A stretch of DNA of 64,000 nucleotides from Fusibacter paucivorans (GTDB lineage Bacteria; Bacillota; Clostridia; Peptostreptococcales; Acidaminobacteraceae), in assembly GCF_018390735.1 (NCBI RefSeq), contig NZ_JAHBCL010000001.1:62001-126000 (forward strand). Direction: 5' to 3'. The notes beneath the pieces were generated by a model that saw only the letters and a list, made by a program, of their open reading frames with translations, searched no databases and had not been told where the DNA came from. Position 1 is the first letter of the stretch; every line of letters begins with the position of its first letter. The translations under genes and the position numbers were made by a program. This document shows positions 1 to 64,000 of the stretch, one piece after another.

Positions 1-62
1 ACCACTGTGAAAACGGGAAGGGAAGCGGCACAATAGACATAAGTCAGGAGACCTGCCAGTTG
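1..62 (+). promoter_or_regulatory. Cobalamin riboswitch, 3' part, cut by the left edge
   Basis: The conserved B12 box AGTCAGGAGACCTGCC is at 42-57, preceded by CCACTGTGA at 2-10 and GGGAAGG at 15-21, the usual order in the cobalamin aptamer. The 5' half lies outside the window. It is oriented plus, but the nearest downstream genes are all on the minus strand, so its target is not obvious. Two intrinsic terminators follow at 126 and 173. Confidence 0.9.
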
Positions 63-125
63 TAATGCACTGTGATACTCACGAGGATGAGGTGTGTGGC
101 TTAAGTATTTTTATTATGCGACCAT

Positions 126-158
126 GCCCTTTCATACATGAAAGGGCTTTTTTATTTT
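126..158 (+). terminator. Intrinsic terminator after the cobalamin riboswitch
   Basis: A perfect 9-bp stem, GCCCTTTCA with TGAAAGGGC, closes a 4-nt loop and is followed by six T and then ATTTT. It lies about 65 nt after the B12 box, so it could be the riboswitch expression platform or the end of a short riboswitch-controlled RNA. The same 9-bp stem recurs at 20165-20188. Confidence 0.8.
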
Positions 159-172
159 GCTCATTGCTTTAG

Positions 173-198
173 GTGCCGTATCCTCCGGCACTTTTTTT
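173..198 (+). terminator. Second plus-strand intrinsic terminator
   Basis: The stem GTGCCG/CGGCAC (173-178 with 186-191) is followed by seven T. It is in tandem with the terminator at 126-158 and has no plus-strand reading frame in front of it. Confidence 0.7.
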
Positions 199-560
199 CT
201 TTTATTGAACTTCATTCCTCCATGATGATTTCCTTTACCCATGAAGTAATTGGTAAAGGCTTCAACCAATTTTGATAGTATATGGCTTACGCCATTTACG
301 CATACATCGTCATACTGATGTAAAACGTCACGTTCCTGTATCGACCAATCAAACGTGTACCCTTTGCATCGCCCCAGACGATGTTATAAAATCCTCCAGC
401 GGCTGACCACCGCTGATTACACCGAATCGTGCCCCTCTCCAAAATGCCGATTCGGTTTTTTCCATTTTTATACGTTCTTTTTCACAAACCACTTGAGTCA
501 CATTTCACAAGAAATTTTATAGCTTTCGTACGATTGATTTGCAGCTAATCATGCCGTGCA
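199..560. other. Gene-free stretch with one more plus-strand terminator
   Basis: No convincing coding sequence. The one structure is a plus-strand terminator at 422-461: CCGAATCG pairs with CGATTCGG and is followed by six T. A minus-strand frame of 38 codons starting at 465 has no ribosome site and runs through this hairpin, so I do not call it. Confidence 0.6.
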
Positions 561-1034
561 TTATTTACTGTACTCACAATTGCCTTCCCGTATGTCTTTC
601 GTCAATTGCTTTAGCTTTTCTCGAAGCGCGATACCTTCCGTCAATTCAAGGCCTACATCACAGGCAATTTTGTAAGGAATTTCCGCGGCAGACGTTTTAA
701 GTGCCTGTCCGGCATCGGTCAGCGTAATCATCAGCAGCCGCTCATCTTCGTCACTTCGCTGTCGTGTAATATACCCCTGCTTCTCTAATTTTTTTAACAG
801 CGGCGTCAAAGTGCCCGAATCCAACAAAAGCCGCTCACCCAACACTTTGGCAGAAATCGTTGTCTCTTCCCACAGTACCATCATCGTAATGTATTGCGTG
901 TAAGTAATCCCCAGTGCATCCAAGTGTGGGCGATAGCGTTTAATAATTTCCCGAGAACATGCATAGACGGCAAAGCACAGCTGATTTTCCAGCTTCAGTA
1001 CTGCGTCGTCATCGCGATATTTTTTTTCTGTCAT
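561..1034 (-). CDS. ohrR: MarR-family organic-peroxide-sensing repressor (OhrR type)
   Basis: A 157-residue winged-helix repressor. The N-terminus contains LENQLCFAVY, and Cys20 lines up with the peroxide-sensing Cys15 of Bacillus OhrR. The recognition region LLLDSGTLTPLLKKLE (about residues 68-83) is also typical of OhrR. Start chosen at 1034 because AGGAGG lies 6 nt upstream; a longer frame to 1127 would run through the promoter. The gene has its own TTGACA-17-TAATTT promoter overlapped by an OhrR-like operator, which implies autorepression. Its target here is probably the glutathione peroxidase at 7290, which has the same operator, and not an adjacent ohr gene. Confidence 0.88.
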   Translation of the reverse strand: MTEKKYRDDDAVLKLENQLCFAVYACSREIIKRYRPHLDALGITYTQYITMMVLWEETTISAKVLGERLLLDSGTLTPLLKKLEKQGYITRQRSDEDERLLMITLTDAGQALKTSAAEIPYKIACDVGLELTEGIALREKLKQLTKDIREGNCEYSK

Positions 1035-1095
1035 GTTGAGCCTCCTTTTGATTGACTTTGTCCAATTCCTATATAAAGCACACGTTTTAGTTTTG

Positions 1096-1146
1096 TTGAA
1101 TTTAATTGCATACAACCAAATTAGCATGCCTTAACTAAATTGTCAA
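1096..1146 (-). promoter_or_regulatory. ohrR promoter and OhrR-type operator
   Basis: On the minus strand TTGACA (1141-1146) and TAATTT (1118-1123) are 17 nt apart. An AT-rich imperfect palindrome at about 1098-1123, reading GGTTGTATGCAATTAAATTC on the minus strand, overlaps the -10 and start site. It resembles the Bacillus OhrR operator (TACAATTAAATTGTA-like) and the site at 7249-7275. Confidence 0.7.
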
Positions 1147-1234
1147 CGATACATTCAACATGACGATACCGCCCATTTAACATCTTATTTTAAATACGTA
1201 TCTTATGCATTGCGCTATCCTCTTCGTGATTTAT

Positions 1235-2104
1235 CTAATAAGGATAAACATACGCTTCCACGGGTTCTGCAGGTGCAATATCCACAGCATCAATAAACGG
1301 CTGACCATCCTCACCTATGTTGATAACACCTGAAACGGTCACCCACGAATCCGTCTTCAACCCTGAAGCGCCTTTATACTTACAAGGCATTCCTATTGGC
1401 GTCAAGTCTGCCGCACAGCAAACCATCGCAAGTCTTGCGGGGATAAAAGTATCTTCGTCAAGTGCATCCATATTGTTTAATACAAAACCCGTCACGATAA
1501 TTTCATAACCATTGTAATGGCTTGGATCGCGATAAATTGCATTGAGTCTATTATAAAATTCATCGTTGCCAACAATCACACGCTTCTCCGCGTCTTCTTG
1601 GGCGACTGTTCGTATTTCAGTTTGCATTTCTGTACGTGCCTCAGTTTGCCTCGATTCTTCCACTTGGTTATCGACCACAGCATCCTCTAATGTCGTCATT
1701 GCGACTGCCTCTAACGGCGAGGCAATTGCTTCATCATCGTCAAAATAAACCGACGCTTGCTGATCGATACTCATGGCACTGATCGGTTCGCTTTGAAAAA
1801 ATGCACTTGTATCTGAATAACGGCTATTCGTTTGAATAGGTTTATGCGGTACTAAAATAACCAATAGTGGCAGCAACAGCACAAAGCAATGGGCATACCG
1901 CGTTTTATAGGTTAACCGTTTCATTTTGCCGGATGAAACAGCCCATAGCAACAGCATTAATACGGTGAAATAAAGATAAGGCTTAACGCTCGGCGTCACA
2001 TAACTGAGATATCGATCGCTGGCAACGAGATAAAAAAGTGTTATGGCAAACGCCGCTTCACTCAATCCTTCTAAAATTGACTGCATGCTAAAATGAAATT
2101 TCAT
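1235..2104 (-). CDS. TIGR03943/DUF1980-family membrane-anchored protein
   Basis: A 289-residue protein of the TIGR03943 (YcgQ-like) type. Membrane segments lie at about residues 10-30, 40-60 and 68-86. A low-complexity acidic linker follows, then a C-terminal soluble domain with FYNRLNAIYRDPSHYNGYEI and MVCCAADLTPIG (a CC pair). This family is routinely encoded beside a DUF318 permease and CobW GTPases, and is thought to take part in metal handling; the mechanism is not established. Start at 2104 is supported by GGGAGG 8 nt upstream. The gene starts 1 nt after the fusion permease stop, so the two are translationally linked. Confidence 0.8.
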   Translation of the reverse strand: MKFHFSMQSILEGLSEAAFAITLFYLVASDRYLSYVTPSVKPYLYFTVLMLLLWAVSSGKMKRLTYKTRYAHCFVLLLPLLVILVPHKPIQTNSRYSDTSAFFQSEPISAMSIDQQASVYFDDDEAIASPLEAVAMTTLEDAVVDNQVEESRQTEARTEMQTEIRTVAQEDAEKRVIVGNDEFYNRLNAIYRDPSHYNGYEIIVTGFVLNNMDALDEDTFIPARLAMVCCAADLTPIGMPCKYKGASGLKTDSWVTVSGVINIGEDGQPFIDAVDIAPAEPVEAYVYPY

Positions 2105-2105
2105 A

Positions 2106-3647
2106 TCACATGCCTCCCATCTTTGAAAGCAAATATACGACGCCAAAACAAACGCCAAAGGTCGTCAAGAGCAAGCGTATGATAAAGTGTTTCGAAAACG
2201 AGGATGACAGCAACAGCACGTTTTTTATATCCATCATCGGTCCAAAGACGATAAATCCCATGATCGCGCCAAGTGAAAATTGGCTCAAGAAACTTCTGGC
2301 GACAATGGCATCTGAGGAAGAACAAAGTGAGAGGGCAAAGGCAAGGCACATCATAACGACAACGGCACCCGCTCCCTGATAAACACCAAGGGTATTCTGA
2401 ATATTAATGACCTGAAGAATCGCTGAAACAAACGTCCCGATTACCAAATACTTACCGACGTCAAAGAAAGTTGCCTGCGCGTGACGCATCACAACCCAAA
2501 ACCTTTCTTTAAGTTTTCCATCCGTCGTATCTTCATAAAATCCACAACTGCATAAGATCTCCTCATAGCGCGTCTCACGAAAAAGGTTATCTCCTGCAGG
2601 CCATATGATATATGTCGTGCCAATGAAGATCGCCGTGATAATGCCAAAACAAATACGGCTTGCAACAATGAATAGATCGCCACTAAAGGCATAGTAGGTC
2701 GATACAATAACCCATGGGTTAATGACTGGCGTCACCAGCATAAAAGTAACTGCTGCAGGCAGCGGCACACCCTTGCGTAAAAGCCCCTTAAAAACAGGAA
2801 TAGATGCACAGTCACAAACAGGAAAAAGAAAGCCGCCAAGAACGGCAAAAAGCATTCCCATGCCAATCGATTTTGGAAAATAGCGTTCAATAAGTCTTTG
2901 GGGTACTAAAATCTGAAGCACCGATGACAATAAAACACCAATCAGCAAGAAAGGAACTGCTTGCAGTATAATCCCTAAAAAAATATTGACAATTGTATCA
3001 GCCGGAATACCAATCGCATTCAGCACCGCTTTTACCAACAAGTATATCCCCGCCAATAGCAAAAACGTAAGTGATAAACGACTGCCCGCATGCTCTCGCT
3101 CCTTGGTAAGTTGTCTTTGAATCGCTTCATAGGCATCAAATTGGAGTAGCTTGACACCTGGGTTCAATCTTTTTAATTGTGCTTTTAAGCGTCGATCTAT
3201 CTGACCTCGCATGGCAATACAATCACATTCTGCAACTTGGGACAGCAATGCGGGCCCCGTTCTCCCCAGTAAGTTTGGCAGCATCTCTGCATGTCCTACG
3301 AGCAGCATCCCCTTTAGGCTGCATTTTCCTTTTAAAACAGAAGCGTTTAATAGTTTATAAAGCTGCTCCATCGCAACCATACCGTTCCATTCAATCCACA
3401 GAGCATCGGGCCTCTCTGACGCTATCAGGCCTGCCATTTGTTCAGCCACCAATTCTGGTTGCGACATCGTTTGTTCCATTGAAAACATTAGGCTTTTAAC
3501 ACAGCCTTGCAGGACCGTTTCACCCATCTCAAATTGTACCACCCCCACTTTTGCCGATTGCCATTCGCTTCTGCTAAGCAATTGATTGAGAAGCATCGTC
3601 TTTCCAGACTCTAGAAACCCTGAAACCACGTATATTGGGGTATTCAT
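2106..3647 (-). CDS. Fusion of a CobW-like GTPase domain and a DUF318 permease
   Basis: A 513-residue two-part protein. Residues 1 to about 185 resemble CobW/COG0523: P-loop GFLESGKT at 10-17 and a degenerate remainder with VGVVQFEMGE, but no CxCC metal motif (CVKSLMF stands in that region). Residues about 200-513 form a DUF318 (YcgR-like) permease with roughly eight hydrophobic segments and the family motif FPVCDCASIPVFKGLL, then LVTPVINPWV. These two domains are normally separate neighbouring genes. The frame is continuous through the linker (KEREHAGSRLSLT). Start at 3647 follows AGAGG and lies 1 nt past the CobW stop. Likely role: energised or gated metal or metallo-ligand transport; the substrate is unknown. 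Confidence 0.82.
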   Translation of the reverse strand: MNTPIYVVSGFLESGKTMLLNQLLSRSEWQSAKVGVVQFEMGETVLQGCVKSLMFSMEQTMSQPELVAEQMAGLIASERPDALWIEWNGMVAMEQLYKLLNASVLKGKCSLKGMLLVGHAEMLPNLLGRTGPALLSQVAECDCIAMRGQIDRRLKAQLKRLNPGVKLLQFDAYEAIQRQLTKEREHAGSRLSLTFLLLAGIYLLVKAVLNAIGIPADTIVNIFLGIILQAVPFLLIGVLLSSVLQILVPQRLIERYFPKSIGMGMLFAVLGGFLFPVCDCASIPVFKGLLRKGVPLPAAVTFMLVTPVINPWVIVSTYYAFSGDLFIVASRICFGIITAIFIGTTYIIWPAGDNLFRETRYEEILCSCGFYEDTTDGKLKERFWVVMRHAQATFFDVGKYLVIGTFVSAILQVINIQNTLGVYQGAGAVVVMMCLAFALSLCSSSDAIVARSFLSQFSLGAIMGFIVFGPMMDIKNVLLLSSSFSKHFIIRLLLTTFGVCFGVVYLLSKMGGM

Positions 3648-3648
3648 T

Positions 3649-4563
3649 TTATTTACCTCTAAAGAGCGCTTGCAGCGCCGGTACATTGAGGTCTTCACCA
3701 ATAATGCACAGCGCTTCGCCTACTGTATCGCAATTATTTATTGAAGCTTCTCCGGGCACATACTGGAGGTTAGCATATCCCCCTTTAATCGGAACAATGC
3801 CTTTTGCACGCACAATATTGCCATAACACGCCTTTGAAAGTGATGTCAATTTATCTAAAAGCACCTTTTGATCTAGCGCTTCTTGTATGTCAATCGTAAT
3901 GGTATCAAAAATTTCATTTGCCGTATGGTCGTGATGATGTTCTCCTTCACCGCAATCGCAAACTGTCGCATCGCAAATATTGAAAAGTGATGTTTGGGGC
4001 AGCAAAACATGTGTATCAATGGGTTCACAGATTACTTCTGCATGAATTGCAATTTCTTTAATCGACTTTTGCAGCAATGGCAATGCGTTTTCACATGCTG
4101 TCACACGATTGAGAATGATCACATCTGCATGTTGTATTTGATCTTTATAAAAGGTGCCAAAGTTATACAAATAGCGTTCATGACGCTTGGCATCGACAAC
4201 AGTAAATTTGCCTTTGATCTCAGCATGGGGGGCAATGCGAGAATCTCTACAGGCACTGGCGACATCAGAGAGCTTCCCTACCCCTGATGGCTCAATCATA
4301 ACGACTTCCGGCTCGAAATGCGTCAATAGCGCTTTTAACGCATTTATAAAATCCCCTGACAAACTACAGCATATGCAGCCTGCATTAATTGCCTGCACTT
4401 CGATCGCCCCCGTCGCAAGCAGTGCCGAATCAATGTTCACATCACCAAAATCATTTTCAATAAGTGCCACTTTACGATTTCGAAATACCCCTTGCAGCAT
4501 TTTTTGAATCAGTGTCGTTTTCCCTGCCCCCAAAAAACCGGAGATAATATATATTTCTGTCAC
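3649..4563 (-). CDS. CobW/COG0523-family metal-chaperone GTPase
   Basis: A 304-residue G3E GTPase. Walker A GFLGAGKT is at 9-16, and the metal-binding CxCC motif GCICC has Cys63, Cys65 and Cys66. A histidine/cysteine-rich stretch, CDCGEGEHHHDH, lies near 202-213. The usual NKxD is NRVT. Such proteins deliver zinc, cobalt or other metals to client proteins. It is the first gene of a three-gene operon with 1-nt gaps. The start is GTG at 4563, chosen because GAGGAGGG lies 7 nt upstream. A promoter with a palindromic operator (4633-4691) precedes it, which suggests metal-responsive control. Confidence 0.87.
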   Translation of the reverse strand: MTEIYIISGFLGAGKTTLIQKMLQGVFRNRKVALIENDFGDVNIDSALLATGAIEVQAINAGCICCSLSGDFINALKALLTHFEPEVVMIEPSGVGKLSDVASACRDSRIAPHAEIKGKFTVVDAKRHERYLYNFGTFYKDQIQHADVIILNRVTACENALPLLQKSIKEIAIHAEVICEPIDTHVLLPQTSLFNICDATVCDCGEGEHHHDHTANEIFDTITIDIQEALDQKVLLDKLTSLSKACYGNIVRAKGIVPIKGGYANLQYVPGEASINNCDTVGEALCIIGEDLNVPALQALFRGK

Positions 4564-4632
4564 TTTTGTGCCCTCCTCAGCTTATGTTTATATGCTTTTA
4601 CGCTTGTCCGCGTACCCTCCAACAATCCTAGT

Positions 4633-4691
4633 TGCAAATGCAACTCATTTGCATATAAAAACATTATAAAAGTATCGCGATCCATCGTCAA
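4633..4691 (-). promoter_or_regulatory. Promoter and palindromic operator of the CobW operon
   Basis: The minus strand shows TTGACG (4686-4691), a 17-nt spacer and TATAAT (4663-4668). Just past the start site lies a perfect 8-bp inverted repeat with a 5-nt centre, core GCAAATGCAACTCATTTGC, at 4633-4653. The position fits repression. The repeat does not match the Bacillus Zur consensus, so the regulator is unassigned. Confidence 0.75.
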
Positions 4692-4911
4692 CCCTATCGC
4701 TTGATAAAACACGTTACCATTATCATAATCGGTTTGTCCAAAAGCTACTGTTCGATTTCTTCACGACAAAAAACGCTGTACACAACGTAAAAACGTCAAT
4801 GCGCAGCGTTTGCTGGATAATATCATAATACAATTTAAATTTCATGCAATTACTTTTTATTAAACACGAATAATCGGTTGTTTTCTGGCTTTAATACAAT
4901 CAATTAAAACG
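4692..4911. other. Rest of the 348-nt gap before the DapA-family gene
   Basis: Together with 4564-4691 this fills the space between the CobW start and the end of the DapA-family gene. Outside the promoter/operator I see no reading frame, RNA gene or clear terminator here. Confidence 0.6.
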
Positions 4912-5805
4912 TTAACCAATACCATTGGCTAACAGCAAAGCCCTAATCTGCGCCGCTTCTTCGTCATTAGCCATAATCCCAGGCGCCTTGACTTCCGGCA
5001 CAATTGGCACACCCACGAGCTTAACCGCCATTTTAATTGCCGCGACAAACGGCTGCGTCATCGTATAAACCGGCATTAAGTCACTGACCACTTTCTGACA
5101 GTCGAGTACCGTCGCCATGTCGCCAGTCACATAGGCGGTATAAAGCTTTTTAAACAGCGACGGATAAAAGTTTGAAATACCGCCGATCAGGCCATCGCCG
5201 CCCGCCATGAGATTAGGCACAAAATATTCATCAAACCCCGTGAAAAAACAAAAGTCTGGGCGCACCGGTTTCACTGCTTGAATCAGTGCGCGCGTATGAC
5301 TGATATTGTCAACGGTATCTTTAATGCCCACAATATTTTTAAAATCCACTGCCAGCCGCTTAACAAGCGCCGGTGTTAAATCATGCACGGTGCGTTCCGG
5401 AAAATTGTAAAGCATCATTGGCAGTTTAACACTCGTTGCAACCATCTCAAAATAGCGGTACAAATTGGCTTCATCCAATTTAAAGTAATAGGGTGATACA
5501 ACCAAAATCGCGGTTGCCCCTGCACGCTCAGCATACTGCGAGAGTTCAATGACTTCATCGACTTGGGTACCCCCCGTTCCAATCAGTACGGGCACACGGC
5601 CGTCAACGATTTTTACTGCATGGTCGATTAACGCTTTTTTCTCTGACATTGAAATGGCAAAAAATTCGCCAATACTGCCTAAAAAGAGCAGACCGTCAAC
5701 GCCGTCCTCAATTAAAAACTCAATCATTTTTGTGGTGCCCTGTAAATCAATGCACTTGTTCTCATCTAAAATTGTCACCATAGGTGTAATCACGCCTTTA
5801 AACAT
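4912..5805 (-). CDS. DapA/N-acetylneuraminate-lyase family aldolase or dehydratase
   Basis: A 297-residue class I aldolase. Schiff-base Lys162 lies in GIKDT, Tyr133 in MLYNFPERT, and the substrate-loop motif is GSIGE at 43-47. The family includes dihydrodipicolinate synthase, 2-keto-3-deoxy-acid aldolases and deaminating dehydratases, and sequence alone does not separate these. It stands as a single gene, not in a lysine cluster, so a catabolic 2-oxo-acid role is as likely as lysine synthesis. Start at 5805 has AAGGAGG 8 nt upstream; the frame is open further but without a ribosome site. Confidence 0.85.
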   Translation of the reverse strand: MFKGVITPMVTILDENKCIDLQGTTKMIEFLIEDGVDGLLFLGSIGEFFAISMSEKKALIDHAVKIVDGRVPVLIGTGGTQVDEVIELSQYAERAGATAILVVSPYYFKLDEANLYRYFEMVATSVKLPMMLYNFPERTVHDLTPALVKRLAVDFKNIVGIKDTVDNISHTRALIQAVKPVRPDFCFFTGFDEYFVPNLMAGGDGLIGGISNFYPSLFKKLYTAYVTGDMATVLDCQKVVSDLMPVYTMTQPFVAAIKMAVKLVGVPIVPEVKAPGIMANDEEAAQIRALLLANGIG

Positions 5806-6177
5806 AGCAAAACCTCCTTGAAAATTGCCTTTCTTTTCTCTATGGCAATGCATCGCTAAAATGATAATCTTACTTAACATCCGATCATCCCGCATGCAGT
5901 TGTCATCATCTTATTGCGGCAAGAAATTTCTATGCAAACCTTCCGCTTGGAAACCTGCATAGGCCACACCGCTAGAGCTTTATATTGCATTTATCACTAA
6001 GTTTTATATTACCTTTACCATTAAGTTCTATATTGCATTTTAGACATCTGATGGCACTTGGATTTTTGAATTCTTTTTGAATACACCGTGAAACAAAACG
6101 AAATACGCCGCCTGCGCACCAAAACCATCACACACTGACATACCTGCGGTACGGCTTTTAGTCAATCACCGCCACAA
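5806..6177. other. Intergenic stretch carrying a short tandem repeat
   Basis: Holds the upstream region of the DapA-family gene and the 3' flank of the EamA gene. The only structure is the three-unit repeat at 5976-6047. I see no reading frame or clear terminator. Confidence 0.6.
5976..6047. repeat. Three tandem copies of a degenerate 24-nt unit
   Basis: Units at 5976-5999, 6000-6023 and 6024-6047 share AGYTYTATATTRCMTTTA. The third copy diverges at its end. AT-rich and non-coding. Confidence 0.75.
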
Positions 6178-7083
6178 TCATATGTTCTGCGCTTGCTTTT
6201 GAATAAATTTTTGTTCAAACATACCCGTGGTTAAATAAACGCCTGTCATCACGAGCAGCCCTCCGACAATTTGGCTCCAAACGAGTTCAGCACCAAGTAA
6301 TACGCTGATGAGTGCCGTAAAAACAGGTACGAGATTCATAAAAACACCTGCACGGCTTGCACCAATCTCCATGACGGACATATTCCAAAAGATAAATGAA
6401 CCCACTGATGGAAATAAGACAATATATGCCATCCCCACAAAGGCCATCGGTTCCACACCACTGAGATCAATTCCCTGAATCAGTACAAAAGGCGTGAGCA
6501 GCATCACCGCAAAAAGGCCGGCGATCGCCGTTGCCGTAATAGGTTTAATCTCTTTTAGCCGTTTAGCAATCAACGAGTAAATTGCCCATACTGTAATCGC
6601 ACCCAACATCAGTAAATCACCTGTATTGTAGTGAATTTTAAAAATAGAGAGCAGGTGTCCACCTGTTAATGTCGTAATAACGCCAAGGAGTGATACGACA
6701 ATCCCTAATCGCCGCCATCCGGAAATGCTTTCTCGCAGGACAATCGCCGATAAAATAACAATCATACCCGGATTAAGCGCACTTACGAGCGCCGCATTGG
6801 TGGAAGAAGTAAAATGCAGTGACGTGTACAAAATCATATTGTAGCCAATATACCCAAGAATACCCATTGGCAATAATAGCGGCCATGATTTAAATGCCTT
6901 GCGCCAATCCGGTCTTTCCATAAAATGGGCAATTGGAAAGAGCAGCAGGCATGCAAACAGCCATCTGACAAATGTCATTGAGAGCGGGGTCAACTGCGTT
7001 ACCACATATTTTCCGAAGACGTAGTTGCCAGCCCAGAATAAATTGCACAAAGTTAACATTAACCATACCGTCGTTTTCCTCAT
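6178..7083 (-). CDS. EamA-family (DMT) transporter
   Basis: A 301-residue protein with about ten hydrophobic segments in two EamA repeats, for example WAGNYVFGKYV near the start and FIFWNMSVMEIGASRAGVF in the second half. These inner-membrane carriers usually export amino acids or metabolites; the substrate cannot be read. Start at 7083 with GGGAGG 5 nt upstream. It is divergent from the glutathione peroxidase gene and appears monocistronic. Confidence 0.87.
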   Translation of the reverse strand: MRKTTVWLMLTLCNLFWAGNYVFGKYVVTQLTPLSMTFVRWLFACLLLFPIAHFMERPDWRKAFKSWPLLLPMGILGYIGYNMILYTSLHFTSSTNAALVSALNPGMIVILSAIVLRESISGWRRLGIVVSLLGVITTLTGGHLLSIFKIHYNTGDLLMLGAITVWAIYSLIAKRLKEIKPITATAIAGLFAVMLLTPFVLIQGIDLSGVEPMAFVGMAYIVLFPSVGSFIFWNMSVMEIGASRAGVFMNLVPVFTALISVLLGAELVWSQIVGGLLVMTGVYLTTGMFEQKFIQKQAQNI

Positions 7084-7215
7084 AATGCCTCCCTGATGTC
7101 TTCAAAATGTCTTCTGAGTCTTCCCGATAGAAATCCTTGCATTGTTATTGTTTCATTGTACCTTATTTAATGGGAAAAGTGTACGTTATCCTGCACGAAT
7201 TACATTTTTTTGTCA

Positions 7216-7282
7216 TTGACTTGCGGTGTTTTTCTGATATAATAATTTCATACAATTTAATTGCATGCAATTTAAATGGAGG
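7216..7282 (+). promoter_or_regulatory. gpx promoter with OhrR-type operator
   Basis: TTGACT (7216-7221), a 16-nt spacer and TATAAT (7238-7243) form a strong promoter. The palindrome TACAATTTAATTGCATGCAA at 7251-7270, continuing to about 7275, covers the start site. It matches the Bacillus OhrR operator pattern and the element upstream of ohrR. GGAGG at 7278-7282 is the ribosome site. Confidence 0.8.
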
Positions 7283-7289
7283 TTATCCT

Positions 7290-7835
7290 ATGTCACTATA
7301 TGATTTAACAGCAACAACTATTGAAGGCGAGAGCCAATCACTCTCTGAATACAAAGGCAAAGTCCTCATTGTTGTCAATACGGCCAGTAAATGCGGCTTC
7401 ACACCGCAATATGAAGATCTGGAAAAGCTATATCAAAAATATCAGGAACAGGGGCTTGAAATTCTCGGCTTCCCATCCAATCAATTCGCAGAGCAGGAAC
7501 CCGGTACCAACGATGAAGTCAAATCTTTCTGTCTGCTCAATTACGGCGTCACCTTTCCGCTCTTTGCCAAGACGGACGTACGCGGCAGCAATGCTCATCC
7601 CGTCTTTAAATACCTGACTGCTGAAAAAGGTTTTGAAGGCTTTGGCAAGTTTAATCCGACAGGAAAAATGCTTTCTGCGATGCTTAAACTAAAATACCCT
7701 GAAATCATGCCCGGCGACGGTATCAAATGGAACTTTACAAAATTCCTCATTGATCGTGAAGGCAATGTGATCAAGCGCTTTGAACCGACCGTCTCACCGC
7801 TTGATATGGAAGACGACTTGAAGCAGCTTCTTTAA
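7290..7835 (+). CDS. gpx: Glutathione-peroxidase-family thiol peroxidase
   Basis: A 181-residue peroxidase of the GPx fold. The catalytic tetrad is visible: Cys35 in [10 protein letters not shown] (in place of selenocysteine), Gln65 in GFPSNQF, and Trp147/Asn148 in KWNFTKFL. Cys81 in EVKSFC is the likely resolving cysteine, so thioredoxin-type reductants rather than glutathione are expected. It reduces organic hydroperoxides in the cytoplasm. Start at 7290 is set by GGAGG 7 nt upstream; the longer frame to 7137 runs through the promoter. The operator implies control by the OhrR protein at 561. Confidence 0.93.
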
Positions 7836-7886
7836 GCATTGACCACGATTAACCCACATGATCTAAATACCGTCTATCATACATGA

Positions 7887-7952
7887 AAAATCCCCTCATT
7901 GGCTTTAACGTCACCCATTGTAGTGACTGTTAAACGGTTATGAGGGGATTTT
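7887..7952. terminator. Bidirectional terminator between gpx and the XRE-cupin gene
   Basis: AAAATCCCCTCA (7887-7898) pairs with TGAGGGGATTTT (7941-7952), with a nested GTCAC/GTGAC stem inside. A-tract and T-tract flank both sides, so it can stop convergent transcription from either gene. Confidence 0.85.
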
Positions 7953-8037
7953 CATTTTATACAAATCTAATTTTAAGACGCGCCGCAGCGTTTTTCCTAC
8001 GCTTCGCGCCCCATTTATCACATTTTAAGGATGCGCT

Positions 8038-8598
8038 TTAGACGCCTTCCATATAGTGCACCGTCATGCTGAGTTCGACATCATGCTCGCCATTATTATA
8101 ATAGGCATGCGGCTGATCCGCTTTGAACTGTATTGAGTCGCCAGCTGCCAGCGTGTAACCCTTACCTGAAACTTCCAGTGTTAACGTCCCATTAAAGACA
8201 ATCAACAGTTCCATCGTACCGCGGCTGTGCGATTCGGAATTGAGCTTGCCGCCGGGTGCAATGACAATTTTATAGAGTTCAAAATTTCGACCGCTTTCAA
8301 AATTAAAGTATGGATAAACCAGATAGCCGCCATCATCTTCCACAATACAATCTACCTCATCGGCTCTCAAAACAGCCGGATCATTTTGCGGATGATGAAT
8401 CAACGTTGTAAAAGAAACTTTCAGACCCTGAGATATCTTCCAGACCGTTGCAACAGTAGGATTGGATTCACCCCGTTCAATCTGCCCCAGCATACTTTTG
8501 CTAACGCCAGTCTCCTGCGCGAGCTTATCTAAACTCCATGCTCGGTCTTCTCGAATTTTTTTTAGATTTTGCGAAATAATGCTATTTAAATTGTCCAT
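8038..8598 (-). CDS. XRE-family regulator with C-terminal cupin domain
   Basis: A 186-residue protein. An N-terminal helix-turn-helix (about 8-62) contains LDKLAQETGVSKSMLGQIERGESNPTVAT, split here as LAQETGVSKSMLGQIERGES. A C-terminal cupin barrel (about 110-183) follows with SESHSRGTMELLIVFNG and LAAGDSIQFKADQPHAYYN. This architecture senses small metabolites and controls amino-acid or antibiotic-resistance genes. No target is adjacent: the neighbours are convergent (gpx) or a separate gene (VanZ). Start at 8598 with GGGAG upstream. Confidence 0.88.
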   Translation of the reverse strand: MDNLNSIISQNLKKIREDRAWSLDKLAQETGVSKSMLGQIERGESNPTVATVWKISQGLKVSFTTLIHHPQNDPAVLRADEVDCIVEDDGGYLVYPYFNFESGRNFELYKIVIAPGGKLNSESHSRGTMELLIVFNGTLTLEVSGKGYTLAAGDSIQFKADQPHAYYNNGEHDVELSMTVHYMEGV

Positions 8599-8804
8599 TG
8601 CAGTCTCCCTGTGTGCGCTATAACATTCGATTAAATCGTATCACCACATTCTCAATCGGCGATTCAACCATCTATCATATTATAACATGCAGACCGTTCA
8701 AGGCGACCATTATTCATTGCTTTTTTATTTTGCTTTAAATGAACAGCAGAGCGCCGCTTCACTGTAATCAGCTATTTCTTCGCAACGAAATCTAGAAATC
8801 ATTT

Positions 8805-9458
8805 TTAAAAACCATACAGTATTTTGGCCAGTCCAAATGCATCATACATCATAAAATGTCCTATCGACATTGCAAACAGATAGATTGCCGGTTCATATTT
8901 ATAATGCGAATGCGCCGTCAATCGCAGTCTGTCTCCCACAATATGCCGAAAGACATAAAAAATCAGGTATCCCAGTACCGCACCAAGTGTATTTAAAATG
9001 ATGTCATCCACATCTGTCTGGCGATAATTAATCAACTGACTGACTTCAATTAGCAACGAAAAAGAAAAGCCGGCGAAAAACATCATCTTAATGCTGCCCA
9101 TCTTCGGCCAGATCAATGGCATTAAAAATCCAAACGGCATAAATAAGAGAACATTTAAAAAATAGGCAACCCAATCAATCTCTCTGGTAAAGTTATTTAT
9201 CCCGGTGTCAAAAGGCAAAAGATTCACTTGATCCATGCTTATTCGAATACCATAGCGCTGTAAATCAAATACCGTACCCATGCCTGTAAAATAGAATACC
9301 GCAATCACATAAATCACAAAACTGATCATTATCAGGAAACGCCACTTGGGTTGTGTGATTTCCCCTTGTCTATATTGGATATAGAAAATGCCATAAGTGA
9401 TTAAAAACGGCAGGATCACCGTTAGGCTCTCATAACCTTTCATCAGAAAATCGTTCAC
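8805..9458 (-). CDS. VanZ-family membrane protein
   Basis: A 217-residue protein with about six membrane helices and the VanZ signatures VNLLPFDTG, NVLLFMPFGFLMPL and SLLIEVSQL...DVDDIILNTLGAVLGY. VanZ-like proteins are linked to teicoplanin resistance and envelope traits; their biochemical role is unclear. The frame begins with GTG at 9458, about 9 nt after GAGG. An ATG at 9443 is possible. It stands alone, with no glycopeptide-resistance genes nearby. Confidence 0.85.
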   Translation of the reverse strand: MNDFLMKGYESLTVILPFLITYGIFYIQYRQGEITQPKWRFLIMISFVIYVIAVFYFTGMGTVFDLQRYGIRISMDQVNLLPFDTGINNFTREIDWVAYFLNVLLFMPFGFLMPLIWPKMGSIKMMFFAGFSFSLLIEVSQLINYRQTDVDDIILNTLGAVLGYLIFYVFRHIVGDRLRLTAHSHYKYEPAIYLFAMSIGHFMMYDAFGLAKILYGF

Positions 9459-9972
9459 CTTTCATCGCCTCGCTTCTTTACGATTTCTCTATTATTTCTT
9501 TTCTGGCACGCTTTAGCACCATATGTTCTATTGTTATTCTATCGCATGTTCCGCCTTGATTTCATAATTTCAAATTGTTTATTGCCTAAGAAAAGCCTAT
9601 GAGAATCTTAAAGATTTCTTAATATGTATGGAAGTTCATATTGGAAGCGCTTGCCATTATTTGCATGGCCTGCTTCAAGGTTATTGCTGTAAACATATCC
9701 TCTAATATTTAATTGTGTTTTAGGCATAAGTTCCCTGTTACTTATTACCTTTATACCGTAAGTCGCCCGCTAAGTTTTCAACCATTTGACGTGTTGATAT
9801 ATTTATTCATATGATGTATCCTTTATTTAGATGATCACATCCATTTTTTCATAAAAGGGAGGCTTGTGTTTTATAGGTTGTATCCCGACATTCATTAATC
9901 AAGTGCGTAACTTTGCTTGATAACGTTATATAAAAGTTTAATCTCATATTTGCTAGTAGAAAGGAAGTGCTT
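9459..9972. other. AT-rich intergenic stretch, no gene seen
   Basis: About 510 nt between the divergent VanZ gene and a small membrane-protein gene. Base composition is more AT-rich than the flanking genes. A minus-strand frame at 9849-10055 has no ribosome site and overlaps the likely small gene, so it is not called. No terminator or RNA gene is evident. Confidence 0.55.
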
Positions 9973-10293
9973 ATGCCATACATAAAACATATCTTTTTTG
10001 ATTTATTGGCAGTTTTTATCCAGGCGTCACCTAAAATAATTGCTTTAATTATCATTTCGAGAATGTCCGTAAATAGTGGAATGGAGAAGTTAAGAAAAAT
10101 AAGTCTCTATACGATTACACTTACATTGATTGTACCCATTCTTACGCCAATCATTTTAAAGTTCTATGATTATTACGCACGTGACCTATTTATTGTTATT
10201 CAAAGAAGTACAGATTTCATATTCGTTGTAATTTTAGGGTTCTTTATTTATAACGGTATAAAATATCGAAAAGGAAAACAGTCTAACATGTAA
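9973..10293 (+). CDS. Small hypothetical membrane protein
   Basis: A 106-residue protein with three hydrophobic segments (about 6-28, 40-60, 72-92) and a basic tail, GIKYRKGKQSNM. I do not recognise the family. AAAGGA lies 7 nt before the ATG at 9973. A GTG two codons earlier is less well placed. A strong plus-strand terminator follows at 10336. The gene is markedly more AT-rich than its neighbours and stands alone, which may mean recent acquisition. Confidence 0.6.
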   Translation: MPYIKHIFFDLLAVFIQASPKIIALIIISRMSVNSGMEKLRKISLYTITLTLIVPILTPIILKFYDYYARDLFIVIQRSTDFIFVVILGFFIYNGIKYRKGKQSNM

Positions 10294-10335
10294 CTTAAAA
10301 AGTTAAATGTCTAAATATTTCAAACGGTTATAAAA

Positions 10336-10367
10336 GATCAGTATTATTCGATGCTGGTCTTTTTTTA
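10336..10367 (+). terminator. Terminator of the small membrane-protein gene
   Basis: A 9-bp stem (GATCAGTAT with ATGCTGGTC, including two G-T pairs) and a 6-nt loop are followed by seven T. Confidence 0.8.
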
Positions 10368-10540
10368 GAATTTTCTTGTTCTTATAAAATTAAAAAATTG
10401 ACTTGTTGGTGGAATAGAAGTCTTAATTATATTTTTCTGACTGAAGTCTTTCATCATCAACTCAGGAAAAGCTGATCATAAGCTCGAATACACCTTCATC
10501 CTATTTACAGCAATGATATTGCCTAGAATCATCGCAAGCG

Positions 10541-10569
10541 TAAAAAACTCAGTTCTTAAGAACTGAGTT
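10541..10569 (-). terminator. Terminator of the 10637 gene
   Basis: The perfect palindrome AACTCAGTTCTTAAGAACTG (10546-10565, continuing to 10569) is followed on the minus strand by a T run (complement of A10542-10547). Confidence 0.75.
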
Positions 10570-10636
10570 GCATATGAAAAAAAGTAATATGCCCTTTCTT
10601 CATCTGTTTATTCGCTTGATCATTACCAATTAATGA

Positions 10637-11629
10637 TTAGTTATTTTCTGTATTTATGGCTTTTAGTTGTATTGCTGCCATTGCCATTGCTATTTTAAAA
10701 CGTTCATAAAATGGCTTGTCAAAAGGCAATTCAAACTGTTTTACCGTTGAAGGCAATGCCATCATTGCCTCTGTAAAAATACAGTGCTTTGAGGTGCTTT
10801 CGATCGGAACGCCCATTGCAGATTCAATCACTTTATGATTTGCTTTCAATAGTGAGCCCAATCGCTCCGGTGCCATCATTGCAACCGGTGTGAAAACAAT
10901 GCCATAAAACGCTTCGCCAATTTGTCGTATGGTCAGCATTACTTTAAGGGGGTAATCGTCCATGCCTGAGTTGATTTCAAAATAGGACACTCTCTCCAAA
11001 TCATTACCGGCGCTTGGACTGTCTGCACTTTGATATTGGCTGAAATGCCCTTCGGCATTTGTCAGTCTAAAAAAATGATAATCATCATAAAACGGCATAT
11101 TCCCGTTAAAATCTCTAATCGCTATGAACTGATCAAATGTTGACTTAAAATCGCCAGCGGAATCCTGCACCGTATTATCTGCTGCAATCGCCGCTTTCGG
11201 CGATGCCTTCAAATAGACCCAAGCGTCGATAATTACCCTGTCCACCGCCTTACTGGCAAACGCTTCTTTTAGAATTGATTTATCTAACTTTCCTTTATCT
11301 GTTTTCAGAATCGATTCATCAGTCTTTATTGTTTCTGCTCTTATGAAAGCGTAGGCATCCTCTGTTTTTACGGTTATGGACAACTGGCTGCGCTCATATA
11401 CCGGCACTTCTTCCCACTGGTCTGCCTTTAACAAATCCTTTTCAGTAACCATTAGCAACATCCCCATAACCTGCGAATCCGCTGCTTCATTTAGATAGAA
11501 AAAACCGTCCGCATCTGCAATCACTTCATAGCCATTTAAAGCAGCCGGCACTGATGGCTTAATTGACCCAAGCAGCAGCTTTTGAATGTGGTGATCTCGT
11601 AATGTTCCGTAAGAAAACAAATACGGCAT
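10637..11629 (-). CDS. Gamma-glutamylcyclotransferase-like protein with a C-terminal extension
   Basis: A 330-residue protein. The N-terminal ~90 residues match the GGCT/AIG2-like fold: LFSYGTLRDHHIQ carries the phosphate-loop YGTLR, and LLKADQWEEVPVYER is the usual closing segment. The remaining ~240 residues do not resemble a family I know. They include VSYFEINSGMDDYPLKVML and end in an Ala/Met-rich helix. Typical family members are 110-150 residues, so this is a fused or extended form. Its substrate is unknown. Start at 11629; the upstream sequence has AAGGAGAAGG. Single gene with its own terminator. Confidence 0.72.
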   Translation of the reverse strand: MPYLFSYGTLRDHHIQKLLLGSIKPSVPAALNGYEVIADADGFFYLNEAADSQVMGMLLMVTEKDLLKADQWEEVPVYERSQLSITVKTEDAYAFIRAETIKTDESILKTDKGKLDKSILKEAFASKAVDRVIIDAWVYLKASPKAAIAADNTVQDSAGDFKSTFDQFIAIRDFNGNMPFYDDYHFFRLTNAEGHFSQYQSADSPSAGNDLERVSYFEINSGMDDYPLKVMLTIRQIGEAFYGIVFTPVAMMAPERLGSLLKANHKVIESAMGVPIESTSKHCIFTEAMMALPSTVKQFELPFDKPFYERFKIAMAMAAIQLKAINTENN

Positions 11630-11770
11630 GGCCTTCTCCTTAATGATTACTGCTTTTTATGACTATCTTTTATTACTATTTTTAAGGTACTGCTCTAATG
11701 ATTGCCAAAGATAGCAGCATTTACAATCATATTTTAACAAAAAATTATAGGTCTTGTATGAACAAGTTGC

Positions 11771-12172
11771 TTAAAGTGTCGCGCCAACCACTGCGTCGAG
11801 TTCGATTTCCACAAGTTGCGTCGGCCTGTTCAGTGCTGATGTGCCCACCATGGTACAAAGCGGTTTCACCGGTTTAAAGATTTCAGAATACGCTCTGATA
11901 ATCTCACTGCCATGGCTCATATCCGTCGCATAGATTTTTACACGCACGACTTCTTCCGCTTTTGAACCCGCTTCTTCCAGCAATTTTACGAGTTTTTCAA
12001 GCACGTATTTTGTCTGCGCATAAGGATCGTCAATGCCGAAGACAGTACCATCCGGCTGAACTGACGTCGTACCGCCAACGTAAACAAAAGGGCCTACTTT
12101 GACAATGCGGCTGTAGCCGGCTTTTTCTTCAAGCGGTGCACCTGAAGCATAATTGACACGCTTTAATTCCAT
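11771..12172 (-). CDS. RidA/YjgF-family imine or enamine deaminase-like protein
   Basis: A 133-residue protein with the YjgF fold: VGPFVYVGGTTSVQPDGT, then VVRVKIYATDMS and LVEIELDAVV. The arginine that RidA uses at the R-x-C-V position is not conserved (KPLCTMVGTS here), so it may belong to a Rid subfamily with a different role. It is the last gene of the amine-oxidation operon, after the flavin dehydrogenase genes, where removing reactive imines made by C-N oxidation would make sense. Start at 12172, with GGAGG 8 nt upstream. Confidence 0.87.
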   Translation of the reverse strand: MELKRVNYASGAPLEEKAGYSRIVKVGPFVYVGGTTSVQPDGTVFGIDDPYAQTKYVLEKLVKLLEEAGSKAEEVVRVKIYATDMSHGSEIIRAYSEIFKPVKPLCTMVGTSALNRPTQLVEIELDAVVGATL

Positions 12173-12296
12173 ATTCTCGTCCTCCATCTTTAATCTTATT
12201 TATTGTATATGACGCCATTGTTTTTTTCTAAAGATCGTCGCGTTTAATCGACTTTATACCATCGCATTTACGCAGCAACACGTTGGTAACCCATGT

Positions 12297-13418
12297 CTAA
12301 ATTTTGGCCTTAAACCGATCATAGCGCAGTGCATCAATGTTGACCATTGGCGTTTCATTTGTCATCAGACTGGTGAGTATTTGACCAACTGCCGGCGAGA
12401 TGCCGAAACCATGTCCGGTAAAAGCACAGGCAACCGTTAGCCCGGGTACCTCGTCTACATTGCTGATAACGGGAACGTGATCGGCACATTCATCAATCCA
12501 CCCCGCCCATGTTCGCACGATTTTCGCATCGGCTAGCACCGGAAAATAACCCATAATCCCACGGCAAATACTCGGTGCCGTCATCCCCTGTGTCACAGGG
12601 CGATCAAAATCCGACGTATAGGCGTCAATTCCAGAAGAACCGCCAAAGACGAATGAACCATGGGTGCTTTGATGTCCATAGAAGTCTGCCTCAGCAGTGC
12701 CGAGCATCTGCTCAAACATCTTAGGCTGTGCTTCGGTGACAAGCGCCTCTAAAAGAATGCGGTTCATCGGTACAAAGAGCCCCACAGACGCCAGCAAATC
12801 ATTGCTTTCAAAACCGGCGGCAACCAATATACGCTCTGCATAATACGTATCATAATCCGTTACAACTGCCACAGCGCGCCCTTTTTGCTTAACAATTCGC
12901 TGCGCTGACTCACCTGTGATAAAGCGAACACCCTGGCGGCGCGCCTTTCGATAGTAGGCGAGTGTGGTCAGCATCGGGTTTGCGTGCCCATCTGTCGGAC
13001 ACCAGCTCGCACCGATCACTTCATCTGAAAGATAGGGATTAATGGCCTTCACTTCATCGGCGCCGATCATGCGGACATCCAGTCCGAGCGCGGTAGCCCG
13101 ATCTGTCAGCCCCTGTAGGATCTTCAAATGCGCATCTGTCTTTGCCAGTCTCAGATTGCCTTTTTTATAATATTCCACATCCATTTCGAGTTCATCTGAA
13201 AGGGACGGCCAAAGATGTTCTACCGCATACATGGCGATGGGCAGTTCTCTCGGATCTCTGCCCGACTGGCGAACACCCCCGCCATTGCGGCTGGAACCGC
13301 CCTCACCAATCTGTTTTTTTTCAATGACGGTCACTGAAAGGCCGCGTTTCGACAAATAGTATGCCGTCGCACAGCCAATGACGCCGCCACCGATAATAAG
13401 AACCTCTGATTGCTGCAT
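12297..13418 (-). CDS. FAD-dependent amine dehydrogenase, DAO-type subunit (HcnC/opine oxidase B-like)
   Basis: A 373-residue D-amino-acid-oxidase-fold protein. The N-terminal dinucleotide motif is IIGGGVIGCATAYYLSKRG, followed by SSRNGGGVRQSGRDPRELP. The C-terminal substrate-domain motif is AFTGHGFGISPAVGQ. It resembles sarcosine-oxidase beta, HcnC and opine-oxidase B subunits, which oxidise a C-N bond and pass electrons to the other subunits. Its ATG overlaps the stop of the upstream BFD-type gene (TAATG). The substrate is probably an N-substituted or D-amino acid; this is inferred from the cluster. Confidence 0.88.
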   Translation of the reverse strand: MQQSEVLIIGGGVIGCATAYYLSKRGLSVTVIEKKQIGEGGSSRNGGGVRQSGRDPRELPIAMYAVEHLWPSLSDELEMDVEYYKKGNLRLAKTDAHLKILQGLTDRATALGLDVRMIGADEVKAINPYLSDEVIGASWCPTDGHANPMLTTLAYYRKARRQGVRFITGESAQRIVKQKGRAVAVVTDYDTYYAERILVAAGFESNDLLASVGLFVPMNRILLEALVTEAQPKMFEQMLGTAEADFYGHQSTHGSFVFGGSSGIDAYTSDFDRPVTQGMTAPSICRGIMGYFPVLADAKIVRTWAGWIDECADHVPVISNVDEVPGLTVACAFTGHGFGISPAVGQILTSLMTNETPMVNIDALRYDRFKAKI

Positions 13419-13750
13419 TAGCGCGTCCTCCCTTCGGCTTCATTGGCGAGTACGCGCATGGGCACCGGTCTAAATGGTGCACGTGCCACCGCATCTTCCA
13501 GCACATCCGGTGAAACGTCCAGTTCTTTTGCAACGATTTGCTTCACCAGCCGCGCACACGTCTGACCTTGGCAAAGACCCATGCCGGTTCTGAGATACCG
13601 CCTGATTTCTGTTATGGTAAACATGCCGTCGTGAACAGCACGCCTGATTTCTCCTTTTGTCACTTCTTCACAGCGGCAGATGATCATACCGTCATCCGGC
13701 GCCGCTACATAAGGCCCCAAATCAATGGAGCGGTCAATGCGCCCATTCAT
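13418..13750 (-). CDS. BFD-type [2Fe-2S] subunit of the amine dehydrogenase
   Basis: A 110-residue protein with the four cysteines of a bacterioferritin-associated-ferredoxin-like domain: MIICRCEEVT and GMGLCQGQTCARLV. In Hcn- and opine-oxidase-type enzymes this domain is usually fused to the C-terminus of the FAD alpha subunit; here it is a separate gene directly after it. Start at 13750 is set by GGAGG 8 nt upstream and lies 5 nt past the alpha-subunit stop. It probably mediates electron transfer between the two flavoproteins. Confidence 0.85.
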   Translation of the reverse strand: MNGRIDRSIDLGPYVAAPDDGMIICRCEEVTKGEIRRAVHDGMFTITEIRRYLRTGMGLCQGQTCARLVKQIVAKELDVSPDVLEDAVARAPFRPVPMRVLANEAEGRTR

Positions 13751-13754
13751 GCGC

Positions 13755-15317
13755 TCACCTCCGTCTAAAAAATCTCGCTGTGCTTGCATAGTCGAGCGGC
13801 ACCTTCATGGTTACGACATGTGTTTGATCCATGGCTTTCCCCGTTCGAACGGCTGTAATCTCAGCATCGCATATAGGTGCGCCGCTCCGATCCAGTGCAA
13901 TGCCCCGATCACCTTTTTCAGGAAGTGGTAAAAACTCATAGGGAAAGCTAACGTAAGCAGTTGATTCCAGCGGCTTTTCTTCAACGAGGAAAATCGCTTG
14001 ACCAGAACATGAGGCAACACACATGCCGCAGCCTGTACAGGTTGCTTCTGCATTGATAACCGGCAGGGATGTAATATCATTGCCAATTAGAATGCACCCC
14101 TTCACGCAGGCATCCTGACATGGGTTGCACGGAATATTCTGCGTGCATTCAATCACCGGATAAACACCCGTTTTGCCATGCTGTATGCTTGGAAAATGTG
14201 CGAGGTCACTCTCATCTAAATAGCCTTTCGTCAGCAGACTTTGAGAAAGCACAATGCCCTCTTCTGTCACTGTCTGCACCCTGCCGCGCTGCTTCGGGCC
14301 AAACATGCCTTCACGCAAACTGCCAAGCGATGCTTCATGTGCAGTGACAATGCTTTCAAAATCTGACTTTTCAAGATAACCTGCCTGATAAGCTGCGGCT
14401 GCACCTGCTATTCTGCCCTCAATCATGGCAGAACTGGCTTCTTCAATGCCCGAAACATCCCCTGCGGCGTATATGCCCGGCACGCTGGTCGCACCATAGG
14501 CGTCTACCGCCGGGACAATACCGTTCATTTCACAGCCCGCACTTTTTACAAGCTGCGCCATTGGCGAGAGACCAACGGCAAGGCAAACCGTATCGACGTC
14601 AAATGTTTTTTCTGATCCCGGAATCACCTGCCATGCGGCGTCAACTTCGCCAATGGTCACGCCTTTAACACAATCCTCACCATGTACGGCGACAATGGTA
14701 TGGGATAAATAAAACGGTACGCCAGTCCGTGCAACTTTCGCCGCATGGACACCGTAGCCGCCGATTTTTTTCGATGCATCTACCAGCGCCACTACTTCAC
14801 AGCCCGCTTGAAGAAGCTGATAGCTCACCACGAGGCCAACGTTTCCGGTACCGAGCATCAGCACACGACTGCCGGGCTTGATCCCATGCAGATTCATCAT
14901 GGTCTGTGCTGCGCCTGCACCGATCACGCCAGGCAGTGTCCACCCTGGAAACGTCACCATGTTTTCTGAGGCACCCGTTGCAACGACAATGGAATCCCCT
15001 TTAAAGTGCTTGATGGAATCCCCCTGCATCACCGTGAGTTCTCTGCCTTCGTAAACACCTGCCACCGTTGCATTTAAAACCACTTCTACCCCACAGGTTT
15101 CCGCTTCTCTTAAGAGGGTTTCGCCGATATTGTAGCCTCTGATCTTCGCCTTGTGCTCCTTTGAGCCAAAGAATTTATGAATTTGTTTAAAGAGCTGTCC
15201 GCCCGGTTTTGCATTTTCATCGAATACCACCGTTTTCATGCCGGCTTTTGCTGCTTCAATCGCAGCACTTAGACCCGCGGGGCCTGCACCGACGACGATG
15301 AGTTCATACCTTTCCAT
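13755..15317 (-). CDS. FAD/NAD-type dehydrogenase alpha subunit with a C-terminal ferredoxin domain
   Basis: A 520-residue flavoprotein. FAD motif LIVVGAGPAGLSAAIEAAKAG is near residue 5, KPGGQLF follows, a second dinucleotide motif is VLMLGTGNVGLVVSYQ, and the closing FAD motif is VPGIYAAGDVSGIEEASSA. This is the HcnB/opine-oxidase-A type. The C-terminus is unusual: cysteine clusters CNPCQDACVKGC and CTGCGMCVASCSG indicate 4Fe-4S centres, suiting electron transfer to ferredoxin-like acceptors in an anaerobe instead of oxygen. Start: ATG at 15317 after AGGTGA. A GTG at 15326 is possible but has no good ribosome site. Confidence 0.86.
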   Translation of the reverse strand: MERYELIVVGAGPAGLSAAIEAAKAGMKTVVFDENAKPGGQLFKQIHKFFGSKEHKAKIRGYNIGETLLREAETCGVEVVLNATVAGVYEGRELTVMQGDSIKHFKGDSIVVATGASENMVTFPGWTLPGVIGAGAAQTMMNLHGIKPGSRVLMLGTGNVGLVVSYQLLQAGCEVVALVDASKKIGGYGVHAAKVARTGVPFYLSHTIVAVHGEDCVKGVTIGEVDAAWQVIPGSEKTFDVDTVCLAVGLSPMAQLVKSAGCEMNGIVPAVDAYGATSVPGIYAAGDVSGIEEASSAMIEGRIAGAAAAYQAGYLEKSDFESIVTAHEASLGSLREGMFGPKQRGRVQTVTEEGIVLSQSLLTKGYLDESDLAHFPSIQHGKTGVYPVIECTQNIPCNPCQDACVKGCILIGNDITSLPVINAEATCTGCGMCVASCSGQAIFLVEEKPLESTAYVSFPYEFLPLPEKGDRGIALDRSGAPICDAEITAVRTGKAMDQTHVVTMKVPLDYASTARFFRRR

Positions 15318-15326
15318 CGCTTTCAC

Positions 15327-15641
15327 CTACGCTTCTTTTTTTGCCGTGACACCATATTGCGTTTCAACCTTCATACCGGCTTTCAGCGGTGTCACACATG
15401 TTCGAATATTCGGCTTGCCATCGACGATCATGACGCAGTCCGTGCATCTGCCAATGGCACAGAAGATGCCTCTCGGGCGGTCTTCCTTCATTGTATGACG
15501 ATGCACCATAACGCCTGCCGCCCTCAGTGCAACGGCAATGGGCTCACCTTCAAAGCCCTGAATGGGCTTGCCGTCAAATTCAAATGTGACCGTTGCGCCC
15601 TTTTCAGTGGCGCCGAGTATCGGATGCTCTTTTATTCGCAT
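15327..15641 (-). CDS. [2Fe-2S] ferredoxin-like subunit (HcnA/sarcosine oxidase alpha N-terminal type)
   Basis: A 104-residue protein with the plant-type ferredoxin cysteine pattern GIFCAIGRCTDCVMIVDG...RTC. It lies directly before the FAD subunit, as hcnA lies before hcnB. It probably carries electrons from the dehydrogenase. Start at 15641; the upstream sequence AAAGGCGTGAG is a moderate ribosome site. The gap from the FMN glutamate-synthase-like gene is 14 nt, so both modules are in one operon. Confidence 0.87.
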   Translation of the reverse strand: MRIKEHPILGATEKGATVTFEFDGKPIQGFEGEPIAVALRAAGVMVHRHTMKEDRPRGIFCAIGRCTDCVMIVDGKPNIRTCVTPLKAGMKVETQYGVTAKKEA

Positions 15642-15655
15642 AATCTCACGCCTTT

Positions 15656-16951
15656 CTAAATTTTATTGGAGGCGGTAAATCCAAAACCTTCACCAATGAT
15701 AAAATCACTTCCGACGAGTGGAATACCCGTCATGGCACATGCTTCCAGTGTCAACGCACGTAAATCTTCTCTCTCTAAATTCTTAAGTTTGGTCTTGCCC
15801 GCCGCTTTGGCCAACAAGATGGCCTCCGCTGTCATCCCCTTGATATAGTTCGCAACGCGTTCTGCTGCCTTGTCAATATCCAGTCGCGCACGCAGTTCAG
15901 GGTCTTGCGTTCCAATCCCGAAAGCACATTTACCTGCCTGACAATCCATGCACACGCGGCATCCCATTGCCACCATGGCACTGGTGCCAATGGCAACGGC
16001 ATCTGCACCAATGGCCAGTGCCTTCGCCAGTTCAGAACCATCTGAAATGCCGCCCGAGATAATAAGGCTCATTTCATCTTTAACGCCCATTTCCTCCATG
16101 GTGCGCACCGCTTGAACCAGTGCTGGCATTGTCGGTATCCCCAAATGATCGGAAGCCATTACAGGCGCCGCCCCTGTGCCGCCCTGACAGCCATCTAAAA
16201 TAATGCCGTCAAAACCGATTTTAATGGCAATTTTCACATCATCCCTTACGCGTCCTGCGGCAATTTTGCAGAAGATTGGCGTTTCCCAATTGGTGATTTC
16301 ACGCAGCTGCTGCATCTTGACCACCATGTCATCTGCACCAAAGGCATCGCCTGTTCTCGGGTGGGAATGAAGGTCTATCCCAATTGGAATTTGACGCATC
16401 GCTGCGATGTCCGCCGTGATTTTCGCACCCATAAGGTGTCCTGAAAGCCCCGGTTTCGCACCAATGCCATAGAGCACTTCAATCATATCCGCGACTTCAA
16501 GGCTTCGCTTTGTAAAGCCCATGCGGCTCGGCAGCATTTGAATGGACTGCCTGTACGAATTGGCGAGTTCTTCCGGCAAAATGCCGCCTTCGCCATTGCT
16601 GATTACGGCGCCTACCATGCTTGTCGCCTTTGCGAGGGCGATTTTCGCCTCTTTGCTCAAAGCCCCGTAGGACATGCCTGCAATCATAATCGGCGTTTCG
16701 AGAACGAGCGGCTTGGTTGCAAATCGTCCGCCGAGCACCGTGCGCGTCTCACAGTCTTCACGGTAGGTATCAATGGGCATGCGCGTCAGCTGTGACGGCA
16801 TGATCATCAAATCGTCAAAGTGCGGGAACTGCCTAGGCGATGCACATCCTCTGATTCGGTATTTGCCGTATGTCGCCTTGTAATCTATTTCTGAAAGCGT
16901 TTCTTTACGCCATTTTGATTTCGGTCTGTCAATTGCTCTTACTTCTGCCAT
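15656..16951 (-). CDS. FMN-binding glutamate-synthase-like subunit (GlxD/MgsC type)
   Basis: A 431-residue stand-alone GltB central/FMN domain. Signatures are MIAGMSYGALSKEAK, GEGGILPEE, the FMN phosphate region ILDGCQGGTGAAP, and the Fe-S cysteines in CRVCMDCQAGKC. With the GXGXG and amidotransferase proteins upstream it rebuilds a split glutamate synthase. The same three-gene set is known as glxBCD in rhizobia and mgsABC (N-methylglutamate synthase) in methylotrophs. It would transfer ammonia or an amine to 2-oxoglutarate. Gap to the GXGXG gene is 7 nt. Confidence 0.88.
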   Translation of the reverse strand: MAEVRAIDRPKSKWRKETLSEIDYKATYGKYRIRGCASPRQFPHFDDLMIMPSQLTRMPIDTYREDCETRTVLGGRFATKPLVLETPIMIAGMSYGALSKEAKIALAKATSMVGAVISNGEGGILPEELANSYRQSIQMLPSRMGFTKRSLEVADMIEVLYGIGAKPGLSGHLMGAKITADIAAMRQIPIGIDLHSHPRTGDAFGADDMVVKMQQLREITNWETPIFCKIAAGRVRDDVKIAIKIGFDGIILDGCQGGTGAAPVMASDHLGIPTMPALVQAVRTMEEMGVKDEMSLIISGGISDGSELAKALAIGADAVAIGTSAMVAMGCRVCMDCQAGKCAFGIGTQDPELRARLDIDKAAERVANYIKGMTAEAILLAKAAGKTKLKNLEREDLRALTLEACAMTGIPLVGSDFIIGEGFGFTASNKI

Positions 16952-16958
16952 ACCCTCA

Positions 16959-17678
16959 TCACCCCTTCACTTGATACTTTTTCGCCTTTTCGGGCTCGAG
17001 TTGCGGCTTGAACAGCTGGTAGGCATGACGTCCGGTTTTCATCGGACGGATCACTTTAAACGCCTTCGCATCAGCGTCAATACCATATTGCTCAAACAGC
17101 TCTGTCAATGCATCCGCTTCGTCTGCCTCAATAGCATCGAGAAAAACGTTGCCGCCCATCTTGGATTCTGCTTCCGGATCACGTGTAAATATTTTGCCAA
17201 GATACATTGATTCTCCTGTTGCCTCGCCAATCTTGCCGAGGACGATTAGGTTACCCCCCATGGCCATGATGCCGCCCCATCTGCCTGCGTCGCCGCAGAC
17301 GATAATATTGCCGCCCTTCATGCCATAGCCGACGCGGCTGCCCGTATTGCCGTAAATGACAATATTGCCGCCGCAAATGTATGATCCCACATTGCATCCT
17401 GTATTTTTTTCAACGATCAGTTCGCCCGACATCATATCGTCTCCGGCGTACCAACCCACACTGCCCTTGACGCGAACGGTGAGTCCTTCTAAAAAACTGC
17501 CGGTGTAAAGACCGGTACTGTCATCAATAATCACTTCACCGTCGCCGGAAAGTCCGGCGCAGACGTTGTGCATGGCGTTAACCTTTGTCAGCGTCACCAC
17601 CGGCGATTCTGCAAGCTTTTCTCTTATGGCGCTGTTTAGATTGGCGTCACCTAGCTTTGATACGTCTATATATCCCAT
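16959..17678 (-). CDS. GXGXG-domain protein (glutamate synthase alpha-C-like, GlxC/MgsB type)
   Basis: A 239-residue right-handed beta-helix domain with repeated Gly motifs: GEVIIDDSTGLYTGSFLEG, CGGNIVIYGNTGSRVGYGMK and AMGGNLIVLG. It corresponds to the C-terminal structural domain of glutamate synthase, which couples the glutaminase and FMN sites. It starts 13 nt inside the end of the amidotransferase gene, so translation is coupled. GAGG precedes the ATG at 17678. Confidence 0.88.
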   Translation of the reverse strand: MGYIDVSKLGDANLNSAIREKLAESPVVTLTKVNAMHNVCAGLSGDGEVIIDDSTGLYTGSFLEGLTVRVKGSVGWYAGDDMMSGELIVEKNTGCNVGSYICGGNIVIYGNTGSRVGYGMKGGNIIVCGDAGRWGGIMAMGGNLIVLGKIGEATGESMYLGKIFTRDPEAESKMGGNVFLDAIEADEADALTELFEQYGIDADAKAFKVIRPMKTGRHAYQLFKPQLEPEKAKKYQVKG

Positions 17679-18562
17679 ACGCGCACCTCACCCGGTTCCA
17701 TTTCCACTGCAAAAACTTCTTCATCCATAATGTTGAATTCAATTTGCTCTGAACCCAATAGGATATAGTCATCGGCTTCTACCACGAGCAGCGGCTTGAT
17801 GCCCAGTTGATCCTTCACAAAACCAATTTGATTTTCCGTGGATGCGATGATGCAGTAAATGCCATCCATATTTTCAGATGCATATTTCAGTGCCGCTTCC
17901 AAATCGCCGCCGTTTTCACGCATAGCATAGGCGATGAGATGGCTTGCCGCCTCTGAATCGTTCATGGTTTTAAACGTTGCACCCTTTGACTCCAGAAAAC
18001 GTCTCAACTTAAAGTAATTTGTAAACTGGCCGTTATGCACCATGGCAAGCCCCGGATAAAAAGGTGAGACAAAAGGATGCGCCGCATTGATGTCTTCAGC
18101 GCTCTCCGTCGCCATGCGCACGTGGCCAATGCCATGTCTGCAAGGCGTATGGTCGATGGTATGTTTCGAAAGCAACTCATCCAAGTAACCGCCTTCTTTG
18201 TATACCTTAATGCCGTTTCCGACGGAGTGAACCGTCGTACCGCTGTTGGCGTTAATCGCCGTATGCAACGCTTCAACCTCTGTATCAACCATTGCCAGTT
18301 CAAATTCTACAATGGGAATCGTCGACTTTGCTTCAACGACTTTTTCGGAAACGATTTCACCATAACACTCGATGATTTCAATGAGTTTTTCATACAACGC
18401 CATCTCCTTAAGGGATACCCTCAGGCAAATGCGCTCCGTTTTGGGAAATACCGCAATACCACTGGCATCCGGTCCCCTATGCTGTATATACGTCAACATC
18501 TTCAAAAGGTCTTTGGAGATATCGGTTTCATTTTTGCTGATAATGCCTGCTATGCCACACAT
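17666..18562 (-). CDS. Class II glutamine amidotransferase (GlxB/MgsA type)
   Basis: A 298-residue N-terminal-nucleophile amidotransferase beginning MCGIAGII, so Cys2 becomes the catalytic residue after Met removal. Other signatures are QHRGPDASG, GIGHVRMAT and MVHNGQFTNY. A longer frame from a GTG at 18568 would bury the cysteine, and GGAGG sits 7 nt before the ATG at 18562. It releases ammonia, or in the N-methylglutamate route methylamine from gamma-glutamylmethylamide, for the FMN subunit. Confidence 0.88.
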   Translation of the reverse strand: MCGIAGIISKNETDISKDLLKMLTYIQHRGPDASGIAVFPKTERICLRVSLKEMALYEKLIEIIECYGEIVSEKVVEAKSTIPIVEFELAMVDTEVEALHTAINANSGTTVHSVGNGIKVYKEGGYLDELLSKHTIDHTPCRHGIGHVRMATESAEDINAAHPFVSPFYPGLAMVHNGQFTNYFKLRRFLESKGATFKTMNDSEAASHLIAYAMRENGGDLEAALKYASENMDGIYCIIASTENQIGFVKDQLGIKPLLVVEADDYILLGSEQIEFNIMDEEVFAVEMEPGEVRVWDI

Positions 18563-18598
18563 AAACACGCCTCCAATTCAATCTCATATTCAAGGTTA

Positions 18599-19963
18599 TC
18601 AGACGTGATATGAATACGTCATCCATTCCCAGTCTGTTACAAATTTCTTATATTCTGTTGCTTCCTTGCGCTTCAGTTTCACAAAGAGATCCGTTAGTTC
18701 CTTGCCCACTGAATCGAGGAGGATATCGTCTGCTTCCAGTGCATCCAGTGATGATGACAGCGTCGTTGGGAGCGCCTGTGTCTGTCTGCTGATATCGCGG
18801 TAAAGGTCTGTGGTCACAACTTCCGGCGGCTCAATTTTATTCATGATGCCATCTAGACCTGCCGCCAGAATACTCGCCATGGCAAGGTATGGATTTGATG
18901 CGGCACTGGCTGCTCTGATCTCCATACGCGTTGCTTTGCCCCGCTCATTTGGCACGCGGATGTAAGTGGTGCGATTGTCATAGCCCCATCCGATAAAGAT
19001 CGGTGCAAAAGAATCCGGCTGATAGCGTTTATAGCAGTTAATCGTCGGTGACAGAAACGGTGTAATCCCAAGTGCGTGTTTGCAAAGACCACCGATAAAA
19101 TGCTTGAGCGTGTCCGATATACCATCCGGTTTTTCAGGATCATAGCAAACGTTTTCACCTGTTTCAAGGTCATTGAACGAAACGTGAAAATGACAGCCGC
19201 TGCCGCCCGGCGCTTCCTTTGGCTTCGCCATAAACGTCACCATCAAATCGTTAAGCTCTGCAATGTCTTTGCTCATAGACTTAAACAATGCGTTTTCATC
19301 CGCAGCCCTTACCGCATTGGCATGTCGCCAGTTATACTCAAATTGACCCGGGTAATATTCATGATTCATATAGAGGACGTTGAATCCCATCTTGCTGAAC
19401 GTATTGGTCATTTGATAGAGAAAACGCTTTGGATCAATGCGTTTATTAACCGTGTAACAAGTGGCTGGCTGATTGGTATAAGGCACGATACTGCCGTCTG
19501 TCGTCTTATTGTAAACATAGAATTCAAGTTCGCTTGCTGCAATGGGATCAAGTCCAATCGCATGATATGCCTCAACCATTTTTTTCAAAAACCCTCTTGG
19601 CGACTGTTCTACCGGTGCCCCGCCAAAATAAAGATCGCCAAGTATCATCGCCGTCTGTTCGCAGTGCGGCAACAGGGTAAATGTTGAAGGATCGCCAATG
19701 ATTTTCATGTCTTCACATGTTTCTGATATAAACCGCGAAGGTACAATATCATTGTCGTATGACATTTGCAGTGATGCGATGCAGAAAGCAATGCCCTCGT
19801 GAATTATTTCTTCCAGCATCGACACCGGCATGAGTTTGCCGCGATTAATGCCTAAAATATCTGTGTACTCCAATCGGATCATTTCAATCCCGTTTTCTTC
19901 GATCATCTTTTTCATATCAGCGATGGTCAATTGTTCATGTCCCGTATACTTATCTTTCGCCAT
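18599..19963 (-). CDS. Glutamine-synthetase-family gamma-glutamyl ligase (GlnT/GMAS-like)
   Basis: A 454-residue ATP-dependent ligase. Metal and ATP motifs are visible: ASELEFYVY, GGSGCHFHVSF, NCYKRYQPDSFAP and RVPNERGKATRMEIRAAS. The usual RxPDPxANPY segment reads RAASAASNPY, a change in the glutamate/ammonia end of the active site. This fits a gamma-glutamylamide synthetase better than housekeeping GlnA. Its position just before the split glutamate synthase matches gmaS-mgsABC clusters, where methylamine is ligated to glutamate. The substrate here is inferred. Start at 19963 with GGAGAGAGG upstream. Confidence 0.85.
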   Translation of the reverse strand: MAKDKYTGHEQLTIADMKKMIEENGIEMIRLEYTDILGINRGKLMPVSMLEEIIHEGIAFCIASLQMSYDNDIVPSRFISETCEDMKIIGDPSTFTLLPHCEQTAMILGDLYFGGAPVEQSPRGFLKKMVEAYHAIGLDPIAASELEFYVYNKTTDGSIVPYTNQPATCYTVNKRIDPKRFLYQMTNTFSKMGFNVLYMNHEYYPGQFEYNWRHANAVRAADENALFKSMSKDIAELNDLMVTFMAKPKEAPGGSGCHFHVSFNDLETGENVCYDPEKPDGISDTLKHFIGGLCKHALGITPFLSPTINCYKRYQPDSFAPIFIGWGYDNRTTYIRVPNERGKATRMEIRAASAASNPYLAMASILAAGLDGIMNKIEPPEVVTTDLYRDISRQTQALPTTLSSSLDALEADDILLDSVGKELTDLFVKLKRKEATEYKKFVTDWEWMTYSYHV

Positions 19964-20323
19964 ATCCTCTCTCCTTATTGCTAATCGCCTGTGGGAATAT
20001 GCCCACACACTTCTTCATAGATCTCTTTTAGCCATTCTCTTTTCTGCTTATGCTTCTCTCTCATTTGTCTCTTCAAATGATCTCTTTGACTTCCTTTTGA
20101 CTTCCTTGATTTGTTTTTTGCTTTATTGTACATTTGTCCTTTTTAATAACTGTTTAAAGCAGCTGCCCTTTCAAGTAACTGAAAGGGCAATCGCATCGTA
20201 AACAACCGTGTTTTAACGTCCATTTAAATAGAAAGCTTTCTTGGCAGAATAATCAATCGGACGCCATTGTCCACCATTCAGCCATCAAATCACTCTCGTG
20301 TATGCCTTTATGCCTTTAATCTT
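19964..20323. other. Intra-operon gap with hairpin and low-complexity pyrimidine stretch
   Basis: About 360 nt between the permease and the ligase gene. A 9-bp hairpin at 20165-20188 (GCCCTTTCA/TGAAAGGGC) has no T tract on either strand, so it is more likely an RNA-processing or stability element than a terminator. 20040-20130 is T/C-rich on the plus strand and contains two copies of TTGACTTCCTT. No gene is seen. Confidence 0.55.
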
Positions 20324-21736
20324 TTACACCGCTTCAACAGGTACTGCCGCTTCATCATTGTCAAATTCAAGTGAATCATTAATAATTTGCTCGATTGGCA
20401 CCGGTTTAAACGGCTTCACTTTCATAACGCCTACTACCCAGACGTATGCATAGACGATGAGCAGCGCAAACAAGATGCCGAATACTTTATAGATTTCAAG
20501 CCTTGAGGTCATATCTGAACTGATATTCCAGATCATATAGACATTTCCCAGTATACCGATAATCTGAGGTAATCCCATGAAAACCAATTTTTGATTGCGT
20601 TCCATATCTGGATAGCGCTTTCTTAAAACCAATACATTCATGTGCGTCATTATATAGGAAAGAAGCCAGAAACACGATGCTGCTAAAATCACATTGGTAA
20701 GACTCGTCGAGTCTGTATAACCTGATACCAACATGATGAAGTCCGCGCCTGCGATGAATATCAATCCAAATATCGGTGCTCCGAGCTTATTGGTCTTTGC
20801 CATAAATTTTGGAAACATTTTTTCTTCTGCCATGCCCATAACAATTCTGGCACTGCTGGATAAAACAGTATTTAATGTGCTAATTCCCGCCAGTATCGTA
20901 ATAAAGCCCATCCACATTTTCCCGAAGTTTCCCAAGACAGCTTCTGCGAAGAGCATATGCGGCATTGGTGATGAAGCCAACGCATCAAGCGTCACGTAAT
21001 TGGTCATACCAACACCTAAAATCCCTTGAATGACAAAGAGAAGTATCAGTGCAATGACCATGGAAAGCAGTACATCTCGCTTTGGATTTTTCAAATCCTT
21101 AGCCACGGGGATAATAAATTCAACCCCAATGAAGAGCCAAAACGCCACAGCCGATAAACTCATAACACCACCAACACCTGTAATGACCGGTGCCGTCTGT
21201 TCTGCTGCCGTAATAACAGTGCCTGTTCCCAGTTTAAAGAAACTGATAATGCCCATGCCGGTAAGTGAACCCAGCAGGAGGAAAACAACGATATTTTGAA
21301 CCTTTGAGAAAAGGTCGACGCCAAAGAAGTTGACAATGCTTAAAATAATAAGCACACTTGTGCCAATTACCACTGCCGGGATCTGCGGGAAAAATTCATT
21401 AAGTACCATGCCGCACATTGCCGCTTCGACTGATGATGCGAAGATCATCGTAATGACATAGGCAGCAATGTTTGAAATCATGGATGCCACCGGTCCAAGA
21501 CCTACCAGTGAATACTGTCCCACACCCCCATCGACGTTCGGCATGAGCTGATGTAATTCTGCAAATGAGATCGCGATAAATGCATTTAAAATTACGACGA
21601 CAAATAATGGCAGTATAAATGCCTTTCCAGAAAGGCCAACGCCCATCCCCAAGGATAGTAAACAACTTGTCGCAACAATGAGTCCGACACATACGGCAAC
21701 TGCGCTGCCAAGTCCCAATTTCCCAGTACTATTCAT
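20324..21736 (-). CDS. APC-superfamily amino acid/amine permease
   Basis: A 470-residue protein with about twelve membrane segments. The first, GLGSAVAVCVGLIVATSCLL, holds the unwound substrate-binding helix of the APC family. AFWLFIGVEFIIPVAKDLKNPKRD matches the conserved helix 6 to loop region. The C-terminal tail is acidic. It is the first gene of the amine-oxidation operon and probably imports its substrate. Start at 21736 (AAGGAGTG upstream); the preceding residues of the open frame lack a ribosome site. A strong promoter lies 100 nt upstream. Confidence 0.88.
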   Translation of the reverse strand: MNSTGKLGLGSAVAVCVGLIVATSCLLSLGMGVGLSGKAFILPLFVVVILNAFIAISFAELHQLMPNVDGGVGQYSLVGLGPVASMISNIAAYVITMIFASSVEAAMCGMVLNEFFPQIPAVVIGTSVLIILSIVNFFGVDLFSKVQNIVVFLLLGSLTGMGIISFFKLGTGTVITAAEQTAPVITGVGGVMSLSAVAFWLFIGVEFIIPVAKDLKNPKRDVLLSMVIALILLFVIQGILGVGMTNYVTLDALASSPMPHMLFAEAVLGNFGKMWMGFITILAGISTLNTVLSSSARIVMGMAEEKMFPKFMAKTNKLGAPIFGLIFIAGADFIMLVSGYTDSTSLTNVILAASCFWLLSYIMTHMNVLVLRKRYPDMERNQKLVFMGLPQIIGILGNVYMIWNISSDMTSRLEIYKVFGILFALLIVYAYVWVVGVMKVKPFKPVPIEQIINDSLEFDNDEAAVPVEAV

Positions 21737-21776
21737 ACCAAACACTCCTTTCGAAATAAAAGAAGACAGAATCACG

Positions 21777-21808
21777 AAGGCGTTGCATCACTCTTGATAC
21801 AACGCCTT
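21777..21808 (-). promoter_or_regulatory. Leader hairpin of the permease operon
   Basis: On the minus strand AAGGCGTTG pairs with CAACGCCTT around a 14-nt loop, inside the 5' leader between the start site (about 21829) and the permease ribosome site. There is no T tract, so attenuation is possible but unproven. Confidence 0.6.
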
Positions 21809-21835
21809 TGTCTCCCGTCTGTTTAATTTTGTTTG

Positions 21836-21880
21836 ATTATACATGGAGCGTCTATAATTTGTCAATATACAATATACAAC
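21836..21880 (-). promoter_or_regulatory. Promoter of the amine-oxidation operon, with direct repeats
   Basis: The minus strand reads TTGACA (21860-21865), an 18-nt spacer and TATAAT (21836-21841). Directly upstream, and running into the -35, are iterated heptamers TTGTATA, TTGTATA, TTGACAA. These could be a binding site for the regulator encoded next to it. The gap 21737-22052 holds nothing else that I can identify. Confidence 0.75.
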
Positions 21881-22052
21881 TTTTTATTGGCATTTTATTG
21901 GCATTTTGGCTTTAAGCTTTCTCCCAACCCGCTTTTGGGTTGCGAATAAATTTGAATTTTCTAATAAATTTGTTCGCAAAATCATCCCTTCATAAAAAAG
22001 CCTCATTTTCTCACATCGCTTCTGGATCATGTGAAAAAACGAGGAAGGCAAA

Positions 22053-23513
22053 TCATCGTTCAAGTAATCGGTTAAGCTGCTTATTTCGCCAATGATCATT
22101 CTTTGTGATTGGCGGAATCCGATGCCAAATATCCTTTAGGTATTGAAAATATCCGCCGATAACCGTCAATTCTCGACAGTAAATCGCCCGATCATAACGT
22201 TCGGGATTCCAAGCAATTACAATACTGTCATCCTGTACGCTGATACAACTTTTATCAATGTTTAAGTTGAGGTTTTTAAACGATGTCAGTACCATGGTAT
22301 AGGCATCATTATTTTTAATCGTCGTTAAATAGGCCAGCTGCTGATGGAAAAGCGCTTTACGAATGCGAACTTCTTTCCCAACGATAATCGAGAGGTCATA
22401 ATCGATGACATGCGATGCATCCGCGGCAAGTTCTAAGGCGTCTAAATTATAGATCTGTACATAGTGGCAATGGCTTCGAAGCGCCCTTCGCTTGCGATTG
22501 GCCTCAAGGCAAAGCGCTTGAATCGCATCGGGTACATTGTTATCTTCGAGTATCTGTTTTAAAAGCGCAATAGGCATATTGCGGAATGTCGGCATCTGAT
22601 TAATCATATACGTTATCTGCTTCTCTTTAAAATGTGTTTCCATAATGTTCAGCATATCCGTTGGATCTTTCAAATCTGATGCGTAAATAAGCTGATTGGA
22701 ACGCGCCATAATGGCATGAATTGCCTTTCCGTAAAACGCAATACTCGCAGCATCTCTGTGAATCAGCGCAATGTGGTTCGCATGATTTTTGTCAATGCTC
22801 ATCCCAATCAATGACAGATGATTCTCAATGAGATAGATCCCCTCATTGTAGATTTCCTCTGTATTTTTATAGACATAGCGCACTTCGACATTTCTGGAAA
22901 GATATACCGGCAGCCATCTTAAGATCACTACGTACGGACGATAAGAATCTGTCATATAGTCAATAATCACGACTTTATGCCCGAGGCTTACCACTTTAAG
23001 AATATTTTCAATCATGGCTTTTAATGCATCAGGATCGACATCATCCCACTGAATATCACCAAAGTCACCAATATAAACGCGCTGCCCAGGCGGTAGCTTG
23101 TAAATCGTCTCCCAAAAAATCGTCATGGCGTGCCGCCAACCATCATACCCTGTATGGACGCCGACAGTAACCTGCTCGCCACTCTCTGCATCCGTACTTG
23201 ACGCGGCTAATTCAACATCTTCTGTAAGCCAGGCTTTCAGCGCTTCCCCAAAAGCCTCCACCGTGTCAAAAGGCCCCTCATAGCCTGAGGCTTCCAAATT
23301 GGCTAAGAGCTGTTTCTGCTGATATGTAAATGGCTCACTTAGAAAATAGGCAGCCATTTTTGCCGTATATTTAGATCTGAACTTCAATTTTCGCTGACCG
23401 TTTTTCCACTTGCTCACCGTGGTAATATCCGTTCCAATTTCCAGTGCAAGGGTTTTACCCGTCACGTTGAGTTGTTCCATGACGAGGCCGAGACGCGTGT
23501 TTACCTGTGCCAT
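22053..23513 (-). CDS. Putative regulator: N-terminal XRE-like helix-turn-helix with large unknown domain
   Basis: A 486-residue protein. Residues 1-60 look like a lambda-type helix-turn-helix (LGLVMEQLNVTGKTLALEIG, then TDITTVSKWKNGQRKLKFRS). The remaining ~420 residues, with TIYKLPPGQRVYIGDFGDIQW, VVIIDYMTDSYRPYVVILRW and RNVEVRYVYKNTEEIYNEGIY, match no family that I can name. I read it as a transcription factor with a large sensory domain. It lies immediately upstream of the amine operon in the same direction, and the repeats near 21860 are a natural target. Start at 23513 with AAGGAG upstream. Confidence 0.68.
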   Translation of the reverse strand: MAQVNTRLGLVMEQLNVTGKTLALEIGTDITTVSKWKNGQRKLKFRSKYTAKMAAYFLSEPFTYQQKQLLANLEASGYEGPFDTVEAFGEALKAWLTEDVELAASSTDAESGEQVTVGVHTGYDGWRHAMTIFWETIYKLPPGQRVYIGDFGDIQWDDVDPDALKAMIENILKVVSLGHKVVIIDYMTDSYRPYVVILRWLPVYLSRNVEVRYVYKNTEEIYNEGIYLIENHLSLIGMSIDKNHANHIALIHRDAASIAFYGKAIHAIMARSNQLIYASDLKDPTDMLNIMETHFKEKQITYMINQMPTFRNMPIALLKQILEDNNVPDAIQALCLEANRKRRALRSHCHYVQIYNLDALELAADASHVIDYDLSIIVGKEVRIRKALFHQQLAYLTTIKNNDAYTMVLTSFKNLNLNIDKSCISVQDDSIVIAWNPERYDRAIYCRELTVIGGYFQYLKDIWHRIPPITKNDHWRNKQLNRLLER

Positions 23514-23641
23514 AACGTTCTCCTTTTCTGCGGGGTGCTCATCATATGGCATTTGCCATTGCCGCATCCTTTCAACGCAGCTTTTGACTTGCGAACAGTT
23601 CAATTCTAAACATTTTCAGTCCTGCTGTCAATGAACCTCTA

Positions 23642-24271
23642 CTACTCGTAAAGCCGGCTTTCATCTTTCAAATGTTTCGCTTCTCTAACCGATTTAACCA
23701 TTGGCCTTCCAAACAGAATCCCCAATATCAACAAGAGTCCACGAATACCCCAAATCAAAGCAATCGTACTATTGACAGCTGCCGGCAAGAAAGTCAATGC
23801 GAATAAGACAGCAGTCATCATCACTTCCCATCCATACACCATCGCAACTGCTTTAACGGATTCATACTGATCGGCTGCATCAGTATGAAGTTCAAAAGGT
23901 TGTCCATCTTGTTCTTTTTCCAAAATCAGCAATTCGTTATTATAATTGCCCGGCGCCGTTGCAATCTGACCAAAACCCTTGCCATAAGGCCGCCACTTAA
24001 CTTTGCCAAAAGCGTATTTAAGTCCAATATTTTTTGTAAACGTCCTAAACCCCATTGTCTCTATATAAGCTTGATAATCTTTTGCTCTTGCATTGGTCAA
24101 ATTCCCTGCAAAAATCACAGCGTACTCAAATGCATTTGGCTGACAAGATTCAAAATCATAGGTCAACATGCCGCATCCTTTTAGGCGGTAACCACGCTTT
24201 GCCATATCGTTCAGCCATTTTTCCTGTCCATTGATAAAATCAAAAAAATATCGCCTAACGCGCTTTTGCAT
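23642..24271 (-). CDS. DUF2812 membrane protein
   Basis: A 209-residue protein. The N-terminal soluble DUF2812 domain contains RYFFDFINGQEKWLNDMAKR and GYRLKGCGMLTYDFE. Two C-terminal membrane helices lie at about 148-165 and 170-190. DUF2812 proteins are nearly always encoded with a PadR repressor and are thought to act in envelope stress; no biochemical role is established. Its ATG overlaps the PadR stop (TAATG), so the two are co-expressed. Confidence 0.87.
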   Translation of the reverse strand: MQKRVRRYFFDFINGQEKWLNDMAKRGYRLKGCGMLTYDFESCQPNAFEYAVIFAGNLTNARAKDYQAYIETMGFRTFTKNIGLKYAFGKVKWRPYGKGFGQIATAPGNYNNELLILEKEQDGQPFELHTDAADQYESVKAVAMVYGWEVMMTAVLFALTFLPAAVNSTIALIWGIRGLLLILGILFGRPMVKSVREAKHLKDESRLYE

Positions 24272-24612
24272 TATTTTCCATCTCCTTTTACGATTGAAGC
24301 AGCAAGCTTTAAAACTGCCTTCATGCGTTTTAACTCTTCTTCTGCCTTCTCTCTGCCAATCGCTGTAATCACATACGTCTTTTTCTTATTGTCCCTTTCA
24401 GAGTCGACAAGTCTAATCCATTTCTTTTTAACCAGTGTATTTAAAGCACCGTATAGGGTACCTGCCCCTAAAACCACGCGTCCGTTGGTCTCATTATCAA
24501 TAAACTGCATAATACCGTACCCGTGATTCGGCTGATAGACTGCCAGCAAGACGAGAAACGTCGTCTCCGTCAATGCACCGCCCTTTGCATGATCTCTAAT
24601 GGTCTTCACCAC
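24271..24612 (-). CDS. PadR-family transcriptional repressor
   Basis: A 113-residue winged-helix protein with ALTETTFLVLLAVYQPNHGYGIMQ and VVLGAGTLYGALNTLVKKKW, typical of PadR, and a C-terminal dimer helix. The start is uncertain: the frame opens with tandem GTG codons at 24612 and 24609, just after AAAGG with poor spacing. It precedes the DUF2812 gene and has an inverted-repeat operator over its own promoter. Confidence 0.88.
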   Translation of the reverse strand: MVKTIRDHAKGGALTETTFLVLLAVYQPNHGYGIMQFIDNETNGRVVLGAGTLYGALNTLVKKKWIRLVDSERDNKKKTYVITAIGREKAEEELKRMKAVLKLAASIVKGDGK

Positions 24613-24618
24613 CTTTAA

Positions 24619-24670
24619 TTATTACGTTTACTGTAATATGAAATATATCACTAAACGTAATAACTGTCAA
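24619..24670 (-). promoter_or_regulatory. padR promoter and PadR-type operator
   Basis: TTGACA (24665-24670), 17 nt, TATATT (24642-24647) on the minus strand. Perfect 12-bp arms TTATTACGTTTA (24619-24630) and TAAACGTAATAA (24652-24663) flank the -10 with a 21-nt gap. Binding would block the promoter, implying autorepression of padR-DUF2812. Confidence 0.85.
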
Positions 24671-24716
24671 CAGGTTTCTTTGATGGAATATCCTTTTCTC
24701 AGCAAAAAAGCACCAT

Positions 24717-24764
24717 AAAAAAACAGCCCCTTTTACGCTGTTGGACTGCGTAAGAGAAGCTGTT
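24717..24764 (-). terminator. Terminator downstream of buk
   Basis: On the minus strand ACAGC..TTACGC pairs with GCGTAA..GCTGT and is followed by seven T (complement of A24717-24723). Confidence 0.8.
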
Positions 24765-24812
24765 GTAAATCTCAAGCTAAATATTCATTCAGGTATTTTT
24801 ATACATTTGCGG

Positions 24813-25880
24813 CTAACCTTCGAAAACGTGCGCCGATTCTTCCCCCCGCAAAACACGAAGTGTGCCATTCGCAAGTGATTCCATTTCGTTTTCACCAGGA
24901 AGCAATGCAATTGGGGCAATAAACTTCACACGCTTAACAATCCAGTCCGTCAATATCTTAGAATAAGCGATGCCGCCGGTTAAAACGATGTAATCCACTT
25001 CCCCATCAACCACCGTTGCCAGCTCACCAATGCCTTTGGCTACTTGGTATGCCATCGCTTCATAAACGCGTTTTGCTTCCGCATCGCCTTCTGCAATGCG
25101 TTTTTCCACAACTCTGGCATCATGTGTACCGAGGTACGCCTTAAGTCCGCCGTTGCCGCGCAGCATCTTATGAGTCGTCCGCTTATCATAATCGCCGGAG
25201 AAACAGAGATCGATTAATTGCTTACAGGGTACACGTCCTGCACGCTCCGGCGAAAAAGGGCCTTCGTCATCTGAAATGATGTCAATCATTTGTCCTTTTG
25301 CATGAACGCTCAGGGAGATCCCGCCGCCTAGATGGGCAACGATGCAGTTCACATCCTGATAGCGCTTGTTATATGATGCAGCGGCTTTCATCGCCATCGC
25401 TCTTGAATTAAGCGTATGAACCGTACTGGTTCTTGGAATAACCGGCATCCCTGAAATTCGCGCAATATCCTGAAGCTCGTCGACGCGAACAGAGTCGTAT
25501 ATATAGGCTTTGACACCGACACGCGATGCAATTTCATAGGCAATAATTGCCCCTAGATTGGATGCATGCTCCAGTGCAGGACGATTCTTTAAAATATCCA
25601 GCATTGCCTCGTTGACTTCATAAGCACCTGATTTAACAGGCGGCAGCATACCCCCGCGTCCAACGACAGCCGATAGTTCATGTATGTCAAACCCTCTTGT
25701 TACAAGTGCCGATTCAACGACTTTCTTGCGCATTAAAAATTGATCCTGAACGTGTTCATATTTTTCAAGCTCGACGATATCATGTGAAAGCGTCTCTGTA
25801 AAAAGCTCTTTATCCTCTTCATACAGCGCTATTTTCGTCGATGTCGACCCTGGATTGATTGCCAGTATTTTATATGCCAT
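24813..25880 (-). CDS. buk: Butyrate kinase
   Basis: A 355-residue acetokinase-family enzyme. The phosphate motif AINPGSTSTKIALYE is at the N-terminus, and VAHLGGGISLSVHAKGQMID and DDEGPFSPERAGRVP follow. Length and sequence fit butyrate kinase and not acetate kinase (~400 residues). It makes ATP from butyryl phosphate (or branched-chain acyl phosphates) in the cytoplasm. It follows ptb in the same direction, the standard fermentative pair. Start at 25880 with GGGAGG upstream. Confidence 0.95.
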   Translation of the reverse strand: MAYKILAINPGSTSTKIALYEEDKELFTETLSHDIVELEKYEHVQDQFLMRKKVVESALVTRGFDIHELSAVVGRGGMLPPVKSGAYEVNEAMLDILKNRPALEHASNLGAIIAYEIASRVGVKAYIYDSVRVDELQDIARISGMPVIPRTSTVHTLNSRAMAMKAAASYNKRYQDVNCIVAHLGGGISLSVHAKGQMIDIISDDEGPFSPERAGRVPCKQLIDLCFSGDYDKRTTHKMLRGNGGLKAYLGTHDARVVEKRIAEGDAEAKRVYEAMAYQVAKGIGELATVVDGEVDYIVLTGGIAYSKILTDWIVKRVKFIAPIALLPGENEMESLANGTLRVLRGEESAHVFEG

Positions 25881-26000
25881 ACTTTCCTCCCGTTGGTGAT
25901 GAACGCTCGTATTTCATCACTTGATCATGCACTTTATACTTCAAATTTCATTATCTTCATCATATCATAATGATCGATGTCGGTTCTATGTCAATTTTTT

Positions 26001-26900
26001 CTATACGGCAGATGCCGACAAGACAAGTGACAGGTATTTTTCTTCCGTTGTAGCACCGCGAGATGTCAAAACAATCGGTACTTTTGCACCGACGATAAAA
26101 CCCGCCATTTTGGCGCCGGCAGAATAGATCAACGCCTTTGACAGAATATTGCCGACTGTGATATTGGGCACCATCAGAATATCAGGATCTCCGCAAATTT
26201 CACTTTCAAATCCTTTGATTGCAGCCGATTCTCTGCTCATGGTCAGGTCATACGAAATAGGGCCTTCAATGATGCAGTTTTCAATTTCGCCGTTAAGATT
26301 CATTTGTTTCAAAGCATCTGCTTCAACGGTTTCAGGCATTTTTGGATTAACGGCTTCCACTGCGGCAAGCACAGCGACTTTTGGTTTTTCATAGCCCATA
26401 TCCCGAAAGGTTTTAACGGCATTTTCAAGAATTTGACGTTTTTCATCCAAATTTGGATACATCATCATGCCACCGTCCGTAACGCAAAGTAACTTATGAT
26501 AACCGGGTACTTCATGCAATGCGACAACAGACATAACACTTCCTGTTCTGAGTCCCTTTTCCTTATCAACGACTGCTTTCAGAAGATCTGCTGTGTTGAT
26601 TTTTCCCTTCATAATAAAATCTGCTTTGTTCTCGCGAATCATTTGCACAGCCAGCGCTGCCGCTTCCGCATCAGCAGCATCAATAATACTACCATCGGGT
26701 AAGGTCACACCAAGTTTTCCTAAAATGGCATCAATCTTTTCGCGATTCCCAACCAAGACAGGCGTAACGAGCTTGTCTCCGACCGCTTTAAAAACGGCTT
26801 CAAGCGTGTGCTCATCTTGAGCCGCAGCCACAACGACCCGTTTAACTGTATCCAGATTTTGTACCTTTGCAATGAGTTCATCAAAATTTTTAAAAACCAT
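26001..26900 (-). CDS. ptb: Phosphate butyryltransferase
   Basis: A 299-residue phosphate acyltransferase: KADFIMKGKINTADLLKAV and VLTSRGATTEEKYLSLVLS are family signatures. It converts butyryl-CoA and phosphate to butyryl phosphate, used by the adjacent butyrate kinase. No bkd or bcd genes are next to it, so butyrate or branched-chain acid use is not resolved. Start at 26900 is set by GGAGG 9 nt upstream; the frame upstream lacks a ribosome site. A TTGAAT-18-TATAAT promoter lies at 27006-27035. Confidence 0.95.
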   Translation of the reverse strand: MVFKNFDELIAKVQNLDTVKRVVVAAAQDEHTLEAVFKAVGDKLVTPVLVGNREKIDAILGKLGVTLPDGSIIDAADAEAAALAVQMIRENKADFIMKGKINTADLLKAVVDKEKGLRTGSVMSVVALHEVPGYHKLLCVTDGGMMMYPNLDEKRQILENAVKTFRDMGYEKPKVAVLAAVEAVNPKMPETVEADALKQMNLNGEIENCIIEGPISYDLTMSRESAAIKGFESEICGDPDILMVPNITVGNILSKALIYSAGAKMAGFIVGAKVPIVLTSRGATTEEKYLSLVLSASAV

Positions 26901-27005
26901 GTGAATTGACCTCCATTTTAACCTTAATGACAACACTTCATCCCATAAGGGATCTCTTCATATTAAAATGCACGCAGCTCCCTTTTAGATCGCTTATACA
27001 TTTTC

Positions 27006-27035
27006 ATTATACGCGACTTTTACAATGAAATTCAA
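27006..27035 (-). promoter_or_regulatory. Likely ptb-buk promoter
   Basis: Minus-strand TTGAAT (27030-27035), 18-nt spacer, TATAAT (27006-27011), about 105 nt upstream of ptb. The rest of the 346-nt gap (26901-27246) holds only the terminator at 27155 and a GGTA/TACC inverted repeat near 27095. Confidence 0.6.
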
Positions 27036-27154
27036 AAAATACAACAAGCCTTATGAATTTTTTTTACGTTTCGCCTTGCAAAACCGCATTTCGGTACATA
27101 TATACCGAATATCGGTCTTGTATATCATACCATATCTACTATCCCGTATTCCAG

Positions 27155-27196
27155 TAAAAAATATCTCGGTCACCATTATATTTGAATGACCGAGAT
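27155..27196 (-). terminator. Terminator of the DUF606 transporter pair
   Basis: ATCTCGGTCA pairs with TGACCGAGAT (27163-27172 with 27187-27196) and is followed on the minus strand by ATTTTTTA. Confidence 0.85.
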
Positions 27197-27246
27197 AATA
27201 ACTAAAATAAATGATCCTATATTATTAAACTTAAACAAATAATGCC

Positions 27247-27717
27247 CTATGCCGCATTTTCAGTTTCAGGCGTTCGATCAATCCCCTCACCATTATCACT
27301 CTGCCGCGTAAAAAGCATGAGTCCTGTAATTAAACAAATGCCGCCCAAACATTTTCCCAATGAAAAGAGATCAAATAACCAATAATCAAGTAATATGCTC
27401 ACACCAATTTGACCGATAAATCTGAGCAAGACCATTTTAAATGCTGCAATGCGCTGTACCAATCCGTTAAAAATAAACGTCGTCCCAATGCCAAGGATCC
27501 CCGCCATTGCTGCGAAGCGAATCGCCACAGAAGTGATATCTCCAGCAACAAGTGTTTCGCCTTTTGAAAACAGGAGCAGAGCAGCGGCAATTGTTCCTGT
27601 AAAGAAGGTGATGCCCACACCTCGAATCGTGCCAATTCTTGAGGCGACAATACCATTAATCGCGACGTTGACAATCACGGCAAATCCCGACAAGCCAGAT
27701 AAAACAATATAAATCAT
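27247..27717 (-). CDS. DUF606 (YdcZ) DMT-family transporter, subunit 2
   Basis: A 156-residue protein with five hydrophobic segments, for example GIVASRIGTIRGVGITFFTG and AFKMVLLRFIGQIGVSILLD, typical of DUF606. It ends in a polar tail. It follows a second DUF606 gene by 18 nt; such half-size proteins probably work as a heteromer. Substrate unknown. The pair is divergent from a YeiL-like regulator, a common arrangement. Confidence 0.87.
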   Translation of the reverse strand: MIYIVLSGLSGFAVIVNVAINGIVASRIGTIRGVGITFFTGTIAAALLLFSKGETLVAGDITSVAIRFAAMAGILGIGTTFIFNGLVQRIAAFKMVLLRFIGQIGVSILLDYWLFDLFSLGKCLGGICLITGLMLFTRQSDNGEGIDRTPETENAA

Positions 27718-27735
27718 ATTTCATGCCTCCTTATG

Positions 27736-28179
27736 CTAAAAACGTACCATTAGCCACAATCCCAATGCGATGATGGCAATTCCAAGAACACGTCGCTTGT
27801 CAAAAGCCTGTTTAGGCGTGCCGAGTAATCCGTATTGCGACATAATACCGGACATGATGAGCTGGCCGAGCATTGCTGCTGCCAGTGCCACCGTCAAGCC
27901 TATTCTGGGGACAACAATACTGTTGGTGTAGGTGATGCAAACATTCACAATTCCCGGCAAAATAAACCAAGGTGCATACCGCTTAACCATTGTCGCTGTC
28001 GGCTGATTCAAGGCGCTGTTTCTAAACAGCAAAAAAAGCACACAGACAGCAGCAAACCCTGTTAAGTGGAAATAAAAAGTTCCTTTATATGGGCCAAATA
28101 CCTCTGATGCGAGTCCGCTGAGTAATAGCATCACACCAATAAGCATACCGTTAAACCACGATAAGTGAACGTATTTCAA
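27736..28179 (-). CDS. DUF606 (YdcZ) DMT-family transporter, subunit 1
   Basis: A 147-residue protein with five hydrophobic segments: WFNGMLIGVMLLLSGLASEV, TNSIVVPRIGLTVALAAAML and VLGIAIIALGLWLMV. I place the start at a TTG (28179) because GGGAGG lies 6 nt upstream. The longer frame to 28251 has no ribosome site and runs into the operator region. It forms a pair with the next gene. Confidence 0.85.
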   Translation of the reverse strand: MKYVHLSWFNGMLIGVMLLLSGLASEVFGPYKGTFYFHLTGFAAVCVLFLLFRNSALNQPTATMVKRYAPWFILPGIVNVCITYTNSIVVPRIGLTVALAAAMLGQLIMSGIMSQYGLLGTPKQAFDKRRVLGIAIIALGLWLMVRF

Positions 28180-28225
28180 ACTAAACCTCCCTTTTATACC
28201 ATACTTTACAATACAATGCTGTGTT

Positions 28226-28317
28226 GAACACCTAATAGATGTTCTTTTCAAACAAAAATATTTTCGCTATCATTAGCATAGATGGTTTAAAACATTCGCA
28301 CCATGACAAATGTCATG
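28226..28317. promoter_or_regulatory. Divergent control region with two palindromes
   Basis: Palindrome 1 is GAACACCTAATAGATGTTC (28226-28244), 9-bp arms around one centre base with one mismatch. Palindrome 2 is CATGACAAATGTCATG (28302-28317), a perfect 7-2-7 repeat. They lie between the DUF606 pair and the Crp-type gene and are likely sites for that regulator. No unambiguous -35/-10 pair is visible. Confidence 0.6.
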
Positions 28318-28353
28318 CACGATGCGATTGTGTCATTTTTTAAGGAGCCCGTT

Positions 28354-29043
28354 ATGAAACGAATTCACGATCCTCTTCAGCTGCGCAAGATTCTTTCCAC
28401 ACATGATATTTATCGTTTTTTTGATGCTGACATAACCCCATATGTCACCATGATGACATATGAGCCCGGCGAATCCGTCTTGACAGCCGGAGACGCATTA
28501 ACCCATTACCTATTGCTTGTCGATGGACGCATTAAAGTCAGCTATCTATTTGAAAACGGCAAGACGATGGCTGTAAAATTTTATCACCCGCTGACACCCA
28601 TCGGGGATATTGAATACTTAAGAGATGTCCCGTTGCTCTGCAATGTCGACGCCATTGAAACCTCATCTTTCATCGCCATTGACGTCCAAACGCTTCGAAC
28701 ACATTTCAGCAATGATGTCGCCTTTTTAAAACATCTCATCGAAAGTCTCAGCGATAAACTCTATGCAACGGTCAACAACAATGCCTACAACTTTATTTAT
28801 CCGCTTCCAAACAGACTGGCCAGCTACTTGCTGCATCAACCGTCAACTAACAATGTCATTGTACTGCACGCTTCGTATCTCGAAATCGCAGACTTCTTAG
28901 GCACTACTTACCGTCATCTAAACCGGACGATTAGAATGCTCGTCGATGAAGGCATCATTGAACAGCGCGATCATGAGATCGAGATTACCAATCGCACGCA
29001 TCTTGAAATGCTGGCTAAGAGCACTTACATTGGAACGACTTAA
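28354..29043 (+). CDS. Crp/Fnr-family regulator (YeiL-like)
   Basis: A 229-residue protein. The N-terminal cyclic-nucleotide-binding-like fold (about 15-125) contains YEPGESVLTAGDALTHYLLL and GRIKVSYLFENGKTMAVKFY. The C-terminal winged helix (about 150-220) contains YLEIADFLGTTYRHLNRTIR. No cysteine cluster is evident, so it is not an FNR Fe-S sensor. The start at 28354 follows TAAGGAG; an upstream in-frame ATG at 28303 lies inside a palindrome. It is divergent from, and probably controls, the DUF606 transporter. Confidence 0.87.
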   Translation: MKRIHDPLQLRKILSTHDIYRFFDADITPYVTMMTYEPGESVLTAGDALTHYLLLVDGRIKVSYLFENGKTMAVKFYHPLTPIGDIEYLRDVPLLCNVDAIETSSFIAIDVQTLRTHFSNDVAFLKHLIESLSDKLYATVNNNAYNFIYPLPNRLASYLLHQPSTNNVIVLHASYLEIADFLGTTYRHLNRTIRMLVDEGIIEQRDHEIEITNRTHLEMLAKSTYIGTT

Positions 29044-29169
29044 ATCAACGGTGCTAAAACCCTAATAATTAACGCCAGAGACCTTTCGAGTAGCGCTGTA
29101 AGCACTCGCTAACTTCCGTAAGCGTCTTTCAATCCTTTGTGAACAAAGTATTAACGTTTTTGTGATGTA

Positions 29170-29225
29170 TTGACTTTAAAATGCCGCTGTGTTATCTTAT
29201 GCATGATAGTTAGATATCTAACTAT
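29170..29225 (+). promoter_or_regulatory. Promoter and MepR-type operator of the MATE-MarR operon
   Basis: TTGACT (29170-29175), 17 nt, TATCTT (29193-29198). The perfect 20-nt palindrome ATAGTTAGATATCTAACTAT (29206-29225) sits on the start site. It contains the GTTAG/CTAAC signature known for MarR-family MepR sites, so the MarR protein two genes on is the likely repressor. Confidence 0.8.
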
Positions 29226-29271
29226 TCGTAACCCGAATAATATCTGGCATAAAGATTAGAAAGAGGTATAC

Positions 29272-30723
29272 ATGTCAATGCAAGAACAAGAAAAAGAAAA
29301 CGAACAAAAACAAGATCAAGCCTATAAATCAGAAACAACAAATGACAGTGCACATGAATTGCACGATGCACAAGATAAAACAAAACGAATGGGTTCTGAA
29401 CCCATTCCAAAACTGTTAGCGCAGTTCTCCATTCCAGCTGTTATCGCCATGCTGGTCAACGCCATCTACAACATTGTCGACAGGATTTTCATCGGCAAGT
29501 TTGTCGGCGAAGACGCCCTTGCGGGTTTAACGATTAGCTTCCCGGTGATGATGATCATCTTTGCCTTTGCCGGCCTCGTCGGAATCGGCAGCAGCGCCCT
29601 CATGAGTATCCATCTGGGCAAAAGGGATTTTAAAGGCGTCAATCAAATCTTTGGCAATATGATTACATTCGGCACCTTGGTAACAGGTGCAACACTGAGC
29701 ATTATCTTTATTAATCTTGACGGCATTATGAATCTCTTTGGTGCAACACCGGATATTATTACTTATGCCTCAGACTATATGCGAATCATCCTAATGGGAT
29801 TCATATTCCAAATGTATGCTTTTTGCCTTAACGGCGCCGTTAGAACTGAAGGACATCCAATGCTTTCCATGACGACAATGCTGCTTTCTGCCATAACGAA
29901 TATCATCCTTGACTACATCTTTATCGTCAATCTCGGATGGGGTGTTCAAGGTGCTGCGATTGCTACTATTTCCGGTCAGCTCACCGGGCTGTTGTTCCTG
30001 CTTCGATTCTATTTCAGCGGCAACAGCGTCGTCAAATTACAGCCGCACGATTTTATTCCGAGACTATCAGTCTTTAAGAACATTACGTCCATTGGCGTGT
30101 CATCCTTTGTCACACAACTCGGCACAAGTGTTGCCATGACCTTTTTAAACCGCGGCCTCGGCCAGTACGGCGGTGTTGGCGCCATTACTTCCATGGGCGC
30201 CATCAACAGCTTGTTTACACTGTTTATCATGCCAATGATCGGCTTACAGCAAGGATTACAGCCTATTATCGGCTATAATCACGGTGCAAAATCTTTCGAT
30301 CGTGTAAAAGGCGCACTAAAGCTTGGATTGACGGTTTCAATGCTCTTTTCAACCGTTATTTTCATTGCACTCCAAGTTTTCCCTAGAGTGTTTATCAGTG
30401 CCTTCCTCGATCCAACGTCTGAAACGGTCGATGTTGCAGTCAAAGGCCTCAGAATTTTTATTTTAATGCTGCCGTTGCTCGGTATTAACATCCTCGGAAC
30501 CGGCTTTTTTCAATCCATCGCAAAAGGACATATTGCCATTATGCTAGGCGCCATGAGACAGTTTATCTTCCTGTTGCCGTTGGTTATTATTCTGCCGCAG
30601 TTCTTTGGTTTGACCGGTGTTTGGATGGCAACGCCGATTGCCGATGCCATTTCAATTCTGGCAACAGCGATTGCGTTATTGTATCACTTTAAAGAAACGC
30701 CTTCTCTTGCACAGGAGGCCTAA
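29272..30723 (+). CDS. MATE-family multidrug efflux pump (MepA-like)
   Basis: A 483-residue protein with a Gln/Lys/Glu-rich hydrophilic N-terminus of ~45 residues, then about twelve helices in two MATE repeats: IPAVIAMLVNAIYNIVDRIF, AGLVGIGSSALMSIHLGKRD, and the second-half PMIGLQQGLQPIIGYNHGAK. It would export cationic drugs or metabolites using a Na+ or H+ gradient. AAAGAGG precedes the ATG. It is co-transcribed with the MarR gene that begins right after its stop. Confidence 0.9.
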   Translation: MSMQEQEKENEQKQDQAYKSETTNDSAHELHDAQDKTKRMGSEPIPKLLAQFSIPAVIAMLVNAIYNIVDRIFIGKFVGEDALAGLTISFPVMMIIFAFAGLVGIGSSALMSIHLGKRDFKGVNQIFGNMITFGTLVTGATLSIIFINLDGIMNLFGATPDIITYASDYMRIILMGFIFQMYAFCLNGAVRTEGHPMLSMTTMLLSAITNIILDYIFIVNLGWGVQGAAIATISGQLTGLLFLLRFYFSGNSVVKLQPHDFIPRLSVFKNITSIGVSSFVTQLGTSVAMTFLNRGLGQYGGVGAITSMGAINSLFTLFIMPMIGLQQGLQPIIGYNHGAKSFDRVKGALKLGLTVSMLFSTVIFIALQVFPRVFISAFLDPTSETVDVAVKGLRIFILMLPLLGINILGTGFFQSIAKGHIAIMLGAMRQFIFLLPLVIILPQFFGLTGVWMATPIADAISILATAIALLYHFKETPSLAQEA

Positions 30724-31170
30724 ATGCATACATTAAAAGACGAAAATCTTAAAAGTATTTTTCATCTGCGCGCAAACCTTGAAAACGTCTTTTTTAAAGA
30801 TTTTGACAATCAAATGAATTTTCCAAAACATCTCAACCACACACATTTTAAAACATTGATTATTCTATCCTTTGAAGGTGAACTGCCTATGTCTGAAATC
30901 AGTCATAAACTGAGCCTTGAAAAGGGGTCTTTTACAGCCGTCGCCAATACGCTGATGAAACTCGATCTCATCGAAAAACGTCAGCGTCCTGACGACAGGC
31001 GCATCTACACCATCAGTCTGACGGACGAGGGAAAGGCCTTTGCAGAACAGTATAAAGCAGACCATCGGCACTTTATTCGTAATCGCTTGACAAAACTCAG
31101 TGATGCTGAACGCGAAGCTTACTTCACCTCAGTTAGAACCATCAACGCATTGACTGAGAAGATGGTCTAG
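30724..31170 (+). CDS. MarR-family repressor (MepR-like) of the efflux operon
   Basis: A 148-residue winged-helix protein with FKTLIILSFEGELPMSEISH, KGSFTAVANTLMKLDLIEKR and the wing RPDDRRIYTISLTDEGK. It starts at the base after the pump stop codon, and its ribosome site CAGGAGG is inside the pump gene. The partner and palindrome parallel Staphylococcus MepA/MepR, although the gene order is reversed here. Confidence 0.88.
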   Translation: MHTLKDENLKSIFHLRANLENVFFKDFDNQMNFPKHLNHTHFKTLIILSFEGELPMSEISHKLSLEKGSFTAVANTLMKLDLIEKRQRPDDRRIYTISLTDEGKAFAEQYKADHRHFIRNRLTKLSDAEREAYFTSVRTINALTEKMV

Positions 31171-31306
31171 CGCATCTCTGTCATAAAACATTGATTTTCA
31201 GTGCTTGCAGTCCAATCTTCTACAAAACTCTAAAGACATTCTAATCAAATCTAAACTTTTTTGTGGCATGCTATTGCTAAAGGATCAAATCCCTCAGGAG
31301 GGTTTT

Positions 31307-32542
31307 ATGCAATCAATGCTCGATGAAGTTATATTAGATATTACAAAATACTGGTACGAATCACTACCGACTCAACCATCGCTTAGTGAAAGTCGTGAAC
31401 TCTATCCTCTAAAACTCATACGCTTTCTACGCTTAAAACATTCCTTTAAACGCAGCATGGCGCAGGTCGATCGCGGCGATTCTCTTTACGCCTTATCACA
31501 AGACCCGAACATGATGCGTTTTGTTGCACTTGGACTTGGGTTTAAACCAACCACTCTCAATCAAATGATCGGCGATCAGTATCTCGAAACAACAGATGCA
31601 TTCCTCAAGCGTGCCCGCGAAACCGCGCCGCAGCTCGAAAACGAATCCATCTATCAAGCGCTTCGAAATGTCTGGATTGCCAATACGATACAAGTATTCA
31701 TGGGACATCCCGTCGAACTCACAGATGCCATCTTTGCTTACAGCATGCTCTATCCGCTCTCAGACAACCTGCTCGATGATCCAGATCTGTCCGGTGATAC
31801 GAAGCGACATTTTCTTACGCGTTTTAGACTCCGTCTCACCGGTGAACACGTCCTGCCGCAAAATGACAACGAAGCGATGGTCTTTCAAATGATTAAGTGC
31901 ATCGAAATGCAGTTTGACCGCTTCGCTTTTCCGGAAGTTTATGACCATCTGCTTGCCATTCACGACGCACAGGCCGATAGTTTAAGACAACAGGAACGAC
32001 CGCTTTCAAAAGCAGAAATACTCACGCTGACGTTCACCAAGGGCGCAACGTCAGTATTGGCAGATGGTTATCTCATCAATGGCACGATGACACCTGAGAT
32101 GTACCGCTTCCTGACCTATTACGGCATCGTTTTACAGCTTTGCGACGACTTACAGGATCAAATGGAAGACAAGTGTGCATGCCATCAGACTATATTCAGC
32201 ACGGCCTCAAATGAGCTTCTCGTCCGCAATACGCTGAGGCTTTATGATCTTTCACAAAAATCGCTTAATTTGATTCCCGCCTGCGCAGATCCTGCAATTG
32301 ACACCGAAATGAAGCTGCTCTTATCGAGAAGTATCGCTTACCTTATCTGCGATGCCATTTTCACCCATCGCAAGCGTTACGTCAAAACATTTTACGCCCA
32401 GTGCAACCGTGCCTATTTTCTGACATTTAAACAGCAAAACGCCCTTAAGCAATTAATGCTTAAGAGCGCTGATAAATTTTCACTTCAATTTTCGGGCGGC
32501 ACGCCCGCTGAGATATTCTTTCGCGATTCGAGCCGAGCGTGA
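31307..32542 (+). CDS. Class I isoprenoid-synthase-like protein
   Basis: A 411-residue, mostly helical protein. Two Asp-rich segments match the Mg2+-diphosphate motifs of trans-isoprenyl synthases: DNLLDDPD at 153-160 and LQLCDDLQDQ at 277-286. FTKGATSVLADGY near 243 fits the helix before the second motif. Overall similarity to FPP/GGPP synthases is weak, so it may be an atypical prenyltransferase or terpene-cyclase-like enzyme. Start at 31307 with CAGGAGGG upstream; an upstream in-frame start at 31205 has no ribosome site. The last 58 nt overlap the rhomboid gene on the other strand. Confidence 0.68.
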   Translation: MQSMLDEVILDITKYWYESLPTQPSLSESRELYPLKLIRFLRLKHSFKRSMAQVDRGDSLYALSQDPNMMRFVALGLGFKPTTLNQMIGDQYLETTDAFLKRARETAPQLENESIYQALRNVWIANTIQVFMGHPVELTDAIFAYSMLYPLSDNLLDDPDLSGDTKRHFLTRFRLRLTGEHVLPQNDNEAMVFQMIKCIEMQFDRFAFPEVYDHLLAIHDAQADSLRQQERPLSKAEILTLTFTKGATSVLADGYLINGTMTPEMYRFLTYYGIVLQLCDDLQDQMEDKCACHQTIFSTASNELLVRNTLRLYDLSQKSLNLIPACADPAIDTEMKLLLSRSIAYLICDAIFTHRKRYVKTFYAQCNRAYFLTFKQQNALKQLMLKSADKFSLQFSGGTPAEIFFRDSSRA

Positions 32543-33090
32543 ATGGCAATAAGCATCATACCAATAACGCCGCCGATGATATGACCGAACTCAGATACCT
32601 GATTTTGCACAAAAATGCCGCGATAAACTTCCTGCCCCAAATAAAGCCCTGCCACACAGACAAAGGTAATCGGGATGCGTCCCTTGTGCTTCACATTGGT
32701 GAACGACGCCATAATGATCATCATAAAGACAATCCCGCTGGCGCCTAATATCCCACCGCCAAAAATGATCGCATTCAATACGCCAATCAAGATCGTCGCC
32801 AAGAACATGGCAAATATCAGAAAGCGACTGCCGTACTTTTCTTCCAGCATCGGCCCAATCAGTAAAACAAAAGTAAGATTCCCCAGTAAATGATCAAGGG
32901 ATGCATGCCCCAGAGGCCATAACAACAGCCTTATAAAATCAATGGGCGCATACCCGCCATAATACGTAAAAATCGCAAATGTCCAACCCGTTTGAAAAAA
33001 CGAATCAATGACAAATACCAGTGTCGCCAATAGCGAAAATGTTAAAATGACAGGCGCATTGTATTCAAATCCTTTAAAGTGTGCTCGCAT
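32485..33090 (-). CDS. Rhomboid-family intramembrane serine protease
   Basis: A 201-residue protein with six membrane helices. Rhomboid catalytic features are GASG with Ser118 and GHIIGG with His170, plus the upstream HASLDHLLGN motif. It cleaves membrane proteins within the bilayer; substrates are unknown. Start at 33090 with AAGGAGAGG upstream. The 3' end overlaps the convergent isoprenoid-synthase-like gene by 58 nt. Confidence 0.9.
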   Translation of the reverse strand: MRAHFKGFEYNAPVILTFSLLATLVFVIDSFFQTGWTFAIFTYYGGYAPIDFIRLLLWPLGHASLDHLLGNLTFVLLIGPMLEEKYGSRFLIFAMFLATILIGVLNAIIFGGGILGASGIVFMMIIMASFTNVKHKGRIPITFVCVAGLYLGQEVYRGIFVQNQVSEFGHIIGGVIGMMLIAIHARLESRKNISAGVPPEN

Positions 33091-33183
33091 GGCTTCCTCT
33101 CCTTTTATTTAAAAAATGATCTTTTTATGATCACTTACCATCATATATTATCAAGACAGTCTCTATTTTTTATCCTTATACCC

Positions 33184-33232
33184 AAAAAGAGCCGCCCTGC
33201 AATGTCTAAAGCAACATTTACAGTGCAGCTCT
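33184..33232 (-). terminator. Terminator of the YczE-type gene
   Basis: On the minus strand AGAGC..CTG pairs with CAG..GCTCT (imperfect inner stem) and is followed by TTTTT. Confidence 0.65.
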
Positions 33233-33383
33233 CTATTTTTTTGACATTTCCTGTCGCTCAGTTGTTATTAAACCAACCTTCTCAAGCCGTTTATCCACAA
33301 GTTATAAATCATTTACTGCGTGACTGTTAACATTGACGTTATCACGATTCCATCCGATGTAGATCCTCACTACCTTTAAAAGC

Positions 33384-33986
33384 CTAAAGGGTCACAGGAT
33401 GTATTTTTTTTGACAGTGCACCCATTGTGCGCTGAATAATGTAGCCGCAAACCAACAAATTGGCAATGGTCGCAATGCCAATGAGTCCCCCCATTAAAAA
33501 CCCGATGAGCGCAAACAGACCATCTAATAAGGTTCGAACATATTTAAGCTCAATGCCCGTCTTGTCGGCAATGGCAAAGCCAATGCCCTCATAAGGGCCT
33601 CGACCTAAGTCGGCATAAGCATATAACCCAATCCCAATCCCCAGCAGCAATATCCCGAAAGACATTTCGAGTATACACCACACCGCACTGCTGCTCTGAG
33701 GCTGAAATGCATTAAAAATATCCATAAAGGCGCCAAACAATAAAAAATGTACAACCGTACCAAGACGCACCTGACTGCGGTCAAAGACAAGTGAAAACAA
33801 AATCATCAGCAGTGATGTGACATAAGATGCTGCGCCAATTGAAAGCGGACTATGCCGATGCATCCCATCCCATAAAACAGTAAGTGTTACATTCCCAAGT
33901 CCTGAAGCTGTAATCATGGACATGCCAAGTGCGGCAACCATCGTTCCAAAGACGAGCAAAAGCCATCTGTCAAAATGTCTTATCAT
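33384..33986 (-). CDS. YczE/YitT-like membrane protein
   Basis: A 200-residue protein with about five helices and the family motifs LGMSMITASGLGNVTLTVLW and ADLGRGPYEGIGFAIADKTG. In other bacteria YczE-type proteins influence lipopeptide or peptide secretion, but the function is not established. Start at 33986. It is divergent from a LysR gene, with an inverted repeat between them that may control both. Confidence 0.82.
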   Translation of the reverse strand: MIRHFDRWLLLVFGTMVAALGMSMITASGLGNVTLTVLWDGMHRHSPLSIGAASYVTSLLMILFSLVFDRSQVRLGTVVHFLLFGAFMDIFNAFQPQSSSAVWCILEMSFGILLLGIGIGLYAYADLGRGPYEGIGFAIADKTGIELKYVRTLLDGLFALIGFLMGGLIGIATIANLLVCGYIIQRTMGALSKKIHPVTL

Positions 33987-34035
33987 GTGAAAGCCCCCTT
34001 ATTCAGACGCCCTTTTACTTTAAAAATATCTAATC

Positions 34036-34120
34036 TTGCGTCTTGCCTCTCACAGTATATAATAGAAGTAGTTCTAAGCATATCGAATGTTTCTTATGCA
34101 TTACATAAGATAATCTTATG
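34036..34120 (+). promoter_or_regulatory. lysR promoter and repeated half-sites
   Basis: TTGCGT (34036-34041), 16 nt, TATAAT (34058-34063). Downstream, CTTATG and CATAAG form an inverted repeat with a 5-nt centre (34093-34109), and a third half-site CTTATG follows at 34115-34120. The position suggests autorepression by the LysR protein. Confidence 0.6.
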
Positions 34121-34177
34121 CAAGTTAAAGAATTCAGCCCACGGCAGTCTACATCCTCACGCGTATCAGGAGGTCAT

Positions 34178-35050
34178 ATGAAACTGACGAAATATGAAAT
34201 ATTTTTAAAGGTTTTAACTTTTGGCAGCTTGTCAAAAGCCGCCGAATACTTTAATTACACACAGTCCGCCGTAAGCCAGATCGTCCAGTCCCTTGAAACA
34301 GAAATGGGCATAACACTGCTGAACCGTTCCAGATCTGGCGTTTCACTGACATCCGAAGGCGAACAGATACTTCCCTACATTCAAGACATTCATGCCGCCA
34401 ACCAAAAACTTGCGACAAAATTATTCGAACTGCATGAACTGGATGCCGGCGTTATACGCATTGCCGCTTTTACCAGCGTCACATGTCACTGGCTGCCCCA
34501 GCTTATCCAGCAGTTCAAAAAAGATTTTCCCAATATTGATTTTGAAATCAACCAAGGTGATTATGTTGAAACGGAAAATCGGGTTCAGGACGGACTCGTT
34601 GACTTTGGCATTGTTAAATTGCCAAGCAAACTGGTAACGACTGCGATCTACCAAGATCCCATGATGGTGATCCTGCCGGAAAATCATCCACTTGCCGCAT
34701 GTGATGCCATTCCGGTTGAACGGCTTTCCAACGAGCCGTTTATCATGCTGGAACCCGGTAATAACGACGACCTCAACCGCATTTTAAAGCAAAATAAAAC
34801 CGTCCCAAAAGTAGAACATCGCGTTCGGGACGATTATACGATTATGGCAATGGTCGAACGAGGGCTTGGCATTTCTATTTTACCGGAACTCGTGCTCAGC
34901 AGAACGTCTTACCACATCGTCTGTAAACCATTAACACCGCCAGTGCATCGTGTTCTCGCCATTGCCGTCAAAGACAACGCAACATTGTCACTGGCCGCTC
35001 AATACTTTATCGACCGCTTGGTGAAAGCGTTTCCGCCATCTAATTTCTAA
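34178..35050 (+). CDS. LysR-family transcriptional regulator
   Basis: A 290-residue protein. The N-terminal helix-turn-helix contains FLKVLTFGSLSKAAEYFNYT, QSAVSQIVQSLETEMGITLL and NRSRSGVSLTSEGE. The C-terminal periplasmic-binding-like effector domain (about 90-285) contains IRIAAFTSVTCHWLPQLIQQ. Start at 34178 with CAGGAGG 6 nt upstream. It is divergent from the YczE-type gene, its likely target. Effector unknown. Confidence 0.92.
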   Translation: MKLTKYEIFLKVLTFGSLSKAAEYFNYTQSAVSQIVQSLETEMGITLLNRSRSGVSLTSEGEQILPYIQDIHAANQKLATKLFELHELDAGVIRIAAFTSVTCHWLPQLIQQFKKDFPNIDFEINQGDYVETENRVQDGLVDFGIVKLPSKLVTTAIYQDPMMVILPENHPLAACDAIPVERLSNEPFIMLEPGNNDDLNRILKQNKTVPKVEHRVRDDYTIMAMVERGLGISILPELVLSRTSYHIVCKPLTPPVHRVLAIAVKDNATLSLAAQYFIDRLVKAFPPSNF

Positions 35051-35076
35051 ATGATTGCGTGTGTGCTGCACGCTAC

Positions 35077-35140
35077 GCGTTTATGCGTTTATGCCTTTAT
35101 GCTTTTATGCTTTTATGCTTTTATGCTTTTATGCTTTTAT
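35077..35140. repeat. Eight tandem octamers, GCNTTTAT
   Basis: Unit GCGTTTAT twice, GCCTTTAT once, GCTTTTAT five times, without interruption, between the convergent LysR and methyltransferase genes. Copy number is likely to vary by slippage. Confidence 0.9.
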
Positions 35141-35174
35141 GCGTATTAAGCTTTCATCGTGTATCTATCCGCGT

Positions 35175-35750
35175 CTACGCTTCAAAGACAATTCGATAAA
35201 AATTGTCACTGAGCGAAGCCGTTTCAATGTGGCGAAAACCGCCCGCTTTAAAATCTGCCACCGCTTCATTTGCGCTGACGCGATGGGCAATCGGCGGTCC
35301 TCCCGGCGTTTCATCCGCTTTGAAGTCAATCATCATCAGACGACCGCCCGGTTTAAGCATGTGTTTCAGTGATTCTACAAATGGTGGTCGTTCATGAATT
35401 TCATGGTACACCGTCACCAGTGCCACAAAATCAATGGCATCCTTCTCAAACGGATAGACAACCCCATCGGCCTTGATCACTTCGACCTGTTCAGCACCAA
35501 GGGTCTGTGCTTTCGACCTTAGATAGTCGACTGCAGCTTCGGAGACGTCTACTGCGTATGTCTTTGCGCCTGTAATCAATGCAGCGGGAAAAGTAAAAAT
35601 CCCCGCTCCCGCACCGATATCACAAAAAATGTCGCCTGCTTTTAAACCGCTTTGCAGCAATGTGTTCTCCGGCTGCATTTCTTCTTTTCTCGCATCGGAA
35701 TCCAGTCTTTCAATATGATGCTGCCAATCATGATAGTTGTGTTTATGCAT
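35175..35750 (-). CDS. Class I SAM-dependent methyltransferase
   Basis: A 191-residue Rossmann methyltransferase: motif I FCDIGAGAGIFTFPAAL, then AVDVSEAAVDYL, and FVALVTVYHEIHE with MLKPGGRLMMIDF. The SAM site is intact. The substrate is not evident; it resembles UbiE/arsenite-type small-molecule methyltransferases in general form. Start at 35750 with AAAGGAATGG upstream. Single gene flanked on both sides by short tandem repeats. Confidence 0.87.
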   Translation of the reverse strand: MHKHNYHDWQHHIERLDSDARKEEMQPENTLLQSGLKAGDIFCDIGAGAGIFTFPAALITGAKTYAVDVSEAAVDYLRSKAQTLGAEQVEVIKADGVVYPFEKDAIDFVALVTVYHEIHERPPFVESLKHMLKPGGRLMMIDFKADETPGGPPIAHRVSANEAVADFKAGGFRHIETASLSDNFYRIVFEA

Positions 35751-35805
35751 TATGCCATTCCTTTTCTATTCAAATTCGGTAACTGTCTTTTATCTTTTGT
35801 CTTTC

Positions 35806-35903
35806 GTCTTTCAGCTTTCGTCTTTCAGCTTTCGTCTTTCTGCTTTTGTCTTTCTGCTTTTGTCTTTCTGCTTTTGTCTTTCTGCTTTTGTCTTTCTGCT
35901 TTT
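35806..35903. repeat. Seven tandem 14-nt units, GTCTTTCTGCTTTT
   Basis: Two units read GTCTTTCAGCTTTC and five read GTCTTTCTGCTTTT, with degenerate flanks from about 35784 to 35932. Pyrimidine-rich on the plus strand, between two minus-strand genes. Confidence 0.9.
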
Positions 35904-35998
35904 GTCTTTCGTCTTTTGTCTTTCGTCTTTTATTATTTTGTGTCTGTTCACTGTCGTTGTTTCACTTGCCATTATTAATCTCTTTGCGTTTTTACCTT

Positions 35999-36829
35999 TT
36001 AAGTGCGGCGAACCGCTCTGATTTTTGCAATTTCAGCCGCATAGCCATCCAGCTCATTTGGCGTTTCCAAATAAAATGGCAATTGACTCAGCTTTGGATG
36101 GTTGACGATTCGCTCAATGGCTTCAAACCCCAATGTACCATCGCCAATCTTTTCATGTCTGTCCTTATTCGATGCAAACGGCATCATACTGTCATTTAAA
36201 TGGATTGCTTTGAGCCGTTCTAGGCCTACAATACGATCAAACGCCTCCAATACCCCATCGAGATCGTTGACGAGATCATAACCGCTTGAGTACAAGTGGC
36301 ACGTATCCAGACACACGCCCATTTTCTCATTTAGCGTCACACCGTCAATAATGGCACGCAGTTCTTCAAAACGCGCCCCGACTTCCGATCCCTTGCCGGA
36401 CATGCCCTCTAAGCATATTACCGGGGGTATCGATTCTGTCAGCGTTTCGTTAAGCGCTTCTACGATATAAGCAATGCCAGCCTCAACGCCTTGTCCGGTA
36501 TGAGAACCGGGATGAAAAACATAGAGACTGTTTGGTATTTCCAAAAGTCGCGCCATGTCATCTTTTAAAATACCCTTGGCAAAATCCCGTACGGATGGGT
36601 CAGCCGAGCAGAGGTTCATCGTATAAGCAGCATGTGCCATAATAGGCCCGAAGTCATTTTCTGCCGCAATGCGCCGATAACCTTCTATATCTGACGGATG
36701 CAGTGGTTTTGCCTTACCGCCTCTTGGATTTCTTGTAAAATACTGAAATGTCGTCGCGCCAATGCGAACAGCCTCATTCGCAGCCGCTTCAAAGCCATTG
36801 CTAATCGTTAAATGTGGTCCTATTGTCAA
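35999..36829 (-). CDS. nfo: Endonuclease IV (AP endonuclease)
   Basis: A 276-residue TIM-barrel AP endonuclease. Metal ligands are visible in HAAYTMNLCS, VFHPGSHTGQG, CLEGMSGKG, GVCLDTCHLYSSGYD, HLNDS and DRHEKIGDG. It incises DNA at abasic and oxidised sites in base-excision repair. The start is TTG at 36829, chosen because CAGGAGG lies 9 nt upstream. A Fur-family-like box lies 110 nt upstream. Confidence 0.93.
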   Translation of the reverse strand: MTIGPHLTISNGFEAAANEAVRIGATTFQYFTRNPRGGKAKPLHPSDIEGYRRIAAENDFGPIMAHAAYTMNLCSADPSVRDFAKGILKDDMARLLEIPNSLYVFHPGSHTGQGVEAGIAYIVEALNETLTESIPPVICLEGMSGKGSEVGARFEELRAIIDGVTLNEKMGVCLDTCHLYSSGYDLVNDLDGVLEAFDRIVGLERLKAIHLNDSMMPFASNKDRHEKIGDGTLGFEAIERIVNHPKLSQLPFYLETPNELDGYAAEIAKIRAVRRT

Positions 36830-37201
36830 TGTATGAAACCTCCTGTTTTGCCGTAATGATCATGACCATGTTTTTACCTGTTTCAGCCATTTGTAATCGG
36901 TACATTAAAATTAAAAACATTCAATCACGTCATTAACTTGTAATGATTACAGTTTCTTTTACCCATCTTAACACATTTTTACACAGTTTGCATTGTAAGC
37001 TATGTAAGGAAATTGGCCTACTTTGATACGGAAATTGAATAATTTTCCTGAGGATCTACCCTTTTCTGTATCCGCTGCTTTCGACATCAGATAATTTCAG
37101 TATTGCTTTATTTCAGTATTGCTTTATTTCAGCGTTGGTTTCTTTCACTAGTCGTTCAGCTCTACCGAGATTCATTTTATTCATCGTTCGGATGGTATAT
37201 T
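36830..37201. other. Upstream region of nfo: Fur-family-like box and a short repeat
   Basis: TGTAATGATTACA at 36939-36951 is a perfect 6-1-6 palindrome of the kind bound by PerR, Zur or Fur. TTTCAGTATTGCTTTA occurs twice in tandem at 37095-37126 and a third time in part. I see no reading frame in this stretch. Confidence 0.6.
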
Positions 37202-37245
37202 AAAAAAACCCCCGTCATTTGCTTTTAAAGCATCTAACAGGGGGA
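37202..37245 (-). terminator. Terminator of the sigma-54 dicarboxylate operon
   Basis: On the minus strand CCCCC (37240-37244 complement) pairs with GGGGG (37209-37213 complement) with inner pairing GCTTT/AAAGC, followed by seven T. It lies about 50 nt past the dehydrogenase stop. Confidence 0.85.
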
Positions 37246-37292
37246 AACTGGCAACCATTTCATTCATGCCGTTTTTTGCAATGCAATCATCT

Positions 37293-38366
37293 CTAAAGCA
37301 TATGGAGCTGACGGCAAATGGCGTCACCGACAGAAGCCGTCGTGCCCTTGCCGCCAAGATCAGGTGTTATGGCATTTGGATCAGCAAGCACTTTCATCAT
37401 CGCCGATAACACACACTCACCATAGGATTCATGCCCTAAAAAGTCCAACATCATCTTTACCGTCCAAATCATCGCCATTGGATTGGCGATACCACGCCCT
37501 GCAATTTGAGGCGCAGAACCGTGAACGGGTTCAAACATAGAGGGATATTTTCGCTCTGGGTTAATATTGGCACCTGCCGCAAATCCGAGACCGCCCTGCA
37601 GTGCGGCACCAAGATCTGTAAGTATATCACCAAACAGATTGGATGCAACGACGACATCAAAATCTTGTGGGCGCTGAATCATGTACATCGCCATGGCGTC
37701 CACATGGCATTGTTCCGTCTGAACATCAGCATATTCCGAAGCCAGTTCATCAAAGATATGATCCCAAAACACCATGCTGTAATTAAGGGCATTGGATTTG
37801 GTAACACTGGTCAGTTTATGGTATTTGCCTCTCTTCCGTGCCAGCTCAAATGCATAGCGCATGACTTTTTCAGTCGTCCGTCTTGTAAAAATACTACTTT
37901 GAACCGCGCAAGCCTCTGGCGAAGTCTCTCTAAAAATACCGCCTGCACCCGCGTATTCGCCTTCTGTATTTTCGCGTATAAAAACCATATCAACGGTTTC
38001 CGGCGTCTGCCCAATAACAGGGCACTGCACGTGAGGCAATAATTTGATAGGTCTTAGGTTAATGTATTGGTCAAACCCTTGGCGTATTTCTAAGAGCAGT
38101 TCTCTCAGTGAAATGTGATCCGGAACACCTGGATAACCCACGGCCCCCAGCAGGATGGCATCATATGCTTCCAAGCGTTTTAAACCATCCTTTGGCATCA
38201 TCACACCATTCTTTGCATAGTATTCACAGCTCCAGTCATAATGATCAAAACTGAATTGGAGATCACCGGTTAACTGTGATACGGATTCAAGCACCTTGAT
38301 TCCTTCCCGCATGACTTCAATGCCGATTCCGTCGCCAGGAATGACGGCAATTCGGTAATTTTTCAT
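37293..38366 (-). CDS. Tartrate/D-malate-type dehydrogenase (isopropylmalate dehydrogenase family)
   Basis: A 357-residue beta-decarboxylating dehydrogenase. It begins RIAVIPGDGIGIEVM. FDHYDWSCEYYAKNGVMMP, LGAVGYPGVPDHISL and FIRENTEGEYAGAGG are hallmarks of the TtuC/DmlA branch and not of LeuB. NAD-dependent oxidation of D-malate, tartrate or a methyl-malate to a 2-oxo acid plus CO2 is expected. It is the last gene of the sigma-54 operon, downstream of the LeuCD-type dehydratase that could supply its substrate. Confidence 0.88.
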   Translation of the reverse strand: MKNYRIAVIPGDGIGIEVMREGIKVLESVSQLTGDLQFSFDHYDWSCEYYAKNGVMMPKDGLKRLEAYDAILLGAVGYPGVPDHISLRELLLEIRQGFDQYINLRPIKLLPHVQCPVIGQTPETVDMVFIRENTEGEYAGAGGIFRETSPEACAVQSSIFTRRTTEKVMRYAFELARKRGKYHKLTSVTKSNALNYSMVFWDHIFDELASEYADVQTEQCHVDAMAMYMIQRPQDFDVVVASNLFGDILTDLGAALQGGLGFAAGANINPERKYPSMFEPVHGSAPQIAGRGIANPMAMIWTVKMMLDFLGHESYGECVLSAMMKVLADPNAITPDLGGKGTTASVGDAICRQLHML

Positions 38367-38568
38367 ATAATACGCCTCTCTTTTAAATGAGCCAATTGCT
38401 TATACAATTGCCTTAAATGTGAAATCGTTATGGCTATGTGTCAACTATTAATGATATACCGTCACTTTATGAGTGGGCTGCTGCCCATTAAGGCATTTCC
38501 CATCTGATATCTGCAAACTGAGCATTGCTGTACGTCAATGAACGGCATCACCGCGGTGCGCTTTCAGC

Positions 38569-39459
38569 TTATTGCCTGCAGATATTCGCAAGGTGTCCCG
38601 TGAGATCCGATTTGACATCTGCTTTGATAACATCAACGGTCTTTAGAAGCTGTTCCAACGCAATTCCCGTCTCGTAACCCATTTGTTCAAGCATATTGAC
38701 GAGATCTTCTGTTGCGATATTGCCGGCAGCACCCGGTGCAAACGGACAGCCTCCTAACCCGCCGGCGGCGGATTCAAAGGTATCAAATCCCTTTTGCAGT
38801 GCAACGACGACATTCGCGAGTCCCATGCCGCGCGTGTCGTGAAGATGAAGACCAAATGCAACGGACGGATATTTTGCTGCCACGACATCAAGTACGTTAC
38901 CCATTTGAGCCGGATTGGCAACGCCGATTGTATCTGCCAGATAAATATCATCAACGCCGATTTCAATGGCTTTATCAATCATCTCACAGACCTTTTCCAC
39001 AGGAACATCGCCCTCAAACGGACAGCCAAATGCCGTTGCAATATCAATTTTAATGATGAGATCTGCAAAGCGTTTACGAATATCTGCCAATGCTTCAAAG
39101 GATTCCGCAATCGTTCGGCGCACATTTTCACGGTTATGGGATTCACTGGCAGAAATAACATAGCTAATCTCCCGTATCCCTGCCTTATAAGCCGCCTCAG
39201 CGCCGTGCAGATTGGGAACAAGTGCTGTAAACGTCACCTCTGGATACTTTGGAATCACTGTTTCAGCGATTTCTGCAGCATCCCGCATTTGTGGCACGGC
39301 TTTTGGATGCACAAACGAAGTCGTCTGTATTTTTTTAAAGCCTGCGGCAATAAGCCCTTCAATGATTTCAAGTTTTTTTGACGTCGGTATGAAATTTTCA
39401 AGGTTTTGAAAGCCGTCTCTGGGACAGACTTCCACAATATTGACTGTATTTTTGTTCAT
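38569..39459 (-). CDS. HMG-CoA-lyase-like enzyme (hydroxymethylglutaryl- or citramalyl-CoA lyase)
   Basis: A 296-residue DRE-TIM metallolyase: EVCPRDGFQNLE carries the catalytic Arg-Asp pair, GLHLHDTRGMGLANV the metal histidines, and GGLGGCPFAPGAAGN the catalytic cysteine loop. It cleaves a 3-hydroxyacyl-CoA to acetyl-CoA plus a keto acid. Its position after a type III CoA-transferase suggests that the transferase activates its substrate. Start at 39459 with CAGGAG upstream; the open frame further upstream overlaps the transferase gene and is not used. Confidence 0.9.
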   Translation of the reverse strand: MNKNTVNIVEVCPRDGFQNLENFIPTSKKLEIIEGLIAAGFKKIQTTSFVHPKAVPQMRDAAEIAETVIPKYPEVTFTALVPNLHGAEAAYKAGIREISYVISASESHNRENVRRTIAESFEALADIRKRFADLIIKIDIATAFGCPFEGDVPVEKVCEMIDKAIEIGVDDIYLADTIGVANPAQMGNVLDVVAAKYPSVAFGLHLHDTRGMGLANVVVALQKGFDTFESAAGGLGGCPFAPGAAGNIATEDLVNMLEQMGYETGIALEQLLKTVDVIKADVKSDLTGHLANICRQ

Positions 39460-39532
39460 TTTGTACTCCTGTCTTTCACTGTCCTTGTGCATTGTCTGCC
39501 ATACACAGCCTCGATCCAATATTACATTTCCA

Positions 39533-40735
39533 TTAGATGACTTTTTGATCGGACAGCGATTGGATGGTTGCATCGTCATAGCCTAAAAAGTCTTTTAAAA
39601 TTTCCTGATTGTGTTCGCCGAGTGTCGGTGCCGGTGTATTGACTTCAGGCATTGTTTCATAGAGTTTGATGTGTGACCCGGTGATCTTCATCTTACCGGC
39701 TTTAGGATGATCGATTTCCACAAACATTTCTCTGGCGTCTGCGATATGCGGATCTTCTACAACTTGTTTAATATTGTTGATCGGCGCACATGGAATGCCT
39801 GCCGCCAGCATTTCTTCAATAAGAACGTCAACCGTCTTCGTCATCGTCCAGTTTTCTACAATAACTTTTACCTCTTTATGTGCCGCAACGCGTTTTGGAT
39901 TGCGGTCATAGCGTTCGTCATCAATGTATTCAGGTGTCCCCATTAGGTTGCAGAGCAGTTTCCACAGTTTATCATTGCCGCAGCCGATGACGAGACTGCC
40001 GTCAGAGCCTCTAAAGGAATCGTATGGGTATACGGATTCATAGCGATTGCCGATGCGTTCAGGAATCTTATCGTTAACGAGGTAAATCTGATTAATGATT
40101 TCCAAACTGGCGACAACTGAGTCGACCAAGGAAACATCGACCTTTTGGCCAATACCAGTGACATCACGGTATCTGACGGCTGAAAGAATACCAATGGTAA
40201 CAGATAAGCCTGCGAGGACATCCCCCATTGCCGTTCCCGTCCGAGTCGGTTCACCATCCGGCCAGCCCGTCGTGCTCATCAAGCCACCCATTGCCTGTCC
40301 AATAATGTCATAGCCCGCTCTATCGCTATAGGGGCCGTAGTGGCCAAACCCTGAAACACAGCCGTAAACGAGCCTAGGATTAATTTTTTTGAGTTCGTCA
40401 TAACCGAGTCCCAGTTTTTCCATTGTTCCGGGACGATAGTTTTCGATGATGACATCAGCCTTCTTCACGAGATCCAAAAAGACAGCCTTGCCTTCCGGTT
40501 TCTTCAAGTTAAGTGTCATTCCCTTTTTATTGCGATTTAAATTAATAAAATACGAACTCTCGCCGTTTTTAAACGGCCCAAACTGACGGCTGTCATCCCC
40601 TTTTTCAGGTACTTCGATTTTTATGATTTCCGCCCCCATATCGGCAAGCATCATCGTTGAAAATGGTCCCGCCAGCACTCTCGTAAGATCCAGTACGACC
40701 AATCCGCCCAAGGCGCCTTTAAGTTTTGTTTCCAT
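39533..40735 (-). CDS. CaiB/BaiF-type (class III) CoA-transferase
   Basis: A 400-residue enzyme: VLDLTRVLAGPFSTMMLADMG at the N-terminus, IIENYRPGTMEKLGLGYDEL, and GTAMGDVLAGL with the catalytic aspartate. It moves CoA between carboxylic acids; succinyl-CoA to a hydroxy-dicarboxylate is usual for relatives. In context it would activate citramalate, HMG or a similar acid for the next enzyme. Start at 40735 with GGAGG 8 nt upstream. Confidence 0.9.
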   Translation of the reverse strand: METKLKGALGGLVVLDLTRVLAGPFSTMMLADMGAEIIKIEVPEKGDDSRQFGPFKNGESSYFINLNRNKKGMTLNLKKPEGKAVFLDLVKKADVIIENYRPGTMEKLGLGYDELKKINPRLVYGCVSGFGHYGPYSDRAGYDIIGQAMGGLMSTTGWPDGEPTRTGTAMGDVLAGLSVTIGILSAVRYRDVTGIGQKVDVSLVDSVVASLEIINQIYLVNDKIPERIGNRYESVYPYDSFRGSDGSLVIGCGNDKLWKLLCNLMGTPEYIDDERYDRNPKRVAAHKEVKVIVENWTMTKTVDVLIEEMLAAGIPCAPINNIKQVVEDPHIADAREMFVEIDHPKAGKMKITGSHIKLYETMPEVNTPAPTLGEHNQEILKDFLGYDDATIQSLSDQKVI

Positions 40736-40829
40736 TTATATTGCCTCCAATTCACTTAATTTATCACTTATGCCCACGGCGCGTTATCCCCTTGCGCCGC
40801 AAAGTCTCATCGCCATTTTTAGCCGGTAT

Positions 40830-40859
40830 ACTGCCAGAAGGTAAACACCAACTGGCAGT
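40830..40859. other. Intra-operon hairpin
   Basis: ACTGCCAG pairs with CTGGCAGT, with GGT/ACC pairing inside, in the 204-nt gap between the small dehydratase subunit and the CoA-transferase. There is no T tract; it may set relative mRNA levels. Confidence 0.6.
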
Positions 40860-40939
40860 CACCGCTCCTCATCATTTATTGTGACTGCTGTGAGGACCTG
40901 TGCCATATCTCAAAAGCGTCAAAATAGAACGCTTTCTTT

Positions 40940-41434
40940 TTATTTTTCCAAGGTTTCCAGAAACGGCACGAGGCCGCCAATTTCAATAATTTTCATAATA
41001 TGTGCCGGCATTTTAGAGCATGCATAGGTTTCGCCCTTTGTTCGATTGATGATGATTCCGTCGAGGTACTGCATTTCGAGTTCATCTAAATCGCTGATTT
41101 TATCCGTTTCAGCACATTCAATCGCCAGTATGCCTAAATTAATGGCATTTCGGTAGAAAATACGTGCAAATGACTTTGCGACAATGATATCTACACCGAG
41201 GTATTTCAATGTCAATGGTGCGGTTTCACGGCTTGAACCCGATCCAAAATTGTTTTCCGCTACCAAAATATCGCCTTTTTTAAACTTTTCTGCAAAACTT
41301 TCATCAATTGGGCTCATGGCGTACTTGGATGCTGCCTCAATGCTCAATTCCATATAGGCTGGCGGCGATATAATGTCCGTATTGATGTTGTCGCCGTATT
41401 TCCAGACACGGCCTTCAATCATATTTTTATCCAC
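40940..41434 (-). CDS. LeuD-type small subunit of a hydro-lyase (isopropylmalate/methylmalate dehydratase family)
   Basis: A 164-residue aconitase swivel domain: WKYGDNINTDIISPPAY, then AENNFGSGSSRETAPLTLKY with the conserved GSGSSRE loop, and ARIFYRNAINLGILAIE. It pairs with the large subunit 12 nt upstream. Because it sits with CoA-transferase, lyase and malate-type dehydrogenase rather than leuA/leuB, it is more likely catabolic. GTG start at 41434 is supported by AAGGAGG 7 nt upstream. Confidence 0.9.
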   Translation of the reverse strand: MDKNMIEGRVWKYGDNINTDIISPPAYMELSIEAASKYAMSPIDESFAEKFKKGDILVAENNFGSGSSRETAPLTLKYLGVDIIVAKSFARIFYRNAINLGILAIECAETDKISDLDELEMQYLDGIIINRTKGETYACSKMPAHIMKIIEIGGLVPFLETLEK

Positions 41435-41446
41435 GTTCGCGCCTCC

Positions 41447-42709
41447 TTATAAATACTTTCTCGGGTCTGCTATTTTGCCTTCAATCGCTGCCGCGGCCAC
41501 TGAAACAGGCGATGCCAGATAAATTTGGGAATCTTTGCTGCCCATTCTGCCGAGGAAATTACGGTTTGTCGATGAAATACATATCTCTCCCGGTGCAATG
41601 GCGCCTGAATGCAACCCGAGACATGCGCCGCAACTCGGTGCTAAAATCGTGCCGCCCGCTTCTGAGAGCATACGCAGAATACCGTCTTTTTCACAGGCGT
41701 CCCAAACTTCTTTGGATGCCGGCGAGATCAGCAGTCTGACCCCTTTTGCTATTTTTCGTCCTTTCAGCACTTTTGATGCTTCAAGCAAATCATTGTACCT
41801 GCCGCCTGTACATGAACCAATATAGGCCTGATGAATAACCGTTCCCGCCACATTCTTAATCGCCGTCACATTATCGACCTCGTGCGGACATGCCACAACG
41901 GGTTCTAATGCTTCAGCCTTATAATGGCGTGTTTCGCAGTAAACGGCATCAGCATCACTCTCATAGTGTTCATAGCCGTCTGTAATCCCGCGGGCTGCCA
42001 AATATGCCTCTGTCTTTTCATCCGAAGGGATAATGCCAACCTTTGCACCCATTTCAACCGCCATATTGGAAATGGCTAGGCGCTCATCCATGATCATGTT
42101 TTCAATGGTCGTGCCGACGTGTTCAACTGCTTTATACGTCGCACCTGCGTGGCCAATATCGCCAATGGTCTTGAGGACAACATCTTTTGCCATAACGCCC
42201 TTTGGCAAAACACCGTCCCAAACGACTTTGATGGTTTCCGGCACTTTAAACCAAATCTCTCCGGTTACGAGTACACCCAGCATTTCTGTTGAGCCGACAC
42301 CCGTTGCAAAAGCACCCATTGCACCGTACATACACGTATGGGAATCCGTGCCGACAATGACTTTCCCCGGAAGTGCATGACCGTTTTCCACCATGATCTG
42401 ATGACAAGGTCCCACGAATTCATAGTAGTTGTCTATGCCGTTCGCCGCTGACCACTCGCGTGTAAACTTCACGATTTCAGCCTGTTTTGCATTTGCCGGC
42501 GGCGTATAGTGATCTGAAATCACAACGACTTTATCTTTATTCCAAATATTTTTATCCAAGCTTTTCAGTTTTTCGGCGATCTCTACTCTCGGTCCTAAAA
42601 TGTCGTCCATCATCGCTTTATCAACTTTTGCCCAAAGTATTTCTCCTGCGCTTGCCTTTTCGACACCGGCAGCTTTTGCCAGTATTTTTTCCGATATGGT
42701 CATTCCCAA
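41447..42709 (-). CDS. LeuC-type large subunit of a hydro-lyase (isopropylmalate/methylmalate/maleate hydratase family)
   Basis: A 420-residue aconitase-superfamily subunit with the 4Fe-4S cysteines in GSCTGGRYNDL and PSCGACLG, and VVISDHYTPP and GTDSHTCMYGA near the N-terminus. It would add or remove water from a C4-C6 hydroxy-dicarboxylate such as citraconate/citramalate, maleate/D-malate or dimethylmaleate. The Fe-S cluster implies anaerobic function. TTG start at 42709 is favoured by AAAGGAGG 8 nt upstream; an ATG at 42703 is the alternative. Confidence 0.9.
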   Translation of the reverse strand: MGMTISEKILAKAAGVEKASAGEILWAKVDKAMMDDILGPRVEIAEKLKSLDKNIWNKDKVVVISDHYTPPANAKQAEIVKFTREWSAANGIDNYYEFVGPCHQIMVENGHALPGKVIVGTDSHTCMYGAMGAFATGVGSTEMLGVLVTGEIWFKVPETIKVVWDGVLPKGVMAKDVVLKTIGDIGHAGATYKAVEHVGTTIENMIMDERLAISNMAVEMGAKVGIIPSDEKTEAYLAARGITDGYEHYESDADAVYCETRHYKAEALEPVVACPHEVDNVTAIKNVAGTVIHQAYIGSCTGGRYNDLLEASKVLKGRKIAKGVRLLISPASKEVWDACEKDGILRMLSEAGGTILAPSCGACLGLHSGAIAPGEICISSTNRNFLGRMGSKDSQIYLASPVSVAAAAIEGKIADPRKYL

Positions 42710-43061
42710 TGTCGTCGCCTCCTTTATTTTTCAATTAATCTCATTTCAGCATGATCCTATGTGTCTTGAACCCATTTGTCTTGAACCCATGTGTCTTGAC
42801 CCTATATGCATCTTTTAACCGGCATTGTGTTTGGTGCCGCTTTCACGATACATGAAATGGATTAAAACCATTTAATCCATTTCACTTCATGATCTTCAAG
42901 ATTGTCAAGATTGTCATAAGTTTATGCGTTTTAAGCGTTTTAAGCGTTTTAAGCGTTTCAAGCGTTTCAAACGCTTTAACATCTTCTTATTAAACTTTTT
43001 TAGCCCGTGCACATTCGATCTGCCAATAATGATATTTTGTTACACATAACCGATACTTGCC
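42710..43061. other. Intra-operon gap rich in repeats and hairpins
   Basis: The 352 nt between carrier and dehydratase genes contain three 15-nt units like GTGTCTTGAACCCAT (42761-42805), a perfect 13-bp hairpin GAAATGGATTAAA/TTTAATCCATTTC (42854-42883), and 9-nt tandem repeats at 42926-42979. No reading frame with a ribosome site is seen. Confidence 0.65.
42926..42979. repeat. Six tandem nonamers, GCGTTTTAA
   Basis: Three GCGTTTTAA, two GCGTTTCAA and one diverged ACGCTTTAA, head to tail. Confidence 0.9.
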
Positions 43062-44315
43062 TTAGAAGATCCGGTAAATACCAAGTCCGGCCATCGCTGT
43101 CAGGAACAGGACACCTGCCACTGCCACGGCAAACATCTTGATAAACAGGTCATTCTGCTCTTCTTCTGAAACGTGTGTATTGGCAACATAAGATGCCAGT
43201 GCCAAGGCACCACCTGTCGAAACAGGGCTAAGACCTGCCGTATGCGCTGTAATGGTAATCGCAGAAATCAGATCGACAGGGCTGACATTACCGCCAATAT
43301 TGGCAATGATATCTGATACCGTCGGAATGAGCGTTGGCATGACGACACCTGATGTCGAACTGAACCATGACATAATGCCGCCGGTGAGACCAATAATCGG
43401 CGATGCCGTCTTCTCATTCATAAACTGTGCAAGGAAGGCAGAGAGCATTTTGATTCCTTCAAGCTGAATGACGACGCTCATGAGAACCCCAACACCTGTT
43501 ACGAGCAGCAAGGTTCCCCACGGAATGTTGGTAATTGCCTCTTTCTCTTTTGCCACCTTGAGGAAGGATAATACGGCAGCAACCAAGAATGCTGCAAGAC
43601 CAACATTAATCTCAAAGAACATAACAGAAATCACCATAACGCCAATACCAACGAGTGTAATCGCCTGATTGCGGTTGAATTTTGGCAGTTCATTTAGTTT
43701 GATAGGTGATTCAACGTTTATTTTGTAACCTTTTAGAACAATGTACAAAACAATTGCATAAAGTGTTTCACCTAAGAGTGAGTTAAAGAAATACGGCATA
43801 TCAATACCGGTGATTCCCTGTTCAGCCGCCAGTGTAATCCCGATGATTCCCGTTGGTGCAATTGGCGATATCCCGCCTGCCGCTGCACCTAAGATCCCCA
43901 TCGGCGCCAGCAAAAGCGGCGACACGCCCATCTCTGCTGCAAGCGCCATGGTAAAGACGGCCATCAGTGCCATGACCGGAATGGTTCCCGGCCCGATTGC
44001 CGATAAAAACACTGCCAAAACATAAATAACCAGCGGAATGAGATTGGTGCGTTTCCCTGCCAGTGCGACAGCTTTTTTAGCGAAAAGTTCCAAGGTTCCG
44101 TTCACTTGTGCGATGCTGAAAAGATACGTAACGCCTAAGAGCATGACAAACAGTTTGCCGCTGAACCCCGCGATAATCGTCTTATCTGGAATGCCGCCGA
44201 TTCGTCCGATAACAAGTGCCAGACCCATTGCGACAAGACCCGTATTCATTTTTCTGAAGAAACCCAGCGCAATTGCGACCAATAAAAAGATTAATGATAA
44301 TCCACCCAAGTTCAT
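43062..44315 (-). CDS. MatC-type dicarboxylate carrier
   Basis: A 417-residue membrane protein with about twelve helices. The N-terminal half matches the MatC family: GFFRKMNTGLVAMGLALVIG, IGPGTIPVMALMAVFTMALA and GISPIAPTGIIGITLA. The second half repeats the fold with SWFSSTSGVVMPTLIPT. It probably imports the dicarboxylate broken down by the downstream genes. It is the first gene of the sigma-54 operon; GAGGAGG precedes the ATG. Confidence 0.87.
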   Translation of the reverse strand: MNLGGLSLIFLLVAIALGFFRKMNTGLVAMGLALVIGRIGGIPDKTIIAGFSGKLFVMLLGVTYLFSIAQVNGTLELFAKKAVALAGKRTNLIPLVIYVLAVFLSAIGPGTIPVMALMAVFTMALAAEMGVSPLLLAPMGILGAAAGGISPIAPTGIIGITLAAEQGITGIDMPYFFNSLLGETLYAIVLYIVLKGYKINVESPIKLNELPKFNRNQAITLVGIGVMVISVMFFEINVGLAAFLVAAVLSFLKVAKEKEAITNIPWGTLLLVTGVGVLMSVVIQLEGIKMLSAFLAQFMNEKTASPIIGLTGGIMSWFSSTSGVVMPTLIPTVSDIIANIGGNVSPVDLISAITITAHTAGLSPVSTGGALALASYVANTHVSEEEQNDLFIKMFAVAVAGVLFLTAMAGLGIYRIF

Positions 44316-44441
44316 TTTGTTTCCTCCTCTAATTTTTTAAGAAATAATCGACCGATATCATTGCGTGGCAACTAAAAATTTCTAATAACCCCTAAAAACC
44401 ATACCCCTTTCTTCAAAATTTTTATTGCCGCAACTATATAG

Positions 44442-44457
44442 TGCAAACCTCATGCCA
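44442..44457 (-). promoter_or_regulatory. Sigma-54 (-24/-12) promoter of the dicarboxylate operon
   Basis: The minus strand reads TGGCATGAGGTTTGCA, matching TGGCAY-N5-TTGCW with correct GG to GC spacing, about 130 nt upstream of the carrier gene. The gene just upstream encodes a sigma-54 activator, which supports function. Confidence 0.87.
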
Positions 44458-44493
44458 AAGTCAAAATCGTGACAAATAGCATGATTCGCTAAC

Positions 44494-44556
44494 AAAAAAA
44501 GAAACAATCGTTCACATATTAAACACTAATGTGAACGATTGTTTCTTTTTTAAACG
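44494..44556. terminator. Long inverted repeat/terminator behind the PrpR-like gene
   Basis: AAGAAACAATCGTTCACAT pairs with ATGTGAACGATTGTTTCTT, about 22 bp with flanking A/T tracts, around an 11-nt loop. It lies between the activator stop and the sigma-54 promoter. It probably ends the activator transcript and, as a palindrome near -60 to -110 of the promoter, might also bind the activator. Confidence 0.75.
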
Positions 44557-44572
44557 GTTCATCTTTAATTTT

Positions 44573-46486
44573 TTAAGTCTCCTGCTCTGCACGCATTGCT
44601 TTTAACTTTTTCCAAAGCGTCGTCCGACTAATCTCCAGTTTTTGGGCCAGGAGCGTCGCATTGCCGTCATACGCTGCATACATTTGTTCAAGTATCGACT
44701 GCTCCATGGCTCTAAGCGTCCCCTTACTGATTTGCAAAGCGTTGCCGTCTGTTTCCGTTAAAACGCGCCCTGAAACCTGACGTTTCTCCGGTTGATTGTT
44801 TTCAATAAAGTCTGCATAGATCGCATCAAGGCTCATGTGTTCACTGAGCAGTGAAATGCGTTCAACGAAGTTTTGGAGTTCTCTGACATTGCCTGGCCAA
44901 TAATAATTACGAAGTGCCGTAAGTATTTTTGGTGGAAGCGTCATGCGTCTCGGACACAGGAGTTCAATAAAGTAATTTAACAGCTTCTCTATATCGCCGC
45001 TTCGTTCCCTTAGGGGAATGGTATCCAGTTTCAGCACGTTTAACCGATAAAAGAGATCGCGTCGAAAAGTCCCCTGCTCCACCGCTTGAAGCAAGTCATT
45101 GTTCGCTGCCGCGATCACCCGCACGTTGATTTGAATGACCTGATTGGAACCTACCCGCCATATTTCCCTTTCCTGTAATACTCTGAGCAGGCTAGACTGT
45201 AAGCTCATTGGCATTGAGCCGATTTCATCGAGGAAAATCGTCCCCATATGCGCCAGTTCGAACATGCCCATCTTGCCGCCCTTTTTCGCCCCGGTAAACG
45301 CACCTTCGTCATACCCGAAGAGTTCGCTCTCCAGCAACTGCTCGGGTATGGACGAACAGTTCACGGCCACAAAAGGATATGCCTTGCGTTCACTTTCATT
45401 GTGAATGCCCTGTGCCAAAATCTCTTTGCCCGTACCGGATTCACCGGTAATCAGCACTGTAGAATCAGAAGTTGCATACATTCGGGCTTTTGCCAAAAGA
45501 TTTTGTACCATTTCACTTTCACCAATATAATTGTCAAAAGTATATTTGGCAACCAGTCCCTTTTTATAAATCTCAGAACGAATTTTCATCTCATAGGCTT
45601 GAATTTTGCCGACATCCTGAAATGTCGCCACAGCGCCTTCAATAGAATCCTTGACGATAATGGGAATGCGATTGGTGACAATGGTGTTATTCCGTACTTT
45701 CTGAATGGCGCCAATTTCAGATTCACCCGTTTTGATCACGTCAATCAGCCGCGTCGTCGGAATAAAATCATCCGCGCGATTGCCAATAATTTCAGTTGCC
45801 TTGATCCCCATAATCGTTTCAGCCGCTGGATTAAAAAAAGTAACAATGCCCTCGGGATCGGTGACGATGATGCCTTCATAGGAAAATGTCAGAATTTGAT
45901 TTAGGCGCTCCGCCTGCAAAATCTGGCGATGTGTCTGTCTGACGATTTCGACGGCATTATTGATAACCTGCCGTACTGTCTCCGGCGACGTCTGGAGCAG
46001 AACCCCCTCTACCCCTAAACTTTTGGCATAGGCAACCGTGGTAACGCCGCCGACGATAACTTCCGAACCGCTTTCAACGGCTCTTGCCACCATTTGCTCT
46101 GATTTAGACCGATCACTGTATTCCGACATGTACAGCAGTTCGATATTAAATGTTTCCGAAAGAAATTCATGATTAAACGGCAGTTTATCGTTGATAATCA
46201 AACCGACTTTTCTCGAGATTTTAATCGCTTCCCGCACGGCATATAAAACGTCAAAGGATGTAAAATCACAGTTAACCACCGGAATAGAAACACTGTTGGC
46301 AATATTCTTATAGGTAGCACCGCGACTGATCAGCACTTCGTACTTTTGCAGTTCCAGTTCCTTTGCCAATGCGGCGCCATTTTGAAACTGCCCCGGAAAG
46401 ACGTCGATCTTGACATCCATTTCAAGTGAAATATTTTTGACGAGATGCGACAGTTCTTCATAGGGCGCTATAAATGCAATCTTCAT
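44573..46486 (-). CDS. PrpR-type sigma-54-dependent activator
   Basis: A 637-residue protein. An N-terminal PrpR sensor domain (about 1-190) contains SRGATYKNIANSVSIPVVNC. A PAS domain (about 205-310) contains TFSYEGIIVTDPEGIVTFFN. The AAA+ domain (about 325-560) contains Walker A GESGTGKE, the sigma-54 contact loop GAFTGA and RLNVLKLDTIPLRERSGDIE. A C-terminal Fis-type helix-turn-helix contains LEISRTTLWKKLK. PrpR sensors bind small organic acids. Start at 46486 (AGAGGA 6 nt upstream) is better placed than the ATG at 46492. It should activate the operon behind 44442. Confidence 0.92.
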   Translation of the reverse strand: MKIAFIAPYEELSHLVKNISLEMDVKIDVFPGQFQNGAALAKELELQKYEVLISRGATYKNIANSVSIPVVNCDFTSFDVLYAVREAIKISRKVGLIINDKLPFNHEFLSETFNIELLYMSEYSDRSKSEQMVARAVESGSEVIVGGVTTVAYAKSLGVEGVLLQTSPETVRQVINNAVEIVRQTHRQILQAERLNQILTFSYEGIIVTDPEGIVTFFNPAAETIMGIKATEIIGNRADDFIPTTRLIDVIKTGESEIGAIQKVRNNTIVTNRIPIIVKDSIEGAVATFQDVGKIQAYEMKIRSEIYKKGLVAKYTFDNYIGESEMVQNLLAKARMYATSDSTVLITGESGTGKEILAQGIHNESERKAYPFVAVNCSSIPEQLLESELFGYDEGAFTGAKKGGKMGMFELAHMGTIFLDEIGSMPMSLQSSLLRVLQEREIWRVGSNQVIQINVRVIAAANNDLLQAVEQGTFRRDLFYRLNVLKLDTIPLRERSGDIEKLLNYFIELLCPRRMTLPPKILTALRNYYWPGNVRELQNFVERISLLSEHMSLDAIYADFIENNQPEKRQVSGRVLTETDGNALQISKGTLRAMEQSILEQMYAAYDGNATLLAQKLEISRTTLWKKLKAMRAEQET

Positions 46487-46499
46487 GGCCATCCTCTGT

Positions 46500-47030
46500 C
46501 TACTTGGGATTGTTGCTGAAAAGGTTTAAAACGTCGGTAATGGGCATGAGCTTCGCGTAACGGTCACGCCAAATCGCCTCATTAAAAAAGGTTTTAATCT
46601 TTTCGCCTGATAGATAATCATTATCAAGTGTACTGTTGCAATCCTCCGGGACAATGATCTGGTATTCTAAATCAAAAGCGCTCCTGAGTGTCGCATCAAC
46701 GCAATATTCTGTCTGTAGGCCAACAATGGCAATCGTCTGAACCGCTTTTTCATCTAGATACGCTTTCAGTGACGTGTGATGGAAAGCACTGTTAAACGTC
46801 TTTTCAAATATGCGTTCGTCTGCCAGCGGCGCAATGGCATCATCAATCTGCCAACCCTCAGCGCCAATCGCCAAATCACTTTCAGGTTCATTGTGACGAA
46901 TGTAAATCACTTCGACATTTTTTGCTCTTGCCCCTGCAATCAGGGCTTTAAGCCTCTCGATAAACGCTTCTGCGTCATATGGCTTTTCTGCCATAAGCGC
47001 CTTTTGAACATCTACAACCAATAAAATCAT
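46500..47030 (-). CDS. Isochorismatase-family cysteine hydrolase
   Basis: A 176-residue hydrolase with the Asp-Lys-Cys triad in LLVVDVQKA, FEKTFNSAF and LQTEYCVDATLRSA. The family includes nicotinamidases, N-carbamoylsarcosine amidases and maleamate amidohydrolases. It is 13 nt upstream of the PrpR-like gene, in its transcript. Start at 47030 (GGAGG 6 nt upstream). If it is a maleamate-type amidase, maleate would be a reasonable substrate for the downstream LeuCD-type enzyme; this is speculative. Confidence 0.87.
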   Translation of the reverse strand: MILLVVDVQKALMAEKPYDAEAFIERLKALIAGARAKNVEVIYIRHNEPESDLAIGAEGWQIDDAIAPLADERIFEKTFNSAFHHTSLKAYLDEKAVQTIAIVGLQTEYCVDATLRSAFDLEYQIIVPEDCNSTLDNDYLSGEKIKTFFNEAIWRDRYAKLMPITDVLNLFSNNPK

Positions 47031-47187
47031 CACGAACCTCCACATCTGTCTATCCTTGAGAAAATTGCGTCATTTACATTTTAATCCTTTCACCACAATA
47101 TCGAAATCGACGAAAAATCAATCTCGTGTGGTAAAGATTTGACGAATGGTAATGATACAATTTCCTTACTCATAAAGTTTTCACTTA

Positions 47188-47769
47188 TCACACTTGATCA
47201 TTTGTCAGCATCAGCGCATAAATTTTGCGAACCGTATTCACATTTCGCACCGTCATTTTTTTATAAAGTGCCGTTCCCACGACTTTTGTCATGCCGCTTC
47301 GCGTGGCATTTTCTCTCAACACTGACCAAAAGATCGCTTCTTTGATGATGTATACCGTATCAATGCCGCCTACGATTTTTAACTTTGACCGCAGTTCTGC
47401 CTCTGATATCAGCTCCCATAAAAACATGACGTCACTTTTCATGGCATCATCGTTCTGCCATGCGTCCGGTAGCGTCTCCATCACGGCTGTCATCGCATTC
47501 ATGTCGAGAACGAGCACTTTGATGGCAAGCCCGAAATCCCTTTCGATCACTGCTTCAAGTTTCTGTGAAAGAACGTCTGCGGCAGTCTCTGGCATCTTCT
47601 CAGGTGCCGTTTGTTCCCCTGCATGCCACTGAAAAATAATATTGCCCGAATTAATGTAGGTCACAACATGGGTCATGCCAACGCTTTCAAAGGATTCTTT
47701 CAGTTTCGGCATTGCGATTTTGTTTTTGCCGCCAACGTTAATACCGCGCAGCAATGCTGTATAAACCAT
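47188..47769 (-). CDS. DUF1697 family protein
   Basis: A 193-residue protein with the conserved DUF1697 start YTALLRGINVGGKNKIAMPK, YINSGNIIFQ, and the C-terminal TRSGMTKVVGTALYKKMTVR. The function is unknown. It lies 14 nt after the PucR-type regulator and is probably co-transcribed. Start at 47769. Confidence 0.9.
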   Translation of the reverse strand: MVYTALLRGINVGGKNKIAMPKLKESFESVGMTHVVTYINSGNIIFQWHAGEQTAPEKMPETAADVLSQKLEAVIERDFGLAIKVLVLDMNAMTAVMETLPDAWQNDDAMKSDVMFLWELISEAELRSKLKIVGGIDTVYIIKEAIFWSVLRENATRSGMTKVVGTALYKKMTVRNVNTVRKIYALMLTNDQV

Positions 47770-47783
47770 TTGTCACCGCCTTT

Positions 47784-49334
47784 TTAATCAATCCCATTCT
47801 CCACAATCATACAGGAAAGCATTAGAAAATTCACTTCATTTTCAGACAATGTATTTAAATCCACATTTAGCATTTTTGCAATCTTCTGAATGCGGTATGC
47901 CAATGTATTGCGATGCAGAAAAAGCGCTTTTGCGGAAAGTGCCAAGTTGCGCCCATGTATCAAATAGTGGTATAGACTATGGATGAGCTCTCGGTCTCGT
48001 TCATCGCCCTTTTCCCATATTTCAAAAATTTTCGCATGACAAAAGCTTTTTAAGTGATCCTGCATTTTAAGCACTTGAATGATATGTGTTTGCTGACAGG
48101 CATCATAACACAATAAATGTCTATCTGTGTTTTCAATGCATTGGCTCATGGCAAAATGGCATTGGGGATGGTAGTATTTTAAATCGCTTAATTGCGAAAA
48201 TACCGTACTGACACCACAGTACATTTGCAGTTTTTTCAGTGTCGCCTCTATTTGAGCAACCGTCTCCGGGTTTCTAGTCTCGTAATCTTCATATCGGCAG
48301 ACCACGAAGATTGCCTCCGCATACTGCAGCACGACGCCTTTTGAAAATAGCTGCTTAATGTGTTTAAGATAGGGAAGTGCCCTCATTGGCGTATCAAAGG
48401 GAAAGTCACCTCTTATTGCCATAAGCTGAAAGTTATCCCCCGCTTTCCAAGCATAGGCTTTCAAATGATAACTGACGAGATCTGCATCAGCCTCGGCACC
48501 ATCCAAGAGTTTAACAAATAAAGCCGTTTCATTTTCAAATGCGAGTGCCGTCGCCTCGTTGTTTCGAAAATACAATTTTAATTTGTCCGCAATAACTTGA
48601 ATAATATCCAGTTGCCCTGCCGTAAATGGCTGATTAATATCCACAAGGCCAAGCGCGCCAAATGATTGATCGCCAATTTTTATCTGTGCCGTCACATAGG
48701 TGTGCGTTTCATCGTTAATCGTGTAAAAAACCGTTGGGTGCCGATCATTTGACGTATGCCGTGCAATTTCCTGCTGTTCCCGCTGTGTGTAAAAATCAAG
48801 GAGTGCAGACTGCTCCGATTCTATTCGCTCCCAAATCGTCCCCGTGATTGGCCCATCAAAGCGTCCGGCTCTTGTAATAAAGGTTAGGTTATTATCGAAC
48901 ATGGCAATTGGATTCGTAAGTTTTTCCGACGCCGTTTTTAAAATGGCCACAATATTTTGTCGATGTAAAATATGCATCAGAAGTGCATGCTCCCATCGTT
49001 CGAATGATAAAATCGTATGCATCAGCAGATGGCAAATGCGCTCAGCTGTTCGGTCATCTGTTCCGTCGCCCTCTATACTGATTAAAACACGCATTCCGTC
49101 AAAGGGCATCGATTCTGTCAGCAACCCAATAAAGACGAGTTTTGTTGGCAACGTTCCTTCAAAATTGTCAACCATCTCTTTAGTCGCAACATATAAACAG
49201 GCTTCATCCTGCACATCACTCGCTTCCCATAGCATACAAACGCGTTCAATGCCATCATCAGTTGATACAGTTTGATGAAGTTTAGGATCAAATGATGCTA
49301 ACGTATCTAACAGCATATTCAGTGTGCACTGCAC
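47784..49334 (-). CDS. PucR/CdaR-family transcriptional regulator
   Basis: A 516-residue regulator. An N-terminal PucR-like region and a GAF-like segment around 130-250 (NPIAMFDNNLTFITRAGRFD) precede a C-terminal PucR helix-turn-helix: LIHGRNLALSAKALFLHRNT and LAYRIQKIAKMLNVDLN. It is divergent from the GcvT/LigM-like gene at 49651, the likely target. The frame starts with GTG at 49334 (GGGAGG 11 nt upstream); an ATG at 49316 is the alternative. Confidence 0.88.
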   Translation of the reverse strand: MQCTLNMLLDTLASFDPKLHQTVSTDDGIERVCMLWEASDVQDEACLYVATKEMVDNFEGTLPTKLVFIGLLTESMPFDGMRVLISIEGDGTDDRTAERICHLLMHTILSFERWEHALLMHILHRQNIVAILKTASEKLTNPIAMFDNNLTFITRAGRFDGPITGTIWERIESEQSALLDFYTQREQQEIARHTSNDRHPTVFYTINDETHTYVTAQIKIGDQSFGALGLVDINQPFTAGQLDIIQVIADKLKLYFRNNEATALAFENETALFVKLLDGAEADADLVSYHLKAYAWKAGDNFQLMAIRGDFPFDTPMRALPYLKHIKQLFSKGVVLQYAEAIFVVCRYEDYETRNPETVAQIEATLKKLQMYCGVSTVFSQLSDLKYYHPQCHFAMSQCIENTDRHLLCYDACQQTHIIQVLKMQDHLKSFCHAKIFEIWEKGDERDRELIHSLYHYLIHGRNLALSAKALFLHRNTLAYRIQKIAKMLNVDLNTLSENEVNFLMLSCMIVENGID

Positions 49335-49650
49335 TTTTTCACCATCCTCCCCACATAGGAAATTGCATCATAGGCTTTTGAAAATTCTTCACCCTAATAT
49401 GTTGAATACCTGTAGCCATACATATTGTCGTGAAAAGGTCAAAATTTTAATCATGTTATTCCCTCATGTATCTCTATCTGTACAATTATGCCGAAAAAAA
49501 CCTTATATTTCTCATTTTATAGCTAATGACAGTTCCAAGCAAACGTTATATTGTTAAATTAAGCGAGATGCATCTTACCAAACGGCTAAATATATTCGTT
49601 TTCAACGATTGTGAACATGAAAAATATTTACAAGGAGGTATTATTAGATA
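49335..49650. other. Divergent control region between PucR regulator and GcvT-like gene
   Basis: AT-rich, 316 nt. It must hold both promoters, but I cannot place a convincing -35/-10 pair. GGAGG at 49636-49640 lies 10-12 nt before the plus-strand ATG. No reading frame or terminator is seen. Confidence 0.5.
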
Positions 49651-51063
49651 ATGGACGCACAAAAACAAAACAGTCAATATCAAATAAAAACAGAATCCGA
49701 AGCACCTGGATTGTACAGCCTTTACAGCCCTGCCCTCGAATCCGCAACGCTGCTGTTTCAAATGGCGCCGGGATTATTAATCCCATATGAATTTGGCGGC
49801 GTCAAACATGAAATTGACGGTTATCGAAAGAGCGCTTGGATTGGTACAACTCTGATGATCAGTCCCATTTATGATGTCTATGGCCCGGATGCCGTTAAAT
49901 TTTTAAACAGCATCTGCATCAACGACTTTACAAAACTTACCACAAAGGGTTTAAGGCATGCCGTTATTTGTAACGAGAGCGGTCAAGTACTGACAGACGG
50001 TGTCGTCATCAGAATTGCTGAAGACCGTTATCGAACTTATTGGCTCAATCCGCCAATTGATTTTTTACTAAAAGAAAGCGGCATGGATGTCTATGGTGAA
50101 GATGTAACGGGAACCGAATACTTCATTCAGATCGCAGGCGAAAAATCGCTTGAAATCTTAGAAGATGCTTTTGAAGCTGATCTTCATGATATTAAATTTG
50201 CAACACATCGAAAAGCGATGATGGGGGACAAAGCCGTTGAAGTCGTTCGTCTGGGCATGTCCGGCAATCTCTCTTATGAAGTTCACGGTCCAATGAATGA
50301 GTTCGATGAAGTTTACCGAAAAATATGGGCCAGCGGCGAAAAATACGGCGCTACAAAATTAGGCCTTCACGCTTATAATCTCTTCAATCATACAGAAGCC
50401 GGCTTCCCAAACATCAACCTGCACTATCCGCTCCCTTGGTTCGAAACCAGTGAAGCCATGACAAAATACATGTACGAAAATCCTCAGTATTCTATGTATA
50501 ATATTAATCGAAAACTGCTTGGCAGCGTCGGCGATGACCTCCAATCACGCTTTGTAACCCCCTATGATGTCGGCTGGGGCTTCTTAGTGAAATTTAATCA
50601 TGATTTCACAGGCCGTGAAGCACTGGAAAAAATTGCGCAAAATCCGCCTAGAACCGCTGTGACACTCGAATGGCATGCAGATGATATCGGCGCCGTATAT
50701 GCCACCATGTTCAAGCCTGGTGAAGCACCTTGCGATAATATCGCACCAGAATCAGACGTTGACGTCAATTCAAATGCCTTTTTTAGTGAATACGCATACC
50801 GTGCAGACCGCGTGCAGCATGACGGACAAGATATTGGAATCAGTTCAGGCAGAATAGTCTCCTACCACTATAACAGTATGATTTCGCTGGGCTTTATTGA
50901 TCCAAAGTTTGCCGAAGAAGGAACAGAACTGACACTGATCTGGGGAACGCCGGGTACAAAGCAAATGAACATCCGTGTCAAAGTCGCAAAAATGCCATAC
51001 AATGCCGATTTTATCAGAAATGAAAATAAAGACGTTTCAGAAATTCCGCATTATCAAAAGTAA
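49651..51063 (+). CDS. GcvT-family tetrahydrofolate methyltransferase (LigM/DmdA-like demethylase)
   Basis: A 470-residue protein of the aminomethyltransferase fold: RKSAWIGTTLMISPIYDVYG, ITVELWH-type body, GMSGNLSYEVHGPMNEFDEV and GWGFLVKFNHDFTGREAL. It is longer than GcvT (~365 residues) and close in size to vanillate O-demethylase LigM (~470). Other GcvP/GcvH genes are absent, so it probably moves a methyl group from an O-, S- or N-methylated compound to tetrahydrofolate. Divergent from a PucR-type regulator. A plus-strand terminator follows. Confidence 0.8.
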   Translation: MDAQKQNSQYQIKTESEAPGLYSLYSPALESATLLFQMAPGLLIPYEFGGVKHEIDGYRKSAWIGTTLMISPIYDVYGPDAVKFLNSICINDFTKLTTKGLRHAVICNESGQVLTDGVVIRIAEDRYRTYWLNPPIDFLLKESGMDVYGEDVTGTEYFIQIAGEKSLEILEDAFEADLHDIKFATHRKAMMGDKAVEVVRLGMSGNLSYEVHGPMNEFDEVYRKIWASGEKYGATKLGLHAYNLFNHTEAGFPNINLHYPLPWFETSEAMTKYMYENPQYSMYNINRKLLGSVGDDLQSRFVTPYDVGWGFLVKFNHDFTGREALEKIAQNPPRTAVTLEWHADDIGAVYATMFKPGEAPCDNIAPESDVDVNSNAFFSEYAYRADRVQHDGQDIGISSGRIVSYHYNSMISLGFIDPKFAEEGTELTLIWGTPGTKQMNIRVKVAKMPYNADFIRNENKDVSEIPHYQK

Positions 51064-51135
51064 CCATTGCTTCAAACCCTTCACGAAATGCACGCTTCAC
51101 CGTACAAAGTACAATTGACCTTTAATGAATACAGC

Positions 51136-51183
51136 ATCGCCCGAAAACAGATTAATCAATCAGCTTTCGGGCGATTTTCTTTT
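51136..51183 (+). terminator. Terminator of the GcvT-like gene
   Basis: ATCGCCCGAAA pairs with TTTCGGGCGAT (51136-51146 with 51165-51175), followed by TTTTCTTTT. Confidence 0.9.
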
Positions 51184-51221
51184 ATGTCAGTTCTTCATTT
51201 AAATTGCCATTGGCGCTTCGC

Positions 51222-51341
51222 TTTTATTTTAGCTTTTATTTTAGCGTTTACTTTAGCTTTACTTATGCCTTTACTTATGCCTTTACTTCAGCCTTCACAT
51301 TAGCTTTCACTTCAGCTTTTGCCTCCGTTTTTACTTTTGCT
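51222..51341. repeat. About ten degenerate tandem 12-nt units
   Basis: Units such as TTTTATTTTAGC (twice), GTTTACTTTAGC, TTTACTTATGCC (twice) and TTCACTTCAGCT run head to tail between two convergent genes. Confidence 0.85.
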
Positions 51342-51346
51342 TTAAT

Positions 51347-52000
51347 TTACGGCACCATTACCGCATCTGCCATAGCCGCATACTTTTCATCAAGTGCGAT
51401 GTGGCTTTGAAGCTGCGCAATCACCTCGTCAAGCGCATTCTGTACAGCCGCCTCATCGACCGTTTCAGCTGTCAAGAGCGCCCTCAAAGTATCGCGCAGA
51501 GCATCGTTAATGGTTTTATCTGCTTCAAGCGCCTCGCGTTTTTCATCGAAAATCGCTTTAAGCGATTCACGTGTTTCAGCACCTGCGCCTCGAAGGTCCT
51601 CTATTGCAGCGCGTGCTGCTTCACGGTCCATTTCGCCTGAGAGCAGCGCGTCAACAATCTTTTGATACGCTTGCTTTTCTGCCGCCATGGCCGTTTCTCT
51701 CAGTGCATCTCGCGATTCGTGGAATGCCTTATGTTCTGCTTCAAGTGCTGTATAGGTATCCAGCGCCTCAGGGTAGTATGTTTCAAATGCTTCTGTCAGC
51801 ACTTGTATTCTTCTTTCACCATCTGCCTTCCGCCTGACTTCAATTGTGCGGTCATCTCCCGGTCTTTCACCATCAAATTGCTCAATGCGCGGCCTTTCCG
51901 GGCGCAAAGGCGCATTGTCTGCCGTTTCTTCTGTTCCTGCAAAGACTGCCCCGCTGAGCAGTGTCGTCGTCACCAAGCCGAGTATTAATAATTTTTTCAT
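51347..52000 (-). CDS. Secreted helical protein with Spy/CpxP-like character
   Basis: A 217-residue protein with a signal peptide (MKKLLILGLVTTTLLSGAVF, cleavage probably after AFA at ~21). The acidic/basic mature part is rich in Glu, Arg, Ala and Asp and strongly helical, for example LRETAMAAEKQAYQKIVDAL. I recognise no exact family; composition and helix spacing recall LTxxQ/Spy-type chaperones. It is divergent from a response regulator-histidine kinase pair, so it could be its target or signal modulator. Start at 52000 with GAGGAGG upstream. Confidence 0.72.
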   Translation of the reverse strand: MKKLLILGLVTTTLLSGAVFAGTEETADNAPLRPERPRIEQFDGERPGDDRTIEVRRKADGERRIQVLTEAFETYYPEALDTYTALEAEHKAFHESRDALRETAMAAEKQAYQKIVDALLSGEMDREAARAAIEDLRGAGAETRESLKAIFDEKREALEADKTINDALRDTLRALLTAETVDEAAVQNALDEVIAQLQSHIALDEKYAAMADAVMVP

Positions 52001-52272
52001 AAAAGCCTCCTCATCATTTTTTACACGCAGACCGTACCTACTTTCGATGTCGTCTACACCTTATCGTACATGTGCGTCAATCGGTGTATCAATCGTTGCG
52101 TCACTAGACATCTTGTTCCGCACTGTCATTGTCTACCATCATCATAAGCTGCAAATGTATGATGCCCATGGGAAAAGTGTGTAAAAAATGTATAATCTCT
52201 TTGGGATCGCGCTTGAAACATCAGTCCATAGCGTATAATAGAATTATAGAACCCAAAGAGAAGGAGTTGCGC

Positions 52273-52962
52273 ATGTCACTGGAAAAAACACTCGTCATCG
52301 TGGAAGACGACCTCAATACCTTAGATATGATCACGCGTTATTTTGAGCATGAAGGCCTGTGTGTTCAGGGATTCAGCAGCATCGAAGGCGTCTTGCCATT
52401 TATCCGATCGAATGACGTCGCCCTGTGTATCTTAGATGTCATGATTGGCCATGACAATGGCTTTGATCTCCTTAAAACCATCAAAGCTGAATACAGCGAA
52501 TTGCCCATCATCTTCGTTACGGCAAAATCAGATGAATTCGACCGAATCTACGGTATCGAAATCGGCGGCGACGACTATCTCACCAAACCATTTTCGCCGC
52601 GGGAACTGGTGGTTCGCGCCAAACGCTTGCTCGCGCGTCAAAATGCGTTTGCATCAGCGCAAAACAAACCTCACGACCAGCAAATACTCGCTCATGGCAC
52701 CATTCGTGTTCAGCTTGACACCATGGAAGTTTTTGACGGCGACTGCCTCATTACTTTGACACTTAAAGAGTTTGAAGCCCTCGTTTACTTCATGCAAAAT
52801 CCAAGAATTGTGCTTTCCAGAGACCGTATCATCGAACAGGTCTGGGGGTATGACGCCCTCGGACAGACGCGAATGGTCGATGACATCGTCAAACGTCTCA
52901 GAAAAAAACTTTCCGTTGAAATTGAAACGGTGTGGGGAGTGGGGTATCGGTACCATGCATAA
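52273..52962 (+). CDS. OmpR-family response regulator
   Basis: A 229-residue protein. The receiver domain contains IVEDDLNTLD and phospho-acceptor Asp55 in CILDVMIG, with FVTAKSDEFD and DDYLTKPFSPREL. The C-terminal winged helix contains LTLKEFEALVYFMQNP and VWGYDALGQTRMVDDIVKRL. Start at 52273 with AGAAGGAG upstream. TATAAT at 52234 may be its -10. The 3' end overlaps the kinase gene by 8 nt. Confidence 0.92.
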   Translation: MSLEKTLVIVEDDLNTLDMITRYFEHEGLCVQGFSSIEGVLPFIRSNDVALCILDVMIGHDNGFDLLKTIKAEYSELPIIFVTAKSDEFDRIYGIEIGGDDYLTKPFSPRELVVRAKRLLARQNAFASAQNKPHDQQILAHGTIRVQLDTMEVFDGDCLITLTLKEFEALVYFMQNPRIVLSRDRIIEQVWGYDALGQTRMVDDIVKRLRKKLSVEIETVWGVGYRYHA

Positions 52963-54175
52963 ATTTAACCGCAAATTAATTTTCATGATGTCTGCCATCT
53001 TAATCATTATGCTCCTCGCCAATTCGCTGATGCTCTTTAATGCCTTTGGCCGATATCACCGCAATGAACTCAGACGAGAGAATACGCAAATCGCTGAAAA
53101 CATCGCCAATATGCTTGTGGCAGATCCAACCCTCGCCACCATTGCCATTGTCAAATCACTCTTTGAAATCAATCAAATTAAAGGTGCTGTCATGACGCCG
53201 GAACGCGGCATTATCTATGACAACTTAGACGGCGTGACAGCGCGTGAAATTCTAAAACGTCGTGATCTGGTCGCTGCCAGAGCGCAAATGATCGCCCCAA
53301 ACGGCACAGATCTCGGACAAGTCATTATTGTCGAGCGCGAAGGGGACACCTCGCGTATCCAAACAATTTTTCTCATCGCCATTGCGACATCTGCCTTTTT
53401 TGGTGTCCTTATGATTTTAGCACTCAGCACACTCTTATACCGCATGGTTAATCGCCCATTAAGGCAAATTACGGATGCCATGGCCGCAGACCGTTATCTC
53501 GAACCACTTCACTCCGACTGGGACGAGCTCATTCTCGCACACAACCACGCTAAAGAAGTGCGTGACCGCTTTTTTCAGGAAGCTTCGCATGCGATGAAAT
53601 CGCCGCTCATGAATATTCAGGGCAGTGTCGAAGCTTATGAAGACGGCCTCTTTACCGAAAATGAAATGCGTCAAAAGATACTGGATGAAGTCGCCCGACT
53701 TAAGGCAAGCGTCGATCAAATGCTGCGCTCCAGCAAAGCAGAGGCTTCAGCCGTCGACCCCACAACATGGCAGGCAATTGATATGCAAGCCTTTGTCGAC
53801 GATATCGCACCAATCCTGCCAAATCACTTGATCCTTACAAAAAATGTCGACACAATCCCCTTTATATTTGATCGTCAAATACTCCAAATCATTTTGGAAA
53901 ATCTCATCCAAAATGCCTCACGTTATGCCAAACAAAAAATCGCCATCACCTATCATCATATGCCACAGTCAGTGACCATTGTGATTCAGGATGACGGCGA
54001 CGGCGTCGAATCCGCAGTCGTACCAAAATTATTTGAGCGGTTTGTCAAAGGTAAAGACGGCAAGTCCGGTCTGGGGCTCGCCATTGTCAAAACCTATGTC
54101 ACGTTAACCGGCGGCACCATTCGCTATCGCTATGAAGACGGTGCACGTTTTGAAATCGTCTGGCCTCTAAAATGA
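52955..54175 (+). CDS. Membrane sensor histidine kinase
   Basis: A 406-residue kinase. Two membrane helices (about 8-29 and 136-162) enclose a ~105-residue extracellular sensor. A HAMP-like segment follows, then the H-box SHAMKSPLMNIQGS with His212, N-box LENLIQNASRYA and G-boxes DDGDGVES and GKSGLGLAIVKTY. The H-box is diverged from the usual SHELRTPL. It starts inside the end of the regulator gene and ends by overlapping the convergent isomerase gene by 9 nt. Confidence 0.92.
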   Translation: MHKFNRKLIFMMSAILIIMLLANSLMLFNAFGRYHRNELRRENTQIAENIANMLVADPTLATIAIVKSLFEINQIKGAVMTPERGIIYDNLDGVTAREILKRRDLVAARAQMIAPNGTDLGQVIIVEREGDTSRIQTIFLIAIATSAFFGVLMILALSTLLYRMVNRPLRQITDAMAADRYLEPLHSDWDELILAHNHAKEVRDRFFQEASHAMKSPLMNIQGSVEAYEDGLFTENEMRQKILDEVARLKASVDQMLRSSKAEASAVDPTTWQAIDMQAFVDDIAPILPNHLILTKNVDTIPFIFDRQILQIILENLIQNASRYAKQKIAITYHHMPQSVTIVIQDDGDGVESAVVPKLFERFVKGKDGKSGLGLAIVKTYVTLTGGTIRYRYEDGARFEIVWPLK

Positions 54176-54964
54176 TGTAAAGTAACCTCTATAGCGCATC
54201 CTTTCCACTGATTCTTTCAGCGCCTCGATTGTCTTCACTTCAATGACGGCAGAGGCGTTTTGATGTGCCGCTTTTTTGAAATAAGCATCAATCGGCAGTG
54301 AACCATCATAAAATGTCATATGGTCACGCCCTTCCAAAGCATCATGTATATGATAATGATGAACAGCTGCTTCGTGTTTCATCATAAATTTGGCATCGTT
54401 GCCGTTACTGATGGCATCGTGTCCAATATCATGCGTCAGTGCAAATACAGGACTCTCCAGCAGTAGTTCAACGCCAGCTCTTAAAAAAGCATGGTCATAA
54501 TGTCCCGTATTCTCAATGCCGATTTTTATCGTCGTGCCATTCAGCAGGTGATCGGCGCACTCTCGAAAAGCCATGATGTTTGCAAGGTAAGTTTCACGAT
54601 ACTGTTCATAGAGAAACCGCTTGCCAGACGGCAGCGTAAAATGAATGCCGCGCATCATGTGCATGTTTAAAAGCGGGCTATCCACCGCCATCATCAGCGC
54701 CAGTGCCGCTTCAATATTTTCAAAATAAGCCTGCCGGATGCCAGCATTAAAGTGCCCGATGTCAATATCTTCCGCCAAGTGAAACGTCAGTGATATGCCG
54801 TAAATTTCTTTGAGTTTGTTCAAATGTGCTGCTGTCAAGGCTTCCGGCTGAAACTGCGGCATATTCATATTAATTTCTACAAAATCCAATCCCAGTGTTT
54901 TGCACAGTTGTACATTTGCTTCCAGTGTATCGAGCTCGAGGAGCGTCGGCATCCCATAAATCAA
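54167..54964 (-). CDS. TIM-barrel sugar isomerase/epimerase-like protein
   Basis: A 265-residue protein of the xylose-isomerase-like TIM-barrel fold: LGLDFVEINMNMPQFQPE, SLTFHLAEDIDIGHF, IKIGIENTGHYD and HYHIHDALEGRDHM, with Glu and His metal ligands. The substrate is unknown. TTG start at 54964 is supported by GGGAGG 6 nt upstream. It is convergent with the histidine kinase gene. Confidence 0.85.
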   Translation of the reverse strand: MIYGMPTLLELDTLEANVQLCKTLGLDFVEINMNMPQFQPEALTAAHLNKLKEIYGISLTFHLAEDIDIGHFNAGIRQAYFENIEAALALMMAVDSPLLNMHMMRGIHFTLPSGKRFLYEQYRETYLANIMAFRECADHLLNGTTIKIGIENTGHYDHAFLRAGVELLLESPVFALTHDIGHDAISNGNDAKFMMKHEAAVHHYHIHDALEGRDHMTFYDGSLPIDAYFKKAAHQNASAVIEVKTIEALKESVERMRYRGYFTSF

Positions 54965-55116
54965 GTGAGCCTCCCATTAATCTTTTTTTCCATACCATCA
55001 TAACATCATTCTTAGGAAAACATCACCGGTTGCTTGTAAAATCTATGTACATTTTTTATTGTCAACTGTCACGCCCTTGCCACTGTGCGCCGTTCGCATT
55101 CGATGTTCAGTCGTCG

Positions 55117-55899
55117 CTACACCATGCCCGTATACTGCCCCGGTGTCAGTCCGGATGATTTCTTAAACTCGCGCGTTAAATGCGCTTGGTCAAAAAAGCC
55201 CGCCCGACATGCGACATCTGCCAAATCCTGCGATTCACGCATAAGCTGTTTTGCGTAATTAACTTTTAATTGCAGCTGATAAGCGGCCGGTGTTATATCA
55301 AATAACTGTTTAAACCGCTTAATCAAACTGAACTTATTGATGTTAAACTGCGCCGCCATATCATCCAGTGACATACTTTCTAAAAAATGTGTCTCCAAAT
55401 AATCGCGAATTGCCATCATTTGTGCATCTTCTGCCCGTATGACACGCCTTTGGAGGCAATCGACAATCTCATTAATGCAATCGACGAGCACAACTTCCCG
55501 CATAAAGGAATCTGATTCCGTCTTGAGCGATTCTGCTAGCGATTCGATCTGCCGGAACATTGCTTCATCAAGTTTCACAATGCCGATCTGCATGGACGCT
55601 TCCAACTGCGCCATGATCTGCGCTTGATATTCACCACGCAGAAAAACCATTGTATAAGCCCAATTGTCAATGTCAACGGGCTGACAATTGTGTATGACAT
55701 AGGGCATAATCACAATCGCATCTCCGACTTTTAAATGATAGTTCGCACCGTTAATGGCGACAACGGTTTCACCACTTTGAATAATGCCAACGGCAAGTTC
55801 CGAGTGCAGATGCGGTTTATAAGCATTTGGATGCGCCTCGTTGCACTTGACTTCAATTAAGTTATACGGCGATGCCGTTTTTAAGATGCGATTAATCAT
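55117..55899 (-). CDS. AraC-family regulator with N-terminal cupin
   Basis: A 260-residue protein. The cupin sensor (about 10-100) contains YKPHLHSELAVGIIQSGETV and HLKVGDAIVIMPYVIHNC. The C-terminal double helix-turn-helix contains LDDMAAQFNINKFSLIKRFK and VACRAGFFDQAHLTREFKKS. The ATG at 55899 follows GGAG at a good distance. It lies 26 nt past the acetoacetate-decarboxylase-like gene and is probably in the same transcript. Confidence 0.92.
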   Translation of the reverse strand: MINRILKTASPYNLIEVKCNEAHPNAYKPHLHSELAVGIIQSGETVVAINGANYHLKVGDAIVIMPYVIHNCQPVDIDNWAYTMVFLRGEYQAQIMAQLEASMQIGIVKLDEAMFRQIESLAESLKTESDSFMREVVLVDCINEIVDCLQRRVIRAEDAQMMAIRDYLETHFLESMSLDDMAAQFNINKFSLIKRFKQLFDITPAAYQLQLKVNYAKQLMRESQDLADVACRAGFFDQAHLTREFKKSSGLTPGQYTGMV

Positions 55900-55925
55900 A
55901 AGCACTCCATGTTCATAAAAATCCC

Positions 55926-56729
55926 TTACAATTTGGTCAGCGGTTTCAGGTCATCAACCGTTAACGCCACTTGGAACCGATAGCCCGCCAATACCTTTTT
56001 AGGTGAAAAATCGCTGAGTTCATGATCTGCCATTACCGTAAAGTCCAGCATTGCTTCACCTTTTGCCACTTTGGAAATCTGCACGTCTCTCGATTTCAGC
56101 TGTACCAGCTCATGTACCAATGGCTGCTGGTGATTGCCCTTCACGAGATCTGGGAAATAACGTACCAGTGCAGAACCGGCAAAACTGGGTGCCGGCATAT
56201 TGGCATCCGCTTCATGAACTTGAACGCGTCCCGCCATATAGCGTTCGCCGTTTACAGACAGCGTTGCCGCCGATAGTCCCGTAGGCGCCGCTTTTGATTC
56301 CAGAGCGTATGATCTCGACATATGCGTCGAACCCAACTGCTTTGGCCATCCCTGAATCAGACCGCGCATCAGCGCCTTGTCCTGATCTACCCAGATGAAA
56401 GGACAGTATGCCATTGCTTCGCCCTTATAGCTGCCGCTCATAAGCAGGATCGTCTCTCGATACTGGCTTTCAACTGGGTCCAAATAATCTTCTGTGGTTT
56501 CTGATGTATACTGCCATTCAATAAAATACACACAGCACTGAGTAGATTCCATTTGCATAGGCGCCGGCAAGTAAGGCGCTATTTTTTCACCATCTGCTTC
56601 AAACTCGATTGCCGTCACTTGGCCTACATAATGCCATGGGGGCGGTGCGACGATTCCCGAAGTTCCCTTCGGCGTTCTTGGGGATGTAAACCCTTTTAGC
56701 GTATCTGACGCCGGTGTCTTGTTTGCCAT
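55926..56729 (-). CDS. Acetoacetate-decarboxylase-family protein
   Basis: A 267-residue protein with GEAMAYCPFIWVDQDKALMR and GLIQGWPKQLGS, where the lysine corresponds to the Schiff-base residue of acetoacetate decarboxylase. Many family members are not true acetoacetate decarboxylases and act as aldolases or dehydratases on related keto acids. No CoA-transferase or thiolase gene is adjacent, so a solventogenic role is not supported. GGAGG 6 nt before the ATG at 56729. Confidence 0.85.
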   Translation of the reverse strand: MANKTPASDTLKGFTSPRTPKGTSGIVAPPPWHYVGQVTAIEFEADGEKIAPYLPAPMQMESTQCCVYFIEWQYTSETTEDYLDPVESQYRETILLMSGSYKGEAMAYCPFIWVDQDKALMRGLIQGWPKQLGSTHMSRSYALESKAAPTGLSAATLSVNGERYMAGRVQVHEADANMPAPSFAGSALVRYFPDLVKGNHQQPLVHELVQLKSRDVQISKVAKGEAMLDFTVMADHELSDFSPKKVLAGYRFQVALTVDDLKPLTKL

Positions 56730-57174
56730 GTTTAGCCTCCAATCTCAAGATCCTTGAAAAATCACTGAAAAATCACTTCATAAAAATCGTGTCCCATCGT
56801 GTCCACTGGTAAAACAGCATTCGCCGTATCATACCAAAGGCAGGACTTGTCATTATTCTATCAATAAGTTCGAGGATTGGATTGTATAAAATTGACAGAA
56901 TACCGGCTTGCACAGCCGCTATGTATTTCTTTGTCACCTCAATATGATGATCCGGCAATGTGTCTGTAAAACGATGTGTCAAATCGCAGATCAAGCGTTA
57001 TGGCGCGCTTATCATCATTAAACTACAATCTTGCCTTATTTGTCAAAAAAACACTTGCGACCGCTTGGTCATTTTTATCATGTTTATTGTATGCACCTGC
57101 ATTGTATGGCTGTTTATTCCCAACTCAAAAAACGATCGCCCTTGCAATAGGGGATATTTTACCGAATAAAACCT
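56730..57174. other. Gap before the chemoreceptor gene, no gene seen
   Basis: About 445 nt between divergent genes. A minus-strand frame of 73 codons (56773-56994) begins with a cyclase-like MICDLTHRFTDTLP but has no ribosome site and no further similarity, so I leave it out. A GAAAAATCACT direct repeat occurs near 56755-56775. Confidence 0.5.
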
Positions 57175-57190
57175 TGGCACCATTATTGCG
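57175..57190 (+). promoter_or_regulatory. Sigma-54 (-24/-12) promoter of the chemoreceptor gene
   Basis: TGGCACCATTATTGCG matches TGGCAC-N5-TTGC exactly. The expected start site is near 57200, leaving a short leader with GGGGTGAT before the ATG at 57214. The cognate activator is not adjacent. Confidence 0.75.
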
Positions 57191-57213
57191 TTAACTAGTA
57201 ACGGGGTGATAAG

Positions 57214-58878
57214 ATGATTCGACAAAAGCATACGAAAAATGTCACAGTATTAAAAGATCAGTCAAGCTTATTTGCGTACTGGGCATCACTAGACTTACAT
57301 ATCAAACAAATCCAATGGCTCTCAGGAGAGCATCATAAGTTTTTCCGCATGATGATGACAAAAATGCAGGATGTCCTCAGTTATGGCGAGGACAATGTTG
57401 CCAGCATTGAAGAAATTAATGCTGCCATCAGCGAACTTGAAGCACTGTCCATCCATACCGAGACCGTTGTCAGCGATCTCAATGCAACAACATCCGCCTG
57501 GCAGGGTGCCTTCTATAAAACCAAAGCCATCTTTAATAATATTCATGTCTTAAATACACAAGTTCTCGAAGCCAATGTGGAAACACTTGCCGAAAATAAG
57601 GGGCTGCAATCATCCGCGCGGGAAATTGATGCCATTATTGAATACATTCGCAAGATTGCAAGACAGACACACTTGTTGGCACTCAATGCTTCAATTGAAG
57701 CGGCGAGAGCAGGTGAAGCCGGCAGAGGCTTCGCCGTCGTCGCTCAGGAAATCAACAAGCTCTCCTCTGAGACAGAAGAAGCGACTGAAAAGATCGAACA
57801 CATTGTCGACAATTTCAAATCAAAGACTGCCAACCTAAACATCAGCATGGCAGCACTCTCACAGCAGTCGCAATCCGTAACGCATGAAATTAGTGAAAGT
57901 CAAAGTGTTTTCGAGGATTTTGATCACGCCTTTGATGCGATTGCCAGTGCCGTCAATTCTCTCGAATCCCAGACACAGCAACAGCGTGAAACCACTAAAG
58001 GGCTCCACGCAGCCATTGCTACCATTACAACGGCTATCACAGACACACATGAACAGACACTTGAAACACTTTCTCAGACAAGGGAATTAAAGCACAAAAA
58101 TGACGAACTCGTCGCCGTCTACGATTCAGTTGAAGGAATCATGATCAGAATGCAAAAGGAACTCGATCCAACTGCAGCAGGTGCCAAGCTCATTGTGGGG
58201 ATCAACCCCTTTACCTCGCCAATGCAAATTGTTTCGCGCTATGGTCCTATTTTAGAAGCGATTTTCCAAAACGATTTCGTCATTTACGTTCCAAAGGACT
58301 ACGAAAGCATTCAATCCGATTTGGTGAGCGGTCTAATCGACATCGCATGGCTCTCACCTTTTGCCTATGTACAAACCGCCAAAACATGTGCGCTGACGCC
58401 ACTGGTTTCACCGTTGGTTAATGGCAGCGCCAATTACCGCGGATACATTATTTCACAGCAGCTTTCATCACTCCAGCAAATCCAAGGCAAATTTGGATTC
58501 GTCGATGAAAACAGCGCCTCTGGTTATCTTTATGCTAAAGCCAAACTATCTGAACTGCAATTACCACATGAACCCGTTTTCCTCGGCAGCCATGACCGCG
58601 TTATTGAAGCCGTCTTAAAGGGAGAAGTCGTTGCCGGGGCTACTTATAATGAAGGCCTTGAGCACTACGGCGGTAATATTGCCGCGCTTAAGATGCTCTA
58701 TGAAACCGCCCCCATCCCCAAAGACTGCATTGTCGCCAATAAGCACTCGGAATCGCTGGACATCGAAAGTATCAAGAACCGTTTCACCGCCTACCATGGG
58801 CAAAACAGTGCCAGTATCACCGGGTTTATTGCAATTGATGATGCGGCATACGATGTTGTCCGCAGTGTAAAAAGATAG
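57214..58878 (+). CDS. Soluble chemoreceptor fused to a PhnD-like substrate-binding domain
   Basis: A 554-residue protein with no signal peptide and no membrane helix. Residues ~50-310 form a coiled-coil signalling domain with the methyl-accepting hairpin [20 protein letters not shown] at 154-173. Residues ~325-554 resemble phosphate/phosphonate (PhnD-type) ABC binding proteins: [35 protein letters not shown] and [19 protein letters not shown]. Binding domains of this kind are normally outside the cell; here it follows the signalling domain in the cytoplasm. It probably senses an internal oxyanion or similar ligand. A sigma-54 promoter precedes it. Confidence 0.87.
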
Positions 58879-58952
58879 CTTAAAGGATAGCGCCAAAAGA
58901 TTAAGAAATTTGCCGCAAAATCATAAACAAAGTCTAATCAAGTAATAAGACC

Positions 58953-59011
58953 ATAAAAAATCAAGGAGGTGTTGCCCATCTAATTGCTTAGATTAATGGC
59001 ACCTCCTTGAT
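58953..59011 (-). terminator. Terminator of the radical SAM gene
   Basis: TCAAGGAGGTG pairs with CACCTCCTTGA across an inner CCAT..TCTAA/TTAGA..ATGG stem, followed on the minus strand by TTTTTTATGG. Confidence 0.85.
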
Positions 59012-59032
59012 CTCTCTTAAAGTTATCTCATT

Positions 59033-60397
59033 TTACAGGCGATCACTTTTTTGCGATGCTCTTGAAGCTCGCCATAATTCATCAGCAATCGGTGCCCACC
59101 CGGCAGCCGCGTTTTCACATTTTGCTGACAACTCGACGACATCTTCAGGATTTTGCAAATCTGTTGAATGTGCACCGGAAATCTGTACGACATGTACTAG
59201 TTCACTGGGATTATCCAGCAGCGGACATGGTCTCAGATGATTGTCATTCCACGGCTGCCCAGCTTGATATGCTTTAAAAAGCGGACTCATCAGCGCTTCT
59301 AGCAGCGTTTTATCTGCAATATTGGAATCAGAATAATGGGTAAAAGCACAGGGCTCATAATCACCGTTGGCATTGATGTGCATATACACGCGGCCGCCTG
59401 CTAAACAGCCATTTGAGTATTCACCGTCATTCCAGAAATCCAGTGTAAAAATCGGCTTTGTCTCCCTGAATTTACGGATTTGCTGATACATAAACTGACG
59501 CTGTTCAGGCGTTACCATCAATTCCGGTACTGCGTCTTTCCCGACGGGCATATAGGTAAAAAACCAGCAGAATTTAGCGCCCCATGCAATCATTTGATCA
59601 AAATAAGCTTCACTGCCAATCATTTCTGTATTTTGACTTGTATAACAGCAGGAAATCCCAAAAGGCAGCTGATACTCACGTAAAATTGTCATCGCACGCG
59701 TTACTTTATCAAAGGTGCCTTCACCGCGTCTAAAATCTGTTTCTTTCTCAAATCCCTCTACGCTAATGGCAGGGATAAAATTTTTAACGCGTTTCATTTC
59801 TGCTGCAAATGCTTCATCAATCAGCGTCCCATTTGTAAAGGCAGTGAATTGACAGTCCGGATGCGCTTCGCATAATCGAATAATGTCTGCTTTTCGCACA
59901 AGCGGCTCACCGCCCGAATAGAGGAACATATATGTTCCTAGTTCATTGGCCTGTGTAATAATTGAATCCATTTCCTCGTAGCTCATATTGAGCTTATTCC
60001 CATATTCCGCCGCCCAGCACCCCGTGCACTTCAGATTGCAAGCTGACGTTGGGTCCATAAGAATCGCCCACGGAATATTACATCTGTATTTTTCACGGCT
60101 CTCGTGCTGTTTCGCCATCCCAGCTAAGCTTGCATTGATAAAAAAGTTTTGTACTGTTGTTTTTAAGACGTCGTGATCAATTTCTTCACAGAGATTAATG
60201 ACATATTGGTGCCATGTATGTTCTGGATCTTCTGCCATGGGGCGAACGGTTTCAATAGCACTTTTAAAATTGCCGGCTACATCAAAACGATCTGCCCATT
60301 CAACTAATTTTATAAAATTATCCTGCGGTGATTTTAAGACATAAGTCATCACCATATCAAGCGCTTTCTCTTGTACTCTGTCCATAAATTTATTCAT
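59033..60397 (-). CDS. Radical SAM/SPASM-type enzyme
   Basis: A 454-residue enzyme. The radical SAM cluster motif CNLKCTGC (Cys120, Cys124, Cys127) follows a ~115-residue helical N-terminal domain. FLYSGGEPLVRK is the SAM-binding GGEP motif. C-terminal cysteines in SNGCLAGGRVYMHINANGDY and EPCAF, then RPCPLLDN, suggest a SPASM-like auxiliary cluster. Such enzymes often modify peptides. Directly upstream on the same strand is a 28-residue hydrophobic peptide gene, a plausible substrate or partner. Start at 60397 with CTAGGAG upstream. Confidence 0.88.
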   Translation of the reverse strand: MNKFMDRVQEKALDMVMTYVLKSPQDNFIKLVEWADRFDVAGNFKSAIETVRPMAEDPEHTWHQYVINLCEEIDHDVLKTTVQNFFINASLAGMAKQHESREKYRCNIPWAILMDPTSACNLKCTGCWAAEYGNKLNMSYEEMDSIITQANELGTYMFLYSGGEPLVRKADIIRLCEAHPDCQFTAFTNGTLIDEAFAAEMKRVKNFIPAISVEGFEKETDFRRGEGTFDKVTRAMTILREYQLPFGISCCYTSQNTEMIGSEAYFDQMIAWGAKFCWFFTYMPVGKDAVPELMVTPEQRQFMYQQIRKFRETKPIFTLDFWNDGEYSNGCLAGGRVYMHINANGDYEPCAFTHYSDSNIADKTLLEALMSPLFKAYQAGQPWNDNHLRPCPLLDNPSELVHVVQISGAHSTDLQNPEDVVELSAKCENAAAGWAPIADELWRASRASQKSDRL

Positions 60398-60486
60398 TTT
60401 TTTCTCCTAGACAATCTATTTTCATTCAGTATTTTAAAATAAGGCAATTGCATCATTCAAATTTCCTTATAAACATTTACAGAAAG

Positions 60487-60523
60487 GCGGCATAGGCAAT
60501 TGTGAATACAATTCCTATGCCGC
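60487..60523. other. Hairpin between microprotein and radical SAM genes
   Basis: GCGGCATAGG pairs with CCTATGCCGC (10 bp, with inner AATTG/CAATT). On the minus strand it is followed by TTTCTGT, a weak T tract, so it could be a leaky terminator that gives more peptide than enzyme mRNA. Confidence 0.75.
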
Positions 60524-60530
60524 ATACATT

Positions 60531-60617
60531 CTATTTATTTTTTTTGTTTTTAACAAATGCGGCCACTGCGATCACTGCAACGGCTGCTACACCAACAATT
60601 GCTACTGGATTTGCCAT
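60531..60617 (-). CDS. 28-residue hydrophobic microprotein upstream of the radical SAM gene
   Basis: Too short for routine gene finding, but well supported: GAGGAGGTG lies 7 nt before the ATG at 60617 and the frame ends in TAG. The protein starts MANPVAIVGVAAV, continues AVIAVAAFV, and ends KNKKNK: one membrane-length Ala/Val helix with a lysine-rich cytoplasmic-type tail. A hairpin follows before the radical SAM gene. It may be a peptide substrate (RiPP-like), a membrane anchor or a regulator. It has no Cys, Ser or Thr, so only C-H chemistry on aliphatic, Asn, Lys or Phe residues would be possible. Confidence 0.75.
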   Translation of the reverse strand: MANPVAIVGVAAVAVIAVAAFVKNKKNK

Positions 60618-60740
60618 CGTTTTCACCTCCTCAATCTTAATCATTTCGTTTCTATATGTGAATGGTTGCTTTAGTACCTATGGTTTCCGACTTCAGCATC
60701 TACGGCAGAGACAGTCCTCTCCTCCAATCCCTAACCATTA

Positions 60741-61283
60741 TTAGTCTTCTGATAAATCTAACAGCTTTGTTGCATTCGCACATACTTCGTATATTTCATC
60801 ATATTTCGCTTCTATAATTGGCGTCACTTCCATCGTCTTTTTGCGAACAATATTGCGGTAAATCCAATAAGGTACGATCCAACCGATAAATGCTGGAATC
60901 GCCAGAATAATACATAATGGGATATTCCCTGCAACAACTGCAAATACAGAGCCTGCCATAAAAGCAGTTCCGATAATGCCAACACCATAAGCCATCCCAG
61001 ACGCCTTCGTCACTTTTGATTGCTCTAATGATGCTATCTCATTGACACCCGCATCAAACTGCCGCTGCAATCTAGCGAGTTCAGATTTATTGCGAAGTTT
61101 GCGGTTGCGTTTAAATTTCATTGATACAAACAGTGTTCCCTTTAGGGGGACAGCACTGCTTTCAAACTCCCAGCCAAAGCTTGGATAGCTATCAATGTAG
61201 ATTGATTCCATTTGGCGCTTTGCTGTTACTTCTTTGTATTCAAAACCGATAAAGTTTTTTTGGCCTCTTGCAAATTCACTCAT
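60741..61283 (-). CDS. Unknown membrane protein with two central helices
   Basis: A 180-residue protein. The N-terminal soluble part contains FIGFEYKEVTAKRQMESIYI, SYPSFGWEFE and MKFKRNRKLRNKSELARLQR. Two membrane helices, GVGIIGTAFMAGSVFAVVAG and IPAFIGWIVPYWIY, are followed by a C-terminal acidic helix. I know no function. A clear paralogue begins at 63552 on the other strand. Start at 61283, about 9 nt after AAAGGGG. It precedes the microprotein and radical SAM genes on the same strand. Confidence 0.75.
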   Translation of the reverse strand: MSEFARGQKNFIGFEYKEVTAKRQMESIYIDSYPSFGWEFESSAVPLKGTLFVSMKFKRNRKLRNKSELARLQRQFDAGVNEIASLEQSKVTKASGMAYGVGIIGTAFMAGSVFAVVAGNIPLCIILAIPAFIGWIVPYWIYRNIVRKKTMEVTPIIEAKYDEIYEVCANATKLLDLSED

Positions 61284-61692
61284 TGCCAACACCCCTTTGT
61301 TTGAAAATAATTTTGTATGTCGCTGTTGATATCACTCTATGCTCAATTCATTTCAAATTTGCTTATAATCTGTTTCTAAAATATTAATGCGCATAAAAAT
61401 CAATTTAGGAATAAATTTGGAAATAAATGAATGCTGCTTCTCCCATTTTGCGCAGCAAAAGTTAGCGCTTAGCGTTCTCTTAACAGGGTATTGAATACAG
61501 GAAGAGATCGCTGTTAACAATTCAGAAACATTTCTCAAACAAAAATGAAGTATTTTTTCATTATGATGGTTACAATAATAAAGAAGCTTCATTGTGAATA
61601 GCCTGGCCACAACACTGTATTTCTAATATAAATATGCCAGTGACGTGAAGCGTTAATCGGCATATTGCTTATATTGAATGGAGGAAATTTGA
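61284..61692. other. Divergent control region of the two-component system
   Basis: About 410 nt between the membrane-protein gene (minus) and the response regulator gene (plus). The 13-mer CATTTCTCAAACA at 61529-61541 recurs at 63464-63476 upstream of the paralogue. A minus-strand frame at 61353-61610 has no ribosome site and is not called. Confidence 0.5.
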
Positions 61693-62364
61693 ATGGTAAA
61701 CATATTGGTCGTCGAAGACGATGTTAAACTAAACCAGATCGTCTGCACGTATTTAAACGATTGCGGCTATAAGGCAAAGGGGTGCATGAATCCCCAAGAG
61801 GCATACGATCTCATGTACAATACACTGTACGATATGATTATTTCGGATATTATGATGCCCGGCATCGATGGATTTGAATTCGCAGAAACCATTCGCGAAC
61901 TCAACAATACAATTCCCATCCTCTTTATGACGGCAAAGGATGATATTATTTCAAAGCAAAAAGGGTTTCGCCTCGGCATTGATGATTATATGGTAAAGCC
62001 CGTTAACCTCGATGAACTCGTAATGCGCGTTGGTGCCATTTTACGCCGTGCAAACATCGTTGAAGACCGCAAGCTTACCGTCGGCAACTTTTCCATGGAC
62101 GCTGACGCCGTTACAGCAACCATTGACGATGAAGAAATTCCTTTGACACTTCGAGAGTTCAACATTCTATACAAATTGTTGTCTTATCCCAAAAAAACAT
62201 TCACCAGAGCACAGCTAATGGATGAATTCTGGGGCATTGAAAGCGAGACGAGCTTAAGGGCCGTTGACGTTTACATTACAAAGCTTCGCGATAAACTAAC
62301 GCCTTGTGATGGCTTTCAAATCGTCACTGTCCGGGGACTTGGCTATAAGGCGGTACTGCAATGA
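61693..62364 (+). CDS. OmpR-family response regulator
   Basis: A 223-residue protein. The receiver contains LVVEDDVKLNQ, Asp52 in IISDIMMPGIDG, FMTAKDD and DDYMVKPVNLDEL. The winged helix contains LTLREFNILYKLLSYPKKTF and VDVYITKLRDKLTP. GGAGG lies upstream of the ATG. It overlaps the kinase gene by 4 nt (ATGA). Its likely targets are the two flanking membrane-protein paralogues. Confidence 0.93.
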   Translation: MVNILVVEDDVKLNQIVCTYLNDCGYKAKGCMNPQEAYDLMYNTLYDMIISDIMMPGIDGFEFAETIRELNNTIPILFMTAKDDIISKQKGFRLGIDDYMVKPVNLDELVMRVGAILRRANIVEDRKLTVGNFSMDADAVTATIDDEEIPLTLREFNILYKLLSYPKKTFTRAQLMDEFWGIESETSLRAVDVYITKLRDKLTPCDGFQIVTVRGLGYKAVLQ

Positions 62365-63440
62365 AGCAAAGGCCAAATGCAAAGGTAAGATCGAATATAT
62401 TCCCCTTTTCAAGCTTTGTTGCATCTTTCTTTGCACTGGCTGCTCTAACCACCGGTCAAATGCTCATACTCAAAAACATCATTTTATTTGATCATGTACC
62501 AACGCCGTATATAGCAGCAGTTCTCATCTATTGGCTCTTTGTTGCAGCGGCTTTTACCTATATCACTTTTTTACAGATTGATCGGCGCTATCAGAAACCT
62601 ATGGAGGGATTTGCACAAGTCACCCGCAAGGTGGCAAGCGGTGATTTTTCTGTTTATATGCCACAGCGTCATCTACCTGATAAGCAGGATTATCTGGATG
62701 TAATCATTGCCGATTTTAACATCATGATCGAAGCACTCGGCAGTATTGAAACACTGAAAACCGAATTTTTTTCGAATGTCTCACACGAAATCAAAACACC
62801 GCTTTCCGTTATTCAGAATTATGCGCAGGCTTTAAAAAGTGATAAGCTTTCAGAAGCACAGCGAGCAGAATATGTTGACACTATTTTAGAGTCTTCTGCA
62901 AAACTCAATGACCTCATCACAAATCTCTTGAAACTAAATAAACTGGAAAATCAAAATCTACAGCCTCTTTCAGATCCTTATGACCTCTGCGCCCAACTCA
63001 GCGAATGTGCACTGCGCTTTGAAGATCTATGGCTTAAAAAAGACATCGAATTCATTGCAGATATTGAAGACCGTGCAACGATTGATGCCGACGAAAGCCT
63101 TATGGAAATCGTCTGGAACAACCTCATCTCCAATGCGATTAAATTTTCGAATCCCGGCGGGATCGTCACATTGCAGCAGACATCCACAGATTCTGAAATC
63201 ATTGTAACGATCTCAGATACCGGCTGCGGCATGGACGAGAAAACAGCCAATCATATTTTTGACAAATTTTTTCAAGGTGACACTTCACATGCAACCGAGG
63301 GGAACGGCTTAGGGCTGTCTCTCGTTTTGAGAATTTTACAAATCATGAATGGCACCATTACAGTTTCCAGCATTGAAGGAAAAGGCAGTACCTTTACTGT
63401 GCGAATGCCTTCGTCATCAATCACTCAATCAGAAGATTAA
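62361..63440 (+). CDS. Membrane sensor histidine kinase
   Basis: A 359-residue kinase with two membrane helices (about 16-37 and 50-70) and almost no extracellular loop (~12 residues), so it probably senses within the membrane. A HAMP-like segment is followed by H-box SNVSHEIKTPLSVIQNYAQA with His142, N-box WNNLISNAIKFS, and G-boxes DTGCGMDEK and GNGLGLSLV. A membrane-sensing kinase next to membrane-protein paralogues suggests that envelope state or the microprotein is the signal. Confidence 0.93.
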   Translation: MKQRPNAKVRSNIFPFSSFVASFFALAALTTGQMLILKNIILFDHVPTPYIAAVLIYWLFVAAAFTYITFLQIDRRYQKPMEGFAQVTRKVASGDFSVYMPQRHLPDKQDYLDVIIADFNIMIEALGSIETLKTEFFSNVSHEIKTPLSVIQNYAQALKSDKLSEAQRAEYVDTILESSAKLNDLITNLLKLNKLENQNLQPLSDPYDLCAQLSECALRFEDLWLKKDIEFIADIEDRATIDADESLMEIVWNNLISNAIKFSNPGGIVTLQQTSTDSEIIVTISDTGCGMDEKTANHIFDKFFQGDTSHATEGNGLGLSLVLRILQIMNGTITVSSIEGKGSTFTVRMPSSSITQSED

Positions 63441-63551
63441 TGATTAATAAATACGGCATAAGCATTTCTCAAACATTTTTATGGCATACTCTAAGGTATA
63501 AAGCAATTACCTCACATAATCTCTAATCCTCGAACTTAAAGGAGTTCATAG

Positions 63552-64000
63552 ATGAACAATACAATCAATAACAATTTTGTCGGATATGACTATAAAACCA
63601 TTACAACTGACAGCGAAAGCGTTTCTATGTATTTAGACGGTTTTACCAATTTCGGCTGGATTGTCGACGACAATATACAAACCAATAATATCAATGGTAA
63701 GGTCACTTTAAAATTTAAGCGAGACCGGAAAATTCTCAATAAAACGGAACTGACCAGACTTCAGCGACATTTTGAAGCCTGTATGCTTGAACTCAGCGCA
63801 TTAGAACGGTCTAAAGCCTCTGATGCCACCGCTTGGTCATTGGTTGTCGGCTTCGTTGGCACCGCCTTTATAGCCGGCTCGGTTTTCGCAGTAACAAATG
63901 ATCCGCCTCATATCCTTTTGACCATTCTCTTTGGAATCCCCGGATGCTTGGGATGGCTTCTTCCCTATTTTGTCTATAAGTCTAGAATTGTAAAAAAAAC
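63552..64000 (+). CDS. Paralogue of the 60741 membrane protein, cut by the right edge
   Basis: An open frame of 149 codons to the window end, starting at an ATG after AAAGGAG. It shares with the 180-residue protein FVGYDYK (FIGFEYK), NFGWIVDD (SFGWEFES), LKFKRDRKILNKTELTRLQR, LSALERSKASDA and the helices VGFVGTAFIAGSVFAV and GWLLPYFVY. It follows the histidine kinase gene by 111 nt. Function unknown. The C-terminus is outside the window. Confidence 0.8.
   Translation, partial: MNNTINNNFVGYDYKTITTDSESVSMYLDGFTNFGWIVDDNIQTNNINGKVTLKFKRDRKILNKTELTRLQRHFEACMLELSALERSKASDATAWSLVVGFVGTAFIAGSVFAVTNDPPHILLTILFGIPGCLGWLLPYFVYKSRIVKK

Follow-up and report, generated by a model that had tools for sequence, protein, structure and literature searches.

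The locus lies near the end of the window, as we call the whole 64,000-nucleotide stretch of Fusibacter paucivorans DNA that was analysed. Its genes and features are listed in Table 1. MP183, DUF186 and MP128 are labels coined here for clusters of proteins that have no Pfam family above cut-off. The second MP183 gene is cut by the window's end and is whole in the genome contig. The original prediction had described a short gene with a good ribosome site, a hairpin, an enzyme and an upstream two-helix protein; we found the ATG frame behind GAGGAGGTGA, and the other three at the positions given there. Two further genes were noticed on the far side of the enzyme gene. One (57214-58878, plus strand) encodes a 554-amino-acid protein with an MCP signalling domain and a C-terminal phosphonate-binding, PhnD-like domain, and the other (55926-56729, minus strand) a protein of the acetoacetate decarboxylase family; its top-scoring NCBIfam model is MppR, at 147.7 bits against a cut-off of 380.

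Table 1. Genes and sequence features at the locus (positions in the window).
Feature	Position	Strand	Remarks
Radical SAM enzyme, 454 aa	59033..60397	minus	five-helix N-terminal domain, SPASM/twitch-like C-terminus
Stable hairpin in the microprotein-enzyme gap	60487..60523	minus	16 pairs, -23.7 kcal/mol, z -6.4
28-aa microprotein MANPVAIVGVAAVAVIAVAAFVKNKKNK, class A	60531..60617	minus	ATG frame, strong ribosome site, relatives
Microprotein ribosome-binding site region GAGGAGGTGA	60618..60637	minus	9-nt match to AAGGAGGTGA
MP183, 180-aa two-helix membrane protein	60741..61283	minus	no Pfam/NCBIfam family above cut-off
Two overlapping direct-repeat matches, putative response-regulator site	61516-61534, 61527-61545	plus	between MP183 and regulator gene
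OmpR/PhoB-type response regulator	61693..62364	plus	
Sensor histidine kinase	62361..63440	plus	HisKA + HATPase_c
Further direct-repeat match	63461..63479	plus	91 nt before second MP183 gene
Second MP183 paralogue, 45% identical	63552..64000	plus	cut by window end

The microprotein has a single membrane helix, as predicted by hydropathy, and a basic C-terminal tail. Profile searches against Pfam and NCBIfam gave no family above cut-off. The best weak Pfam match was PF12669 (E 0.27), the FeoB-associated Cys-rich membrane protein, which is also short and single-helical; the microprotein, in contrast, is free of cysteine and its score of 12 bits is far under the cut-off of 27. We denote as class A the Val/Ala/Ile-rich microproteins of 25-28 amino acids with a basic tail, and as class B those of 28-41 amino acids with a different tail. 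A profile built from 13 class A members matched one short frame in the own genome, the window microprotein itself (E 1.4e-7), the other match being inside a 704-amino-acid frame. A promoter scan around the microprotein gene showed no excess over shuffled sequence. The hairpin between this gene and the enzyme gene is not a textbook terminator, since just three T follow it.

The enzyme had been predicted to be a radical SAM protein with a SPASM-like C-terminus, and the analysis supports this: the Pfam Radical_SAM model matches with E 3.3e-19, and the C-terminal region appears SPASM/twitch-like, scoring 20.6 bits against SPASM (PF13186), slightly under the cut-off of 21.5. Among the 25 best NCBIfam models none reached its cut-off. 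In an alignment of 54 of the 83 enzyme rows described below (L049 was omitted for an in-frame stop), the CxxxCxxC cysteines C120, C124 and C127 are invariant; of the auxiliary-cluster-like cysteines C331 and C391 are invariant, and C350 and C427 nearly so. The Radical_SAM match and the CxxxCxxC motif place the enzyme in the radical SAM superfamily. The AlphaFold model (mean pLDDT 87, pTM 0.88) has five N-terminal helices, and residues 3-104 are helical throughout, so that no winged-helix leader-binding domain is seen there. Pfam gave no PqqD/RRE match in the enzyme itself, a search that remote or separate RREs could escape. The solved folds closest to the model are SuiB (Z 24.1, 3.3 A, 310 aligned), SkfB (Z 23.8), anSME (23.6) and ChlB (22), with GDGT-MAS lower (Z 16.9). 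The fold match says nothing of the substrate.

A contig scan returned at least 588 relatives of the enzyme, of which the best 80, all with at least 59% identity, were kept; together with the window and two own-genome paralogues (64% and 55% identical) they make up the 83 loci examined. We counted short frames that have a ribosome site and encode one strong helix by hydropathy, leaving out those inside long frames. There are 24 in 141 kb of sequence up to 900 nt from the enzyme; beyond that distance, 434 kb hold 9, some of which are themselves class A or B. The enrichment near the enzyme is 8.2-fold (p 2e-8, relatedness ignored), and the frames there are mostly class A or class B. A microprotein adjoins the enzyme in 20 of the 42 loci that belong to two enzyme clades (here clade 2) and in none of the 41 others. 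On the FastTree enzyme tree the positive rows fall 12 in a 26-row clade and 8 in a 16-row clade; both clades thus include rows without a microprotein. The confinement has a Fisher p of 1e-7, relatedness again ignored, and the tree requires 11 state changes. Three loci (L012, L023 and L061) are positive at a laxer threshold only, the frame of L023 being a loose look-alike, so the strict count is 17/42. Other lax matches were not counted: L043 and L086 have TTG starts and belong to neither class, and that of L077 lies within a longer frame. Because three pairs are near duplicates (L068/L069, L072/L073 and the window/L009), the distinct positive loci number about 17. For neither own-genome paralogue was a microprotein found within 900 nt.

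Several loci carry more than one copy, with four in tandem in L031 and two each in L034 and L072. The L031 genes (2966-3464, minus strand) are near-identical, repeat with a period of about 137 nt and each have a strong ribosome site. Across the aligned microproteins there is no invariant column. Many of the 41 microprotein-free rows have in its place a regulator of the TetR type and a degenerate radical SAM relative. This relative (for example L007 426-1448, minus strand) is divergent from the enzyme and forms a cluster present in 16 loci, most of them with the TetR-type regulator and all in enzyme clades without the microprotein; the copy in L007 lacks CxxxCxxC. The recurrence of related small frames beside clade 2 enzymes indicates that the microprotein-enzyme association is genuine, though not exclusive.

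Codon changes point to selection on relatives of the small frame. Pooled over four selected close pairs of microprotein genes, the differences are 13 synonymous and 6 non-synonymous, against an expected non-synonymous share of about 73% (p 2e-4). The pairs contribute 5 and 0 (L031 copies 3 and 4), 4 and 3 (L031 copies 1 and 2), 4 and 2 (L072 and L160) and 0 and 1 (L068 and L069). In three more diverged pairs the raw counts of silent and replacement changes were 5 and 15, 3 and 15, and 5 and 15; with replacements outnumbering silent changes, the helix drifts among Val, Ala and Ile. The window frame itself is unchanged over its 87 nt in a 97%-identical relative, which offers too few sites for a test. 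These counts indicate purifying selection on relatives of the microprotein, which as a short, single-helix protein by hydropathy we regard as a genuine, previously overlooked membrane microprotein.

We then compared the distribution of microprotein and enzyme over whole genomes. In genome G234, which is 99% complete, MP183 and a DUF186 look-alike flank two class A microproteins, and the two-component pair is on the same strand; the genome has no enzyme of this radical SAM family, its best match having E 1.2e-7. Among 293 genomes of the host's taxonomic class, the enzyme is present at E 1e-100 in 65, and class A matches in short frames occur in the own genome and G234 only, so that, within the limited reach of the profile, just one of the 65 enzyme-bearing genomes, the window's own, has one. 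MP183 is present in 9 of the 293, the own genome and G234 among them; 8 of the 9 have no enzyme at E 1e-100, the closest enzyme-like match in those 8 being one in G295 (31% identity over part, E 2.7e-42). In a sample of 398 genomes of the phylum MP183 was found in four: the own genome, G589, G392 and G722. G589, found through MP183, has the order response regulator, histidine kinase, MP183, SDR, MP183, enzyme, microprotein. In G392 and G722 there is no enzyme of the family, and no class A frame in the stretch examined. Over the ten MP183 genomes without the enzyme, class A occurs in G234 only, with a weak look-alike in G199.

In 40 genomes that contain enzyme loci, most of the class A matches in short frames are found at the enzyme. 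Extra copies occur in G344 on two other contigs, away from its enzyme; tblastn found no enzyme in the 11-12 kb around them, and one of these copies has ABC transporter genes and a class B frame as neighbours. In L161 (2133-6246) ABC transporter genes precede one class B and two class A microproteins, with no enzyme of this family in the 12 kb examined. On a small contig of G338 a microprotein copy adjoins MP183 at the contig end, and an enzyme may thus lie beyond it. With each member's own locus left out, the microprotein profile recovered 12 of 13 members among 10,126 frames. The first census profile missed both G234 microproteins, and a second profile, trained on both, recovers them by construction; profile-based counts of absence are therefore weak. 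The other matches of the second profile sit in frames of at least 60 amino acids. The three shortest (in G105, G274 and G235) were considered and rejected: they are longer proteins, one of them Cys-rich, and none is class A.

The enzyme looks alike with and without the microprotein. In the 54-sequence alignment 174 columns keep the same residue in both settings, the level of conservation being 90% for the larger microprotein-bearing clade and at least 85% for the smaller clade and the remaining rows. Among the columns conserved within each of three enzyme groups, the residue changes from group to group in 7. The one column that splits the microprotein-bearing clades from the rest is 159 (L or I), and we rejected it as a specificity signature. 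Since the enzyme is so similar where the microprotein is missing, the microprotein is unlikely to be its sole substrate. The proposal that the enzyme modifies the adjacent peptide thus gained no support: class A occurs without the enzyme in G234, 64 of 65 enzyme-bearing genomes of the class gave no class A match with a profile of limited reach, conservation of the enzyme is much the same with and without the microprotein, and the peptide has no invariant column. We rejected enzyme-substrate pairing as the default reading; a non-substrate role in the membrane, which the original prediction also listed, may still apply.

What the window and G234 have in common is an OmpR-type two-component system and MP183. 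In other genomes the cassette includes an SDR enzyme, DUF186 (169-196 amino acids) and MP128, a small multi-helix membrane protein. A search for plasmid carriage of MP183 gave no match. The suggestion of a possible undescribed membrane system that includes the two-helix protein is supported. A motif search in 15 response-regulator upstream regions recovered a direct repeat, AACAWTTYTTTAACATTTS, whose two half-sites are 11 nt apart. Before 12 of the 15 genes it has the orientation of the gene and begins between -59 and -84; in the window it is at -177, and two genes have none; because the genes are homologous, shared ancestry contributes to this pattern. The window match at 61516-61534 was among those that built the motif. 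The three best matches in the 64-kb window are all in this cassette, and, since shuffled windows give 0.8 matches of score 15 or more per 64 kb, only those of 19.4 and 18.1 stand out. A scan of the own genome places the exact box in this cassette; with up to 3 mismatches there are 43 matches against 36 in a control.

At -74, -77, -92 and -73 the box also precedes four microprotein operons (L072, which is the same as the first site of L164, the second site of L164, L160 and L161). It is found before six MP183-type genes as well, the DUF186 and MP128 genes of L164, and the enzyme in L026, L061 and L077. With motif-building loci excluded, the two microprotein-bearing enzyme clades have 0.159 and 0.107 boxes per kb, and the others 0.041, near background (shuffles about 0.02). 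A score of 11 was reached in 0.4% of shuffled upstream regions. A box of score 11 or more at -140 to -30 was found for 4 of 33 microproteins; among the upstream regions of 96 other genes in such loci there were 5. The excess is not significant (p 0.23), although of these 5 boxed controls at least three belong to the cassette or come from a gene that occurs twice, and many microproteins are second or later genes. No box stands directly before the window microprotein (best score -0.1), whose expression would depend on the promoter of MP183, with a box 233 nt upstream in the opposite orientation. On sequence grounds the predicted regulator control of the cassette has good support, and control of each individual microprotein less.

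Neighbours of the enzyme give a hint of its chemistry. Some family members lie near lipid-type genes, namely PlsY, a PLD-type synthase, a patatin-like protein and an HpnA-like SDR, and also near DegV; for the SDR the best NCBIfam model is HpnA, at 232 bits under a cut-off of 367.65. The 121 co-directional neighbours of clade 2 enzymes, in which histidine kinases rank first, include 11 of these, 6 response regulators, 6 SDRs, 4 ABC and 4 MFS transporters, and 2 each of PlsY and DegV. No peptidase is among the 25 commonest of their 117 Pfam families. The tally had no control, and the lipid neighbourhood is thus a hint only. At the own genome's third enzyme copy (L008 2929-7969) we noticed patatin-like and DegV-cluster proteins and, by eye only, UppS-like and lipid-kinase-like proteins.

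Conservation of the microprotein, purifying selection, occurrence without the enzyme, membership of the cassette and the shared repeat can all be read from the DNA. The likely organising principle is the two-component cassette rather than an enzyme with its substrate, and we lean, with some reservation, towards the microprotein being a single-pass membrane protein of that cassette and not the dedicated substrate of the enzyme. The tie to clade 2 enzymes, the boxless window microprotein and the non-significant box count weigh against this reading. The membrane histidine kinase and the OmpR-type regulator would act through the direct repeat of 11-nt period, by presumed binding and activation. 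The genes induced would be those of the pair itself, MP183, part of the microproteins and, within the relevant enzyme clades, the radical SAM gene. The microprotein would insert in the membrane, its basic tail probably inside, and may act there as a stress-induced helix or as an adaptor for another membrane protein. The enzyme would then be a separate output that acts on its own conserved substrate, which may be a membrane lipid. A more specific version, an undescribed membrane-remodelling response of anaerobic Firmicutes in which the two-component system induces an oxygen-sensitive radical SAM enzyme that chemically alters bilayer lipids, two-helix MP183 proteins and multicopy Val/Ala microproteins that pack into the membrane so altered, is a tentative idea that we hold to be rather doubtful.

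That the enzyme epimerises or crosslinks the microprotein helix, as in RiPP maturation, seems unlikely to us, even though its closest solved folds are peptide or protein modifiers and tandem copies beside the enzyme, up to the four in L031, are an arrangement that RiPP precursors may show. The enzyme-free class A microproteins of G234 speak against it (an unrelated enzyme could serve them there), as do the undiminished conservation of the enzyme in microprotein-free clades, the variable peptide, the all-helical N-terminal domain of the model and the lack of a peptidase among the 25 commonest neighbour families, with the ABC and MFS transporters leaving room for an exporter. The genetic tie of a RiPP precursor to its modifying enzyme is not apparent in G234 or, within the reach of the profile, in 64 of the 65 enzyme-bearing genomes of the class. 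We think it improbable that the microprotein anchors the enzyme to the membrane or serves as its regulatory subunit. The two genes adjoin on the same strand in the window, a helix with a basic tail would suit bringing a soluble enzyme to a membrane substrate, and among enzyme loci the microprotein is limited to clade 2; however, it occurs without the enzyme in G234 and away from it in G344, and is not seen beside most near-identical enzymes. A type I toxin-like peptide, tandem and silenced by antisense RNA, is very unlikely: its size, single helix, basic tail and repeats of about 137 nt recall small membrane toxins, but the ribosome sites are strong and a regulator-type box stands before four microprotein operons.

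A literature search at the level of abstracts, with passages of PMC11868695, turned up no paper on this enzyme-microprotein pair or cassette. The analysis points to three families, namely microproteins for which neither Pfam nor NCBIfam has a model, widespread radical SAM enzymes and the MP183 membrane proteins, with one predicted regulator site tying the three together; signal, regulon and enzyme substrate are testable in culturable hosts. It also cautions that a short peptide encoded beside a radical SAM gene need not be the substrate of the enzyme. Radical SAM enzymes that act on lipids include GDGT-MAS/Tes (PDB 7tol) and bacterial Mss and HpnH. What links the enzyme to this group is the lipid-type genes near some enzyme family members; the fold match to GDGT-MAS/Tes is lower than to the RiPP maturases. 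SuiB and SkfB (PDB 5v1s, 6efn) are closest in fold and share CxxxCxxC and auxiliary-cluster-like cysteines. The enzyme differs from both in its 16-17% identity to them, its all-helical N-terminal domain and its conservation irrespective of the neighbouring peptide. In enterobacteria MgrB and SafA are small single-pass membrane proteins controlled by two-component systems. Unlike them, the microprotein is Val/Ala-rich, often tandem and found mostly in anaerobic Firmicutes, its control by the regulator is only predicted, it belongs to a cassette with MP183 and partly with the radical SAM enzyme, and we claim no sequence similarity; what it has in common with MgrB and SafA is its shortness, its one helix and its tie to a two-component system.
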